Shown: piece after piece, positions 1 to 64,000 of the stretch
Numbering within the stretch: the stretch's first letter is position 1
Layout of the letters: each line of letters begins with the position of its first letter
Source: Acidimicrobiales bacterium
GTDB lineage: Bacteria; Actinomycetota; Acidimicrobiia; Acidimicrobiales; JAHEJN01
Reading direction: 5' to 3'
Length of the DNA: 64,000 nucleotides
Assembly (NCBI GenBank): GCA_024638845.1
Contig: JAHEJN010000005.1
Span: forward strand, 1 to 64,000
The notes under the pieces: model-generated
Seen by the model: the letters and a program-made list of their open reading frames with translations, nothing else
What the model was told of the DNA's origin: nothing
Databases searched by the model: none
Position numbers and translations under genes: made by a program

Positions 1-1
1 C

Positions 2-433
2 CACGATCGCCATCTCATCCGGTCGGTGGCCGATGCGCTCATCGAGGTACGCGACGGCCGGGCTCGCTGGCACGACGGGGTGCCCGAGAAGGTGCTCATG
101 CCCACCGGCGAGACGACGAGGAGGCCGCCGTCCACGTCGACCAAGAAGTCGCCTGCGTCACAACCGTCGAAGGCCGACAAGCGCAAGGCGAGCGCGGCCG
201 AGCGCCAGCGCGGTTCAGACCTGCGCAAGGCGGTGAACAGGGCCGAACGCGCCATCCAGAAGGCCGAGGCCCGGGCGGCCGAGATCGAGGCGCAGCTCGC
301 CGATCCCGCCCTTTACGCCGACGCGGCGAGGGTGCGCACCCTGGCCGACGAGCTCGACGCGGCCAAGGCCGCGGCGGCCGGGCATCTCGCCGAGTGGGAG
401 GCGGCCAGCCTCGAGCTCGAGGAGCTCGGCTGA
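2..433 (+). CDS. ABC-F family ATPase, C-terminal fragment (5' end outside window)
   Basis: Frame open from base 2 reads HDRHLIRSVADALIEVRDG (typical ABC-F H-loop/post-H-loop region), then a Lys/Ala/Glu-rich coiled-coil C-terminal domain; the listed start at 26 is an internal GTG. Confidence 0.8.
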   Translation, partial: HDRHLIRSVADALIEVRDGRARWHDGVPEKVLMPTGETTRRPPSTSTKKSPASQPSKADKRKASAAERQRGSDLRKAVNRAERAIQKAEARAAEIEAQLADPALYADAARVRTLADELDAAKAAAAGHLAEWEAASLELEELG

Positions 434-505
434 CTCATCTCGGCCCGTAGGCTCAGGTCACCGTGGCTGCCTGGCGAACATGTCGTCAGCGTAGAGTGGA
501 CGGCG

Positions 506-1075
506 ATGGAACAACCGACGCCCGATGTGGCCGACTGGACCTGGGTTCTCGATCGACCGTGCCCCGATTGTGGCTACGTCGCCACCGACTTCGACCGCAT
601 CGAGCTCGGCGGCAAGATCCGGGCCAACGCCGCCTCATGGCGTCAGCTCCTGGGTATGGGTGACATCGTGACGGTCCGTCCGCCCGTGCCCGCCGGTGCC
701 AGCCCGGTGTGGTCGGCCCTCGAGTACGGCGCCCACGTGCGCGACGTCCACCAGCTGTATCGCGAGCGGTTCGAGCTGATGCTCAAACAGGACGGAGCCG
801 CTTTCGCCAACTGGAACCAGGACGAGACCGCCATCGAGTCCGCGTACCACCGCGACGACCCGGCCGCCGTGGCCTACGCGCTGGCGGTGAAGGCCGGCCA
901 GCTGGCCGACCTGCTCGATCGGCTGAACGCAGACGAGTGGGAACGCACCGGGCACCGATCCGACGGCGCGAGCTTCACGGTCGAGTCGATGGGCCGCTAC
1001 CTGCTCCACGATGTCGTGCACCACGTATGGGACGTGCGCAAGGGCTACGAGGCGATAACGGCCGAGTCGGCCTAG
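506..1075 (+). CDS. DinB-like / mycothiol-dependent maleylpyruvate isomerase-type protein
   Basis: 189-aa ORF with a DinB-like helical pattern and C-terminal HDVVHHVWDV. Confidence 0.7.
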   Translation: MEQPTPDVADWTWVLDRPCPDCGYVATDFDRIELGGKIRANAASWRQLLGMGDIVTVRPPVPAGASPVWSALEYGAHVRDVHQLYRERFELMLKQDGAAFANWNQDETAIESAYHRDDPAAVAYALAVKAGQLADLLDRLNADEWERTGHRSDGASFTVESMGRYLLHDVVHHVWDVRKGYEAITAESA

Positions 1076-1320
1076 CCGAGCGGCGGGAGCTTGCCGAACT
1101 CGAGGTCGACAGGAAGATCGTCGTCGGCGTGATCGTCGTCGATCTGGACCACCGCGACGGTCTTGGCCTTCGACGGATCGATGATCTCACCGAGCGCCAC
1201 CATCGCCGCACCCAACGCCTGGCTGGCACCCGTCTTCCTGCGTCGTTCCTCCAGCCGTGCTCGCTCTTCCTCGGTGAGGTCGCGGTCTTGGTCCCAAACG
1301 AACTTGGACGGCTCGGCCAT
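1072..1320 (-). CDS. small conserved hypothetical protein (82 aa)
   Basis: MAEPSKFVWDQDRDLTEEERARLEERRRKTG...; plausible start inside a much longer spurious frame; 3' end overlaps the upstream + gene by 4 bp. Confidence 0.55.
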   Translation of the reverse strand: MAEPSKFVWDQDRDLTEEERARLEERRRKTGASQALGAAMVALGEIIDPSKAKTVAVVQIDDDHADDDLPVDLEFGKLPPLG

Positions 1321-1386
1321 GCCCCAAGGTTGCCAGCTCGCTGACCCATTTGCGACGCCGGCCCCGTCAGCGGCTATACCCGCGTC

Positions 1387-2964
1387 ATGAGGTCTCGCCC
1401 TGCACCGGCGGCCACCGTCATCGCCCCGCACGGCATGGTGGCCTCGGTCGATCATCTTGCGTCGTCTGCGGGAATTGCGATGCTCCGTGCCGGAGGGTCG
1501 GCCGCCGACGCGGCCATCGCCGCCAACGCCGTGGTCACGGTCACCGCTCCGGACATGTGCGGCATGGGGGGCGATCTGTTCGCCCTCGTCCACGAGGCGG
1601 GCCAGCCCGTCGCCTGCCTGAACGCCAGCGGCCGCGCCGGCTCCGGCGCCGATCCCGACTCCCTCCGGGACGAAGGCAACACGGCGATGCCGTTCAGCCG
1701 GGACATCCGATCGGCAACGGTTCCGGGATGCGTCGACGGGTGGCAGGCCCTGCACGATCGGTACGGCCGGCTCCCTCTCGCCGACGTCTTGGCCCCGTCG
1801 ATCGACCTCGCTCGCAACGGGTTCGCCGCGTCGCCGATCCTCGCCGAAGCCGTCGAACGCCTGACCGGCACCCCCTACGCCGACGAGTTCGTGGCGGTCG
1901 CACCCCTGCGCCGAGGTGACCAGATCCGCCGGCCCGACGTCGCCGACGTGATGCAGGCCGTGGCCGACGGCGGCCGCGCCGGGTTCTACCTCGGCGAGTT
2001 CGGCCGACGCCTCCTCGACTTCGGTCGGGGCGAGTACCACGCCCGCGACCTCGCCCACATCCATGCCGATTGGGTGGAGCCGCTCACCGCCCGGGTCTGG
2101 GATCACGAGATCGCCACCGTGCCGCCCAACTCGCAGGGCTATCTCACCCTCGCCGGAGCCCTCATCGCCGCCCAGCTCGAGCTGCCCGCCGACCCCGAGA
2201 GCTCGGCCTTCGCCCATCTCCTGATCGAAGCAGCCCGCCAGGCCGGCTTCGATCGCCCCGGCGTCCTGCACGAACACGCCGACGGCGCCGCACTCATCGC
2301 GCCCGAGCGACTCGACTCCCGAGCCGCGGCCATCGACCCGCAGCGGGCGGCCACGCTGCCCGACGAGTACCGCAGCGGCGGCACGATGTACCTGTGCGCC
2401 ATCGATGACCAGCGCATGGGTGTATCGCTCATCCAATCGCTGAGCTCGACCTTCGGCACCCAACTCGTCGTACCCGGTACCGGGGTGCACCTCCACAATC
2501 GAGGCGCTGCGTTCTCGCTCGAACCCGGTCATCCAGCCGAGTACGGGCCGGCCCGCCGCCCGCCCCACACGCTCTCGCCCGCTCTCGTCACGAGGCCCGA
2601 CGGCTCGCTGCGCGCGGTGCTGGGCACCATGGGCGGTGATGCCCAACCCCAGGTCGTCCTCCAGCTCCTCGCTCGGCTCCTCGTCGCCGCCGAGTCGGCC
2701 GGTCGGTGCATCACCGCCGGGCGTTGGACGCTCCAGCCTCCCGACGGCAACGGCTTCGACACGTGGACCAACGCCACACCGCCGGTGCTGGTCCTCGAAT
2801 CCCACTGTCCCGATGCGTGGTCGGACGAGCTGTCGGCCCGGGGGCACCGGGTCGCCACGGCCGATACCGGCCACGGCCACGCCCACCTGATCGAGGTGCA
2901 TGGCGACCAGCTGCGAGGCGCCGCCGACCCCCGCGCCGTCGTCGGAGCGGCCATCGGCTACTGA
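1387..2964 (+). CDS. gamma-glutamyltransferase family protein
   Basis: 525 aa; GGSAADAAIAANAVVTVTAPDMCGMGGDLF and SGGTMYLCAIDDQRMGVSLIQSLSSTFGT are typical GGT motifs. Confidence 0.9.
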   Translation: MRSRPAPAATVIAPHGMVASVDHLASSAGIAMLRAGGSAADAAIAANAVVTVTAPDMCGMGGDLFALVHEAGQPVACLNASGRAGSGADPDSLRDEGNTAMPFSRDIRSATVPGCVDGWQALHDRYGRLPLADVLAPSIDLARNGFAASPILAEAVERLTGTPYADEFVAVAPLRRGDQIRRPDVADVMQAVADGGRAGFYLGEFGRRLLDFGRGEYHARDLAHIHADWVEPLTARVWDHEIATVPPNSQGYLTLAGALIAAQLELPADPESSAFAHLLIEAARQAGFDRPGVLHEHADGAALIAPERLDSRAAAIDPQRAATLPDEYRSGGTMYLCAIDDQRMGVSLIQSLSSTFGTQLVVPGTGVHLHNRGAAFSLEPGHPAEYGPARRPPHTLSPALVTRPDGSLRAVLGTMGGDAQPQVVLQLLARLLVAAESAGRCITAGRWTLQPPDGNGFDTWTNATPPVLVLESHCPDAWSDELSARGHRVATADTGHGHAHLIEVHGDQLRGAADPRAVVGAAIGY

Positions 2965-2979
2965 CCGCGTGCGAGCTAG

Positions 2980-3453
2980 GGTAAGGAGGAGAACCCGTAC
3001 TTCGGGTTCGGAACCGACAGCGCCATCGACGCACCGGGCTATCTCGTCATCAAGCACTCGGCCTATCCCCTGGCTCCACAGGACGACCACGGCCGCCACG
3101 ACGTGACCATGCCGGGCGCCAAGGTGATCGGACAGCGCCACGACCGGCCCCGCGCCTTCCGACCGGCATCGGTCGTGAACATCTCGGCCATGAGCTTCGG
3201 CTCACTGAGCGGAACCGCCATCGAGGCCTTGAACCGTGGTGCGGCCATAGCCGACGTGATGCACAACACCGGCGAAGGTGGCGGGGCACACCGGACTCCC
3301 GGTCGGCATCAAGTCGGCCGTGGGCGATCAGGCGTTCTGGGACACCCTCGCCGCCCGCATGCGGGTGCGAGGCGAGGGGCCCGACTTCATCACCATCGAC
3401 GGCGGCGAAGGCGGCACCGGTGCCGCGCCCCTGGTGTTCAGCGATCACGTGGA
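2980..3453 (+). pseudogene. remnant of an FMN-binding glutamate synthase-family gene (5'-truncated, internal deletion plus frameshift)
   Basis: Frame A from 2980: KEENPYFGFGTDSAIDAPGYLVIKHSAYPL...SVVNISAMSFGSLSGTAIEALNRGA...HNTGEGG; then a frame change to GHTGLPVGIKSAVG...PDFITIDGGEGGTGAAPLVFSDHV. The family's central segment is missing. Confidence 0.75.
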
Positions 3454-3932
3454 AGGATCGCGAGCCGGCCGGCACGGTCGCCCCCGACGCGCGCGCCGAG
3501 CTGGTGCAGTGGATCACCGACCGAATGCTCGAGCTGACCGATGCCGACACCGGCGAACGCCTCACCGCCCAGGTGCTCGACCTGCACGAGCGCTACCCAG
3601 GACCACTGACCCACCATCTGCCCGACCTGGCCGTCTTGTGGAATCGTCCGAACCGTCTGGTCGAGGGCATGGCCTCTCCGTTCCTCGACGCGGTGCAGCG
3701 GCTCCCGTACCACGGCGCCCGTTCGGGTGACCACCATCCCCGGGGAATGGCGTTCATCTCCGGGCCGGGCCTCTACCGGGGCCGCCACGATTCAGCCGTG
3801 AGCCCCGGTGAGCTCGGCGCAACCGTCGCCCAGCTCGCCGGACTGCCCCCCGGGCGGACCGTGTGCGACCCTGTCGTCGTCCCTCGCACCGCCGTGAACC
3901 CCGCAGGCGACGACGCTCGGTCCATCGATTGA
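3450..3932 (+). pseudogene. C-terminal remnant of a sulfatase / type I phosphodiesterase-like gene
   Basis: WKDREPAGTVAPDARAELVQWITDRMLELTDADTGERL...HHPRGMAFISGPGLYRGRHDSAVSPGELGATVAQLAGLP resembles the C-terminus of alkaline-phosphatase-superfamily proteins; no N-terminal catalytic region. Confidence 0.6.
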
Positions 3933-4020
3933 TTTCGGACGATTCCTCAACTTCGGGTGGTGCGCTCCGATGGAGGAGTGGCGGAACACCCCCTCCTCCG
4001 CCGTTCTCCCTCCTGAGACT

Positions 4021-4051
4021 GCAGCAGCCCGCCGAATCGGCGGGCTGTTGC
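4021..4051. terminator. bidirectional terminator-like hairpin
   Basis: GCAGCAGCCCGCC-GAATC-GGCGGGCTGTTGC: 13-bp stem with one G-U wobble, between the end of the + debris (3932) and the end of the - gene at 4101. Confidence 0.65.
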
Positions 4052-4100
4052 GGTTCAGAGAACGATTGGGAGCGAGGGGCCCGAGTGACCGGGCGTGGGA

Positions 4101-4358
4101 TCAGCCGGCCGACACCGGACTGCCGTCGAGGCTGACGCGCAGTGCTTCGAGGGTTTCCATCCACCAGAGGTTGGGCACCGAGCTGACACCGGGCATCTCG
4201 AGGAGCGCTCGGTCGATCTGGGCCACGATGGCGGTGTTGTCGGCCGCACCCAGGCGCAGATCGAGCAGGCCGTCGATGACACGCGACTTGGTGCTCACGT
4301 CGCCGTCGATGCCGTCGAGCAAGAGATCGATCAGGTGTTGCAGTAGTGATTCGCTCAT
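4101..4358 (-). CDS. small hypothetical protein (85 aa)
   Basis: MSESLLQHLIDLLLDGIDGDVSTKSRVIDGLLDLRLGAADN...; internal ATG of a longer frame. Confidence 0.6.
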   Translation of the reverse strand: MSESLLQHLIDLLLDGIDGDVSTKSRVIDGLLDLRLGAADNTAIVAQIDRALLEMPGVSSVPNLWWMETLEALRVSLDGSPVSAG

Positions 4359-4470
4359 GTCTGTCCTCTCCTGTCGGTCTGCAACCTCGTGACCCATGAT
4401 GGCATTCCCTGTCGGCAGAGATCGTGCAGATCGTCGCCACGTCACACGATCTTCACACGGTTTCACGAGC

Positions 4471-6273
4471 TCACGAGCTCGTCGTCGAGCGCTCCCAGCT
4501 GGCGAACAGCTCAGCGTAACGCCCTCCGGCTGCGACCAGATCGACATGTGCACCCTGTTCCACGAGACGGCCACCGTCGAAGACCAGCACCAGATCGGCG
4601 TTCTCGGCGGTCGACAGGCGGTGGGCGATGGTGACGGTCGTCCGGTCGGCCGCGAGCCGCTGGAGAGCGCCCGACAGCACCTGCTCGGTCTCGGGGTCGA
4701 CCGAGCTGGTTGCCTCGTCCAGGACCAGGAGTCCGGGATCGGCCAGAGCTGCCCGGGCCAGCGCCACGATCTGGCGTTCGCCGACCGACAACCGCTCGCC
4801 CCGCTCCCCTACCTCGGTCGCGAGTCCTTCGGCCAGTTCCCCGACCCAGCGATCGAGACCCAGTTCGGTGATCACATGATCGATTTCTGCGTCCGTCGCG
4901 CCGGTTCGTCCGTAACCGATGTTGGTGCGAATCGATCCGTCGAAGAGGAAGCCGTCCTGGGGCACCATGCGAACCGCGGCCCGACGGGCATCGGCACTCA
5001 CTCGTGCGATCGAGATGCCGGCCAGACGGACCTCGCCCGAGGTGGGATCGGCCAGGCGCACGAGCAGGCGGGCGAAGGTGGTCTTGCCACTGCCGGTTTC
5101 ACCGACGATGGCGACGTCGGTTCCGGCCGGGATCGAGACCGAGACGTGCGTCAGGACATCGACACCTCGCAGGTAGGCGAACGACACGTCGTCGGATTCG
5201 ACCGAGAGCGGGCCGGAGGGCAGAACGAGACCGCCTGTCGGTTCGGTGACCGTGGGCTCGGTCTCGAGCAGGCCGAGCACCTTGTGCCAGCCGGCCAGGG
5301 CGGTCTGGGTCTGGTCGAGCACCTCGATCAGCTGCGACACCGGCTGCCGTAGGATCCCGAGCAACAGGAGGAAGGCCACGACCTCACCGGTTTCGAGACC
5401 CCATCCGTCGCCCCAGATCACGAAGGTGACGGTCACCGAGATGAGCGTGACGGCGGTGAAGATCTCGCCCAGGGCGAAGATCGTGGAGAAGTACCGGGCG
5501 GCGCCGACCCGGGCTCGGTACTCGCGTGCGATCCCCCGATCGAGCTGGCCACCGAGATCGGCTCGGTAGCCGTAGGCCCGCACGGTCTCGCTGCCGCCGA
5601 GCATTTCGCCGGCCAGGCCCAGGAGCTCGCCGACGCGCGTGCGGACCAGATCGTAGGCCCGGAGCTGGCGCCGCTGAAGCGTCTTCACCACCGGCCCCGT
5701 GATCAGCATGGCCACGACGACCACGACGGTCAGCTGCCACGAGTACACGGCCATCAACGCCAGCACTCCGACGATAAGGGTCGTCTCGACGATCCACGAC
5801 AGCGCCCCCCAATCGACGAAACGGGTGATGGTGTCGACATCGGAGGTCACCCGAGCGACCAGCGCGCCCCGGCGCTGCTCGTTGTGGTCCGACAGACTCA
5901 GTTGGTGCACCCGCTCGAAGGCGGAGACCCGAAGCTCGTACAGGGTGGCCTCGGCGGCGCGAATCATACGGATCCGGGCGACGAGCGCCGGAACGCCGAC
6001 CAGGATCACCACGCCGGCCGTCAGCGAACAAGCCCCCACCACGTAGCCGGAGTCGACCCCTGACCCGTCGAAGCCGTTGTCGATCACCGATTGCACCAGG
6101 ATCGGAACGACGAGCCGACCGACGGCGGCCAACACGGCGAACCCGAACGACCATGCCAGGCCACGCCGGAGCACCGGGGTTCGGGCCACGGCCCGGCGCA
6201 GCGTGGCGAGGGCCGGGATGTCGTCGCCGCGCAGGTCGTCGTCGAACTGATCGGTCGAGGCCACGGCCGTCAC
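4471..6273 (-). CDS. ABC transporter, fused permease/ATP-binding protein (multidrug exporter type)
   Basis: 600 aa; TM region plus Walker A GETGSGKTT, signature LSVGERQ, Walker B LLVLDEATSSVD. Confidence 0.9.
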   Translation of the reverse strand: MTAVASTDQFDDDLRGDDIPALATLRRAVARTPVLRRGLAWSFGFAVLAAVGRLVVPILVQSVIDNGFDGSGVDSGYVVGACSLTAGVVILVGVPALVARIRMIRAAEATLYELRVSAFERVHQLSLSDHNEQRRGALVARVTSDVDTITRFVDWGALSWIVETTLIVGVLALMAVYSWQLTVVVVVAMLITGPVVKTLQRRQLRAYDLVRTRVGELLGLAGEMLGGSETVRAYGYRADLGGQLDRGIAREYRARVGAARYFSTIFALGEIFTAVTLISVTVTFVIWGDGWGLETGEVVAFLLLLGILRQPVSQLIEVLDQTQTALAGWHKVLGLLETEPTVTEPTGGLVLPSGPLSVESDDVSFAYLRGVDVLTHVSVSIPAGTDVAIVGETGSGKTTFARLLVRLADPTSGEVRLAGISIARVSADARRAAVRMVPQDGFLFDGSIRTNIGYGRTGATDAEIDHVITELGLDRWVGELAEGLATEVGERGERLSVGERQIVALARAALADPGLLVLDEATSSVDPETEQVLSGALQRLAADRTTVTIAHRLSTAENADLVLVFDGGRLVEQGAHVDLVAAGGRYAELFASWERSTTSS

Positions 6274-8012
6274 GCTCGCACCTCGCTCTCGTAGGCTCGC
6301 ACCAACGCCGCGTAGTCGGGCCGATCGAGAAGCACGTCGTGAGTGCCCGAGGCGACGACACGGCCGCCGGTCATGAATACCACGCGGTCGGCGAGAGCGA
6401 TCGTGCTCATCCGATGCGCCACCACAACCACGGTGGTCTCGAGCTCACGCAGCTGTTCGAGGATCCGTTGCTCGACCACCGGATCGACCGCCGACGTGGC
6501 GTCGTCGAGCAACAGCAGCCCGGGTCGTCTCGCCATGGCTCGCGCCAGCGCGACCCGTTGGCGCTGGCCACCGGAGAGCGTGACCCCGCGTTCGCCGACC
6601 ACCGCCTGCAGCCTGCCTTCGAGGTCAGCGATGAACTCTGCCGCGGCGACGGTGACCGCGTGATCGAGATCGGACCGGTCGAGCTCCTCACTCCCGATTC
6701 CCAGACGCAGGTTGCGCTCGATCGTGTCGCCGAAGAGGAACGGCTCCTGCAGCGCCACAGCCACCCGCCGCCGGAGATCCTGCTCGTCGATGCGATCGAG
6801 CGATACCCCGCCGATGGTGACCCGGCCGACCACCGGGTCGATCAGGCGGGCGACAGCCCGCAGGAGCGTGCTCTTGCCCGATCCGGTCGGTCCGACCAGG
6901 GCAACGGTCTCGCCCGCATCGACGGCAAGGTCGACGTCGTCGATGAGCGACACCCGGTCGACCGCAACAGTCAGCGAGTGGACGGCCAGGTCGAGGTTGC
7001 CGGGGCGCATCGGCTGCGTGGCCTCGACGTGCAACAGCGGATCGGTTTCGATGGCAAAGACGTCGCTCAGACGTTCGCGCGCGACAGTGGCCGGAGGAAG
7101 CGATGCGAAGAAGTAGCCGGCCACCGCGATGGGCAGGGCGAGGACGCCGAACACGGCGACGGCCTGCACCAGTTGTCCGGTGGAGATCGCTCCGACCTCC
7201 ACCCGCCACGCCGCAACCAGCACGAGGGTCACGACACCGAGGTCGGGAAGCATCTCGAGCGTGCGCTCGTAGAAGCCACGGATGATCGACTGGCGAATTC
7301 GCGCGTCGCGCAGCTCGGCGGTGGCGGCGGCAAATCTCTCGACCTCGGCCTGCTCGCGGCCGAGCGTCTTCACGACCAGCGCGCCGTCGAAGCTCTCATG
7401 GGCAATGGACGCGACCTTGCCCAGGCTGCGACGAACGGCCAGGGCGGGTCGTTCGACGAGGTGCCCGTGGATCCGCTGCATGACGAGCAGCAGCGGGATC
7501 AGCACCAACCCGACGAGTCCGAGCCACGGGTCGATGAGCACGAGGCTCGCCTCGGCGAAGACGACGATGGCGATGGCCCCGAGGCTGAACGGAAGCGGAG
7601 CGAGGGGTTCGGTGGCGGCGTCGGCGTCGGAGTCGACATGGGCGAGCAGCTTGCCGGTGGCCGAGGCGCGCACGTAGGCGAGCGGCGCGGCCAGCAGGCG
7701 GTCGGTGGCACGGCGCTGCAGCGTCGCCTTGGTGCGGGCCTGCAACATGCCGGCGGAGAACCGGCGGAGCACGACACCGATTGCCTGCGCGACGGCGAGG
7801 GCAGCCACGAGGACCAGCACCTGCGTCGCTCGCGAGCCGTCGAACGCGTCGTCGATCAGCGGCACGACGACGTCGTCGACCAGAAGCCCGAGCGCGTAGG
7901 TCGACCCTACGGCGGCCGCGGCGAACAGAACGGCACCGGTGACGGCAGCCGCGAGCACCAACCGCTCGTCGCGGCAGTAGCCGACGACAAAGCCGAGGCC
8001 GCGACGGAGCAA
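6270..8012 (-). CDS. ABC transporter, fused permease/ATP-binding protein (partner subunit)
   Basis: 580 aa; Walker A GPTGSGKST, signature LSGGQRQR, Walker B LLLLDDATSAVD; 4-bp overlap with the next gene suggests a heterodimer. Confidence 0.9.
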   Translation of the reverse strand: MLRRGLGFVVGYCRDERLVLAAAVTGAVLFAAAAVGSTYALGLLVDDVVVPLIDDAFDGSRATQVLVLVAALAVAQAIGVVLRRFSAGMLQARTKATLQRRATDRLLAAPLAYVRASATGKLLAHVDSDADAATEPLAPLPFSLGAIAIVVFAEASLVLIDPWLGLVGLVLIPLLLVMQRIHGHLVERPALAVRRSLGKVASIAHESFDGALVVKTLGREQAEVERFAAATAELRDARIRQSIIRGFYERTLEMLPDLGVVTLVLVAAWRVEVGAISTGQLVQAVAVFGVLALPIAVAGYFFASLPPATVARERLSDVFAIETDPLLHVEATQPMRPGNLDLAVHSLTVAVDRVSLIDDVDLAVDAGETVALVGPTGSGKSTLLRAVARLIDPVVGRVTIGGVSLDRIDEQDLRRRVAVALQEPFLFGDTIERNLRLGIGSEELDRSDLDHAVTVAAAEFIADLEGRLQAVVGERGVTLSGGQRQRVALARAMARRPGLLLLDDATSAVDPVVEQRILEQLRELETTVVVVAHRMSTIALADRVVFMTGGRVVASGTHDVLLDRPDYAALVRAYESEVRA

Positions 8013-8019
8013 CGAGCGA

Positions 8020-11000
8020 TCAGGCAGGCTCGGAGTCCGCAGAAGAGGCGTCGATCGAGTCGGTGGCCGTGGCCGCCGTGTCGTCCTCGAGGATCCCGAC
8101 GGCCCGTTCGATCAGCTCGGCCGCCCGGGCCGTGAGGTCCTGGTACTCGCCGAGGTCGCCGTCGCGCAGTGCGGTGTTGGCCCGCTCGAACAGCGAGGCC
8201 GCCTCGTCGAGCAACGACTTCACGTCGTCGGTGATCTCGAGGGGCTCGGCCTCGGCCGGAGGCGGCTGGTCGGCGGTGCCGTCGCCGGCGGGCGGCTCGG
8301 CCGAATCGGGTGTGGGTGATCCGTCGAGCGGCTCGTCTGGCTCTTCCTGGAGCGTCTCGGGCGCCACGCCGAAGAGCTGCTCGAGGGCACCCGACAGGGT
8401 GGCGTCGATCACCACCTGGTCGTCGTGGACGACGATCACGGCCTTGAGCTCGGGAATCGCCGTGTCGGCATCGGCCTGCACGTACAGCGGCCGGACATAG
8501 ACGATGGAGTTCTCGATGGGCAACAGCAGCAGGTTGGCCAGCCGCACCTGGGAGCCCTGCTGGTTGAGCTGGGTGATGCGGTCGGCGATGGTCTCCTCGG
8601 TGAGGATGTTGCTGTTCACGTTGAGGGGGCCATCGACCTGGGTACCCGGCATCTCGTACGCGAGCAGCTCGCCGTAGCGCTCCGGGTCGGAACGGGCCAC
8701 CATGAACGCCGTGAGCTCGGGGCGTTCGCTGTCGCCCGACACGGGGACGAAGGACCGCAGGACCACGAACTCCTCGCCCTCCTCACCCGGCAGCTTCAGG
8801 AGGACGTAGTAGGGGTCGATGCGACCGAGATCGGTGGGCACGGTGGGGTCGGGGGTTCCCGTGGTCGCCGTGGTCGACGTCGTCGGACCGCCGCGCACTG
8901 CCTCGCCCGGATCCTGCGCGACCTCCCAGAAGTTCGACCGCTCACCGGCATAGAACTCGTCGGGATCACCGACGTGGTAGCGGGCCCACATGTTGGTCTG
9001 GACCCTGAACAGGTCTTCCGGGTAGCGGAGATGGTCGACGAGATCGGCGGGCATCTCGTCGAAATCGGTGAACAGGTCGGGGAAGGCCCGGCTCCAGGCC
9101 TGGATGATGGGGTCGTCCGGATCGATCACGTAGAAGTCGACGTTGCCGTCGTAGCCGTCGACGACCGCCTTCACCGAGCCGCGCACGTAATTGAAGCCGT
9201 GGGCCAGACCGCTGCTGCGGGGAACCGAATCGGTGTCGGCCCGCTGACTGTAGGGGTAGCGGTCGGTGGTGGTGTAGCCGTCGACCATGTAGACGATGCG
9301 ACCGTCGTGGATCACCGGGTACGGGTCGCTGTCGAAGTGCAGGAACGGGGCCAACGCCTCGACCCGACCCCGAATGTCCCGGTTGTAGAGCACTCGGCTG
9401 TCGGAATCGAGCTGTCCGGAGACGAGCGGGTTGATGTCACCGAAGCGCATGGAGAAGGCCAGCCGGCGGAACAGGCCTCCGAGCGGCACCCCGCCGTCGC
9501 CGTCGTACCTCGACGTGACCTGATCGCCGGCGTCGCTCACGAAGTCGATCTCGGGCCGGGCGGCCCCGACGATCGCGTAGCCGCCGAGCTGTTCGCCGAC
9601 ATAGAGCTGCGGACGGTCGAGCACGACGTCGAGTCGGTTCTCCTGCGGCACGCCCTCGATCAGGAAGTCGGGACGCCCGGAGGCGTCGACGCCGTTGGCC
9701 GGCGACAGCGCAACGCCGTAGCCGTGGGTGTAGGCGAGCGTCTCGTTCTCCCACGATTGATCGCCGATGTCTCCGGGCTGCACGGTTCGGGCGGCAATGA
9801 CGACCTGAGTGGTGCGACCGTCGATCTGGTAGCGGTCGACGTCGAGGTCGACGAACTCGTAGAACGCCCGCTCGGCTTCGAGCCGCTCGAAGGTGTCCTG
9901 GACGATCGAGGGATCGAGTAGCCGGATGTTGCGGATCGTCGGCTCGTTGTTGCGGATGTCCGCGGCCGTGAGCTCGGCAGTGTACGGGAATGGCTGGGTC
10001 TCGACGGCCAGGCCGAAAGCGTCGCGCGTGGCCTCGATGTTGCGGGCGATGAATTGCGCCTCGCGAGCCGACTCCTCGGGCTCGACCCGAAGACGCTGAT
10101 ACACGGCCGGGTAGATGGCCCCCATGACCACCGCGGCGAACGCCCACAGCAGCACGACCGCGGCCGGGAACACCCAGCCTCGGATGCGGATGTTCACCAG
10201 GAAGACCACGAATGCGAGGAGCGCGACCAACAACAACAGGTTGAGGGTGGGCAACGATGCGTTCACGTCGGTGGAGGTGGCCCCGTCGACCACGCCTCGG
10301 CGAGACAGCGTGAGGTCGAATCGAGCGAGGTAGTAGTCGACCGCCTTGATCAGGGCCAAAAGGGCCAAGAGCACCGACACGTGGGCCTTCACCGCCGGCC
10401 GCACCATCTGCCCGCTGGTCTGGAGGCGGATCCCGCCGTTGATGTAGTGGGCGCCGATGGTGAACAGCAGCATCACCACGAGGGCCCGGAACGACCAGTC
10501 GACCACGTAGGACCAGAACGGCAACCGGAACACGTAGAACCCGACGTCGCGGCCGAACTGCGCGTCGTCGATTCCGAAGTCGACCGCGTTGTTGAACAGC
10601 AACCAGTTCTGCCACTGTGACGCCGCCGAGGCGCCGACCATCAGCGCCAACAGACCCGACACTCCGGACCGGACCAGAACGGTGTGGTCTCCGACGGCCT
10701 CGTGATAGCGCCCGAGCACCAGCTCTTCGGGCCCGGTGGGCCGGAACACGGGCGCGATGCGATCGGCCATGTAGAGGTTGAGCCACATGCCGGCGAAGAA
10801 GATGATGGTGAACACCACGCCGAGGCCGAGCTTGGTGAAGAAGACGGTGGTCCACACCTGCCCCTCGCCGAGGGCGTCGAACCACAGATAGTCGGTCCAG
10901 AGCCGGGCCAGCCCGAGGCTCGACAGGAACAGCACGAAGACCACGACGGCGAGGCCGATGAGAACGACACGAGCCGAGCGGGGAAGCCCCCGACGGCGTC

Positions 11001-11037
11001 GCAGACGGGGCGGAGGCATGTCGCCGGGGTTGCGCAT
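8020..11037 (-). CDS. UPF0182 family membrane protein
   Basis: 1005 aa; N-terminal TM segments, ...ENETLAYTHGYGVALSPAN..., acidic/proline-rich C-terminus, as in actinobacterial UPF0182 proteins. Confidence 0.88.
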   Translation of the reverse strand: MRNPGDMPPPRLRRRRGLPRSARVVLIGLAVVVFVLFLSSLGLARLWTDYLWFDALGEGQVWTTVFFTKLGLGVVFTIIFFAGMWLNLYMADRIAPVFRPTGPEELVLGRYHEAVGDHTVLVRSGVSGLLALMVGASAASQWQNWLLFNNAVDFGIDDAQFGRDVGFYVFRLPFWSYVVDWSFRALVVMLLFTIGAHYINGGIRLQTSGQMVRPAVKAHVSVLLALLALIKAVDYYLARFDLTLSRRGVVDGATSTDVNASLPTLNLLLLVALLAFVVFLVNIRIRGWVFPAAVVLLWAFAAVVMGAIYPAVYQRLRVEPEESAREAQFIARNIEATRDAFGLAVETQPFPYTAELTAADIRNNEPTIRNIRLLDPSIVQDTFERLEAERAFYEFVDLDVDRYQIDGRTTQVVIAARTVQPGDIGDQSWENETLAYTHGYGVALSPANGVDASGRPDFLIEGVPQENRLDVVLDRPQLYVGEQLGGYAIVGAARPEIDFVSDAGDQVTSRYDGDGGVPLGGLFRRLAFSMRFGDINPLVSGQLDSDSRVLYNRDIRGRVEALAPFLHFDSDPYPVIHDGRIVYMVDGYTTTDRYPYSQRADTDSVPRSSGLAHGFNYVRGSVKAVVDGYDGNVDFYVIDPDDPIIQAWSRAFPDLFTDFDEMPADLVDHLRYPEDLFRVQTNMWARYHVGDPDEFYAGERSNFWEVAQDPGEAVRGGPTTSTTATTGTPDPTVPTDLGRIDPYYVLLKLPGEEGEEFVVLRSFVPVSGDSERPELTAFMVARSDPERYGELLAYEMPGTQVDGPLNVNSNILTEETIADRITQLNQQGSQVRLANLLLLPIENSIVYVRPLYVQADADTAIPELKAVIVVHDDQVVIDATLSGALEQLFGVAPETLQEEPDEPLDGSPTPDSAEPPAGDGTADQPPPAEAEPLEITDDVKSLLDEAASLFERANTALRDGDLGEYQDLTARAAELIERAVGILEDDTAATATDSIDASSADSEPA

Positions 11038-11097
11038 TGCCGCGAGCCTAGGGCGACGGCAGCCTCGGTACTCCGCGCGATCCGCGAATGGCGCCGC

Positions 11098-13068
11098 TCA
11101 GAGGTGCAGCGGCACCACCAGGCAGCGACAGTCGCCGAGGGGAACAGGGCGGACCTCCCCGGTCGGGAACTCGGCGCCGAGGCGGATCTCGACGCTGCCA
11201 TTCGTAGCCGCGTGCTTCGCGTCGGCGGGTCCGTCACCGGCCACCCACCGAACCGGACAGCCGTCGGGCAGCGTGTCGAGGAGCCCGTCGAGGAACGCCG
11301 CCGCGGTCGCCGACTCGGCCAGCTTCGCCATGCGGGGCCGCAGGACCCGGACCACACCTCGTACTCCTTCGACCGGATCGTCGCTTCCCCGTGCGGCCTG
11401 CCCGAGCTCGTCGCGCAGCGGCGCGAACACCTCGGCCTCCAGCGCGTCGACGATCCGCCCGACCCGGGCGTCGGCGACGGTTCCGGGTCGACCGATGGCT
11501 GCGGCACCCGCGGCCCATGCCGTCGGCAACGACTCGGTGAGCGCGGCCTCGACGGCTGCGGTGCCGATCGACACGTCCGACCCGGTGCGCAGCGACGCCA
11601 AGACGTCGTTCTGGAGGTCGCTGAGGGACCGTTTCGCCTGTTTGGCCATCACCGGTGCAACTGCGTCGATCAGCGAGGCGCGCGCCGCCACCAGATCGTG
11701 GGTGGAGGTCTTCGTGCCGGAGACATCGTCGCCGGCCGTGGTGTCTTCGGGTGCGGCATCGGCCAGGACCGCCTCGGCCGCACGCACCTCGGCCGCACGT
11801 TCGGCTCGCAACCGATCGAACAACGACGATGCCTCGGTGACGACATCGGGCTCGGCCCCAGCCGCCGGCTCGGCCTCGGGCTCGGCCCCAGCCGCCGACC
11901 CTGGCTCGGCTTCCGGCTCGGTCTCGGGCTCGGGCGCCGATTCGGGCGCGGGCTCGGGCTCCACCGCCGCCCCGGCTTCCCCGGCCTCGGGCTCGGGCAC
12001 GACGGACGCCTCGGGCTCGGGCTCCGCCTCCGGCTCGGGCTCCGCCTCGCCTTCGCTCTCGGCCTCTGCGGTCGCAGGCTCGGGCAGCGGCGCCGGCGCG
12101 AGGGGGAGCTCCACCCCACCGGCGGCGGCTGCCTCGGCGGCGATCACGTCGAGATCGCCGAGCAGGCCGGCCCGGCGAGCCTCGTCGAGCTCGCTCTCGA
12201 GCGCTTCGATCGATCGCGGGAGGTCCTCGTCGGCGCGCCGAGCGGCACGGTCGCCGGCGATCTTGGCTTCGGGTAGCGCCACCTTGAGGTCGTGGCGGGC
12301 CGTGTCGATGGTGCGCTGCACGACCTCGTAGGCCTCGAGGAGTCGATCGCGTCCGGCCTGGAGGCGCTCGACCTGATCACGGATACGACGACGACGTTGC
12401 TCGAGGTTCTGGAGCAGCTGCTCGCGATGGTGCCGGGCTTCGATCAGTAGGACGCGACCCTGTTGCTTGGCGTCGACGATGATGCGTTCGCCCTCCACTC
12501 GGCGCTGCGCCACCTCGTCGTCGACTGCGGCGACCCGCCGGGCGGCTTCAGCGTCGGCCTCGGCCGTTCGTTCGTCGAGCACCGCTTCGGCCGCGACCAG
12601 CACCTCGGCTGCCCGCTCCTCTGCGTTGCTCAGCAGCGTCTGGGCCTGGGCCTGGCTGTCGGTCGACAGCCGCTCGGCCTCGTTGCGGGCCTGCGCCAGG
12701 GCGGCATCGGCCTCTTCGCGGCTCGAGGTGGCGAGCCGCTCGGCCTCGGCCTGGGCCTCGGCCAGGCGTGCGGCTGCCGACTCGCGTGCGACGTTCAGGA
12801 TGGCAGCGGCTTCTGCTCCGAGTCGCTCGGTGAGCGTGTGCTCGTCGATCTCGGCCGCGTCGACGAGCTTGGCGTCGAACTCGGCGATCGACGCCCGCAA
12901 GCGGTCTTCGGTGCGATACGCGACGCGCAGGGAAGCCGAGAGGTCGCGAAGGAACTGGCGAACCTGCTCCTCGTTGAAGCCTCGGCGCACCACGTCGAAC
13001 GACGCGACGGCGACCTTGTCGGGGTCGAAGCGCGGCTCCGGGGACTCTCGGGGGGCCGGATCGATCAT
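11098..13068 (-). CDS. DivIVA-domain coiled-coil protein with Pro/Glu-rich linker
   Basis: FDVVRRGFNEEQVRQFLRDLSASLRVA is a DivIVA-type N-terminus; long coiled coil; EPEPEAEPEPEAS linker; start placed at MIDPAPRESPEP. Confidence 0.75.
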   Translation of the reverse strand: MIDPAPRESPEPRFDPDKVAVASFDVVRRGFNEEQVRQFLRDLSASLRVAYRTEDRLRASIAEFDAKLVDAAEIDEHTLTERLGAEAAAILNVARESAAARLAEAQAEAERLATSSREEADAALAQARNEAERLSTDSQAQAQTLLSNAEERAAEVLVAAEAVLDERTAEADAEAARRVAAVDDEVAQRRVEGERIIVDAKQQGRVLLIEARHHREQLLQNLEQRRRRIRDQVERLQAGRDRLLEAYEVVQRTIDTARHDLKVALPEAKIAGDRAARRADEDLPRSIEALESELDEARRAGLLGDLDVIAAEAAAAGGVELPLAPAPLPEPATAEAESEGEAEPEPEAEPEPEASVVPEPEAGEAGAAVEPEPAPESAPEPETEPEAEPGSAAGAEPEAEPAAGAEPDVVTEASSLFDRLRAERAAEVRAAEAVLADAAPEDTTAGDDVSGTKTSTHDLVAARASLIDAVAPVMAKQAKRSLSDLQNDVLASLRTGSDVSIGTAAVEAALTESLPTAWAAGAAAIGRPGTVADARVGRIVDALEAEVFAPLRDELGQAARGSDDPVEGVRGVVRVLRPRMAKLAESATAAAFLDGLLDTLPDGCPVRWVAGDGPADAKHAATNGSVEIRLGAEFPTGEVRPVPLGDCRCLVVPLHL

Positions 13069-13167
13069 GGAACGATCGTAAGCGGCGAGTTCTGAACGTT
13101 CGGGCATACCCGCGCGGTCCTTTGTGCAGACCCCGCCCGCCGAACGAGCATAGCAACTTCGTTGGGT

Positions 13168-14310
13168 CTAGTCGCCCAATGCCAGTTGGTCGAGCTGGGT
13201 ACCGGACCCACCCATGGCCTCCAATACCGCCACGGCCTCGTCGATCGTGTCGGCCGCAGCAACCTGCATGTCCCCTGATTGCGTGAGGGCCAGGTCGAGC
13301 TCGCTCGCCGGAACGATGAACAGATCGACCCCCGCGTTGCGAGCCGCAACCGCCTTCTGAGCCACACCTCCCACCGGGCCGACGCTGCCGTCGAGGTTGA
13401 TGGTGCCGGTGGTCGCGACGGACTTGCCGTCGGTGAGCTCCCCAGGCGTGAGAACGTCGATCACCCCCAGTGTGAAGGCCAATCCGGCCGATGGGCCGGT
13501 GACCTCGCCCGAGTCGATCACCACGTCGATCGGGAAGTCGGCGGTGAGCTCGTGGGTGGTGACCTCGACGCCGAGCTGGGCGACGGCGGGATCGTCGGGG
13601 ACCGCACCGAGGACGATCGAGACGGTCTCGACGGAGTCGTCGAAGTGGCGAACCGTCAGCTCGAGCGAGTCGCCCGGCGAGCGTTCCTGGACGGCGGCAA
13701 CCAGCTCGTCGGCGAACTGAATGGGCTCGCCTTCCACCTCGAAGATCACGTCGGTGACCACGAGCACTCCGTCGGCGGCCGACCCGTCCCGAACGCCCCG
13801 AACGAGGGCGCCGGAACCGGTCGGTTCTCCGTCGAGGCCGAGGAACTGCAGGGCCACCACCGTCGCGACGTCCTTCGAGCGCTCCATCTGCACCAGGTTC
13901 GCGGCACGGCGTTCGTCGTCGGTGCGGTCGCCGTTGATGACCTCGGCCGGGAGCAGGCTGATGGTGGGATCGTCCTCGTAGCTGCGCTTCTCCCAGTTCG
14001 TCACCTTCGACTCGAGCGAGATCGTCGTGAAACCGATCTCTCCTTCGGGCTCGTAGCGCTCGGCACCGATCACTTGGATCACATCGGTCGTGTTGGTCAC
14101 CGCTCCCGGCCGAAGCGCGTAGAACTCGGTGGGCTGAATGGCCCAGATCACGACACCAGCAACGATCACGGCGAGGAGGATCGACACACCGACGATCCAC
14201 CAGAGCACCATCGAGCGGAATCGCCTCACCTCGCGCTCCGCGGCGGACGGCGTCGGCTCGTCGGGCGAAGGTAGGCTTGGGGGGAACGTGTCCACTTCGC
14301 TGATCCTCAC
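13168..14310 (-). CDS. PDZ domain / Lon-type (S16) serine protease, membrane anchored (YlbL-like)
   Basis: N-terminal TM; GPSAGLAFTLGVIDVLTPGELTDGKSVATTGTINLDGSVGPVGGVAQKAVAA (Lon Ser/Lys dyad region). Start uncertain (GTG at 14310 or 14295). Confidence 0.85.
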   Translation of the reverse strand: MRISEVDTFPPSLPSPDEPTPSAAEREVRRFRSMVLWWIVGVSILLAVIVAGVVIWAIQPTEFYALRPGAVTNTTDVIQVIGAERYEPEGEIGFTTISLESKVTNWEKRSYEDDPTISLLPAEVINGDRTDDERRAANLVQMERSKDVATVVALQFLGLDGEPTGSGALVRGVRDGSAADGVLVVTDVIFEVEGEPIQFADELVAAVQERSPGDSLELTVRHFDDSVETVSIVLGAVPDDPAVAQLGVEVTTHELTADFPIDVVIDSGEVTGPSAGLAFTLGVIDVLTPGELTDGKSVATTGTINLDGSVGPVGGVAQKAVAARNAGVDLFIVPASELDLALTQSGDMQVAAADTIDEAVAVLEAMGGSGTQLDQLALGD

Positions 14311-14536
14311 GAATCTTGCCGGCCTCACGGCCGTTGCGATCGGCATGCTCGCGCGCGGCGGGCGGATGAATTCTGCCACCAACGCCGCGACTTCGGCGCT
14401 CGCCCCTGCTTTGGTGATGCGCAGCGGCGCGCTCGGACAGAACGATCAGCATGCCGGCGGCAACAGGAAAACCGTCCGTCCGACGGTTCGCCGTGTGTCA
14501 CCACTCACCGAGCGGCTCAACCGTTCCCGCGACCCC

Positions 14537-14707
14537 ATGTCCAAGTACCGCGAGGTCACGGGCCGGCGGGCTCGGGTCCGGTGGTGGCAGCGGGTTCGCG
14601 CCCTCGTGGTCCTGGCGCTGATCGTGACCTCGCTCGGCGTGCTGGTCGCGATCGTCATCGGTATCGCCTTCCTCGGCGGCACCATCCTGCTCGAAACCGT
14701 CTCCTGA
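14537..14707 (+). CDS. small single-pass membrane protein (56 aa)
   Basis: MSKYREVTGRRARVRWWQRVRALVVLALIVTSLGVLVAIVIGIAFLGGTILLETVS; basic N-terminus then a hydrophobic helix. Confidence 0.5.
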   Translation: MSKYREVTGRRARVRWWQRVRALVVLALIVTSLGVLVAIVIGIAFLGGTILLETVS

Positions 14708-14712
14708 CCGCC

Positions 14713-15333
14713 GTGGCGACCGATTCGCCTGACGCGGCGAGTCGCCGGCGCCGTCGGGAGGTGGTGATCGCCGGCCACACGGGCGACGCGGCAACGGGGT
14801 TGTCTCACGTGAGCGATCCCGACAGTCGCGTGCGGGCTTCGGCCCTGCGTGCGTTACGGCGCCGCGACCGGCTCTCTTGCGCGCTCCTCGACCGAGCCCT
14901 CGCCGACCCCGACCCGACGGTACGCAGAACCGCAGCCGAGTTGGCGGCATCCAGCCCGGGCGTGGCCCTCGAACCGTTGCTCGCCGACCCCGACGCCACT
15001 GTCGTCGAGGTCGCGGCGTGGGCGCTGGGCGAATGGGGTGACCACGCCGCCGGCGCTGTCGGCGCCCTGAGCGAGGTCGCCACCGGTCACTCCGACAGCC
15101 TCTGCCGCGAAGCCGCCACTGCGGCGCTCGGCGCCATCGGTGCTCAGGGCGGGCTGGCGGCCATCCTCGAGGCCCTGAGCGACAAAGCCACCGTTCGGCG
15201 GCGCGCCACGATCGCCCTCGCCGCCTTCGACGGGGCTGCGGTCGACGCCGCCCTCGAGCGCTGCCTCGACGACCGCGACTGGCAGGTGCGACAGATGGCC
15301 GAGGATCTCCTCGACCGTCGCACCGGGTGCTGA
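14713..15333 (+). CDS. HEAT-repeat protein
   Basis: GTG start; repeats such as DPDSRVRASALRALRRR, DPDPTVRRTAAELAA, DPDATVVEVAAWALGEWG. Confidence 0.75.
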   Translation: MATDSPDAASRRRRREVVIAGHTGDAATGLSHVSDPDSRVRASALRALRRRDRLSCALLDRALADPDPTVRRTAAELAASSPGVALEPLLADPDATVVEVAAWALGEWGDHAAGAVGALSEVATGHSDSLCREAATAALGAIGAQGGLAAILEALSDKATVRRRATIALAAFDGAAVDAALERCLDDRDWQVRQMAEDLLDRRTGC

Positions 15334-15349
15334 GCGCTCCGATCGGTCG

Positions 15350-16354
15350 TCAGCGGGTCTGGTCCATGAACATGACCTGCACGGCCTCGTAGGACTCGAT
15401 GCACCGTCCGGCACCGAGCACCACGCACTCGAGCGGGGTGTCGACCAGCCGGACCGGCACATCGGACTCCTCGCTGATGCGCCGCGCCAGCCCGCGCAAC
15501 AGTCCGCCGCCTCCGACGAGATGGACGCCCTGGGTGATGAGATCCTGCGCCAGCTCCGGAGGCGCCTGCGCCATGCACGCCAGCACGGAGTCGACCATCG
15601 TCGACACCGGCTCGTCGATGGCCTGACGGACTTCTTCGGGGGTCAACACGATCGTCTCGGGCAGGCCGCTCATCAGTTGCCGCCCGCGAACCTCGGCCCG
15701 GAACTCACCTTCGGTCGGCGCGGCCGAGCCGATCGTGATCTTGATCTCCTCGGCGGTTCGTTCGCCGATGGCGATGCCGTACTCGCGACGGACATACGAC
15801 TGGATGGATGCATCGATGTCGAACGAGCCCACCCGCACGGCCTCGATGGCCACGACGCCGCCCATCGAGATCAGTGCCGTCTCGGAGGTGCCGCCACCGA
15901 TGTCGATCACCATGTTGCCGACGGGCTCGTTGATCGGCAGTCCGGCCCCGATGGCCGCCGCCACCGGCTGCTCGATGAGCTTGGCGTCGGCGGCCCCGGC
16001 CCGCTTGGCCGCCTCGGTCACCGCCCGGCGCTCGACCGCAGTGATCGCCGACGGCACGCAGATGACCACCCGCGGACGATTGAAGCGATTGACGCCGACC
16101 CGCTGGAGCAGGAGCCGGATCATGCGCTGGGTCACGTCGAAATCGGTGATCGCTCCCTTGCGGAGCGGGCGAACCGCCACGATGTAGCTCGGCGTCCGGC
16201 CGATCATCTGCCAGGCCTCGTGACCCATCGCCAAGACGTCGCCGGTGCGGTCGTTGAGCGCAATGACCGAGGGTTCGTTCAAGACGATGCCGCGACCCCT
16301 CGCGTACACCAGCGTGTTGGCCGTCCCCAGATCGATGGCGAGGTCACGAGCCAC
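15350..16354 (-). CDS. mreB: rod shape-determining protein MreB-like
   Basis: RDLAIDLGTANTLVYARGRGIVLNEPSVIAL; VIDIGGGTSETALISMGG; LVGGGGLLRGL. GTG start at 16354. Confidence 0.85.
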   Translation of the reverse strand: MARDLAIDLGTANTLVYARGRGIVLNEPSVIALNDRTGDVLAMGHEAWQMIGRTPSYIVAVRPLRKGAITDFDVTQRMIRLLLQRVGVNRFNRPRVVICVPSAITAVERRAVTEAAKRAGAADAKLIEQPVAAAIGAGLPINEPVGNMVIDIGGGTSETALISMGGVVAIEAVRVGSFDIDASIQSYVRREYGIAIGERTAEEIKITIGSAAPTEGEFRAEVRGRQLMSGLPETIVLTPEEVRQAIDEPVSTMVDSVLACMAQAPPELAQDLITQGVHLVGGGGLLRGLARRISEESDVPVRLVDTPLECVVLGAGRCIESYEAVQVMFMDQTR

Positions 16355-16523
16355 GGCGACCGCTCTTCTTCTCGTGCTCGGGTGGAGCGAGCGCACCCAT
16401 GTTCTTCCGGAAGTCCTTGATGCTCGAATCGTAGGTGCGCCGCTCGCGGGAGAACAGCCACAGCAGGCAGGTGCCGAGCACCGACACCCCCACGGCGATG
16501 GCCAGGAAGACGAGGCTGCTCAT
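16344..16523 (-). CDS. small single-pass membrane protein
   Basis: MSSLVFLAIAVGVSVLGTCLLWLFSRERRTYDSSIKDFRKNMGALAPPEHEKKSGRRGS; overlaps moaE (4 bp) and mreB. Confidence 0.6.
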   Translation of the reverse strand: MSSLVFLAIAVGVSVLGTCLLWLFSRERRTYDSSIKDFRKNMGALAPPEHEKKSGRRGS

Positions 16524-16990
16524 GAGGTCGAGTCGACTTCGGTCACCGGCTGTGACTCGAGCGCCCAGCTGGTGCCGTCGCTCCACGTCTCACGTTTCCA
16601 GATGGGCACGGTGGCCTTCAGGGTGTCGATCCCGAACCGAGCCGCCTCGAATGCCTCGGGCCGATGCCCCGACGAGACCGCGACCACGACGGATGACTCG
16701 CCGACGGGCACGATGCCGGTGCGATGCAGCAGGACGACCCGCCCGATACCGCTCCAGCGTTGGCGAATGGCATCGGCAATCGCGACGAGGCGGGGCTCGA
16801 CCTGCTCGGCGTAGGCCTCGTACTCGAGCAGGGAGACGTCGATCCGACCCTCACTGTGATCGCGCGCCGTGCCCGAGAACACCACCACCGCGCCGCAATC
16901 GGGGCGCACCACCCATGCCGACGCCGCGTCGATGGGTAGGGGTTCGGAGGTCAGTCCGACCCAGGTGTCGGATGCGGCAGGACGTTGCAT
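16520..16990 (-). CDS. moaE: molybdopterin synthase catalytic subunit MoaE
   Basis: CGAVVVFSGTARDHSEGR...LEYEAYAEQVEPRL...HRTGIVPVGESSVVVAVSSGHRPEAFEAARFGIDTLKATVPIWKRE. Confidence 0.88.
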   Translation of the reverse strand: MQRPAASDTWVGLTSEPLPIDAASAWVVRPDCGAVVVFSGTARDHSEGRIDVSLLEYEAYAEQVEPRLVAIADAIRQRWSGIGRVVLLHRTGIVPVGESSVVVAVSSGHRPEAFEAARFGIDTLKATVPIWKRETWSDGTSWALESQPVTEVDSTS

Positions 16991-17075
16991 GGCGGACCCA
17001 ATGGTAGGAGGGCACGACCACAACTGTGGTCGCCCGCGAACAACGACGCCGCTTCGATGAGTATTCTGACCAACC

Positions 17076-18170
17076 GTGTCGGAACAGGGGTCACAGCCAC
17101 CGGAGGACGATCGGTCGTCGGACGCGGAGCCTCACCGTCGATTGCCCTCGCCCGATGATCGCCTGTGGCGGCACCCGGCCGAGGTTGCCGCCGAGTTGCG
17201 AGCGCAATCCGAGCGCAGTGCACCGTCGTCCCGGTCGAGCGAACGGAGCTCCAACCTGGCCGCAGTCGTAGTGGCGGTGGTCGGAGGTGGATTGCTCGTG
17301 ACCGGACTGTGGGTCGTGATGAGCTCGACATCGACCACTTCGGTGGCCCGCGCCGGTGGATCCTTCGATGCGGTCCTCGATCGCACCACAGTCGAGTCGA
17401 CGGGCACGCCGACGATCGACCTCTCGATCGTCGATCTCCGCACGACCGACGGCGCCGAGCTGGGGCAGGCAGTTGCGCTCCACACCGGGACCGAACTGGT
17501 CGCGTCACTCGACCTCGACCCCGGCACGCCGCTCGAGGCGATCCTGCCGGATGGCTCCCGGCGGCAGGCCACGGTGCGCGGCCACGACGGGCTCACGGGC
17601 GTTTCGGCCGTCCGTCTCGACGGGGGCGCCGTTCCCGGTGCCACGATCGAGCCGCACGGCCACCTCGTCGCCTCCGACCATCCACCGATGGTCACCGAAG
17701 CCCGAGCCGATGGGTGGTCACACGCCACCATGGCCATTGCTGCCCCCGACGCCGAACCGGGCGACGTCGTTGTCGATGACGACGGCAAGGTGACGGCGCT
17801 GGTCACGTCACGAACCGACGAGGGTGCCACGGCCACGCCCATCGCAGTGGTCGCACGGGTGGCGGCCCAGCTGTTCGAGTCCGGCGAGGCCGCTCATCCC
17901 TGGCTCGGCGTTCGAGCTCGCGACGCCAGGGACGGCGAAGGCGTCGTGATCACCCACGTGGTACCGAACAGCCCCGCCGACCGCCACGACATCACCGCGG
18001 GCATGATCATCACCGGTGTCGGCCAGACGCCGGTCGTCTCGGTCGGTGAGCTGCTCACCGAGCTCCGTGCCCATCGGCCCGGCGACAAGGTGACCATCGA
18101 GTTGCTCGTCGGCGCCATCACCCGTCGGGTCGTGCTCGACGTCGGCGACACCGTCGACGCACCCGGCTGA
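17076..18170 (+). CDS. membrane-anchored HtrA/trypsin-like fold protein with C-terminal PDZ; catalytic motifs not apparent
   Basis: N-terminal DRLWRHPAEVAAEL, one TM, degenerate protease-like domain, PDZ (WLGVRARDARDGEGVVITHVVPNSPADRHDITAGMIITGVGQTPV); no TNAHV or GNSGGP. Confidence 0.7.
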   Translation: MSEQGSQPPEDDRSSDAEPHRRLPSPDDRLWRHPAEVAAELRAQSERSAPSSRSSERSSNLAAVVVAVVGGGLLVTGLWVVMSSTSTTSVARAGGSFDAVLDRTTVESTGTPTIDLSIVDLRTTDGAELGQAVALHTGTELVASLDLDPGTPLEAILPDGSRRQATVRGHDGLTGVSAVRLDGGAVPGATIEPHGHLVASDHPPMVTEARADGWSHATMAIAAPDAEPGDVVVDDDGKVTALVTSRTDEGATATPIAVVARVAAQLFESGEAAHPWLGVRARDARDGEGVVITHVVPNSPADRHDITAGMIITGVGQTPVVSVGELLTELRAHRPGDKVTIELLVGAITRRVVLDVGDTVDAPG

Positions 18171-18182
18171 TCTCGCCTGCCC

Positions 18183-19202
18183 TCAGCGGCGACGGAGATA
18201 CCGGGTCAGCGCGGTGGCCCCGGCCGCGACCCCTGCCACCGCGGAGACCGCACCGCCGAGCGCAAGCTGTTGGCGGCGCTTCGGGCTCATCATCGCCCAC
18301 GGCTTGGCGGGGAACGTGTCGACGATGGCCTGCTCGGTGGTGAACTGGGGCTTGAAGCCGGCCGCAGCGAGACGTCCGTTGGCGACCACCCACGGGTGCA
18401 TCGTGTAGGCCACTACACCTGGCGGGGTCTGCGCCAGCCGGTACCGCCACCGAAAGGAGGCGACGCTTCCCGCGAGGCGCTCCGACACGCGCAGTCGTGG
18501 TGGCGACCCCTCGAGCGCCCTCGCCGTCTCGGCGTCGATCCATCCGTCGGGAGCCACGTTGTAGGCGCCCTCGAGTGGCCCCTCGACGGCCAGCACGACC
18601 GCATCCCGGAGGTCGTCGAGGTGCAGGTACTGCACCGGGGGCGCTTCGCCTTCGACACTGAGCGCTCCAGCCGAACGCATGGCCTGGGAGACCCAACTGA
18701 CCTCGCCGGCGGCTCCGGCGACGGTCGGACGCAGCACGACGACCTCGTTGCCGTCGTCGAGGCTGCCCCATTCGCAGACCAGCCGCTCCTCTTCGGCCTT
18801 GGCGGTGGCGAAGGCGAACTCCGGGTTCGGACGCAGCGGTGCCTGCTCGGTGATCGGCAGGGGATTCGTCGGCCACGCGCCGTACACCATCGCGCTGGAG
18901 AGCAACACGATGCGGCGAATGCCGGAGTTGTCCGCGGCCGCCACCAGCCGCCGAGTGGTCTCCAGATCGATGCGAGCAGACGCGTCGGCTTCGTGAACAC
19001 CGTCGAAAGCCGAGGCGAGGTGGACGACGACGTCGGTATCGGCGATGGCCTCGGCGATGTCACCGTCGACCAGATCGAGCTGCTCGATGCCCGGCGCGGC
19101 GATCACGTCGAGCGCGAGAACAACGTGGCCACGGGCTTCGAGCGCCTCGACGACACGGACTCCCAGGCGCCCGGCGGCGCCGGTGACGGCGACCGTGGTC
19201 AC
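18183..19202 (-). CDS. NAD-dependent epimerase/dehydratase (extended SDR)
   Basis: VAVTGAAGRLGVRVVEALEARGH Rossmann motif; YxxxK region altered/unclear; GTG start. Confidence 0.75.
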   Translation of the reverse strand: MTTVAVTGAAGRLGVRVVEALEARGHVVLALDVIAAPGIEQLDLVDGDIAEAIADTDVVVHLASAFDGVHEADASARIDLETTRRLVAAADNSGIRRIVLLSSAMVYGAWPTNPLPITEQAPLRPNPEFAFATAKAEEERLVCEWGSLDDGNEVVVLRPTVAGAAGEVSWVSQAMRSAGALSVEGEAPPVQYLHLDDLRDAVVLAVEGPLEGAYNVAPDGWIDAETARALEGSPPRLRVSERLAGSVASFRWRYRLAQTPPGVVAYTMHPWVVANGRLAAAGFKPQFTTEQAIVDTFPAKPWAMMSPKRRQQLALGGAVSAVAGVAAGATALTRYLRRR

Positions 19203-19257
19203 CTGAGGACTCCGGCGGGGGGCGCAGCGGCATCGTTCATTCCAATACGATGCCCTT

Positions 19258-20445
19258 GTGGCCGACTCGAATCCACCCGACGGGCCCTTTGGTGGCCTTC
19301 CGTTCTTCGGCGATCTGTCGAAGCTCTTCTCCGGCGCCTCCGCCGGTCCCTGGGAGATCGCCAAGCAGCTGGCCGCCCAGATCGCCACCAACGACGAGTC
19401 CGAGGCCAATGTCGATCCCATCGAGCGGCTGGCGATCGAACAGCTCGTGCGGGTGGCAGAGCTCCGGGTGAACGATGTCACCGGCCGAACGATCGGCGGC
19501 GCCGAGGGGCTCCACACCGAGATCACGAACCGTGCCGGTTGGGCGATACGAACCGTCGCTGACTACCAGCCACTGTTGCAGGGCTTGTCCGATGCGTTGG
19601 CTCGACCGCCACAAGCCATGCCCGACGAGGCTGCCGATGACCCCATGGCCGGCATGTTCACCGCAGTGTTCGGCATGCTCGGACCGATGATGCTCGGCTT
19701 CACGTCGGGCTCGATGGTCGGCCACCTCGCCCAGCGCTCGCTCGGTGGCTACTCCCTGCCGATACCGCGCCCCGCCGGTGCTCCGTTGCTGTTGTCGCTG
19801 CCGGCGATCGACCAGCTCGTCGACGAGTGGTCGCTCGATCGCAACGACGTCCGCCTCTGGACGTGTCTGCACGAGGTGGCAGCTCATGCTGTGCTCAGCG
19901 TGCCGCACATCCACCACGAGCTGACGTCGTTGCTCACCGGCTACGTCGGTGCCTTTCAGGCCGACTCGAGTGCGCTCGAGGAGCAGATCGGGTCACTCGA
20001 TCTCAGCGATCCGGCGTCGCTCGCCGGCCTCCAGGAACGGTTGGGGGATCCCGACGTCATCCTCGGCGCCCTCAACTCCCCCGAGCAACGCAGCCTTCAA
20101 CCTGCCTTGGCCGCCCTCACCGCGGTGGTGGTCGGGGTCACCGACCACCTCGTCGAGCGGATCGGAACCGATCTCATCGGCACCCACGCACAGATCACCG
20201 AGGCCATCCACCGTCAGCGCGTGTCGGCGGGAGCCTCCGACCGGTTCGTCGAGCGACTGCTCGGACTCGAGCTCGATCAGGCGCAGTACGACCGCGGCGC
20301 AGCGTTCGTTCGCGGGGTACAGGACCGCGAGGGCGATGCCGGGCTGTTCCGTCTGTTCCACTCGAAGCGCGAGCTGCCCACCGTGGCCGAGGTCGACGCC
20401 CCGGGCCTCTGGTTGGCCCGTATCGACCTTCCCGACGACGACTAG
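19258..20445 (+). CDS. zinc-dependent metalloprotease-like protein (DUF2342 / F420-biosynthesis-associated family)
   Basis: PFFGDLSKLFSG...GPWEIAKQLA...; FTSGSMVGHLAQRSLGGYSLPIPR; LHEVAAHAVLSVPHIHHEL. Confidence 0.75.
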   Translation: MADSNPPDGPFGGLPFFGDLSKLFSGASAGPWEIAKQLAAQIATNDESEANVDPIERLAIEQLVRVAELRVNDVTGRTIGGAEGLHTEITNRAGWAIRTVADYQPLLQGLSDALARPPQAMPDEAADDPMAGMFTAVFGMLGPMMLGFTSGSMVGHLAQRSLGGYSLPIPRPAGAPLLLSLPAIDQLVDEWSLDRNDVRLWTCLHEVAAHAVLSVPHIHHELTSLLTGYVGAFQADSSALEEQIGSLDLSDPASLAGLQERLGDPDVILGALNSPEQRSLQPALAALTAVVVGVTDHLVERIGTDLIGTHAQITEAIHRQRVSAGASDRFVERLLGLELDQAQYDRGAAFVRGVQDREGDAGLFRLFHSKRELPTVAEVDAPGLWLARIDLPDDD

Positions 20446-20510
20446 TGCCCTGGTCCTTCCCGACGACGACTCGTGCCCGCGTCCTTCCCGACGGCGACTC
20501 GTGCCCTAGT
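20427..20510. repeat. 28-bp tandem repeat, 3 copies
   Basis: CCTTCCCGACGACGACTAGTGCCCTGGT / CCTTCCCGACGACGACTCGTGCCCGCGT / CCTTCCCGACGGCGACTCGTGCCCTAGT. Confidence 0.92.
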
Positions 20511-22059
20511 CGTCCCACAGGGGCAGCTGTTCCTCGGAATCGCCGGCCGCTTCCATCGCCGTCGGGTCGGCACCGGGCCCACGCGCCATGTCGTCGGCCG
20601 GACCGGAGTGCCCGGGCTCGTTGGTCCAACCGGTCGGCATGCGCACCGCCGAGCGCAGATTCATCTGAGGATACGACGGCCGCAGATCGTCGTCGTCGAG
20701 CTCGATCGGTGCCTCTGAGGGGTCGTGACGAGGTCGCCGCGGCACCGCGGTGCCGGTGCCACCGCCGCGCGACCCGAGGAAGTACGTGACCGCCGCCACC
20801 AGGGCGGCGACGGCGATGACGAAGAAGCCGAACCCCGCCGGCGTCTTGACGACGACGGGCAACAGCGCACCGATGACCCAATACACCTGGAAGCGCGTCT
20901 CGAACCGTGCGAAGGAGCGGCCGTAGTTGGCGTCGGGCGCATCACGCTGGACGATCGAATCGAACGCCAGCTTGCCTCCGCTCGCGGCCACGCCGACCGA
21001 CATCGACACGAGAGCCGCGGCGGTGAGATCACCCGCCCAGGCACCGAACAACCCCATGATCACCAACAAGACGAGTGAGCCGAGCAGGATGTTCTCCTCG
21101 GGCGTCGAGCGGCGCAACCTGGGCGCAAGCACCGAACCCGCGAGCATGCCCAGGACGTTGAAACCGACGACGACGCCGAGTTGCCAGGCAGGAACACCAC
21201 CCTCGCTGCCCACGTCGAAGCCGAACGCATTGCGGGCGGCTGCACCGAAGGCAGTGCCGACGCCCGAGAGATCCACGCCGTCGGTTCCGCCCCGGAAGGC
21301 GAAGGCAACCAGGAACGTCAGGTAGCCGACGATGCCGCGCAGAATGCCCATGGCGGTGCCGGCCAAACGGATGCCGATGCCTCGCAACTCGAGCCGCTCG
21401 GTCGAATCGGCGGGGATGGCTGCGACGGCGACCGTCGGGAGCTGGAACGCGGCGAACGACGCGGCCGCGAAGGCAACCATCGCGAGCGCGACTGCGGCAC
21501 CGGAGCCGAACAAGAAGCTGGCCAGGGCCGCCGGCGCCGCGCCGACCAACCCGGCCATGCCGGTGATGAGCGCGAGGCGCGAGTTGGCCTCGACCAGCTC
21601 GTTCTCGTCGCGAACCACCGTGGGAACCAGAGCAGCCTTCGAGATGGCATGGCTCTTGCCCCCCACGAGAATGGCGAAGGCGAGGGGGAACAACAGCAGC
21701 GAGTCGATGTTCGAGATCATCAGCAGCGCGATCACCGCCCGCGCGGCGTTCACCGCCACCATCATCAGTCGCCGACCTCCTCTCGCTCGGTCGAGGGCAG
21801 GCCCGATGAGGGGTCCGACGATGGCGAAGGGCGCAACGGTGAAAGCGAGATACAGGCCCACCCGCCATCGCGCGGCACTGGGGTCGATCGAGAAGAACAG
21901 CGAGCCGGCGAGGGCAACGGCGATCATCGCGTCGCCGGCGGCACTCAACGCCTGGACACGGGCGAGGCGGGCGAAGGCCGAGGTGGGCCGGGGCGCGGCG
22001 CTGGCCTTCGGGCGATCCGGCGTCTCGAGTCTGCGCCAACCGCTGGAGCTCTGCGTCAC
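20506..22059 (-). CDS. MFS transporter
   Basis: 517 aa, about 12 hydrophobic segments; long acidic cytoplasmic C-terminus. Confidence 0.8.
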   Translation of the reverse strand: MTQSSSGWRRLETPDRPKASAAPRPTSAFARLARVQALSAAGDAMIAVALAGSLFFSIDPSAARWRVGLYLAFTVAPFAIVGPLIGPALDRARGGRRLMMVAVNAARAVIALLMISNIDSLLLFPLAFAILVGGKSHAISKAALVPTVVRDENELVEANSRLALITGMAGLVGAAPAALASFLFGSGAAVALAMVAFAAASFAAFQLPTVAVAAIPADSTERLELRGIGIRLAGTAMGILRGIVGYLTFLVAFAFRGGTDGVDLSGVGTAFGAAARNAFGFDVGSEGGVPAWQLGVVVGFNVLGMLAGSVLAPRLRRSTPEENILLGSLVLLVIMGLFGAWAGDLTAAALVSMSVGVAASGGKLAFDSIVQRDAPDANYGRSFARFETRFQVYWVIGALLPVVVKTPAGFGFFVIAVAALVAAVTYFLGSRGGGTGTAVPRRPRHDPSEAPIELDDDDLRPSYPQMNLRSAVRMPTGWTNEPGHSGPADDMARGPGADPTAMEAAGDSEEQLPLWDD

Positions 22060-22099
22060 GCGGTCATACTAGAACCCGATCTCGGATCCGGGTTCCCGC

Positions 22100-22810
22100 T
22101 CACTCGTCGGCGGCGTACTTGTACCCGAGCCCGCGAATGGTCACGATCCTGGTCGGGGCCGACGGGTCGTCCTCGATCTTGCTCCGCAAGCGTTTGATGT
22201 GCACATCGAGGGTCTTGGTGTCGCCGACATAGTCACTTCCCCACACCCGATCGATGAGCGATTCCCTGGTGAGCACCCGACCGGCGTTCTCGGCGAGCAG
22301 GGTGAGCAGATCGAACTCCTTGAGGGGGAGCGAGATCTCCTCGGCGCCGAGACGAACCTCGTGGCGTTCGGTGTCGACCAGCAACTCGTCGACCTCGATG
22401 ACCCCACCCATGCCTTGGGCGGGGAGCGCGTCGGGAGCGGCCACCCCCCGGCGCAGGACGGCTCGCATGCGGGCCACCAGCTCGCGGAGACGGTACGGCT
22501 TGGTGACGTAGTCGTCGGCCCCGAGCTCGAGACCCACGACCGCATCGATCTCCTCGGTCTTGGCGGTGACCATGATGATCGGCACGTTCGACGTGGTGCG
22601 TATCCGCCGGCACACATCGACACCCGACAGCACCGGCAGCATCACGTCGAGCAGCACGATGTCGGGTTCGGCGGCATCGAACCGGACCAACGCCTCCCGC
22701 CCGTCTCGGGCGATGTCGACGACGAAGCCTTCGCGGGTGAGGCCGATGCGAAGGGCCTCGACGAAGGATTCCTCGTCGTCCACCACCAGGACACGGGTGG
22801 GCTTCGACAC
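22100..22810 (-). CDS. regX3: OmpR/PhoB-family response regulator (RegX3/PhoB-like)
   Basis: RVLVVDDEESF, phospho-Asp region DIVLLDVMLP, winged-helix VDVHIKRLRSKIEDDPSAPTRIVTIRGLGYKY; next to senX3/phoU/pst. Confidence 0.88.
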   Translation of the reverse strand: MSKPTRVLVVDDEESFVEALRIGLTREGFVVDIARDGREALVRFDAAEPDIVLLDVMLPVLSGVDVCRRIRTTSNVPIIMVTAKTEEIDAVVGLELGADDYVTKPYRLRELVARMRAVLRRGVAAPDALPAQGMGGVIEVDELLVDTERHEVRLGAEEISLPLKEFDLLTLLAENAGRVLTRESLIDRVWGSDYVGDTKTLDVHIKRLRSKIEDDPSAPTRIVTIRGLGYKYAADE

Positions 22811-22812
22811 GT

Positions 22813-24075
22813 TCAGGAGTCCTCTCGCATCGACTCGGCGATCGGTTCATCGGTCGCCGAGAACGCAACCGGCATCGTGAGGGTGAACACCGAACCCTCG
22901 CCTTCGACCGAGCTCACCGACACCGTGCCGCCGTGGTTCGCCGCAACGTGACGCACGATCGCCAGACCGAGCCCGACCCCGCCGTCGCCGGCGTCGCGAC
23001 GGCGCGACGAGTCGACCCGGTAGAAGCGTTCGAAGACCCGGTCGAGCTCACGGCGGGGAATACCCCGCCCGGTGTCACGAACCTCGATGACCACCGTGTC
23101 GCCGACCGCTCGACTGCGGACGACGACGGTGGCGCCGGGCTCGGAGAACTTGACCGCGTTGTCGATCAGGTTCGAGACGGCTGAAACCAGTTGGCGCCGG
23201 TCGGCCCACATCTCGATGGGGGCGACCGGCCGATTGACGGAGACCTCGACGCGGCGCCTCGACGCCGCGATGCGGTGGCGGTCGGCGGCTTCGTCGAGCA
23301 CGTCCTGAACGGCCACGATGTCTCGTTCGGCCCGTTCGTCGTGCTCGATGCGACTGAACTCGAGCAGGTCTTCGACGGTGCGGCCGAGGCGGAGCACTTC
23401 GCGACTGATGCGTTCGCCGAGGCGTCGGACCACCTCGACGTCGCTCTCCCCTTCGAGGGTGTCGGCCAACAGGCTGATGGCGCCGACCGGGGTCTTCAGC
23501 TCATGACCGATGTTGGCCACGAAGTCGCGCCGGATGGCGTCGAGGCGTTGATGGTCGGTGACATCGTCGATCAGGACCACCGCACCGACCGTTTCGTCGT
23601 CGCCGGAGAGCAACGGCAGCGCATGGAGCAGGAGCGACCGGCGGGGCGGGCCGAACAGCACGAGCTCGTCCTCTCCGGCTTCGCCCCTGCGTGCGCCGTC
23701 GAGGAGTTGATTGAGACGACCCTCGACGACCGCATCGCTGTGGCGGGCACCGAAGAACGACGAGGCGAACGTGTTGGTCAGCACCACCCCACCGTCGGCG
23801 TCGACGACCACTGCACCCTGGGTCATCGTGTCGAGCACGAGGGCCAGCCGTCGTTCACGACGCCGAACATCGTCGAGCGCGGCGGCGGCGGCTCGAACCC
23901 GGAGCGGGAGGCGGGCATCGAGCCGCTGGGTGAGCTCGGCACCGGAGCCACGCGAGTCGAGGTCGAAGAGCCGGGCCTGGCGGCGAGCGAACTCGGCATG
24001 GCGGCGAGTGACGACCACGAGGGCTGCGGCGGTCGAGAGCAGTGCAGCCGCGAGGAGCACCGCCACCAGCGTCAT
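22813..24075 (-). CDS. senX3: sensor histidine kinase (SenX3/PhoR-like)
   Basis: NIGHELKTPVGAISLLADTL H-box, NLIDNAVKFSEPG N-box, DTGRGIPRRELDRVFERFYRVD. Confidence 0.88.
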   Translation of the reverse strand: MTLVAVLLAAALLSTAAALVVVTRRHAEFARRQARLFDLDSRGSGAELTQRLDARLPLRVRAAAAALDDVRRRERRLALVLDTMTQGAVVVDADGGVVLTNTFASSFFGARHSDAVVEGRLNQLLDGARRGEAGEDELVLFGPPRRSLLLHALPLLSGDDETVGAVVLIDDVTDHQRLDAIRRDFVANIGHELKTPVGAISLLADTLEGESDVEVVRRLGERISREVLRLGRTVEDLLEFSRIEHDERAERDIVAVQDVLDEAADRHRIAASRRRVEVSVNRPVAPIEMWADRRQLVSAVSNLIDNAVKFSEPGATVVVRSRAVGDTVVIEVRDTGRGIPRRELDRVFERFYRVDSSRRRDAGDGGVGLGLAIVRHVAANHGGTVSVSSVEGEGSVFTLTMPVAFSATDEPIAESMREDS

Positions 24076-24788
24076 CGGGCTTCGGGTTCCTCGGTGCGGG
24101 AGAGTCGGACGCGGGCTGCGGCGGCGTGCGCGGGCATCCAACCGTCGACCATGTACCGCACTCGCTCGCCGATATTCACCGCATGATCGCCGATGCGCTC
24201 GTAATACCGGGTGATGAGCGCCAGCTGAATGGCGGCCTGGAGATCGAAGTCACCGGCGGCATGGGCCTCGAAGATGGCCACCACGCACTCGTACTGGAGG
24301 TCGTCGAGGCGATCGTCGATGTCGTCGAGAGCGGCCGCCAGCCCCGCGTTCTTGTCGACGTAGGCGTCCATCGCCAGGCGGTAGAGGCGAGCCGCCTCCT
24401 CGCTCATCTGCACGATGATGCCGCGCAACCGGGGCGAGAACATGGTGGTGCCGTAGATGCGGCGGGCGCCCTTGGCGATGTTGACGCACAGGTCGGCCGA
24501 GCGTTCGATGTGACTGTTGGCCCACAGCGCCGTCACGATCGATCGCAGGTCGGTCGCCATGGGCTGCTGGAGGGCCAGCATGCTGTAGCAGCTCTCTTCG
24601 AGCGCCACCGACATCTCGTCGATCTCGTCGTCCTCGTCGATGATCTCCTGGGCACCGACCAGGTCCAGGTCGAGCAGGACCTCGGTGACACGGGGAATGA
24701 GCTCGGTGACCAGTGCGGCCTCGGCAACGATGCCCGACCGGACGTCCTCGAGGGCCTCGTGGAACGACTTGCGAAGTTCTTCGGTCAT
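24072..24788 (-). CDS. phoU: phosphate signalling complex protein PhoU
   Basis: Two helical PhoU repeats; MATDLRSIVTALWANSHIERSADLCVNIAKGA, RYYERIGDHAVNIGERV. Confidence 0.92.
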   Translation of the reverse strand: MTEELRKSFHEALEDVRSGIVAEAALVTELIPRVTEVLLDLDLVGAQEIIDEDDEIDEMSVALEESCYSMLALQQPMATDLRSIVTALWANSHIERSADLCVNIAKGARRIYGTTMFSPRLRGIIVQMSEEAARLYRLAMDAYVDKNAGLAAALDDIDDRLDDLQYECVVAIFEAHAAGDFDLQAAIQLALITRYYERIGDHAVNIGERVRYMVDGWMPAHAAAARVRLSRTEEPEAR

Positions 24789-24802
24789 GGCCGTACCCCT
24801 GC

Positions 24803-25687
24803 TCAGCCGAATCGGCCGGTCACGTAGTTCTCGGTGCGCTCATCTGACGGGTTGGAGAAGATCTTCTCGGTGCGGTCGAACTCGATGAGCTCACCGAATC
24901 GTACGCCCGCCTCCTCGTCGACCGCCGCGGTGAAGAAGGCCGTCCGGTCGCTGACCCGCGCCGCCTGTTGCATGTTGTGGGTCACGATCACGATGGTGTA
25001 CTCGGCCTTGATCTCCTGCATCAACTCCTCGATGCGGGTCGTCGCGATGGGGTCGAGCGACGAGCACGGCTCGTCCATGAGCAGCACATCAGGGTCGACG
25101 GCAACGGCGCGGGCGATGCAGAGACGCTGCTGTTGCCCACCGGACATGCCCATGGCCGAGGTCTTGAGGCGATCCTTCACTTCTTCCCACAGTGCGGCCT
25201 TCTTCAGCGAGCTCTCGACGATGTCGTCGAGGTCGGACTTGCTCTTGGCGATGCCGGCCACGCGCGGTCCGAACGCCACGTTCTCCCAGATGGTCTTGGG
25301 GAACGGGTTGGGCTTCTGGAACACCATGCCGATGCGGCGCCGCACCTCGACCGGGTCGACCCGACGGTCGTACAGATCGACGCCGTGGTACTCGATGGAT
25401 CCCGCGACGCGAGCCGAGGCGATCAGGTCGTTCATGCGGTTGTAGCAGCGCAACATCGTGGACTTGCCGCAACCCGACGGCCCGATGATCGCGGTGATCT
25501 CGTTTCGGCGCACCTCCATGTTGCAGTGCCGCACGGCCCAGTGGTCGCCGTAGTACACGTCGACATCGGCGGCGCGCAGCACGATCTGCTCAGCGAGCTG
25601 CGCGTTCTCGGCGGCCTCGGTTGTGCTGATGTCGGCCTCGATCCCGTCATCCACGACTTCGTCCATCGCGAGCTCCTCTGCGTCCAT
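24803..25687 (-). CDS. pstB: phosphate ABC transporter ATP-binding protein PstB
   Basis: [49 protein letters not shown]-type [26 protein letters not shown]. Confidence 0.95.
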
Positions 25688-25689
25688 GG

Positions 25690-26685
25690 TCAGCCCCGCT
25701 TCTTCTCGAAGCGATTGCGCATGACGATCGCCGCAGAGTTCAACACCAACACCAACACCATCAACACCACGATGGCCGCGGCCGCGTGTGACGCGAAATC
25801 GAGCCCGGCGCCACCGTCGTCGGAGCCCCCGTTGGCCTTCTTGACCCAGTCGGTGATCACGATCGGCATGGCGGTGAATCGGTCGCGCAGCCCGCCGAGG
25901 TCGAGGATGCCGGGATCACCGCCGAGTCGGCCCGTGACGGCGCCCACCAGGATGAGCGGAGCAGCCTCGCCGATGGCCCGCGACAGTGACAGCAGCGTGC
26001 CGGTGAGGATGCCGGGGGCGGCGTAGGGCAACACGTGACTCCGGATGACCTCCCACTTCGTTGCGCCCACGCCGTACCCGCCTTCACGGAGGCTGTCGGG
26101 CACGGCGCGGATCGCCTCGGCGGACGTGATGATCACCACCGGGAGAACCAACACGGCAAGGGTGATCCCCGCCGACACGAGACTGCGGCCTCCGGTGAGG
26201 CCACCCGTAGAGCTCGTGCCGCCGAGAAGCTTGACGAAGATCGCCAGGCCCAGCAAGCCGTAGACCACCGACGGCACGCCGGCGAGGTTGCGGATATTGA
26301 GCTGGATGAAACGGGTGAGTCGCGTATCGGTGGCGTACTCCTCGAGATAGATCGCGGCCGCGATGCCGATCGGGAAGGCGAGGAATGTGACGAAGATGCC
26401 GATCCAGATGGAACCGCGGAGCCCCTGGTGCACGCCGAGCTTTGCATCGCTCGAACGCGATCGGAGGGTGCCGGAGAGGAAATCGCCCAGACGCTCGGTG
26501 AGCACGGTCGAGCCGTCGGTGATCACGTCGAGCAACAACACGACGATGATCAGGAGCGTGAGCAGGAGACCGAGGAGCAGCAGTGCCCGAAAAACCGTGC
26601 CCCTGACGTCGATCCCCCCGGCCGCCAGCCGGCGACGGACCTCGGTCTCGACGCCCCCGGCGTCGCCCAGCGTGGTGAAGGCCAT
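25690..26685 (-). CDS. pstA: phosphate ABC transporter permease PstA
   Basis: Multi-[52 protein letters not shown]. Confidence 0.93.
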
Positions 26686-27623
26686 CAGTAGACCTCCCGA
26701 ACCCGGCGCACGAATCGGTCGGCGATGATGTTGAGCCCGAAGGTGATGACGAACAACACGAGACCGACGAAGTACAGACTGGGGAACGTGAGCCCTTCAC
26801 CGACCACAGCATCGGTACCCGATGCGAGCGAGGCCATCGCGGCCGTCATGGTGAGGCCACCGTCGATGGGATTGTCGGTGTAGAGGGCGGTATCGCCCGC
26901 GCCGCCGGCGATGAACACCACCATCGTCTCTCCGAGTGCTCTCGACACCGCAACGATCAGCGCGGCGGCCAGGCCGGAGACGGCCGCGGGCAACACCACC
27001 TGGATGCTCGTCGTGACCTTGCGGGCACCGAGGCCGGCCGAGGCCTCGCGCAGAGCATGGGGCACGGCCTGCATGGCGTCCTCGGAGATCGAGGCGACGA
27101 GGGGGATGGTGAGAATGCCGACACCGATCCCTGCGGCCATCAGGTTGCCTCGGTTCGCGCTCTGGAACGCGTTCTGCACCAGGTTGGGTGAGATCCACAG
27201 CAGAGCAAAGAAGCCGAGCACCACCGACGGGATGCCCGCGAGCACTTCGAGCATGGGCTTGAGGACCCTACGGACCCGGGGATTGGCGTACTCCGACAAG
27301 AATATCGCTGCTCCGAGACCGAGCGGTGTGGCCACGAGCATGGCGATACCGGTGACGATGAGCGACGCCACGACGAGTGTCTTGATGTCGTAGATCCCGT
27401 TGCGGGGGAACCAACCGGTCGACCACACCGCCGACCAGTCGACGTTGACCATGAACTCCCATGCCTCGAACAGCAAGGAGACGACGATGGCGCCGCTGAC
27501 CACGACGGAGATCATGGCGGCAGCCAGGAGAACCACTCGCACGGTGCGTTCGCGCCGTGCCCGCTTGGGTGTGGCCTGGAGATCGCTGAGATCAAGTGGT
27601 GGAGGGCTGACCGCATCGCTCAT
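26685..27623 (-). CDS. pstC: phosphate ABC transporter permease PstC
   Basis: FLSEYANPRVRRVLKPMLEVLAGIPSVVLGFFALLWISP; ALGETMVVFIAGG; start at MSDAVSPPP. Confidence 0.93.
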   Translation of the reverse strand: MSDAVSPPPLDLSDLQATPKRARRERTVRVVLLAAAMISVVVSGAIVVSLLFEAWEFMVNVDWSAVWSTGWFPRNGIYDIKTLVVASLIVTGIAMLVATPLGLGAAIFLSEYANPRVRRVLKPMLEVLAGIPSVVLGFFALLWISPNLVQNAFQSANRGNLMAAGIGVGILTIPLVASISEDAMQAVPHALREASAGLGARKVTTSIQVVLPAAVSGLAAALIVAVSRALGETMVVFIAGGAGDTALYTDNPIDGGLTMTAAMASLASGTDAVVGEGLTFPSLYFVGLVLFVITFGLNIIADRFVRRVREVY

Positions 27624-27666
27624 GCCGGGCTCGAATCTAGTCGTGGTGACGGGTCGGAGCGCCACC

Positions 27667-27695
27667 GGGGGCCGGACGAAGATGGTCCGACCCCC
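27667..27695 (-). promoter_or_regulatory. intercistronic hairpin between pstS and pstC
   Basis: GGGGGCCGGAC-GAAGATG-GTCCGACCCCC; 11-bp arms with one mismatch. Confidence 0.6.
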
Positions 27696-27712
27696 ACGGC
27701 GTCCGTCGGGAT

Positions 27713-28750
27713 CTAACGGCCGCTCCAGGCGGCGAGGGTGGCGGCCTTGGCGTCTTCGGTCAGGGCGACGTAGCCGACATCAGCGACCGCGACGTCGAGG
27801 CCGTCGGTCATATAGAAGTCGACATAGGCACTCAGGGCAGGATTCTCTGCCGCCTCGGCCGCGTTCACGTAGATGTACAGCGACCGGCTGATCGAATACT
27901 CACCCGACGCGATCGTGTCGGCATTGGCCGGAGTGCAGCCATCGCCACCATCGACCTCGAGCACCTTCACGTCGGAAGCATTCAAACCGAACGCCGCACC
28001 TACGAAGCTCAACGAGCTGTTCGAACCCTGCGTGTTCCCGATGATCACGTTGTCATCGGCCGCCGAAACGTAGTCGGGCCGGTAGAGGTTCTCCTGGCCG
28101 CGCTCCTCGGCGATGTCTTCGAGCACCAGCTCGCCGAAGCTGTCATAGGTACCCGACTCGGTACCCGGCGCCGTGATGTCCAACGGCGCATCGGGCATGG
28201 CCAAGGACCCGCCGACCTCATCGGCCAGCCCCTGGGCGTCGGACCACGCGCCGAAGCCCTCGGCCTCGGCACTGAACAACGAGTACAGGTCACCGAAGTT
28301 GACACAGTTCACCGACTCGTTGGCCGGATTGGTCAGCACCGTGATGCCATCGATACCGACCTCGAGCTCGATGTACTCGATACCGGCCTCGGCACACAGT
28401 GCCGCCTCCTCGTCCTTGATCTGGCGAGACGCACCGGAGATGTCGGTCTCACCACCACAGAACAACTGAAAACCATCACCGGTGCCCGGACCATCGACAT
28501 TCACCACGACACCCGGGGCCACCTCCTCGAACAGCTCCGCCGTCCGAACCGACACCGGCTCCACCGTCGACGAACCGGAGATGTTCACCTCACCCTCGAC
28601 GTCGGCCATGGCGCCGTCGTCCATCGCCGGCTCATCGGCGGGCGCATCAGTGGTTGCGGCGTCTTCTCCGCTATCACTTCCACAGGCTGCAGCCACGAGG
28701 CCGAACGTCAGAAGAATGGCCAGCAGAAGCCAACGCTTGGAGGTCTTCAC
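27713..28750 (-). CDS. pstS: phosphate-binding lipoprotein PstS
   Basis: Signal peptide with lipobox LVAAACGS; NISGSSTVEPVSVRTAELFEE...DGPGTGDGFQLFCGGETDISGASR. Confidence 0.93.
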   Translation of the reverse strand: MKTSKRWLLLAILLTFGLVAAACGSDSGEDAATTDAPADEPAMDDGAMADVEGEVNISGSSTVEPVSVRTAELFEEVAPGVVVNVDGPGTGDGFQLFCGGETDISGASRQIKDEEAALCAEAGIEYIELEVGIDGITVLTNPANESVNCVNFGDLYSLFSAEAEGFGAWSDAQGLADEVGGSLAMPDAPLDITAPGTESGTYDSFGELVLEDIAEERGQENLYRPDYVSAADDNVIIGNTQGSNSSLSFVGAAFGLNASDVKVLEVDGGDGCTPANADTIASGEYSISRSLYIYVNAAEAAENPALSAYVDFYMTDGLDVAVADVGYVALTEDAKAATLAAWSGR

Positions 28751-28820
28751 GGATCTTTGCTCCTCGGGGGAAACGAGACAGTCAGCTCGACTCGTCGGAC
28801 GCTAAGGAGACCGGATGTCT

Positions 28821-28853
28821 ACAGAGTGGACCGAATGTGAACGACGGGTGAAC
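28821..28853 (-). promoter_or_regulatory. PHO-box-like array of three 11-nt direct repeats upstream of pstS
   Basis: On the - strand: GTTCACCCGTC|GTTCACATTCG|GTCCACTCTGT, contiguous, about 70 bp upstream of the pstS start. Confidence 0.7.
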
Positions 28854-28872
28854 CCTTGTCGGCCAGTACAGG

Positions 28873-31026
28873 TCAGCCGAAGAGCCGACGAAACGACCAC
28901 CGTCGCCGGGGGGCCTCGGGCGCCGTGACCGGCAGGGGCTCGGCCGCACTGCCTCGTTCGATCTCGAGGTTGCGTAGGGTCACGTGGGTGGAGATCCCGT
29001 CGACGTCTCCGATGCGCGTCCAGAAGCCGTTCTCGTCGAGGGTCCACGCCAGCGCGGTGTCGGCCAGGCACGTCGACAGAACCGTCGCGAGCCGGCTCTG
29101 GAGGGTGGGATCGTTCACGGGGGAGACGGCCTCGACGCGTCGGTTGAGGTTGCGGGGCATCAGATCGGCCGAACCGATGTAGTACTGCGGATGGTCCGGG
29201 CCGCCACCGTTGGCGAAGTAGTAGCACCGCGAGTGCTCGAGGTACCGGCCGACGATCGAGCGCACCCGGATGTTCGCGCTGAGCCCCGGCACACCGGGCC
29301 GGAGGCAGCAGATGCCACGGACGATGAGATCGATCGAGACTCCCGCCTGCGAGGCGCGGTAGAGCGCATCGATCATCTCGGCGTCGACCAGGCTGTTCAT
29401 CTTCATGACGATTCGCCCACCGGAGCCGTGCGTGATCTCCTGGTTGATGCGCTGGACCAGCGGCTGACGAAGATGATGCGGGGCGACCAGCATCGCTTCG
29501 TACTCGATGTCGGAGCCGTACCCGGTGAGCACGTTGAACAGCTGGCCGATGTCGGCACCGATCGTGTCGTCGGTGGTGAAGAGCCCGAAGTCCTCGTAGA
29601 GGCGGGCCGTCTTGGAGTTGTAGTTGCCGGTGCCGACGTGGCAGTAGCGGCGGATGCCGCCACTCTCGCGTCGAACCACCAGGGCCACCTTGGTGTGCAC
29701 TTTGAGACCGGCCAGGCCGTAGGCGACGTGCACGCCCGATCCTTCGAGTCGTTTCGCCCACTCGATGTTCTGTGCCTCGTCGAATCGCGCCTTGAGCTCG
29801 ACCACCACGGCCACCTGTTTGCCGGCCTCGGCTGCCCTGACGAGCGACTCGACGATGGGCGTGTCGCCCGAGGTTCGGTAGAGGGTGAGCTTGATGGCCA
29901 TCACCCGTCGGTCGGTAGATGCCTGATGGATGAATTCCGAGACCGAACCCGAGAACGACGTGTACGGGTGATGCACCAAGACATCGGACTCCCGCATCAC
30001 TTCGAAGAAGTTGCGATAGCCGTCGGGGCCGTGGAACTCGGGCGGTTGCACCGACTTCCAGCTGGGTTCCTTGAGATCGGGTCGGTCGAGGCCGTGGAGC
30101 TGCCACAGATCGGCCAACGCCAGCGGCAGCGGACTGAAGTACACGTCGCGATCGCCGATATCGAGCTCCTCGATGAGGACCTGACGGGCGGCGGGGCTGA
30201 TGCTGCGCTCGATCTCGAGCCGGACCACGCTGCGGAAACGGCGTCGGCGCAGCTCGATCTCGACCGCTTCGAGCAGATCCTCGGCCTCGCCCTCGTCGAT
30301 GGCGAGGTCGCCGTTGCGGGTGACCCGGAAGATCACGTGATCGACGATCTCGGTGCCGGGGAACAATTGGTCGAGGTGGGCCGCGATCACCTGTTCGAGT
30401 CGGACGAAGCGCTGGCCGGTGGGCAGCGCCACGAACCGCGGGAGGATGGGCGGAACCTTGATGCGAGCGAACAGCGGCTTGCCCTCGCTCTGGAGGATCA
30501 CACCGAGGCTCAACGAGAGGTTCGAGATGAACGGGAACGGCCGGCCGAGGTCGACGGCCAGCGGCGTGAGCACCGGATAGACCTGCTCTTCGAAGTACCC
30601 GCCGATCCACTGGTGCTCGGTGACGGTCAGGTCGTTGAAGTCGACCAGGTCGATGCCGGCGTCGGACAGGGCAGCCAGAAGCGACTCCCAGGTGTCGGCA
30701 ACCACCGCCAGTTGGTCGTCGACAGCCACGTGAATGGCGTCGAGCTGCTCGAGGGGGGTGCGGCCGTCGGGTGTCAGCGCAGTGACCTCACCGGCCACCT
30801 GGTCGTTGAGGCCGGCCACCCGGACCTGGAAGAACTCGTCGAAGTTCGAGCCGTGGATGGCGAGGAACTTGAGCCGCTCGAGCAGCGGCATGTGCGGGTC
30901 TTCGGCCTGGGCGAGGACCCGGCGGTTGAAGTCGAGCCAGGACATCTCGCGGTTGATGAACCGCTCGGGTTGGCCCGCCAACGCCGTGAGCTCGGTTCCG
31001 GCCGAGGCCGGTTCAGCGACCGCCAT
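28873..31026 (-). CDS. ppk: polyphosphate kinase 1
   Basis: FINREMSWLDFNRRVLAQAED; HHPYTSFSGSVSEFIHQASTDRRVMAIKLTLYRTSGDTPIV; YCHVGTGNYNSKTARLYEDFGLFTTD. Start uncertain (31026 or 31044). Confidence 0.95.
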   Translation of the reverse strand: MAVAEPASAGTELTALAGQPERFINREMSWLDFNRRVLAQAEDPHMPLLERLKFLAIHGSNFDEFFQVRVAGLNDQVAGEVTALTPDGRTPLEQLDAIHVAVDDQLAVVADTWESLLAALSDAGIDLVDFNDLTVTEHQWIGGYFEEQVYPVLTPLAVDLGRPFPFISNLSLSLGVILQSEGKPLFARIKVPPILPRFVALPTGQRFVRLEQVIAAHLDQLFPGTEIVDHVIFRVTRNGDLAIDEGEAEDLLEAVEIELRRRRFRSVVRLEIERSISPAARQVLIEELDIGDRDVYFSPLPLALADLWQLHGLDRPDLKEPSWKSVQPPEFHGPDGYRNFFEVMRESDVLVHHPYTSFSGSVSEFIHQASTDRRVMAIKLTLYRTSGDTPIVESLVRAAEAGKQVAVVVELKARFDEAQNIEWAKRLEGSGVHVAYGLAGLKVHTKVALVVRRESGGIRRYCHVGTGNYNSKTARLYEDFGLFTTDDTIGADIGQLFNVLTGYGSDIEYEAMLVAPHHLRQPLVQRINQEITHGSGGRIVMKMNSLVDAEMIDALYRASQAGVSIDLIVRGICCLRPGVPGLSANIRVRSIVGRYLEHSRCYYFANGGGPDHPQYYIGSADLMPRNLNRRVEAVSPVNDPTLQSRLATVLSTCLADTALAWTLDENGFWTRIGDVDGISTHVTLRNLEIERGSAAEPLPVTAPEAPRRRWSFRRLFG

Positions 31027-31300
31027 CCTCCTCTTCCTCTGCATAACCGAGGTCCCATTCGATGAGCAGATTCGCTCGCTCTGCGTCGCGATTGACGCGC
31101 TCGCGATTACGGCGGAACTGCGGATCGTGGGGCGGCAGCAGCATGAGGCGGGCGTGGGCCCGGGCACGGAATCCGTCGATCATCGCCGGATCGCCGAAAT
31201 CGGACCGGAACTCCCAGTGCGGAGCGACAGGACCGAGGTAGACGACCTTGACGTTGCCGACCGGTGGCACGGTCTCGGCATCGGCTGCAATGTCGGTCAT
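31013..31300 (-). CDS. conserved hypothetical protein (95 aa)
   Basis: MTDIAADAETVPPVGNVKVVYLGPVAPHWEFRSDFGDPAMIDGFRARAHARLMLLPPHDPQFRRNRERV...; 3' end overlaps the ppk start. Confidence 0.65.
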   Translation of the reverse strand: MTDIAADAETVPPVGNVKVVYLGPVAPHWEFRSDFGDPAMIDGFRARAHARLMLLPPHDPQFRRNRERVNRDAERANLLIEWDLGYAEEEEDGGR

Positions 31301-31385
31301 GAGGTCTCCTGAACGGTGGAACGATGAATCCTAGTGTGCGAACGGCTCGCTGCACGCAGACCGCTGACGGGGCGACGGACCTGCG

Positions 31386-32606
31386 TCAGTTGCCGCGGGC
31401 GCCGAGCGTGGCGTCGACGCTCTGGCGCTGACCGTTGCGTTCGATGTCGATCGTGAGCGTGTCGCCGGGGGACGCACCGCGCACGATTCGGCCGACGTCC
31501 TCGCTGGCATCGACGGCCTCGGTGCCGATTCCCACGATCACGTCACCCGCCTGGATTCCCGCGTCGGACGCGGCGGCGCCGGGCACCACGTCGACCACGA
31601 AGGCGCCTGTGGCGGTGTCGACACCCGACTCGGCCAGCAGGTCGGGCGAGAGATCGGCGAGCGTCTGGGTGGTCACGCCGAGAAACGCGGTGTCGGGCGT
31701 GATGTCGCCCTGGCCCGCGGCGAGCTGCTCGACGAGTGGTTTGACCACATCGATCGAGATGGCAAAACCGACGTTCTGGGCGTTGTCGATGATGGCGGTG
31801 TTGATACCCACCACCTCGCCCGCTGCGTTCACGAGCGGACCACCCGAGTTGCCGGGGTTGATGGCCGCATCGGTCTGGATGAGCTCGGACAACGAGATGA
31901 TCCCTGCTTCGATGGTCCGACCCTTGGCCGAGACGATGCCGCGCGTGACGCTCGGCGTGGCACCGAGGTTGAGCGCATTGCCGATGGCCACCACTTCGTC
32001 TCCGACGCGGAGCGACTCGACCGTACCCAGAACCGCCGGGGTGGTTCCGGCCACATCGAGGGTCTGGATGAGGGCGATGTCGTCGTCGGGAAAGCTCCCG
32101 ACCATCTCGGCCAGGGCCGAGGTCCCGTCGAAGAAGAACACCTCGATCTGGTCGGCACCCGAGATCACATGGGCATTGGTGAGGATGAGGCCGTCGTCGG
32201 AGATGACCACACCCGAGCCGGAACCCTCGAACACGCCCCGAATCGTTTCCTGACCGGTGCGAAGGGTCACGACCGACGGCTGTACGCGCCCCAGCACGCC
32301 CTGGATGTCGATGGCCTCGCCGTCGAAGGTCAGATTCGAACCCTCGTCGAAGTCCGGGGGAGTGGCAACTTGTTGGGTGACCGTCGAATCATCGAAGATC
32401 CAAACCAGCCCGAGCGCGCCGAGCAGCGCACTGATCAGGGTGATCATCGCGGCGAGCCACAGCGTGCGGTGCGAGACCGACGGGACCTCGACCACCACGC
32501 GCTCGACCTCGGCTTCCACGACCGGCTGGCGAGCGAGATCGTAGGACGCTGCGTCGAGCAACGGAGGAAGACGGGGTTCGGACTCGATGCACCCATGGTT
32601 GCTCAC
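31386..32606 (-). CDS. HtrA/DegP-like trypsin-type serine protease with PDZ domain
   Basis: One TM; catalytic regions TNAHVIS, DDDIALIQ, NPGNSGGPLVNAAGEVVG; C-terminal PDZ. Confidence 0.92.
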   Translation of the reverse strand: MSNHGCIESEPRLPPLLDAASYDLARQPVVEAEVERVVVEVPSVSHRTLWLAAMITLISALLGALGLVWIFDDSTVTQQVATPPDFDEGSNLTFDGEAIDIQGVLGRVQPSVVTLRTGQETIRGVFEGSGSGVVISDDGLILTNAHVISGADQIEVFFFDGTSALAEMVGSFPDDDIALIQTLDVAGTTPAVLGTVESLRVGDEVVAIGNALNLGATPSVTRGIVSAKGRTIEAGIISLSELIQTDAAINPGNSGGPLVNAAGEVVGINTAIIDNAQNVGFAISIDVVKPLVEQLAAGQGDITPDTAFLGVTTQTLADLSPDLLAESGVDTATGAFVVDVVPGAAASDAGIQAGDVIVGIGTEAVDASEDVGRIVRGASPGDTLTIDIERNGQRQSVDATLGARGN

Positions 32607-32749
32607 CCAGAGGCCGCATCCAACGCGGATGGTCCGTTTTGTTCGTTTTCTTGGCGCGACTCGCTTTACTACGGTTTTCTGTTGGATCCGGGAACCTACA
32701 CAGGCGCGCCGGCGTCATATCAGCACCGAGCGGGCTGAGGAGGACCTTG

Positions 32750-32989
32750 ATGGACACGACATGGATGGCAGACGGGAACTGCGCACACCATCCACCGGAG
32801 ACCTTCTTCCCCTCTGATGGAGTCGGTGTGATCGAAGCCCAGAAGATCTGCGCGACCTGCCCCGTCCAGGCCCTCTGCCTCGAGTACGCCCTCCGGAATC
32901 GTGTCGAGCACGGTGTCTGGGGCGGACACTCGGAGCGCTCTCGTCGCCGACTCGTACGCGAACGGAACAAGGCGAAGACGGCAGTCTGA
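32750..32989 (+). CDS. WhiB-family transcriptional regulator
   Basis: NCAHHPPETFFP...KICATCPVQALCLEYALRNRVEHGVWGGHSERSRRRL; four Cys plus G[VI]WGG. Confidence 0.92.
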   Translation: MDTTWMADGNCAHHPPETFFPSDGVGVIEAQKICATCPVQALCLEYALRNRVEHGVWGGHSERSRRRLVRERNKAKTAV

Positions 32990-33014
32990 GGCGCGCCTCC
33001 GAGATGTCGGCGGC

Positions 33015-33728
33015 CTAGATGTCGGCGGCCTTCATCATCATGTCGTCCATGCCGGGATCGGCCACGACGGTGACCACGTGGTCGCGGCGCTCGACGACCA
33101 CCACGGCGAACCCATCGGCCTCGTAGTGCCACATCTTGTCCTCGTCGACCTGGTCGACAGTGCCCCCCCGCTCTTCGATCGAGTCCCAGTCGACCCGGCC
33201 GGGTTCGCGATACACCGACAGCTCGTGGGTGCCGTCGGAGTAGACCGCCTGCACCACGTCGTCGCGCCGGTATGCGCCCATCATGGCCAGGCCGGTGTCC
33301 TCGTCGACCATGGGCGGCATGTCGTCGGTGTCGATGGCGAGGAAGCCATCGGATTCACCCAGGTCGATGGCGCTGGCGTGGCGGTCGACGTAGTCGTCGA
33401 CGGCCGGAACCAATCGCGCCACCCCGGTTCCCGAGAACACCCCGAGTACCAACAACCACACCGCGGCGACCCCGAGCACGGCAACGGCGGGAACGGCCAG
33501 CCCGAGGCCACGTCGACGACGACGGGCGTCGAGGGACACGACGACGGGATCGAAGATGCCCGGAGTGGGCTCGACGTCGCCCATGCTGCGGAGCAGCTGG
33601 CGGGTGCGGCCGAGGGTGGCCAGATCGGCGGCCAGCTCGGGTGAGGTGACCAGGTCGGCCTCGAGGGCCGTGATCTCGCTCGGGGCGAGCTCACCGTCGA
33701 GGTAGGCCGAGAGCCGTTCGTCGGTCAT
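33015..33728 (-). CDS. anti-sigma factor-like membrane protein
   Basis: MTDERLSAYLDGELAPSEITALEADLVTSPEL..., single TM, C-terminal extracytoplasmic domain; 4-bp overlap with the ECF sigma gene. Confidence 0.78.
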   Translation of the reverse strand: MTDERLSAYLDGELAPSEITALEADLVTSPELAADLATLGRTRQLLRSMGDVEPTPGIFDPVVVSLDARRRRRGLGLAVPAVAVLGVAAVWLLVLGVFSGTGVARLVPAVDDYVDRHASAIDLGESDGFLAIDTDDMPPMVDEDTGLAMMGAYRRDDVVQAVYSDGTHELSVYREPGRVDWDSIEERGGTVDQVDEDKMWHYEADGFAVVVVERRDHVVTVVADPGMDDMMMKAADI

Positions 33729-34249
33729 GGCGTCACGTCTCCGGATGCCACCAGGCGATCCCGCAACTGCGTGCGCCCGCGATGAATGCGGCTGCGCACG
33801 GTGCCGACGGGTACGTCGGTTGCGTCGCTGATCTCGTCGTAGCTCATTCCGACCACATCACACAGAACGACGGCGACCCGGAAATCGTGCCCGAGAGTGG
33901 CCAGCGCCGCTTGGAGGTAGTCCGGTAGCCCGCTGGAGGCCGATGCGACATCGGCGCCGGCTGTTCCCGCGATGACCCGATCGGGATCGTCGGGCAGCGG
34001 ATCGGCGGGCCGACGCTTGCGGCGGCGGGTCTCGTCGTAGAAGGCATTGGTGGCGATGCGGGCGAGCCAGCCCGTCATCGAGCGCGGCTCGTAGGTCTTC
34101 AGTCCTCGTCGCACTCGCACCATCACCTCCTGCACCAGGTCGTCGGCATCCGAACGATTACCGGTGAGTCGGTACGCCACGGTGTAGATGAAGCGCCCGT
34201 AGTCGCGCGCCACGTCTTCCCAGGTCGGTACGTCGTCGGCGTCGGTCAT
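33725..34249 (-). CDS. ECF RNA polymerase sigma factor (SigE-like)
   Basis: IYTVAYRLTGNRSDADDLVQEVMVRVRRGL (region 2); MSYDEISDATDVPVGTVRSRIHRGRTQLRDRL (region 4). Confidence 0.9.
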   Translation of the reverse strand: MTDADDVPTWEDVARDYGRFIYTVAYRLTGNRSDADDLVQEVMVRVRRGLKTYEPRSMTGWLARIATNAFYDETRRRKRRPADPLPDDPDRVIAGTAGADVASASSGLPDYLQAALATLGHDFRVAVVLCDVVGMSYDEISDATDVPVGTVRSRIHRGRTQLRDRLVASGDVTP

Positions 34250-34313
34250 CGATCTCCGACGACACAACGTCGGCCATGGGGCTGTGGTTCCCGCGGCATC
34301 GCCGAGCGGGAGG

Positions 34314-34481
34314 TCAGACCGACGATTCGTCCTCGTCGCTGACGCCCTCGTCGATGCCCTTCTTGAATTCCTTCTGGGCCTGCCCGAGCGAACGCGCCAG
34401 CTTGGGGAGCTTGGCCCCGCCGAAGACGACAAGCACGATGATCAAGATGATGAGGAGTTCACCACTTCCGAGACTACCCAT
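34314..34481 (-). CDS. tatA: Sec-independent translocase TatA/E-like protein (55 aa; absent from the supplied ORF track)
   Basis: Manual translation: MGSLGSGELLIILIIVLVVFGGAKLPKLARSLGQAQKEFKKGIDEGVSDEDESSV*; TM helix, FGGAKLPKLARSLG hinge, amphipathic helix. Confidence 0.92.
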   Translation of the reverse strand: MGSLGSGELLIILIIVLVVFGGAKLPKLARSLGQAQKEFKKGIDEGVSDEDESSV

Positions 34482-34502
34482 GGTTCAACACTACCCCCGA
34501 AG

Positions 34503-34811
34503 TCAGGCGGTGATGCTGTCGGCCTGGGCCGCGGCCGCCGCCGCCTGCCGGGCCAGGGCCCGCTGACGACGGATGCGGCGGCGCTCGCGTTCGCTCATAC
34601 CGCCCCAGATGCCGAATTTCTCGCCGTTGGCCAGGGCGTACTCGAGGCAGTCGCCGCGGACCACACAACCGCGGCAGACGTCCTTGGCCTCGCGGGTCGA
34701 TGCACCGCGTTCGGGGAAGAAGAGATCGGGATCGACACCGAGGCAGTTGGCCAGTTCCTGCCACGGGCGTTCTTCGGCCCCAGGTTCGACCTGGACCTCG
34801 AGTTCGCTCAT
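34503..34811 (-). CDS. WhiB-family transcriptional regulator
   Basis: ANCLGVDPDLFFPERGASTREAKDVCRGCVVRGDCLEYALANGEKFGIWGGMSERERRRIRR. Confidence 0.93.
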   Translation of the reverse strand: MSELEVQVEPGAEERPWQELANCLGVDPDLFFPERGASTREAKDVCRGCVVRGDCLEYALANGEKFGIWGGMSERERRRIRRQRALARQAAAAAAQADSITA

Positions 34812-34966
34812 GTGTGCCTCCCTGCCCTGCCGGCCCGTGCCGGCCAGGACACCGCGATGCCCGCTGCCTGGACACGCGTGTAATTACGTCCATGTGATTC
34901 TGGACCCTGAGCAGGCAAATCGCAAGACCGAGTCCGATTTTTCTGGAATTTCGCCCGGCGGCTCGA

Positions 34967-37003
34967 TCAGGCGGTCCGACGACCCTGCACCATGGCCCGG
35001 CGGTGCTCGACGAAATCGACGAGCACGTAATCGCCCAGATTCTCGTTGGTCGTGAAGAACGCACGCCCACCGTTCATCTTGGTGATCTGCTCGATGAACC
35101 GGGTCAGATGGGGCGTGGCGTCGAGCATGAAGGTGTTGATGCGGATGCCCTCCCGGGTACAGGCCGCGACCTCCGACAACGTGCGATCGACCGTTTCCTG
35201 CGACGGCGGATAGCTGAAGAACGGTTTTCCGCTCGCGGTGATGTGGGCGGTGGGCTCACCGTCGGTGATCATGATGATCTGCTTGGTACCGCTCTGGCGG
35301 GCCAACAGCTCGCGGGCCAACAGGAAGCCGTGTTGCATGTTGGTGCCGTACACGTAGTCCCAGGAGACCTCGGGGAGCTGCTCGGGTCTGATCTTGCGGG
35401 CCACCTCACTGAAGGCCACCACCCCCAGGTAGTCCCGCGGGTACTGGCTGCTCATGAGGGCGTGCAGCGCCATGGCCACCTTCTTGGCCGGCAGGAAGTT
35501 GTCGCGCATCGGCATGCTCAACGACAGATCGAGCATGAGGACCGTGCTCACCTTCACCAGCGACTCCGTGCGCTCGACCTCGAAGTCATCGGGCGTGAGC
35601 GGAACCGGCGTGCCCCCACCGGTTCGACGGATGGCGTTGCGGATGGTGCGCTGGATGTCGAGGTTGAACGGATCGCCGAACTCGTAGGGCTTGGTCGAAT
35701 AGTCGCGCTCGTGGCCGACGCCGGTCTGGGCCAGCTCGTGGCCGCCGGGGCGGTCGTGGCGCAACTTGCGGAACAGATCGGCCAAGGCCTGCTGGCCGAG
35801 ACGACGGATGGCTCGCGGGGTCATCTCGAGGCGGCCGTCCTTGTTCTCGATGAGGCCCGCGTCTTCGAGCAGCTTCGTCATCTCGGCCATCTGCTCGAGG
35901 CTGCGAGCGGCGTCGTCACCCATGAGCTCACGCGCCCGTTCGACGTCGACCTCGGCGAGAGCACCGGGGTTGGTGGCGCCCCGAAGGAGCTGTTCGAGCT
36001 GATCGATGTCGGCCAGCTCACCGAGGACCTGTTGACCGCTGCCCAGATCGAGGGGGTCGAGTCCCTGGAACTGCTGCTCGCTGTCCCAGCCGGCGTCGGG
36101 AAAGAGCTGCTGGAGGCTACGACCGAGCTGATCGGCCTGCCAGCGCAGGTCCATGTCCTCGAGCAGCTGATCGGACAGTGCCTCGAGCTGGGCCCGCTGT
36201 TCGGGCGTCATCGAGTTCAACATCGCCTGCATCGCGGCCATCCGGGCAGCCATGGCTTCGAGCAGCTCGTCGAGGGTCTCGGGGTTCTCGGGGAAGAAGT
36301 CGCCGAAACGGTTCATGAAGCCGCTGAAATCGGGCTCCTCGCCGTTGGCCCGCTGATCGAGCATGTGGTTCAGCTCGGCCATCATGTCCTTCGCCCGCTG
36401 GAGGTCCTCGGGCTGCATGCCGTCGACACCCTCGGTCATCTGGTCGACGAACTGCTGCATCAGCTGCTCACGGAGGCGCTCGAGCAGTTCGTCGAAGCGA
36501 CGCTGCGCCTCGGCCGAGGTGAAGTCGTAGTCCTGGAGGCTCTTCGTCTGCCCCGCGAGATCGGGCGGCAACATGTCGAGGTGGAACTGTGCTTCCTCGG
36601 CGGCCCGCCTGGCGATCTCGTCGCGTCGAGCGTCGCCGGACTCAGTGCCGAGAACATCGTCGAGCGCCCGCTTCTCGGTCTCGATCACCTCGTTGAGATC
36701 GCGGGCGATCTCGTCGTACACGCCGCCCAGGTCGAACTGGTCGAGCCGATCCTGACGTTGCTGCCTGAGCTGCTCGAGCAGCTCGCGGATGCCCTGCATT
36801 CGCTCACCGTCGACATCGAACCCCTGCTGCATCAGACGCCGTAGCGCGGCGTTGAGATCGCCGTGGTACACGAGGTCGTCGGCCATCTCGCTCATGAGAT
36901 CGGCCGCCGACAGATCGAAACCGGTCTGGGTTCCGTCCCAGCGCGAGTACGACACGCGCCGGTCGGCGGAGCGGCGACGGGAGCGGCGACGAAACAGAGC
37001 CAT
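34967..37003 (-). CDS. VWA-domain protein
   Basis: 678 aa; helical N-terminus; VLMLDLSLSMPMRDNF (MIDAS DxSxS), IIMITDGEPTAHI. Confidence 0.85.
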   Translation of the reverse strand: MALFRRRSRRRSADRRVSYSRWDGTQTGFDLSAADLMSEMADDLVYHGDLNAALRRLMQQGFDVDGERMQGIRELLEQLRQQRQDRLDQFDLGGVYDEIARDLNEVIETEKRALDDVLGTESGDARRDEIARRAAEEAQFHLDMLPPDLAGQTKSLQDYDFTSAEAQRRFDELLERLREQLMQQFVDQMTEGVDGMQPEDLQRAKDMMAELNHMLDQRANGEEPDFSGFMNRFGDFFPENPETLDELLEAMAARMAAMQAMLNSMTPEQRAQLEALSDQLLEDMDLRWQADQLGRSLQQLFPDAGWDSEQQFQGLDPLDLGSGQQVLGELADIDQLEQLLRGATNPGALAEVDVERARELMGDDAARSLEQMAEMTKLLEDAGLIENKDGRLEMTPRAIRRLGQQALADLFRKLRHDRPGGHELAQTGVGHERDYSTKPYEFGDPFNLDIQRTIRNAIRRTGGGTPVPLTPDDFEVERTESLVKVSTVLMLDLSLSMPMRDNFLPAKKVAMALHALMSSQYPRDYLGVVAFSEVARKIRPEQLPEVSWDYVYGTNMQHGFLLARELLARQSGTKQIIMITDGEPTAHITASGKPFFSYPPSQETVDRTLSEVAACTREGIRINTFMLDATPHLTRFIEQITKMNGGRAFFTTNENLGDYVLVDFVEHRRAMVQGRRTA

Positions 37004-37111
37004 ACCGGCAAGCTACCCCACCGGCACCCCTTCCCTTCCGGCGCGCGATCGATGGTGTCCAGCCACCGCCGCGCGAGCCGGAAGCCCGGGGGCAGCGCAT
37101 ACTCGTCTCGT

Positions 37112-38317
37112 ATGGATCGGAGCAGATGGATCGGGGTGACGCAGTCGTCGGTGCAGGCCGAGGGGGCCGGCGCCGCGTCCGACTGGTTCGCCTGGGAACG
37201 CGAGCGCGAGCTCGGTCCGTCGAGCGACGGGAACGGGTTCGGCACCGACTTCGCCGACGACTTCGCCCTGTTCGCCTCGCTCGGGCACACCCACGTGCGC
37301 CTCACGATCGAGTGGGCACGAATCGAGCCGGCCGGCGGCAAGCTCGACCGCGACGAGATCGACCGCTACCACGACATGTTGACGGCGGCTCGCCACGCCG
37401 GGCTCGATCCCATCGTGACCCTCGTGTCGACGTCGTTGCCGGGCTGGTTCCACGACGACGAGGGCGGCTTCCTCGACGCCAAGAACCGGCGCACCCGCTG
37501 GGTGACCCACGTCGAGCGTTGCGCCGAGACCTTCGAAGGGTTGGCGGCGGCCTGGGTCGGCATCGACGATCCCATCGGCTGGGCGGTCCGGGGCTACGGA
37601 CTGGGCTCACGACCTCCCGGCAGGAACGACCCCGAGAAGGCCATCGATGCCGTGGTCGCCGCCCTCGACGCCGACCGGCTCGCGGCGACGGTGCTGCGGG
37701 CCGGCACGGCACCGGTGATCTCGTCGTTCGGACTCCCGACCATCTTCCCCGTCGGGCCCGATGCCGGCGCGAGTGCCCGGTTCTGGGACGACCTCTTCTG
37801 GCAGAGCTGGATCGGAGCCGTCGGCGACGGCGAGGTCCTGGTGCCCCATCGTCGGCCGCGCAAGAACCAGGATTACGTCGGCATGTACGACATCGTCGGC
37901 TTCATCCACATGCCGCCGCTCGGTGTCGACCGTGAGGGAACGTGCCGTCCCTACCCTGGCGGTGGCCAGCCCGACGCCACCGGCTTCGTCCCTACCCCGC
38001 CCGAGCTGGGCGAGACACTCCGACGCCTCGACGAGGAGCTCCCGAACCAACCACTGCTCGTCACCGGTCTCGGCGTCACGACCGACGACGACGACTTCCG
38101 CGACGCGATCCTCGACGACATGTCGCAGGAGATCGCCTCGGCCATCGGCGACGGAGTGGCCCTGAAGGGATGGCTCCACGACACCGGTGTCGACGGCTAC
38201 GAGTGGGCCGGCGGGTTCACACGCCGGCGCGGCATCATCGATCGCGACCGCAACCCCAAACCGAGCGCCCGCCGGGTGGCCGCACCCGATCGACCCGATC
38301 AGGTGCGGGACTTGTAG
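37112..38317 (+). CDS. GH1-fold (beta-glucosidase-like) protein, probably catalytically altered
   Basis: WIGVTQSSVQAEGA, HVRLTIEWARIEP, LVSTSLPGWF match the GH1 scaffold; NEP and ENG motifs read DDP and GLG. Confidence 0.7.
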   Translation: MDRSRWIGVTQSSVQAEGAGAASDWFAWERERELGPSSDGNGFGTDFADDFALFASLGHTHVRLTIEWARIEPAGGKLDRDEIDRYHDMLTAARHAGLDPIVTLVSTSLPGWFHDDEGGFLDAKNRRTRWVTHVERCAETFEGLAAAWVGIDDPIGWAVRGYGLGSRPPGRNDPEKAIDAVVAALDADRLAATVLRAGTAPVISSFGLPTIFPVGPDAGASARFWDDLFWQSWIGAVGDGEVLVPHRRPRKNQDYVGMYDIVGFIHMPPLGVDREGTCRPYPGGGQPDATGFVPTPPELGETLRRLDEELPNQPLLVTGLGVTTDDDDFRDAILDDMSQEIASAIGDGVALKGWLHDTGVDGYEWAGGFTRRRGIIDRDRNPKPSARRVAAPDRPDQVRDL

Positions 38318-39726
38318 ATGGCTCTCGATCCACCGGAACCCGAGGTCGCCGTCTTGTTGAGGCGCTTCGACAGGTGGAGGCCCTCGAGCACGAACTCGAT
38401 GCCACTCGCCACCAGGGCGGCGTCGTCGAGGTCGTCGTGTTCGAAACCGAGAGCCGTGAGGCACGCGCCGAGAGCCGGGACACGGTCGAGGAGCTTCAGG
38501 TAGAGGTCGCCGGGCACGTCATCGCCGGCATCGACCACCAGTTGGTCGTCGTCGAAGGCCTCGACCACCGCCTGGCCCTCGGCCGGATCGACGACGTCCC
38601 GGAACACGGTGAGCACCGCCGACTTGAGGAGCGTCTGCACGATCTCACCGTCGCGGCCGTCGTCGAGCGATTCGATCTCGACCTTGCCCATCGTCGAGGG
38701 AGCGAGGGCATCGAGGTCGCACACGCGCGGCACCGCCCGGGCCTCACCCGCCCGGAGCGACCGTCGTATGGCGCTCGCCGCCAACGTCTCGTAGTTGGCC
38801 ACCGAGAGTCGGACCGAGACCCCCGAGCGCTGGTTGATGTGGGGGCTGTCGCGGGCCAGATGACTGAGCGTGGCCACGATCTCACCCATGAACTCGGGCA
38901 CCTCGACGCTGACACCGTCGGTCTCGGGCAGGCGTGCCTCCTGCTCGGCGATGTCGAGCTCGATGTCGACCTCGAGCGGATAGTGAGTGCGGATCTGGGC
39001 ACCGAAGCGGTCCTTCAGCGGGGTGATGATGCGACCCCGATTCGTGTAGTCCTCGGGATTGGCCGAGGCGAACAGCAACACGTCGAGGGGCAGCCGCACC
39101 TTGAAGCCGCGGATCTGCACATCGCGCTCCTCGAGCACGTTCAGCAGACCGACCTGGATGCGTTCGGAGAGGTCGGGCAGCTCGTTGATGGCGAACAGCC
39201 CCCGGTTCGTACGCGGCACCAGCCCGTAGTGGATGGTGAGCTCGTCGGAGAGATACCGACCCTCGGCCACCTTGATCGGGTCGACTTCGCCGATGAGGTC
39301 GGCGATCGAGGTGTCGGGCGTGGCCAGCTTCTCGCCGTAGCGTTGGTCGCGGTGCACCCAGTCGAGCGGCGTGTCGTCCCCGTCGTGGGCGATCAGTTCA
39401 CGGGCGTGGCGCGAGACCGGGTGGTACGGGTCGTCGTTGATCTCGCTCCCGGCGACGATCGGCATCCACTCGTCGAGCAGGGCGGTGAGCCCGCGGATCA
39501 TGCGGGTCTTGGCCTGCCCTCGCTCGCCGAGAAAGATCACGTCGTGTCCGGCGAGGAGCGCGTTCTCGAGCTGGGGGATCACCGTTTCCTCGTAACCGAT
39601 GACGTTGGCCACCAACGATTCGCCGGCCGCGATGCGCTTCACCGCATTGGCGCGCACTTCGTCGCGCACCGAGCGCGACTGCCAGCCGGCTGCCTTGAGT
39701 TCACCGAGGGTGGTGGGTCGGGTCAT
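38299..39726 (-). CDS. magnesium chelatase (BchI)/MoxR-like AAA+ ATPase
   Basis: FLGERGQAKTRMIRG Walker A; RGLFAINELPDLSERIQVGLLNVLEERDVQIRGFKVRLPLDVLLFASANPEDYTNRGRIITPLKDRFGAQIRTHYP. Confidence 0.88.
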   Translation of the reverse strand: MTRPTTLGELKAAGWQSRSVRDEVRANAVKRIAAGESLVANVIGYEETVIPQLENALLAGHDVIFLGERGQAKTRMIRGLTALLDEWMPIVAGSEINDDPYHPVSRHARELIAHDGDDTPLDWVHRDQRYGEKLATPDTSIADLIGEVDPIKVAEGRYLSDELTIHYGLVPRTNRGLFAINELPDLSERIQVGLLNVLEERDVQIRGFKVRLPLDVLLFASANPEDYTNRGRIITPLKDRFGAQIRTHYPLEVDIELDIAEQEARLPETDGVSVEVPEFMGEIVATLSHLARDSPHINQRSGVSVRLSVANYETLAASAIRRSLRAGEARAVPRVCDLDALAPSTMGKVEIESLDDGRDGEIVQTLLKSAVLTVFRDVVDPAEGQAVVEAFDDDQLVVDAGDDVPGDLYLKLLDRVPALGACLTALGFEHDDLDDAALVASGIEFVLEGLHLSKRLNKTATSGSGGSRAIYKSRT

Positions 39727-39762
39727 TCCCGGAACCTACACAACCCGACCGTCGAACGACGG

Positions 39763-40998
39763 TCAGTCGCGGAGGAACTCGGTCTCGAGCTCGTCCCACG
39801 GCTGGGCTCGGCTGTACAGCCACCCCTGCCCGCGCCGACATCCGAGACGGAGCAGCTCGTCGACCTGGCGAGGATGCTCGATGCCCTCGGCCACCACGCC
39901 CAGACCGACGGCCCGGGCGAGCTCGACGATGGCGCGCGTGATCGCCGTGTCCTCCGACGACAGGCCGAGGCCCGCCACGAAGCTCCGGTCGATCTTCAAC
40001 ACGTCGACCGGCAGACGCTTGAGCTGACTGAGCGACGAGAAGCCGGTGCCGAAGTCGTCGACGGCCACCTCGACACCCGTGCGGCGCAGCTCGTCGAGCA
40101 CGTCGAGAGCCGACGGGTCGGACATGAGAGCGGTTTCGGTGACCTCGACGCACAGACCGGAGGAATCGAGATCGGCGTCGGCGAGCGCCTGCCCGACGAC
40201 ATCGACCAGCTCCTCGTCGCCGAGCTGTTCGGCCGACAGATTGACCCGCAGGGTGAGGACGGTTCCGCCGAAACGACGAGCCCAGTTGCCGAAGTCGGCG
40301 CAGGCCCGGCGCATCACCGATCGACCGATCTCCTGGATCAGCCCCGAGGCCTCGGCCAGCTCCACGAAGTCGCCGGCAACGACCACGCCACGATCGGGGT
40401 GGTCCCAGCGCACCAGGGCCTCGGCACCGAGGGCCAGACCACTCTCGAGATCGATCTCGGGTTGATAGTGAACCGTGAGCTCGTCGGCCTCGATCGCCTC
40501 GACGAGCCGGCTGACTTCGTCAGGGTCGAACGGCTGTAGGACGGGTACCGGATCGGACAACACCCCCGGCGTCGACTCGGCGTCGTCCTCGGAACGAGTG
40601 GGGCGGAAGGTGAGCAGACGCGTGCCGGGCGGGCCGAGCCGCCCGGGGCGGTCGACGAACAACATGAGCGGGCCCGAGGCACCGAGGAGCAGCGACCCCG
40701 AGCCCTTCGGCGCATCGGCGGGGCGGGTCAGCGCCCGTTCCACCGCACCGACGTCGGCTTCGGAGACGAGATCGACCAGCGTCGAACCGACCCACTCCTC
40801 GGCCGGCCGGCCCAGGATCGAGCCACTGTTCGGGCTCGCGTAGCTGACCACGCCCTCGTGGTCGACGAGCATCACGGCATCACGGAGGTGGGCCAGGACC
40901 TGAGCGTGCACGGGCGCGCCGAGGGTCGACACCGCCGTATCGGTGATGTCGATGACGTCGTCGGTCGATTCGAGTTGCTCGAAACCCTGCTCGCGCAC
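39763..40998 (-). CDS. PAS-EAL protein (c-di-GMP phosphodiesterase-like)
   Basis: GTG start MREQGFEQLESTDDV; PAS-like DAVMLVDHEGVVSYASPNSGSILG; EALVRW, DDFGTGFSSL, KIDRSF, EGIE; no GGDEF. Confidence 0.85.
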   Translation of the reverse strand: MREQGFEQLESTDDVIDITDTAVSTLGAPVHAQVLAHLRDAVMLVDHEGVVSYASPNSGSILGRPAEEWVGSTLVDLVSEADVGAVERALTRPADAPKGSGSLLLGASGPLMLFVDRPGRLGPPGTRLLTFRPTRSEDDAESTPGVLSDPVPVLQPFDPDEVSRLVEAIEADELTVHYQPEIDLESGLALGAEALVRWDHPDRGVVVAGDFVELAEASGLIQEIGRSVMRRACADFGNWARRFGGTVLTLRVNLSAEQLGDEELVDVVGQALADADLDSSGLCVEVTETALMSDPSALDVLDELRRTGVEVAVDDFGTGFSSLSQLKRLPVDVLKIDRSFVAGLGLSSEDTAITRAIVELARAVGLGVVAEGIEHPRQVDELLRLGCRRGQGWLYSRAQPWDELETEFLRD

Positions 40999-41079
40999 CG
41001 AAGCAAGTATGGCGACGGTGGTCAGCTCAGCCGTGGATGGCAGGAAGTTTTGCCCAGGCAACGACGCTACGGTCGAACA

Positions 41080-43239
41080 ATGTCCGAGGCCGGCGGCACG
41101 CTTCGCCCACCCCTTCTGCTCGCCGAAGATTGGCGGACGATCACGAGCGACGAGCAGCTCGCGCTGACCTTCCACGAACCCGACCTCGACGACAGCGACT
41201 GGACACCGCTCACCATGCCGTCGACCTGGCGAACCGAGGCCGCACTTGCCGAAAGTGACGGTCCGGTCCTCTACCGCCGCCGCGTCCCGAGTTTCGAGCT
41301 CGGCGACGAGGAGCGGGCGTGGCTGGTCGCCGGTCGAGTCTTCTCGGAGGCCGACGTGTGGTGGAACGGCCACTACCTCGGCGACGTCGACGGCTACTTC
41401 GCGGAGGACGCCTTCGAGCTCGATCCGATCCTGCTCGATGGCCCCGAACACGTGCTCGCGATCGAGGTGCGCCACCAGCCGAGCGGCGAGATCGACGGCA
41501 AGCAGTCGATCGTCGGCACCTTCGACGATTCCCGGGTGGTCGACCCCCGCGGCAACCCCGGCGGAATATGGGTCGCCCCCCGCATCGAGCGCACCGGACC
41601 GCTCCGCCTCAGCTGGGTGCGAGTGCGGTGCAACGAGGCCTCCCCTGCGGTCGCCGTCCTCACCGTGACCGCCACCATCGACTCACTCACCCGGTGCACC
41701 GCACGCTTGTCGACGACCGTGGCCGACACCGAGCACTCGTTCGATCAACCCCTCACGATCGGGGAGAATCGAGTGGAGTGGCTGGTGTCGGTGCCCGACC
41801 CCGAGCTGTGGTGGCCACGCGGGCTGGGCGATCCCCATCTCGTCGACGTGCAGATCGACGTTGCCGAGATCGACTCGTCCGTGGTCAGCGACCGTCGTCG
41901 GCTCCGAACGGGAATCCGGGCGGTCGAGATGAAGAACTGGGCGCTTCGCATCAACGGTGAGCGGATGTTCGCCAAGGGCGTGAATCTGGCCCCCGCCGGT
42001 CTCGATCTCGCTTCCATCACCGCCGAGGACGCCGAGCTCGACCTCCGACTCGCCCTCGACGCCGGGTTCGACCTCGTGAGACTCAGGGGCCACATCGCCC
42101 ATCCGGGGCTCTACGACGCCGCCGATCGTCTCGGGTTGCTCATCTGGCAGGACTTCCCCCTCTGGCGGGGTTACTCCAAACGTGTGCGCCGGCGAGCCGT
42201 CCGCCTGGTGAACGATGCCGTCAACCAGCTGGCCCATCACCCGTCGGTCGTCATCTGGTGCGCGCACGACACGCCGACGCCCGATGGCATCGACGATGCC
42301 GCCGCGCCACGGCCACGCTACGGAGGCGTGCGCGCCGCACTCGGCCAGCAGCTCCCGACGTGGAATCGGTCGGTGCTCGACCGGTCGGTCAAGCACACGA
42401 TCGAGCGGTACGACGGAACCAGACCGGTGGTCGCCCATTCGGGACAGTGGCCGCATCCGCCACAACTCGACGGAACCGACACCCACCTCTGGTTCGGCTG
42501 GCGCTGGGGCGAGGGTCGCGACCTCGAGAAGCTGGCCGCCCGCATGCCTCGTGCGGTCCGATGGGTGTCGGAGTTCGGCGCCGGATCGGTGCCCGACTCG
42601 GCGCAGTTCTGCGAACCCGGCCGGTGGCCGTTGCTCGACTTCGACCGACTGACCGCCGACCACGGGTACGAGCGCCACAACTTCGAGGCCCACCAGAACC
42701 CGGCCGACTTCGCGTCCTTCGACGCCTGGCGGATTGCGAGCCAGCGGTACCAGGCCCAGATCGTGCGGCGACAGATCGAGGTGCTCCGACGACTCAAGTA
42801 CCGACCGACCGGCGGATTCTGCCTCGATCATCTCGTCGACTCGTGGCCGGCGATCAGCACCAGCCTCGTCGACCACGAGCGCGAACCCAAGCTCGCCTAC
42901 GACGCTGCGTTCGAGGCGCTGGCTCCGGTCATCGTCGTGGCCGATCGACTTCCGACCGCCATCCGACCCGGTCAGGCTCTCGCCTTCGACGTCCATGTCG
43001 TCAACGACCACCGCCACGAGGTGGCCGCAACCGTCGCCGCCGAAATGCGCTGGCCGAGCACCGGCGGCTCCCCGACCAGGCACCGATGGGCATGGCAGGG
43101 AGTCGTCGACGCCGACGACGTCGTGCGGGTCGGCACCATCAGCTGGGTCGCCCCCGACGTGCCCGGACCGGTGACGCTGATCCTGGCGCTCACGGGCGAC
43201 GCCGACGCCACGAACCGCTACGACACCGAGATCGCCTGA
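41080..43239 (+). CDS. glycoside hydrolase family 2-like (beta-mannosidase-type) protein
   Basis: 719 aa; EADVWWNGHYLGDVDGYF, LWWPRGLGDPHLVDVQ, RLRGHIAHPGLYDAADRLGLLIWQDFPLW, WVSEFGAGSVP. Confidence 0.78.
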   Translation: MSEAGGTLRPPLLLAEDWRTITSDEQLALTFHEPDLDDSDWTPLTMPSTWRTEAALAESDGPVLYRRRVPSFELGDEERAWLVAGRVFSEADVWWNGHYLGDVDGYFAEDAFELDPILLDGPEHVLAIEVRHQPSGEIDGKQSIVGTFDDSRVVDPRGNPGGIWVAPRIERTGPLRLSWVRVRCNEASPAVAVLTVTATIDSLTRCTARLSTTVADTEHSFDQPLTIGENRVEWLVSVPDPELWWPRGLGDPHLVDVQIDVAEIDSSVVSDRRRLRTGIRAVEMKNWALRINGERMFAKGVNLAPAGLDLASITAEDAELDLRLALDAGFDLVRLRGHIAHPGLYDAADRLGLLIWQDFPLWRGYSKRVRRRAVRLVNDAVNQLAHHPSVVIWCAHDTPTPDGIDDAAAPRPRYGGVRAALGQQLPTWNRSVLDRSVKHTIERYDGTRPVVAHSGQWPHPPQLDGTDTHLWFGWRWGEGRDLEKLAARMPRAVRWVSEFGAGSVPDSAQFCEPGRWPLLDFDRLTADHGYERHNFEAHQNPADFASFDAWRIASQRYQAQIVRRQIEVLRRLKYRPTGGFCLDHLVDSWPAISTSLVDHEREPKLAYDAAFEALAPVIVVADRLPTAIRPGQALAFDVHVVNDHRHEVAATVAAEMRWPSTGGSPTRHRWAWQGVVDADDVVRVGTISWVAPDVPGPVTLILALTGDADATNRYDTEIA

Positions 43240-43343
43240 ACCCTCACGGGTTTACCCATGATCGTGCCGACCCGGTAGCGTCGAAGCATCGCCTAACCGT
43301 CGTCGGGCTCGCCGTTCGGTGCGCCTCGGAAGGGATCTCCTCG

Positions 43344-44185
43344 ATGGCAACGACACTGTCTCGCACTCGCGGCGGGCCCACCCCCAGCACGACTGCCGAG
43401 CCGATTCGCTCCAAGCCACGTTCACTACCGTTCCCGCTCAGCCTGTACCAGACGGCGGTCGGCAAGAAGTGGGTCATGGCGCTCACCGGCATCGGACTGG
43501 TGGGGTTCGTCATCGCCCACATGATCGGCAACCTCCACATGTACGAGGGTCCCGTGCCGGTCGCCGAGTACGGAGAAACCCTCCGCGACATCGGCATCGA
43601 CGTCATCCCCCGTACGTGGTTCCTGTGGGCCCTGCGCGGCGGACTCGTGGTCATGTTCGTCCTGCACATCCACTCGGCGGTCTCGCTGGCGAGGATGAAC
43701 CACACCTCGAACGCGGGCTCGAAGCTCGACGGCAACAAGAGGTACACCGGCGGCCAGGACTACATCGCGGTCAACTTCGCCAGCCGCACGATGCGGTGGA
43801 CGGGCCCGATCATCGCCCTGTACCTGCTGTATCACCTGGCCGACCTCACATGGGGCCTCCTGCCCTGGGTCGACTTCGAGCGGGGCGATCCCTACCACAA
43901 CCTGGTCGGGAGCCTCGAGAACTGGCCGGTCGCCATCCTCTACATCGTCGCCAACGTGGCTCTCGCCGTGCACATCTTCCACGGCGTGTACAGCCTCTTC
44001 CAGAGCCTCGGTGTCAACAACCCCAAGATCAACAGCGTGCGGCGCCCCCTGGCCGGAGCGCTGGCGCTGATGATCCTCGTCGGGAACCTCAGCTTCCCGA
44101 TCGCGGTGCAGGCCGGTCTGATCGACCAGGACAACTGCGAGGCACCGTGCGGAATCACCGGACTCGAAGCCGAGGAGGCTGCGGA

Positions 44186-44189
<4 letters not shown>
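43344..44189 (+). CDS. sdhC: succinate dehydrogenase cytochrome b subunit (single-anchor type)
   Basis: [58 protein letters not shown]; upstream of sdhA. Confidence 0.9.
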
Positions 44190-46108
<1,919 letters not shown>

Positions 46109-46116
46109 GAGCCGTT

Positions 46117-46887
46117 GTGGAAGCAACGATCAATCTGACCCTCGATGTCTGGCGTCAGGCCGGACCCGACGCCGGCGGACGTTTCGTGCGCTACGAGGCC
46201 AACGACATCGCCGAGGACATGTCGTTCCTCGAGATGCTCGACGTCGTCAACGAAGCGCTGATCACCAAAGGTGACGAGCCGATCGAGTTCGCCAGCGACT
46301 GCCGCGAGGGCATCTGCGGAACGTGCGGGGTCATGGTGAACGGCAAGGCCCACGGGCCCGAGAAGGCCACCGCAACCTGCCAGCTGCACATGCGAAAGTT
46401 CGCCGACGGCGACCACCTGGTGATCGAACCGTGGCGCGCCGCGGCGTTTCCGGTCATCAAGGATCTGGTCGTCGATCGGTCACCCTTCGACCGCATCATC
46501 GAAGCGGGTGGCTTCATCGGGGTGAACACCGGCTCGGCACCCGACGCCAACCTCATCCCGGTGCCCAAGGACGTCGCCGAGACGGCGATGGACGCGGCGG
46601 CCTGCATCGGGTGCGCCGCCTGTGTGGCGGCGTGCCCGAACTCGGCGGCCCAACTGTTCACCTCGGCCAAGATCCAACACCTCAACCTGTTGCCCCAGGG
46701 CCAGGCCCAGCGCTGGAGCCGTACCGAGAACATGATCGAGACGATGGAGCAGTACTTCGGGTCCTGCACCAATCACGGTGAGTGTCACGAGGCCTGCCCC
46801 AAGGAGATCTCGCTCGACTTCATCGCCTACACCAACCGCGACTACGTGAAGAGCAAGATCAAGAACCGCAAGCTCGCGGGTCAGTAG
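46117..46887 (+). CDS. sdhB: succinate dehydrogenase iron-sulfur subunit
   Basis: [59 protein letters not shown]. Confidence 0.95.
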
Positions 46888-46906
46888 GCCAGACGGCCTC
46901 CGGGTC

Positions 46907-49900
46907 TCACGAATCAGCGCGTTCGAGGCGTTGCAGCGCGTCGGTCACCGCACGAGCCGTGACCGCGACCTTCGGTTCGACGAGGAGGCCGCCGTGGTCG
47001 CCCGGCAACTCGATCACCTCCACGTTCTCCCCCAGATGGTCGCTCCATCCGAGGTCGGACCGACCGGTGGCCCGCCGCCGCTCAGCGGTGGCGACGACCA
47101 CGGCCGGAACACCGACGACGGTCCCCGACCGACGATGGGTGTCGAGCATGATTCGGGACGCCCGAGTGTTCCGGCGCCACCGGACCGCCGGATCGCGGAC
47201 ATCGCGGTCCCGATCGGTGACGACGCCACGGAGGTCCGCAAGAGATCGTCGGCCGGAGCTCGCGGCGCGTGCCCGCCGCCGTTGCTCGACGGGTGCGGCG
47301 TCGACGATCAACAGTCCCTCCACCCACCCCGGAAGTCGTCGATGGAGCCGTCGAACCACCTCGACGGCCACGACCCCTCCGAACGAGTTGCCCGCAATCA
47401 CCGGCGGTGGCCCGTCGAGGCTCACGAGCGTCTCGACGATGCGAGCGACAAGACGCCGGAGAACCAGATTCGGGCGTTCGCCGATCTCGGATCCGGGGTA
47501 CGGATACACGAGAACCTCGGGCGGAGCGGCGAGGTGGTGAACGAGGCGTCGTACCTCGACATCGAGGCTACCGCCACCAGGAAACCAGATCACGCGTCGA
47601 CCGTCATGACCGGTGCAGATCCGCCGAAGCCGGCCCGGCAGGGGTCCGCCGAGGGAGGCGACCCCGTCTGCGGCCAACTCGGCAAGGGGTCGATCTCCGA
47701 CGAGCATGGCCATGTCGAGCCTGACCCCGCGGATGTCGAACAACTGCTCCTGGAGTGAAATGGCGGCGAAACTGTCGCCTCCGTTGGCCTGGAGGGAGCG
47801 AGTCGGGTCGATCGTGGTCGGCGACCGGCCCAGCACACTCGCCACCACGGCGCAGATGTCGGCCACATCAGGTGAGAGCGACACGACTTCGGCCGTATCC
47901 TGGGATCGGGCGAGAAGCGTTCGGGCCGTCATGTGGTCGATCTTCCCGCTATCGAGCACCGGAATCGCCTCGACGACCTCGATCCGGTTCAGAACGGCGA
48001 ACGACGGCAGGAGCTCGGCGACCGCCGAACGCATGTCGGCCGCCGACGGGTGTCCGATGGGAGTGACCAGGGCCGCAAGACTGGCGCCGAGCGGCGCCTC
48101 CGGATCGATCATGACGAGAGCCGAGCGCACGAGACCGGTCGAGACGAGTGCATGCTCTATCTCGCCGGCATCGATGCGATTGCCGTTCACGGACAGGCGG
48201 GAGTCGCGTCGACCGACGAAATGCAGCCGACCCGCGCCGTCCCACCACCCGAGATCGCCGGACCGATGACCCCGATCACCGGCCTCCGACGGCGTGACGA
48301 GCGGACCATGGATGACGATCTCGCCTCGCACTCCGGGGGGTACCGCACACCCGTTGGCGTCGATCACCTCGAGTCCGACGTTGGCGAGCGGACGACCGAT
48401 GTCGGGATCCCGAGTGCCCTGCGGCACGGGACCGAGCGTGCTTTCCGACGTGGCTTCCGTACAGCCGTACTGGTTCACGATCGTCGCATCGGGGAACGCC
48501 TCGGCGACGGCGTCGGCGGTGCCCCGGGTCAGCCGATCGGCGCCCGAAACGACCAGTCTCACCTGCCGGTTCGGGCCGACGTGGCCGAGCACCTGACCTG
48601 CCACGGCGTGGAGCATGGCCGGGGTTCCCCGGTACCAGGTCACGGCGAGCTCGTTCAACCGCAGTGCGATCCGGAATGGATCTCGAACGGTGACGCCATC
48701 GAGGAAGTAGAGGGCGCTCCCGCTCAGCAACGGAGCCAACCACTCCGACAGGAACCCGACCACCGATGCAGGTTTGGAGACCGTGGCGACCCCGACGGCG
48801 TCGGGTGGGACGATCTGATGCCACGCGTGCACGAGGTGGACCAGATTCGACTGCGTTCCCATGCTCAGGCGCGGCTCTCCGGTCGAGCCGCTGGTGAGAC
48901 ATCCCCACGCCGGCGATTCGGGGTCGATCGAGTCCGGCAGTTGGCCGGGAGGCGAGGCGGTCAAGAGCTCATCGAAGGAGACCTCCTGGTGACCGGACGG
49001 CATGGGTGCTCCGCCGACGTCGGCGACGACGAGGCGCACCGAGGCCGCGGTCAGCTGCGTGGCCATTCGCCGCTCGGATCCGTCGCACCCAACGGCGACC
49101 ACCGCGCGGCCGATACGCCAGGCCGCGAGCTGGAGGACGATCTGCTCGAGGCCACCCGGCAGGACCGAGCCGATCGTCTCACCCTCCGTGGTGCGCCCGG
49201 CCAGGGCGATCGCGACGCGCCCGACCAACGCGTCGAGGTCCACGAAAGTGAGGTCGTGATCGAAGGAGCGCACCGCCGTTCTCCTCGGCCACTTGGCCAC
49301 ACACGTGCGGAACCAGTCGTCGACGGTCGTGAAGCCGGGAACGCCCTGAGGGCCACGGCACCACTCGTCCACGAGGGCCAGGTCGATCGAGCTGACCCAG
49401 CCGATCTCTTCGAGGAGACAATCGGGTGCGTCGACCAACGACTCGACGATCGCGGCGAAGGACCTCGCGTACGAAGCGGCGACGCTGCGTTCGACGAGTC
49501 GCGGATCGAACACGATCTCGAGGGACGCTGAAGAGCCGCCGAGGTGGAGATCGAGACTCACCGGAGCTCGGGCGACCGGCGGGTCGAGGGAAAGCGACTC
49601 GACCGTGAGGCGGCCCAGCTCGAGACGGTCGGTGTCGGTGCGCACCTGAACCCGAGCGTGGAGAATGGGTTCGCCGTACCGACGGCCTGCCGCATGCCGG
49701 ATCTCGTCGAGACCCGAATCGGACCGCTCGTAGACGTCCAGGCACTCCTGACGCACGGATGCGAGCAAGTCCGCCGTCGACCGTGAAGCGGCCAGATCGA
49801 CGACCACCGGGACGGAGTCCATCGTCACACCTACGGACCCGTCGCAGCTCGACGATCGATGATCGACGGCGAGACCGACGGCGACCTTGTTGTCCCCGGT

Positions 49901-52432
49901 CAGGCGCTGCAAGCCGAGCGCGCTGGCCGCAACCTGAACCATCGTTGGCGTCACGTGGTGAGCAGCACACACCTGACGGAGACGCTCGACCGTCGACTCG
50001 CCGAGCTCGATTCGTTCCACCGCCGGCCGAGCGCCAGCCAACCCCGCCGTGGCGGGCACTCGTGTCGGCCAGTCGAGCTCGACGGGAACATCACGAAAAC
50101 GATCGGCCCACCACGCGCGGTCGGTCTCGCTCATCGGACGGTGGCGCGAACGAACCCGTGGAGCCGGGACCTGCCACGACTCGCCGGCGAAGGCCCGGGC
50201 CAGGTCATCGAGCACGACTCGGCGGCTGCGCCCATCGAGAACGGCGTGATGGTAGGCGAATCCGAGGAACCAGCGATCGGTCGACCCGAGGGGCCACAAC
50301 GCGAAGCGGATCAGCGGGCCTTCGACGAGATCGTAGGACCGAGCAGCGGCGGCCTCGAACTCCGTCCGTGCCTGGTCGACGTCGAGAACCGCATCATCGT
50401 CGATCCACTCGTAGGCCTCGTCGACGTTGAGCGGCACGTAGTCGAGGGTCGGCGCGAAGACGAACGACGCGCGCAGGGCTGGGTGGTGCTCGATCACGGT
50501 CTCGACCGCACGGCGCAGTCGACCGGCGTCGATCTCGCCTCGGATCGACCAGGCGAAGGCCATGTGGGAAGCCGCCGGATCGATGCCGAGTCGATCGGCG
50601 GCGAGCATCCGTCGCTGGGCCGCCGCAGGTGCCGTCACGCTCTGCATTCGATCGCGTCGACGCCGGGGCGGCCCGACGCGCAGTGACGCCATTCCCGAGA
50701 GCGACGTGTCGCGCAACAGGTCGACCAGTCGCACCTCGAATCCCCAGCGCTGTCCGAGATCGAACGCAACCGCCATGGCGGCCAACGAGTCGCCTCCGAG
50801 AGCGATGAAGTCGTCACTCCTGGCCATGGGCGCGAGCCCCACGGAACGCCACGCATCGGCAACCTCGGACTCGACCGAATCGAATGGAACGCGTGAACGC
50901 GCCGGCGCGCTGCTGCCGAACGACTCCGCCAGCCGATTCCGTTGCACCTTGCCGGTGGGTCCGACGGGTATCGCCTCGACCAGATGGACGACACGCGGCA
51001 CCTCTGCGTCCCCCCGCCGAAGCGCAACCTCCTGCTGGAGACGAACGACGGGGATCGATGCGTTCTCGGTCACCACCGCCGCCGCCACCTGTTCGCCGAG
51101 GGTCGGATGCGGCGCAGCGAAGACGACGGCATCGTCGACCCCATCGAGGGAACGCAACACCTCTTCGATCGGTCCGGGTGCGATCGTCTCGCCGCCGCGG
51201 TTGATCATCTCCCTGGTTCGGCCGACCAGGACCAGATGCCCGTCGGGATCGATTCGACCCAGATCACCGGTGCGGAACCAACCGTCGACGAACGCGGCGT
51301 CGTTCACCACCGCATCGGCGATGTAGCCTCCCATCACGTTCCGACCTCGGATGACGACATCACCGACACCGCCGGGCTCGAGCGTCCGACCCTCGTCGTC
51401 GATCACCCGGATCCGGGCACCGTCGGCGCGTCCGACCGTGCCTCGGCGCAGATCATCGACGGTGTTGGACGTGATCTGATGGGCCGCCTCGGTCATGCCG
51501 TACGCCTCGAGCACCGGCACGCCGAATCGGCGTTCGAGCGACTCGGCCACCGATGCGGGCAGGGCCGACGACGACGACCGAACCAGACGAAGACGCTCGG
51601 TCCAGGCCGAGTTGTCGCGCGGCGACGCCGTCAGGGCCCGGTGGATCGTGGGGACCGCGGTCACGAAAGTCGCGCCGAACGACGCGGCCGTGTCGGGGAG
51701 CGTGGCAGGATCGAATCGACCGCCGAGGAACACGGCCCCGCCGGCAGCGAGCGGGGCGAGGAGCCCCGCGACCATGCCATGGATGTGGGTGAGCGGCATG
51801 ACCGTCAGCGACCGGTCGTCGGCTGCGAGCCCGAGCGATCCGACGATTCGTTCGATCGACGAGACCAGATTCCCGTGACGGAGGGGTACGACCTTGGGCT
51901 CGCCGGTGGTGCCTGACGTGGTCAGCACCAACGCGAGATCGGCGATGTCGTCCTGGGGACCGTGGGCGGATGGGCGATCGGGCCGACGAAGGCGGAAGCC
52001 GTCGTCACGGTGCGGGCTGACCACGGTGAGTCCGAGGTCGTTGGCCACCATTGCGGCCGGCGAGTCGACCGTCGCCACCACTGCGGCCACCCGAGTCCGC
52101 GTGAAGTGCGCGGCGATCGCGTCGGGCGGGAGATCGGCGCGAACCGGCGCCGCCCCTCCCGCACCCATCGCCGCCAGCACGGCCATCGCCAGGTCGGCGC
52201 CCTCGGGGAGGCACACACCGATCAGCGCCGAACCGAGCTCGTCTGCCAGCACCGCCGCACCGGCCTCGACCCGGTCGAGGAGCTCACGACGCGACCAGCC
52301 TCCACCCGGCGTGACGACGGCGAGAGCGAGGTCGGAGCCGGGCGCGGTGTGCAGCCGGGCGAGGACCGTAGGACCGTGCCGATTCACGGCACCCGCAGGT
52401 CCGACGTGGACCGATGGTTGCGCCCGCTGCAT
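46907..52432 (-). CDS. NRPS-like megasynthase, read as A(acyl-ligase type)-T-C-A-T-TE
   Basis: 1841 aa. A1 TTSGTTGEPKVVPL and INRGGETIAPGPIEEVL; T1 FIALGGDSLAAM; C YHHAVLDGRS; A2 TSGSTGEPRLSMG and GRRDSRLSVNGNRIDAGEIEHAL; T2 NGGDSFAAISL; TE AGNSFGGVVAVEV with GDHGGLL. Confidence 0.9.
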   Translation of the reverse strand: MQRAQPSVHVGPAGAVNRHGPTVLARLHTAPGSDLALAVVTPGGGWSRRELLDRVEAGAAVLADELGSALIGVCLPEGADLAMAVLAAMGAGGAAPVRADLPPDAIAAHFTRTRVAAVVATVDSPAAMVANDLGLTVVSPHRDDGFRLRRPDRPSAHGPQDDIADLALVLTTSGTTGEPKVVPLRHGNLVSSIERIVGSLGLAADDRSLTVMPLTHIHGMVAGLLAPLAAGGAVFLGGRFDPATLPDTAASFGATFVTAVPTIHRALTASPRDNSAWTERLRLVRSSSSALPASVAESLERRFGVPVLEAYGMTEAAHQITSNTVDDLRRGTVGRADGARIRVIDDEGRTLEPGGVGDVVIRGRNVMGGYIADAVVNDAAFVDGWFRTGDLGRIDPDGHLVLVGRTREMINRGGETIAPGPIEEVLRSLDGVDDAVVFAAPHPTLGEQVAAAVVTENASIPVVRLQQEVALRRGDAEVPRVVHLVEAIPVGPTGKVQRNRLAESFGSSAPARSRVPFDSVESEVADAWRSVGLAPMARSDDFIALGGDSLAAMAVAFDLGQRWGFEVRLVDLLRDTSLSGMASLRVGPPRRRRDRMQSVTAPAAAQRRMLAADRLGIDPAASHMAFAWSIRGEIDAGRLRRAVETVIEHHPALRASFVFAPTLDYVPLNVDEAYEWIDDDAVLDVDQARTEFEAAAARSYDLVEGPLIRFALWPLGSTDRWFLGFAYHHAVLDGRSRRVVLDDLARAFAGESWQVPAPRVRSRHRPMSETDRAWWADRFRDVPVELDWPTRVPATAGLAGARPAVERIELGESTVERLRQVCAAHHVTPTMVQVAASALGLQRLTGDNKVAVGLAVDHRSSSCDGSVGVTMDSVPVVVDLAASRSTADLLASVRQECLDVYERSDSGLDEIRHAAGRRYGEPILHARVQVRTDTDRLELGRLTVESLSLDPPVARAPVSLDLHLGGSSASLEIVFDPRLVERSVAASYARSFAAIVESLVDAPDCLLEEIGWVSSIDLALVDEWCRGPQGVPGFTTVDDWFRTCVAKWPRRTAVRSFDHDLTFVDLDALVGRVAIALAGRTTEGETIGSVLPGGLEQIVLQLAAWRIGRAVVAVGCDGSERRMATQLTAASVRLVVADVGGAPMPSGHQEVSFDELLTASPPGQLPDSIDPESPAWGCLTSGSTGEPRLSMGTQSNLVHLVHAWHQIVPPDAVGVATVSKPASVVGFLSEWLAPLLSGSALYFLDGVTVRDPFRIALRLNELAVTWYRGTPAMLHAVAGQVLGHVGPNRQVRLVVSGADRLTRGTADAVAEAFPDATIVNQYGCTEATSESTLGPVPQGTRDPDIGRPLANVGLEVIDANGCAVPPGVRGEIVIHGPLVTPSEAGDRGHRSGDLGWWDGAGRLHFVGRRDSRLSVNGNRIDAGEIEHALVSTGLVRSALVMIDPEAPLGASLAALVTPIGHPSAADMRSAVAELLPSFAVLNRIEVVEAIPVLDSGKIDHMTARTLLARSQDTAEVVSLSPDVADICAVVASVLGRSPTTIDPTRSLQANGGDSFAAISLQEQLFDIRGVRLDMAMLVGDRPLAELAADGVASLGGPLPGRLRRICTGHDGRRVIWFPGGGSLDVEVRRLVHHLAAPPEVLVYPYPGSEIGERPNLVLRRLVARIVETLVSLDGPPPVIAGNSFGGVVAVEVVRRLHRRLPGWVEGLLIVDAAPVEQRRRARAASSGRRSLADLRGVVTDRDRDVRDPAVRWRRNTRASRIMLDTHRRSGTVVGVPAVVVATAERRRATGRSDLGWSDHLGENVEVIELPGDHGGLLVEPKVAVTARAVTDALQRLERADS

Positions 52433-52484
52433 CCGCGAGAGTATGGCAGTGAGACGTCACACATGTCGGGTGGCACGAGCGAAT

Positions 52485-53939
52485 TCAGGTGATCGCCCGC
52501 CACGCCTCGGCCAGGCGCTCAGCGGCGTGGTCGAGGTGGTCGGGGGGCTGCACGAACGACATGCGCACATGGTTGCGAGCGGAGTCGTCGGGTGACAGCA
52601 GGCGCCCGGGCACCACCGCCACACCTCGCTCGAGCGCCTCGGAAGCGAACACCTCGGCGTCGACGCCCGGCAGCCTCACCCAGAGACTGAGTCCACCGTT
52701 GACATCGGCGATCTGCCAGTCGGGCACCCGACTGCGCAGCCCGCCGACGAGCGCGGCCGCCTGGGAGCTGAGCTGTCGATTGCGCCAGCGGCGTACCTCG
52801 TCGTAGTGCTCGGCCAACAGCACCTGGCCGAGCGCTTGGGTCGGCATTGGGCTGCCGAGGTCGCTGATGGTCCGAGCCGTGGTGAAGCGGGAGATGACCG
52901 ACCGGCCGGCCCGGATCCAGGCGAGGCGCAGGCCGCCCCAGAACAGCTTCGACATCGACGCGAGATGCACCACGTTGGGTGCGGCGGCGAGCGGATGACG
53001 GTGCGGATCGGGAAACGGGCGACCGAGATCGAGATCGGCCAGCACCATGTCGTCGACGAACACGACGTCGGGGAACTGCTCGGTGAGCTCGAGCAGACGG
53101 GCGCGTGCCCGGTCGCCGAACCGGAGTCCGGTTGGGTTGTGCACGGTCGTCGCGAGGTAGACCAGCGACGGATTGTGGGTGTCGAGAACATCGGCCAGCC
53201 GATCGAGATCGGTGCCTCCGGGCGGGATCGTCACCGGTCGCAGGCCGTGACGATGAACCAGGTCGATCGCCCCGGCGAAGGTGGTGTCCTCGATCACGAC
53301 TGCACCGCCGGGCCGCCCGGCCGTCTCGAAGACCACGTCGATGGCCTGCTGGGCACCCGTGGTCACGAGTATCTGGTCGGGATCGGTGGCCAACCCGAGC
53401 CGCTCGGTGTAGTGCTGGGCGATGGTGGTGCGAAAGCTGGGCAGACCGGCCGGGTGATAGCCGTGCGAGTCCTGCCAACCCGGTGCAACCGAGTCGAGGA
53501 GGTGGCCGTGATCGCGTAGGAGGTCGACCACGGGCGGCGCGCAGTCGGGCGCGGCGAGTGTGAGATCGAACTCCGGTGGCTTGTCGGTGAGCGAGCCGGC
53601 GAAGAGCCCATCGATCTTGTGGGGAGCCCCGGGTCGTGATCGGCGAGGCGCCACGGCGGTCCCTGATCCCCGTCGGGAGCGAGCCAACCCCAGCTCACCC
53701 AGGCGGTGATAGGCCGCGGCCACCGTGTTCCGGCTCACCGCGATCGACGAGGCGAGCTCGCGCTCGGCCGGCAGCACCGCACCGGCGGGGAGCCGTTCGG
53801 TCTCGATGAGGATCTCGAGCTTCTCGGCCAGTGAGCGAAAGAGTGGCCCTTCCCCGGCCCAGTCGCCGAGCAGGTCGGTGACCTGTCGGGTGGTGACGCG
53901 ATGGGAGGCCAACTGCTGGCCAATTGGCACTGTGCCCAT
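52485..53939 (-). CDS. MocR-type regulator (GntR HTH fused to aminotransferase fold)
   Basis: LPAGAVLPAERELASSIAVSRNTVAAAYHRLGELGLARSRRGSGTAV, then ILVTTGAQQAIDVVFE... and SMSKLFWGGLRLAWIR. Confidence 0.88.
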   Translation of the reverse strand: MGTVPIGQQLASHRVTTRQVTDLLGDWAGEGPLFRSLAEKLEILIETERLPAGAVLPAERELASSIAVSRNTVAAAYHRLGELGLARSRRGSGTAVAPRRSRPGAPHKIDGLFAGSLTDKPPEFDLTLAAPDCAPPVVDLLRDHGHLLDSVAPGWQDSHGYHPAGLPSFRTTIAQHYTERLGLATDPDQILVTTGAQQAIDVVFETAGRPGGAVVIEDTTFAGAIDLVHRHGLRPVTIPPGGTDLDRLADVLDTHNPSLVYLATTVHNPTGLRFGDRARARLLELTEQFPDVVFVDDMVLADLDLGRPFPDPHRHPLAAAPNVVHLASMSKLFWGGLRLAWIRAGRSVISRFTTARTISDLGSPMPTQALGQVLLAEHYDEVRRWRNRQLSSQAAALVGGLRSRVPDWQIADVNGGLSLWVRLPGVDAEVFASEALERGVAVVPGRLLSPDDSARNHVRMSFVQPPDHLDHAAERLAEAWRAIT

Positions 53940-53949
53940 GGTGCCAATT
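53922..53949. promoter_or_regulatory. perfect 9-bp inverted repeat over the MocR start / divergent intergenic region
   Basis: AATTGGCAC-(N10)-GTGCCAATT. Confidence 0.6.
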
Positions 53950-53985
53950 GTGCCACGCTGAGGGCCGCTGCAACAGGGAGTACCC

Positions 53986-55419
53986 GTGTCCGACCCGACG
54001 TCACCTCCAACCGAGCCCGGCGCCGATTCCGTTCGCGAGGGGTTGCGACAGCGAGACGACCTGCTCGCCGACGCCGCCGAGCGCGCGCGCCGCTACCTCG
54101 GCACCCTCGGCACCCGGTCGGTCGCCCCGTCGACCCGAGCGCTCGACGAGCTGACCCGACTCGAGCACCCGCTGCCCGAACACGGGTCGACTCCAGGGGC
54201 GGTGCTCGAACAGCTCGATCGCATCGGCTCGCCGGCCACCGTCGCCCAGGCCGGGCCGCGGTACTTCGGCTTCGTCACCGGTGGCACCCATCCGGCCGCT
54301 CTCGCAGCAGCCTGGCTGGCCAACGCCTGGGACCAGAACAACGCGCTGTACGCGATGTCTCCCGTCGGCAACGCCCTCGACCGGATCGCCATCGACTGGG
54401 TGATCGACGCCCTCGGGCTTCCGAACGGGACAGGTGGCGCCTTCGTCACGGGCGCCACGATGGCCAGTGCCACGGCCCTCGCCGCGGCTCGCGACCACGT
54501 GCTCACCGAGGCGGGCTGGGACGCCCATGCCGACGGTCTGATCGGCGCGCCTGCGGTCCAGGTGATCACCGGTGCCGAAGCCCACACCACGGTGAGCAAG
54601 GCGCTCGGCATCGTGGGCCTCGGCCGATCGCGGGCTCGCCTCCTCCCCACCGACGACCAGGGCCGCATCGTCGCCCGCAACCTGCCCGACATCGACGGAC
54701 CGACCGTCGTGATCCTGCAGGCCGGCAACGTCAACAGCGGCTGCAGTGACCCGTTCCCCGAGCTGATCGAATGGGCGCACGCGGCCGGGGCCTGGGTGCA
54801 CGTCGATGGCGCATTCGGTCTGTGGGCGGCCGCCAGCCCCGCCCGCCGGCGATTCGTCGTGGGGGTCGATCAGGCTGACTCCTGGGCGACCGACGGTCAC
54901 AAGTGGCTCAACGTGAGCTACGACTGCGGCATCGCCCTGGTCCGCGATGCGGCCGATCTGCGGGCCGCGGCGCGGTCCGACGCGCCGTATCTCGTTACCG
55001 AAGAGAGTGTCCGCGAGCCGATGCACCTCTCCCCGCAGTCGTCCCAGCGCGCCCGTGGCATCGAGGTGTGGGCGGTGCTGGCCGCCCTCGGGCGCCAGGG
55101 TCTGGCCGAGCTGGTCGACCGCACCTGTGACCACGCCCAGCGCTTCGCCGCTGGTCTGGACGACGCGGGCTTCTCGGTGCTGAACGATGTCGAGCTCAAC
55201 CAGGTCGTGGTCGACTTCGGCCCGGCAACCGACGAAATCGTCGCGGCCGTCCAGGCCGAGGGCACCTGTTGGGCGGGACCGACGACCTGGCGGGGTCGGC
55301 GGGCCATGCGACTGAGCGTGAGTTGTTGGGCCACAATGAGCAGCGACGTCGAGCGCAGCCTCGCCACCATCGTCTCCATCGCACAGGCGCACACTTCCCG
55401 AGAGGAACGCCAGCCATGA
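53986..55419 (+). CDS. pyridoxal-dependent (group II) decarboxylase family protein
   Basis: GPRYFGFVTGGTHPAALAAAWLANAWDQN; WVHVDGAFGLWAAAS; SWATDGHKWLNVSYDCG (PLP Lys). Confidence 0.85.
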   Translation: MSDPTSPPTEPGADSVREGLRQRDDLLADAAERARRYLGTLGTRSVAPSTRALDELTRLEHPLPEHGSTPGAVLEQLDRIGSPATVAQAGPRYFGFVTGGTHPAALAAAWLANAWDQNNALYAMSPVGNALDRIAIDWVIDALGLPNGTGGAFVTGATMASATALAAARDHVLTEAGWDAHADGLIGAPAVQVITGAEAHTTVSKALGIVGLGRSRARLLPTDDQGRIVARNLPDIDGPTVVILQAGNVNSGCSDPFPELIEWAHAAGAWVHVDGAFGLWAAASPARRRFVVGVDQADSWATDGHKWLNVSYDCGIALVRDAADLRAAARSDAPYLVTEESVREPMHLSPQSSQRARGIEVWAVLAALGRQGLAELVDRTCDHAQRFAAGLDDAGFSVLNDVELNQVVVDFGPATDEIVAAVQAEGTCWAGPTTWRGRRAMRLSVSCWATMSSDVERSLATIVSIAQAHTSREERQP

Positions 55420-56408
55420 CCTCCGATCCCACCAAGGCGCCGTTCGGTTCCGTCTTCGGCGAGAACCTGCCGATCTCGTACTACGACGGCGAGTCGTGGA
55501 GCGATCCGGTCGTCGTGCCGATCGACTCGGTGACCTTCGGACCTGCGACCCATGCCCTCCACTACTCGAGCGAGTGTTTCGAAGGCCTCAAGGGTCATCG
55601 CCAGCCCGACGGCACGGTGAAGATGTTCCGCCCCCAGAAGAACATCACCCGCTTGCGAAACAGCACCGAACGGCTCTTCCTGCCCAAGCCGCCGGTCGAG
55701 TTGTGCGAGAGCCTGTTCGGCCTGGCCGTCGAGCACAATGCCGAGGTCACGCCCGACCCACCCGGTTCGCTGTACGTGCGCCCCACCATCATCGGCACCG
55801 AACACAACATCGGAGCCGCGGGTCGACCATCGAGGACAGCGGCGTTCTACGTGATCACCAGCCCGGTCGGTGAGTACCTGCCCCCTCACGCGCTACGCAT
55901 CGTGGTCGAGACGGTGCACCCGCGAACCACGCCACAATTCGGCGTGGTGAAGAGCGGCGCCAACTACGCCATGGCGCTCAGTCCCCTCCTGGCCGCCAAG
56001 CGCGATTGGAACGCCGACCAGGTGCTGTTCGCTCCCGGCGGCCTCATCGAGGAGACCGGCGCGGCCAACTTCCTGCTGATCGACGAGGGCCATGTGCTCA
56101 CCTCGGCGCTGTCGGAAGCCTTCCTCCACGGCGTGACCCGCGACTCGGTGCTCCAGGTGGCTCGGTCGCTCGGTTGGAAAGCCGAGGAGCGCGACGTGTC
56201 GATCGACGAGCTTCGTGAGTGGGCGGCACGCCCCACCGGCGAGATGGCACTGGCGGGCACGGCCGCCATTCTGGGCGGGGTCGGAGAGCTGGTGCTCGAG
56301 GGTGAGATCGTCACCGTGGGCACCGGCCAGACCGGCCCCACCACCACGATGCTGCGAACCATGCTCACCGAGATCCAGCAGGGGTTGCGCCCCTTCACCT
56401 TCCGCTGA
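55416..56408 (+). CDS. ilvE: branched-chain amino acid aminotransferase
   Basis: SSECFEGLKGHRQPDGTVKMFRPQKNITRLRNSTERLFLP; VKSGANYAMALSPLLAAKRDWNADQVLF; IEETGAANFLLI. Confidence 0.93.
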   Translation: MTSDPTKAPFGSVFGENLPISYYDGESWSDPVVVPIDSVTFGPATHALHYSSECFEGLKGHRQPDGTVKMFRPQKNITRLRNSTERLFLPKPPVELCESLFGLAVEHNAEVTPDPPGSLYVRPTIIGTEHNIGAAGRPSRTAAFYVITSPVGEYLPPHALRIVVETVHPRTTPQFGVVKSGANYAMALSPLLAAKRDWNADQVLFAPGGLIEETGAANFLLIDEGHVLTSALSEAFLHGVTRDSVLQVARSLGWKAEERDVSIDELREWAARPTGEMALAGTAAILGGVGELVLEGEIVTVGTGQTGPTTTMLRTMLTEIQQGLRPFTFR

Positions 56409-56433
56409 CACAGCGCCGACCTAGCCTGCGGCG

Positions 56434-57255
56434 GTGGCCGTACTGCTCGCATCGTTGTCGTCGCTCACGTGGGGCATCTCGGACTTCGTCGGCGGGATGA
56501 CGACCCGGCGGGTCGCCGTCTTCGTCGTCGTCTTCTGGTCACAACTCGTCGGACTCGCGGTCGCGGGCGCAGCCGCGCCGCTCTTCGATGGATCGTTGTC
56601 GGCAGAGTCGGCCCTGTGGGGTGCCCTCGGTGGCCTCGGTGGCTCGGTCGGGATCCTGGCGCTCTACCGGGGGCTGGCCAGGGGTCGGGCGGCCGTCGTC
56701 GCCCCGGTGGCCGCCGTAATCGGCGCCGCGGTTCCGCTGGTGGTCGGTGTCGCCACCGGCGACCGGCCGGTGGTCACCGCATGGATGGGCATCGGGTTGG
56801 CGTTGCCGGCGATCTGGCTCGTGTCGAGGTCACACCGGCACGAGTCGGCGGTCGGCCTCGGTGACGGGGTCGTCGCCGGGCTGGGTTTCGGCGCGTTCTT
56901 CGTGTTCCTGGCCTTCACGGCCGACGATGCCGGGCTGTGGCCACTGGTACCCGCCCGAGCCGCCTCGATCACGATGGTCGGCCTCGCGCTCCTTCTCCGA
57001 CGGGAGAACCCGCGGCCGCACGTATCGCCGCTGCTCGTCGGCGGCATCGTGGTCGCGGGAGCCGGTGACATGTTGGCCAACATGCTCTACCTGGGTGCCA
57101 CCCAGCGCGGCCTGCTGAGCGTGGTCGGGGTGGTCGCTTCGCTCTACCCCGCGGTCACTGTGGCCCTGGCTCGTGCCTTCGGTGAGCGAGTCGTCGCCAC
57201 GCAATGGCTCGGCGTGGCTCTGTCGCTGGCGGCCGTGGGTCTCATCGCGGCGTGA
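56434..57255 (+). CDS. DMT-superfamily (EamA) transporter
   Basis: 273 aa, about 10 hydrophobic segments in two EamA-like halves; C-terminal FGERVVATQWLGVALSLAAVGLIA. Confidence 0.82.
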   Translation: MAVLLASLSSLTWGISDFVGGMTTRRVAVFVVVFWSQLVGLAVAGAAAPLFDGSLSAESALWGALGGLGGSVGILALYRGLARGRAAVVAPVAAVIGAAVPLVVGVATGDRPVVTAWMGIGLALPAIWLVSRSHRHESAVGLGDGVVAGLGFGAFFVFLAFTADDAGLWPLVPARAASITMVGLALLLRRENPRPHVSPLLVGGIVVAGAGDMLANMLYLGATQRGLLSVVGVVASLYPAVTVALARAFGERVVATQWLGVALSLAAVGLIAA

Positions 57256-57257
57256 GC

Positions 57258-58061
57258 TCAACCGTCGCCGAAGGCCGCGTCGCGATCGGACCGAGAGAGC
57301 AGTTCCGGCCAGTAGGTCACCTCGCCGTCGAGGAGCGCCCGAGCCACTCGGGTCAAGGTCCCGTAGGCGGCGCCGGCGAGGGCGCCGCCGGTGGATGCAC
57401 GCCGCACCCCAGCGTCGCCCAGCTCCGCCGGTGTCGGACCGCCGGGGAACAACAGTACGTTCACCGGAAGGCCGACCTCGCCGACGACCCGACGGATCTC
57501 ACCCAGATCGGTCAGTCCGGGCGCGTAGACGGCGTCGGCGCCGGCGTCACGGAAGGCACACAGACGTTCGATCGTGTCGTCGAGATCACCGCCGCCGTAG
57601 AGCTTGTTCTCGGCGCGAGCCGTGAGCAGCATCGGATGCTCGACGCGATGTGCGGCCTCGGCCGCCGCCGCGCAGCGCTCGACGGCCTTTCCGAGCGGGT
57701 CGATCGTGTTCGTCTCGGGATCGAAGTCCTCGATCGAGAGCCCGGCTGCGCCGGTCTGCGCAATGAGCGACACGGTCTCGGCGACCGCCTCGGCGGTGGC
57801 TGCGAAGCAACGCTCGGCGTCGACGTTCACCGGGATGTCGATGGCAGAAACGATCGCCGCGACATGATCCAGGAGTTCCGAGCGGGTCACCTGTTGGTCG
57901 AGCCTGCCCAGCGCCGCCGCGTGACCCGAGCTCGTGGTGGCGACAGCAGCGAACCCGAGGAACTCGAGCAATCTGGCCGAACCCACATCCCACGGATTCG
58001 GGAGCAGGAACAGGTCGTTGGCCGCATGCAGGGCGGCGAATCGTTCATAGGCCGTGGTCAT
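57258..58061 (-). CDS. isocitrate lyase / PEP mutase family protein
   Basis: FLLPNPWDVGSARLLEFLGFAAVATTSSGHAAALG; VNVDAERCFA; GAAGLSIEDFDPE; TARAENKLYGGGDLDDTIERL. Confidence 0.87.
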   Translation of the reverse strand: MTTAYERFAALHAANDLFLLPNPWDVGSARLLEFLGFAAVATTSSGHAAALGRLDQQVTRSELLDHVAAIVSAIDIPVNVDAERCFAATAEAVAETVSLIAQTGAAGLSIEDFDPETNTIDPLGKAVERCAAAAEAAHRVEHPMLLTARAENKLYGGGDLDDTIERLCAFRDAGADAVYAPGLTDLGEIRRVVGEVGLPVNVLLFPGGPTPAELGDAGVRRASTGGALAGAAYGTLTRVARALLDGEVTYWPELLSRSDRDAAFGDG

Positions 58062-58162
58062 GACCGCGATGGTCGCACCCCGGGGCGCGGGCGTCGACAA
58101 GAGGGGAACCCTCCGCTGGTGTCCGTCGCACGGCCTGGCGTCGTCGTGGGACACTGCGGGCG

Positions 58163-59581
58163 ATGGATCTGCTGTTCCACATACTCGATCAGTCGCAATG
58201 GGACCAGGCCCGAGCGGCCGGAGTGTACGAGCCCGAGTCGCTGACGGCCGAGGGCTTCATTCATCTCTCGACCGCCGACCAGGTGCCCGGAACGGCCAAC
58301 CGCCGCTATGCCGGGGGGACCGATCTGGTCGTGCTCGCCATCGACGCCGACGCCGTGACCCCCGAGATCCGGTTCGAGGACCTCTACGATCACGGTGCCG
58401 AGTTCCCCCACCTGTACGGCCCGCTCGCCACCTCCGCCGTCCACCACGTGGTGCCGCTCGAAGCCGGCGAGGAGGCCACGTTCACGTTCTCGTTCCCTCA
58501 CGAGGGGGGCGACGTCGAGGCCCTGGCGACGGACTATCCGTCAGCCCGGAGCAGCTTCCTCGATGCAGCCGTCGGCGCCGGCGCAACCGTCGAGTCATTC
58601 GGTCACCCGCGCCGCGGCCTGAACGACGAGGAGCTCTTCGTCGACGTGGCCCGCCTGGGACCCGACGAGGCCGACGTCTGCGTGCTGGTGGTGGCGGCCA
58701 CCCATGGGGTCGAGGGCTACGCCGGGTCCGCCCTCCAGACCCATTGGCTCACCGAGCACGCACAACAGCGGCCCGACAACGCGGCAGTGTTCCTCGTGCA
58801 CGCCTTCAATCCCTTCGGCTTCTCCTGGGTACGACGGGTGAACGAGGACAACGTCGACCTCAACCGCAACTTCATCGACTGGGACGAACCCCTTCCGACC
58901 AATGCCGCGTACATGCAGATCGCATCCGCCCTCGTTCCCGCCGACTGGTCGACCGAGAGCCAGCAACGCTCGCTGGCCGATCTGCTCACCGTCGCCGGCG
59001 ACTGGGGGCTCGAGCGCATGCAAACCGCCGTGAGCTCGGGCCAGTACGCCCATCCCACCGGCGTGTTCTACGGAGGCGACGGTCCCGTGTGGTCGCACCG
59101 ATGGCTGCGGTCATGGGCGAGCGACCATCTGTCCGGAGCCCGTGACCTCGCCGTCCTCGATCTCCACACCGGCCTAGGGGCCTGGGGGGCTTGCCAGCTC
59201 ATCGGCCACGACCGGGTGGGGACCGCCGGTCATGCCCGCGCCGGCGACTGGTGGGGTCCGGTCGTCGCCATGGGCGGCGAGAACAGCGTCTCCGCCTCGC
59301 TCACCGGCGACTGGCTCGGTGTCGTCCAGGAGCTGGCGGCGAGCGCCCGGACCACGCGTGTGGCGCTCGAGTTCGGCACCGTCGATGCCGTCACCGTGCT
59401 GCAGGCGCTGCGCGCCGACGCATGGCTGCACGCCCACGGCGACCCCCTCGGCGACGACGCGGCCGCGATCCGCGCCCAGGTTCGGGCGGCGTTCGCCGAC
59501 GACGACCCCCGATGGATTCGCTCGTGTTGGCCGCATTTCGCACGGGCCATGACGGCCACGTTCGCCAAGATCGGCCGCTGA
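58163..59581 (+). CDS. DUF952-DUF2817 fusion protein (M14-like peptidase-fold C-terminus)
   Basis: N-terminus LFHILDQSQWDQARAAGVYEPESLTAEGFIHLSTADQV (DUF952); C-terminal VVAATHGVEGYAGSALQTHWL...NEDNVDLNRNFIDWD...VLDLHTGLG...VALEFGT (DUF2817). Confidence 0.78.
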   Translation: MDLLFHILDQSQWDQARAAGVYEPESLTAEGFIHLSTADQVPGTANRRYAGGTDLVVLAIDADAVTPEIRFEDLYDHGAEFPHLYGPLATSAVHHVVPLEAGEEATFTFSFPHEGGDVEALATDYPSARSSFLDAAVGAGATVESFGHPRRGLNDEELFVDVARLGPDEADVCVLVVAATHGVEGYAGSALQTHWLTEHAQQRPDNAAVFLVHAFNPFGFSWVRRVNEDNVDLNRNFIDWDEPLPTNAAYMQIASALVPADWSTESQQRSLADLLTVAGDWGLERMQTAVSSGQYAHPTGVFYGGDGPVWSHRWLRSWASDHLSGARDLAVLDLHTGLGAWGACQLIGHDRVGTAGHARAGDWWGPVVAMGGENSVSASLTGDWLGVVQELAASARTTRVALEFGTVDAVTVLQALRADAWLHAHGDPLGDDAAAIRAQVRAAFADDDPRWIRSCWPHFARAMTATFAKIGR

Positions 59582-59663
59582 GGTCGCGCTCGGCCACCGG
59601 CCGCCACCACACGGCTGCGTCCGGATCCGCTGGAAATCCTCCGCGCCCTCCTACGCTTCCGGC

Positions 59664-60593
59664 GTGTTCCAACGGATCGGATTCCAGGCGGCGCGAGGAT
59701 TCATGATGGGGGCGGCCGACATCGTCCCCGGAGTTTCGGGCGGAACGATTGCGCTGCTCCTCGGCATCTACGACGATCTCGTGCACAACGTCAAGACCGG
59801 CGCGCGTGCGCTGGGTTCGGCGGCTCGCCTCGATCTCTCGGGCGCTGTCGAGCGCCTTCGTCGGGTCGACTGGCTGTTCATCGGTCCCCTCTTCGTCGGC
59901 CTCGGCGCAGCCGTGGCGGCGCTCTCGTCGGTCATCGAGACACTTCTGCACGACTATCCAGAAGAGATGGCCGGTCTGTTCAGCGGGCTGGTGCTGGCCT
60001 CGGTCTACGTCGCCACCGGCATGGTGCGACCCTGGACGGCCCGTGCGGTCGGCCTGGGCATCGTCGTGGCCGTCGCGGTCTTCGCGGTCCTCGGGCTCCA
60101 GAACGGCCCCGTCGCCGATCCGACCACGTTTGCCTGGTTCGGTGCCGGCGCCGTGGCCATCTGCGCCATGATCCTCCCTGGCATCTCGGGCTCGTTCCTG
60201 TTGCTCATGCTGGGCATGTACGCGCCGGTTCTCGCCGCAGTGAACGATCGCGAGATCGGCCACCTGGCCATCTTCTTCGTCGGACTCGTGGTCGGCCTTG
60301 CGCTCTTCTCGAACGTGCTCGGATACCTCCTCGACACGGCCAGAGATCTCACCATGGCCGCCCTCATCGGACTCATGGTGGGCTCGATGCGCGTGCTGTG
60401 GCCGTGGCCCAACGGCGTGGGCACCATCAGTGACAACCAGGCCGAGGTGGTCGACGGAAGCGGCCTCGACTGGCCCGCCGACGACGAGGTCGCCGTTCCG
60501 GCTCTGCTGGCGGTGCTGGCGTTCGGGATCGTGGTCGGCCTCACCCGTCTGGCGGCCCGTCGCGCCTCGGTTGCAGGACCGATCGCCAGCTGA
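59664..60593 (+). CDS. DUF368 family membrane protein
   Basis: GFMMGAADIVPGVSGGTIALLLGIYDDLVHN; CAMILPGISGSFLLLMLGMYAPVLAAV. Confidence 0.9.
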   Translation: MFQRIGFQAARGFMMGAADIVPGVSGGTIALLLGIYDDLVHNVKTGARALGSAARLDLSGAVERLRRVDWLFIGPLFVGLGAAVAALSSVIETLLHDYPEEMAGLFSGLVLASVYVATGMVRPWTARAVGLGIVVAVAVFAVLGLQNGPVADPTTFAWFGAGAVAICAMILPGISGSFLLLMLGMYAPVLAAVNDREIGHLAIFFVGLVVGLALFSNVLGYLLDTARDLTMAALIGLMVGSMRVLWPWPNGVGTISDNQAEVVDGSGLDWPADDEVAVPALLAVLAFGIVVGLTRLAARRASVAGPIAS

Positions 60594-61242
60594 GCACACC
60601 GTTCGGTCTGCGCACCAGGTCGTTGCGCCAGGCCCACCCACCGACGACGAGACCGCCGACGGCGACGTCGGCCTCCGATGCGGGCTCGGTTCGGCTCCGA
60701 GGCCCGGGCCACGGTCCGGTGCCGAAGCGATGGGCCCATGACCCAGACGTCGCGAGAGTGAGCTCGATCCTTTCGGCGCCCACCAGGATCTCCCCTTCGA
60801 CGCGAGCAGGAACCACGTGCCCGTCGTCGAGGCTCTCGACTTTCCCCGAGCGGTGCCACTCGACGTCGAGTCCCACGGGGCACCGGACGCCACGGCCCGA
60901 GCCGAAAACGTCGTCGACCTCGTCGATCTCCACGCCGAACGCCTCGAGGTCGACACTGAGATGCTCGCCGGGTTCGTTGATGCCGACCTCGGCCCACAGA
61001 CCCGACGAGCGGATCTCGAGGTTGGGCCAACCCGGGAGCGGAACCTCGTCGTCGGTCACCAGCACCAGCGGCCGTCGGGTGCCGCACACCAGGGTCCACC
61101 ACCACGCTCCGGCGCGGGTGAGGACCAGGCCCACCGCCAGGCCGACTACTCGGCTCGTGGGATCGACGGCTTCGAGCTCCCACGATTCGTAGGCTCCCGA
61201 GCGGAGATCGTCGGTCGGGAAGTGACGCCGGTCGGGATGCAC
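60541..61242 (-). CDS. hypothetical protein
   Basis: 233-aa ORF; WWWTLVCGTRRPLVLVTDDEVPLPG...LEIRSSGLWAEVGINEPGEHLSVDLEAFGVEID; convergent overlap with the DUF368 gene. Confidence 0.65.
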   Translation of the reverse strand: MHPDRRHFPTDDLRSGAYESWELEAVDPTSRVVGLAVGLVLTRAGAWWWTLVCGTRRPLVLVTDDEVPLPGWPNLEIRSSGLWAEVGINEPGEHLSVDLEAFGVEIDEVDDVFGSGRGVRCPVGLDVEWHRSGKVESLDDGHVVPARVEGEILVGAERIELTLATSGSWAHRFGTGPWPGPRSRTEPASEADVAVGGLVVGGWAWRNDLVRRPNGVLSWRSVLQPRRDGPPDG

Positions 61243-61289
61243 GTGAACCAGCGTCGCACAGCCACGGTGAGCGGTCCTACGCTGGCGTG

Positions 61290-61646
61290 ATGGACTCGTG
61301 GCCGTCGACGGAGTGGGTGCAGCGATGCGACGAGGCTCTCCGTCGTTCCGAGCTGACCGGCGACGGTCTCTGCGTCGAGCACATCATCGGCACCGACGAC
61401 CGGGCGTTCCGGTATCACGTGTCGGTCGACGCGTCGGGCGCCCACGCCGGCATCGGCTCGGCCGATGAGCCCACGGTCACCTTCTACCAGTCGCACGAGA
61501 CGGCGCAAGCGATCCGGGCCGGTCGGCTCGGAGCCGGCGAGGCGGTGTTGCTCGGTCGGGTCGACGTACGGGGCGACGCTGCGGCCCTCGTCGCCCACCG
61601 TGCCACGCTGCGCGCCGTCGATGCGGTGATGGGTGCCATCGACTGA
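61290..61646 (+). CDS. SCP2 sterol-binding-domain-like protein
   Basis: YHVSVDASGAHAGIGSADEPTVTFYQSHETAQAIRAGRLGAGEAVLLGRVDVRGD; overlaps the start of fpg/nei. Confidence 0.65.
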   Translation: MDSWPSTEWVQRCDEALRRSELTGDGLCVEHIIGTDDRAFRYHVSVDASGAHAGIGSADEPTVTFYQSHETAQAIRAGRLGAGEAVLLGRVDVRGDAAALVAHRATLRAVDAVMGAID

Positions 61647-62551
61647 TGCCCGAGCTTCCCGACGTGGTCGTGTATCTGGAGGCGCTCGAACCCCGCGTGA
61701 TCGGCCACGTCATCGAGAAGATCGACGTCCGCGGCATCTCGGTCCTCAAGACCTACGACCCGCCGATCGACGAGGTCGTCGGAAACGAGGTCGTGACGCT
61801 GCGGCGGCTGGGCAAACGACTCGTCTTCGAGCTCACCGACGATCTGTTCCTGGTCATCCACCTCATGGTCGGCGGTCGGCTCAAGTGGGCCGATGGCGGC
61901 GCCAAGGTGCCGGGGAAGGTCGGCCTGGCCGGCATCCACTTCGCCAATGGATCGCTGATCCTCACCGAGGCGTCGAAGAAGAAACGGGCGGCGCTGTGGC
62001 TGCACCGCGGCGAGGAGGCGATGCTGGCCGAACACGACCGAGATGGCGCCGAGCCCCTCGAGGTCGACCGCGACACCTTCGTGGCCCGACTCACCGAGCG
62101 GAACCGCACGCTCAAGCGAGCGCTGACCGACCCGCGCGTGTTCAGCGGCATCGGCAATGCCTACTCCGACGAGATCCTGCTGCACGCCGGCCTGTCACCG
62201 GTACGACGCACCGATCAGCTCGACGCCAACGAGCTCACCCGGCTGTTCGACGCCACCACCCAGACCCTCGGCCTCTGGCTCGATCGCCTGCGAACCGAGG
62301 TGGGAGACGGATGGCCGACCAAGGTCACCGCCTTCCGGCCCGAGATGGTCGTCCACGGTAAGTATCGCCAGCCATGTTCGGTGTGCGGCACCGAGGTTCA
62401 ACGCATCCGGTACGCCGAGAACGAGGTGAACTACTGCCCCAGTTGCCAGACCGGGGGCAAGGTGCTCGCCGATCGCTCACTGTCGCGTCTGTTGAAGGAC
62501 GACTGGCCCCGAACCCTCGAGGATCTCGAAGAGGTCCGTCCGACCGAGTGA
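61646..62551 (+). CDS. Fpg/Nei-family DNA glycosylase
   Basis: MPELPDVVVYLEALEPR N-terminus; FSGIGNAYSDEILLHAGLSP (H2TH); zinc finger CSVCGTEVQRIRYAENEVNYCPSCQ. Confidence 0.9.
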   Translation: MPELPDVVVYLEALEPRVIGHVIEKIDVRGISVLKTYDPPIDEVVGNEVVTLRRLGKRLVFELTDDLFLVIHLMVGGRLKWADGGAKVPGKVGLAGIHFANGSLILTEASKKKRAALWLHRGEEAMLAEHDRDGAEPLEVDRDTFVARLTERNRTLKRALTDPRVFSGIGNAYSDEILLHAGLSPVRRTDQLDANELTRLFDATTQTLGLWLDRLRTEVGDGWPTKVTAFRPEMVVHGKYRQPCSVCGTEVQRIRYAENEVNYCPSCQTGGKVLADRSLSRLLKDDWPRTLEDLEEVRPTE

Positions 62552-62566
62552 CGGCCGAGGAGCGCC

Positions 62567-63556
62567 TCAGAGCAGACCGAGCTCACGCACCGTGTCGCGC
62601 TCACCGACCAGCTCGGCCGCCGACGCATCGATCTTGCCCCGACTGAAGTCGTCGATGTCGAGACCCTGCACGATCGAGTACGAGCCGTCGGCACAGGTGA
62701 CCGGGAACGACGAGATGAGCCCTTCGGCCACGCCGTAGCTGCCGTCGGACGGGATGGCCATGCTCACCCAGTCGCCCTCGGGCGTGCCGAGAGCCCAGTC
62801 GTGCATGTGGTCGACCGCCGCGTTGGCGGCCGAAGCCGCCGAGGAAGCCCCTCGCGCCTCGATGATGGCCGCGCCGCGCTTTTGCACGGTGGGAATGAAG
62901 GTGTGCTCGATCCAGTCGTGGTCGTCGATGGCATCGGCGGCATTGCGGCCATGGACCTGGGCATGGAAGACGTCGGGGTACTGGGTCGCCGAGTGGTTGC
63001 CCCAGATGGTCATGGTGGTGACGTCGTTCACCGTCGCGCCGACCTTGTGCGCCACCTGGGCGATCGCCCGGTTGTGATCGAGCCGGGTCATCGCCGTGAA
63101 CTGACCCGGATCGAGATCGGGAGCCGCCGACTGGGCGATCAGCGCATTGGTGTTGGCCGGGTTACCGACCACCAGCACTCTGACCGCCGGGCTCGCACTG
63201 TCGTTGAGGGCCTTGCCCTGGGGGCCGAAGATGCCACCATTGGCCTCGAGCAGATCGGCTCGCTCCATGCCCTGCTTGCGCGGCATGGCCCCGACGAGCA
63301 GTGCGTAGTCGCTGTCGCCGAAGGCGACGTCGGCGTCGTCGGTCTTCACCACGCCGTCGAGGAGGGGAAAGGCACAGTCGTCGAGCTCCATGTGTACACC
63401 GTCGAGGGCACCCAGGGCCGGGGTGATCTCGAGCAGCTGCAGGATCACGGGCTGGTCCTCGCCGAGCATCTGGCCACTGGCGATGCGGAACAGCAACGCG
63501 TAGCCGATCTGACCGGCCGCGCCGGTGACGGTGACTCGTACGGGTGACTTGCTCAC
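62567..63556 (-). CDS. mdh: malate dehydrogenase
   Basis: [75 protein letters not shown]. Confidence 0.95.
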
Positions 63557-63634
63557 GGTGGTTCTCCTGGTCGACACGACGTCGACGTGAGGCTACTCAC
63601 CCTCACAGGTCGGCGAGAAGTCGCGGCCGAGTGA

Positions 63635-64000
63635 TCACGCCCCGCACGCGTCGAGAGCGATCTCGATACCGGCGGTCATCTGGGTCGTGTCCCGATCGAA
63701 CAGGACGAAGTCGGTGAACGGCACGCTGGTGGCGAGCGAGTTCCAGGTGCATTGGCAGAAGTCGGCCTGCGATTCGCCCGCGTTGTCGATGCAGGCCTCC
63801 ATGAAGTTCGTTTCGACCTCTTCGGTGTAACCGGCGAGCCACTCGTCGCTCTCGATGTCGAGGAGCTCGGGGGCCACGTCGGCCGCCGGCCCGACTCCGC
63901 AGTACTGCGAGACGATGTCGTCGTACTGCCCGCCGCAGCTTCCACCGAAGGCTTCGTACTCGCTGTCGAATGGCGAGTCGGCGTACAGCGCGTCGCAAGC
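63635..64000 (-). CDS. hypothetical (probably secreted/membrane) protein, C-terminal part; 5' end outside window
   Basis: Frame open to the right edge: ACDALYADSPFDSEYEAFGGSCGGQYDDIVSQYCGVGPAADVAPELLDIESDEWLAGYTEEVETNFMEACIDNAGESQADFCQCTWNSLATSVPF...; Cys-rich. Confidence 0.65.
   Translation of the reverse strand, partial: ACDALYADSPFDSEYEAFGGSCGGQYDDIVSQYCGVGPAADVAPELLDIESDEWLAGYTEEVETNFMEACIDNAGESQADFCQCTWNSLATSVPFTDFVLFDRDTTQMTAGIEIALDACGA

Follow-up and report, generated by a model that had tools for sequence, protein, structure and literature searches.

Which two building blocks are joined and released by a single protein that carries both modules of a nonribosomal peptide synthetase (NRPS) is the question raised by this locus. 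It was analysed within a window of 64,000 nt, i.e. the whole stretch of DNA under study, from the genome of an uncultured Acidimicrobiales bacterium (3.7 Mb in 220 contigs, 96.9% complete). An earlier note, made from the sequence alone, had described a single 5.5-kb gene with two adenylation-type cores, two GGDS motifs, a condensation domain with HHAVLDG and a C-terminal thioesterase (TE) with GNSFGG and GDHGG, in the order A-T-C-A-T-TE. Open reading frame, Pfam and motif checks agree with this layout, while the first core turned out to be of a different kind than the second, which bears on the expected product.

Domain organisation of the synthetase

The gene is one open reading frame on the reverse strand (46907..52432, 1,841 aa), its 5.5-kb frame running without interruption and its GC and GC3 resembling those of the adjoining genes. 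Pfam returned AMP-binding twice (1e-109), Condensation (1e-37), PP-binding twice (5.5e-15), AMP-binding_C twice and Thioesterase (3.6e-10), all exceeding the curated cut-offs, a domain content which cannot be due to chance. Following the chain from its N-terminus, with all domains on the reverse strand, a putative loader of the acyl-CoA-ligase type, belonging to the oxalyl-CoA synthetase clade (A1, residues 36–510, 50903..52327; called from sequence, pocket residues, tree and predicted fold) precedes a carrier domain T1 (residues 520–592, 50657..50875, LGGDS at residue 545), a condensation domain (residues 597–1025, 49358..50644, with intact HHAVLDG at residue 728), a probable NRPS adenylation domain A2 (residues 1035–1505, 47918..49330, code VGSAVGQSEK; called from alignment and fold), a second carrier domain T2 (residues 1518–1592, 47657..47881, NGGDS at residue 1550) and the TE (residues 1605–1838, 46919..47620, with GNSFGG at residue 1681, VDAAP, and PGDHGG, whose GDHGG lies at residue 1811). 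Carriers, condensation domain and TE were delimited by Pfam and motifs.

The A10 lysine is found in both A1 and A2, the TE combines GxSxG with a His, and every catalytic residue checked is present. Judged by eye, the C4 and C6 motifs of the condensation domain are divergent, and the A3 motif of A2, TSGSTGEPRLSMGT, is off consensus, with its Lys replaced by Arg. The protein belongs to the type I modular NRPSs by its single chain of A, T, C and TE domains, their active-site motifs and the presence of a PPTase in the genome. All essential domains are there and no characterised synthase matched over the full length. Orthologues were found neither in 397 genomes of the order nor in 397 of the phylum, which returned only generic NRPSs at ~30%, the C-A2-T2-TE part having its best relatives at about 31% identity in the same genomes; a GTDB scan recovered the loader family and no orthologue, and plasmid records gave only NRPSs of low identity. 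The gene is real and apparently intact, and encodes an orphan NRPS of two modules whose starter is unusual.

The loading domain A1

Both adenylation-type cores have the expected fold, each predicted with confidence, and the nature of the first was assessed from several sides. The closest PDB sequence relatives of A1 are the oxalyl-CoA synthetases of grass pea (6qjz), Arabidopsis (5ie0) and yeast (Pcs60, 8aff). Its AlphaFold model (pLDDT 88.7), built on an alignment of 29 relatives, gave oxalyl-CoA synthetases as the six top Foldseek matches, followed by malonyl-CoA synthetase constructs. The top NCBIfam model was the FadD7 acyl-CoA ligase (NF004511), with 420.7 bits against a curated cut-off of 650 and hence below it. 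Upon alignment to AtAAE3, A1 was found to keep H214, H216, R286, S289, H319 and K500, both His of the HxHG motif being retained, and its pocket string HGATRSAHQK agrees with the yeast and plant oxalate enzymes. H214, S289, H319 and K500 are reportedly oxalate contacts in the AtAAE3 structure; their positions in A1 were mapped here by the alignment. The combination of R286, S289 and H319 is absent from the compared acyl-CoA ligases of the same order. At position F213, A1 carries Thr, unlike most members of its clade.

By sequence, predicted fold and pocket residues, A1 groups with the acyl-CoA ligases of the oxalyl-CoA synthetase type and is no amino-acid adenylation domain. A synthetase that makes a dipeptide from two A domains for amino acids was considered and dismissed because of this relationship, which is seen in the NCBIfam match, the PDB relatives and the pocket. 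Of the two products offered before for this one protein, a small acyl-amino acid or a dipeptide-like compound, the intact domain order and the type of A1 fit the acyl-amino-acid-like one, and the acyl-ligase nature of A1 favours a product of the form acyl-X over a dipeptide.

Distribution of A1-type loaders

Scanning GTDB with the whole protein yielded 56 loci, roughly half of which carry the A1-like domain on a longer protein. The arrangements seen are A-T-TE, a longer NRPS, and a short A-T protein with C-A-T proteins after it. Further NRPS modules come after the oxalyl-type loader, or are fused to it, in about 14 loci, which is consistent with an initiating role. The hosts span at least eight phyla (Actinomycetota, Acidobacteriota, Chloroflexota, Cyanobacteriota, Pseudomonadota, Planctomycetota, Thermodesulfobacteriota and Rokuibacteriota). 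In the tree, 27 carrier-fused rows, classed as such by length (mostly at least 580 aa) or domain content and not all with a carrier match, form one clade with 18 shorter enzymes and A1 (SH-aLRT 98), near which the plant and yeast oxalyl-CoA synthetases and Streptomyces enzymes constitute a separate, weaker group. A1 itself sits on a long branch (1.52) with an unsure placement and pairs with the A1 of locus L041 (support 90). Some of the related loci were retrieved with the peptide MTEAAHQI, which contains the His319 motif, so that the conservation of this residue in the set is partly circular; the retrieval put no such selection on Arg286 and Ser289.

Two Streptomyces ligases of the wider clade (L089:7567-10996, L091:7617-11011), which are of the FadD7 family, are encoded divergently beside an oxalyl-CoA decarboxylase scoring far above the TIGR03254 cut-off. 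This adjacency supports oxalate as the substrate for at least that branch, and the ‘fatty acid ligase’ label of FadD7 may conceal oxalyl-CoA synthetases. In the genome studied here, no oxalyl-CoA decarboxylase was found over the cut-off.

Single-module A-T-TE proteins with the oxalyl-CoA synthetase pocket were observed at L045:9779-12406, L051:9716-12460, L053:6081-8936, L056:15353-17896, L058:9242-12547, L090:6654-9254 and L093:7079-9682, the last assigned by its close likeness to L090; their hosts are Nostoc, Acidobacteriota, Actinomycetota and Rokuibacteriota.

The second module

Alignment to GrsA, for which it returns the known code DAWTIAAICK, gave the ten-residue code of A2 with Val in place of Asp at position 235 and Glu at position 331. 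In A domains for alpha-amino acids, Asp235 holds the alpha-amino group (PMC11355689). It is kept by nearly all other downstream A domains of the related loci, L041 among them. From the change of Asp235 to Val, a substrate without an alpha-amino group at the usual place is inferred, so that A2 probably activates something other than an ordinary alpha-amino acid. Our favoured guess is a beta- or omega-amino acid, because the condensation domain requires a nucleophile and Glu331 could hold a distal amine. Beta-alanine codes such as VDWVISLADK were given no weight in comparison with A2.

With TIGR01733 (cut-off 317.4) the whole protein scored 357 bits, a sum over two stretches of which the top one covers residues 1062–1440, and a fold search with A2 returned only generic NRPS-type A domains, with no hint as to the substrate. 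Asp235 is likewise missing from an A domain at L043:18975-20441 (aligned code IDWSITLDVK), which lies downstream of an oxalyl-type loader.

Gene neighbourhood and genomic context

The immediate neighbours are sdhB and a MocR regulator, as had been stated. sdhA and sdhB lie downstream of the NRPS gene and convergent to it, while the MocR-type regulator (52485..53939, reverse strand; GntR plus aminotransferase fold, YczR-like and under the cut-off of that model) lies upstream on the same strand, separated from the NRPS start by 52 nt. The view that neither tailoring genes nor an exporter are visible did not hold beyond this point. Past the MocR gene, after a gap of 46 nt and in divergent orientation, a group II PLP-dependent decarboxylase (PF00282; 53986..55419, forward strand) is followed by a class-IV, branched-chain-type aminotransferase (IlvE-II like; 55416..56408, forward strand), the start of which overlaps the decarboxylase stop as ATGA, and by an EamA-family (drug/metabolite) transporter as candidate exporter (56434..57255, forward strand). 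The association of these three genes with the synthetase is uncertain. A PEP-mutase/isocitrate-lyase superfamily protein (57258-58154, reverse strand) is convergent with the transporter, and a DUF952-DUF2817 fusion protein with a weak AstE/AspA-like match and no NCBIfam match follows (58163-59581, forward strand).

Conserved synteny does not support the association. The related NRPS loci have no MocR, decarboxylase, aminotransferase or EamA gene, accessory genes not being conserved among them, and at the decarboxylase loci of 15 order-mates none of MocR, aminotransferase, EamA or synthetase is adjacent. Cluster membership is therefore unproven, and the divergent layout of the NRPS and MocR genes on one side and the decarboxylase run on the other is only suggestive of a link. 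The aminotransferase is the sole match of its type in its own genome, with a similar gene in four of the 21 genomes searched, and MocR relatives are sporadic. Among 198 genomes of the order, about 35 carry a relative of the PLP-decarboxylase at 41–62% identity, and its gene context varies.

The PEP-mutase-superfamily gene was also considered as a maker of oxalate, oxaloacetate acetylhydrolase being a member of this superfamily. Its closest solved relative is the uncharacterised lyase/mutase 4lsb and no KKCGH-type loop could be seen, which leaves that role unsupported.

Outside the window, the genome carries a second NRPS locus on contig C78 (19000-32000, L126) that has several C domains, ends in a C-T-TE protein and lies next to a gene for an Sfp-type PPTase; PF01648 (PPTase) matches are found on C113, on C78 by this locus, and on C15. 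The statement that no PPTase and no other NRPS lie near the gene thus stands for the neighbourhood and not for the genome, while no MbtH, likewise reported as missing nearby, turned up in a genome-wide search.

Proposed mechanism and alternative readings

We propose a model in which the protein acts as a single-chain, acyl-initiated dimodular NRPS, with an oxalyl-type A1 loading a very small acid, a second unit that is not an alpha-amino acid, and release by the TE, and to which as a whole we assign a probability of roughly 0.45. A1 would adenylate the acid and load it onto T1, the condensation domain would pass the acyl group from T1 to the A2-activated unit on T2, and the TE would free a small N-acyl product. 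The carriers could be primed by the PPTase from the other NRPS locus of the genome, the adjoining MocR may control expression of the NRPS, and the adjoining PLP-decarboxylase, whose product could be an amine or a non-alpha amino acid, may furnish the second unit. The best single guess for the acid of A1 is oxalate. Extending this to a widespread class of oxalate-started initiation modules, i.e. A-T proteins of the oxalyl-CoA synthetase clade in at least eight phyla, with the present protein as the minimal self-contained form whose product would be an unusual amino acid in N-oxalyl form, is speculative and somewhat unlikely to hold in full. In a literature search we met no description of an oxalyl-initiated NRPS, which is not proof of absence.

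In carrier-fused members of the clade the pocket could be inherited without specificity for oxalate, and the same assembly line might start with another small or medium acid (fatty, alpha-keto or hydroxy, or malonate-like), the likeness to oxalyl-CoA synthetases reflecting ancestry and the product being an ordinary N-acyl amino acid. This is a serious possibility, if short of even odds. NCBIfam names the clade a FadD7 fatty acid-CoA ligase, with a score of 420.7 bits against the cut-off of 650, the Thr at F213 sets A1 apart from most of its clade, and the A-T-TE relatives make little sense with oxalate alone, which is the main observation that oxalate leaves unexplained. Pcs60 of the rice blast fungus is reportedly important for fatty-acid metabolism (PMC8826238). 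Against another acid speaks that A1 keeps Arg286, Ser289 and His319, a combination that the compared order-mate acyl-CoA ligases do not have, together with the two His of the HxHG motif, and that the closest solved structures are oxalyl-CoA synthetases.

A different departure concerns the second unit. Were A2 to take an alpha-keto or hydroxy acid, the units would be ester-joined or a ring closed by the TE, with the keto acid coming from the adjoining aminotransferase. The branched-chain type of that enzyme would suit this, as would the loss of Asp235, which keto-acid-selective A domains do not have. Such domains exist, for example StsA (PMC11355689). The protein, however, has no ketoreductase domain according to Pfam, Glu331 offers a partner for an amine, and the aminotransferase, with no second enzyme of this type detected in the genome, may belong to general metabolism, which together make a keto or hydroxy acid improbable. 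Even less probable is a decaying or inactive NRPS that survives by chance in one genome. Its singleton status, with C-A2-T2-TE relatives at no more than about 31% in the genomes searched, the Lys-to-Arg change in the A3 motif of A2 and several divergent C motifs would be expected from decay, but the frame of 5.5 kb is unbroken, all checked catalytic residues are there, GC and GC3 are like those of adjoining genes and both A domains fold confidently in prediction. We thus retain the acyl-initiated assembly line with a non-alpha second unit as the preferred reading.

Comparison with known systems

A1 is similar to the oxalyl-CoA synthetases (plant AAE3 and yeast Pcs60; 5ie0, 6qjz, 8aff) in fold, A-motifs, H214, R286, S289, H319 and K500. 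These enzymes, however, are free-standing and yield oxalyl-CoA, whereas a carrier and a condensation domain follow A1 in the same chain. Alike in architecture is L041, an uncharacterised NRPS of the Acidimicrobiales MAG RYN_50, which has the same A-T-C-A-T-TE order and a sister A1 (90) at 31% identity in the best segment, but whose A2 keeps Asp235 (code DIFSCALIYK) and which has no accessory genes in common with the present locus. The linear gramicidin synthetase LgrA starts with formylated valine. The two-module logic is alike in LgrA and other dimodular NRPSs (6mfz), with similarity over the A, C and T domains, while the 1,841-aa protein starts with an acyl-CoA-ligase-type loader and ends with a TE. 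Lipopeptide and siderophore NRPSs that begin with a fatty acyl-AMP ligase or an aryl-acid starter likewise have their first acceptor acylated by a loader that takes no amino acid. A1 belongs to another clade than these starters, and aryl-acid ligases rank below oxalyl-CoA synthetases in A1 searches.

Implications

Should the loader use oxalate, it would represent a new starter unit for nonribosomal peptide chemistry and would account for the carrier-fused ligases, now called fatty-acid ligases by general models, that head NRPS loci in many poorly studied phyla. Should it not, the pocket signature of oxalyl-CoA synthetases would be insufficient to predict a substrate. In the first case the present protein would be a handy minimal test case, with one gene, two units and its own release. 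Judging from the gene arrangements, A1-type loaders appear to head NRPS assembly lines in many bacterial phyla, and the interest of the NRPS would lie more in its being a pointer to this family.

Short A-T proteins of the clade were additionally observed directly before C-A-type NRPS genes at L040, L044, L046, L047, L067, L084 and L094, an arrangement as expected of dedicated initiation modules.
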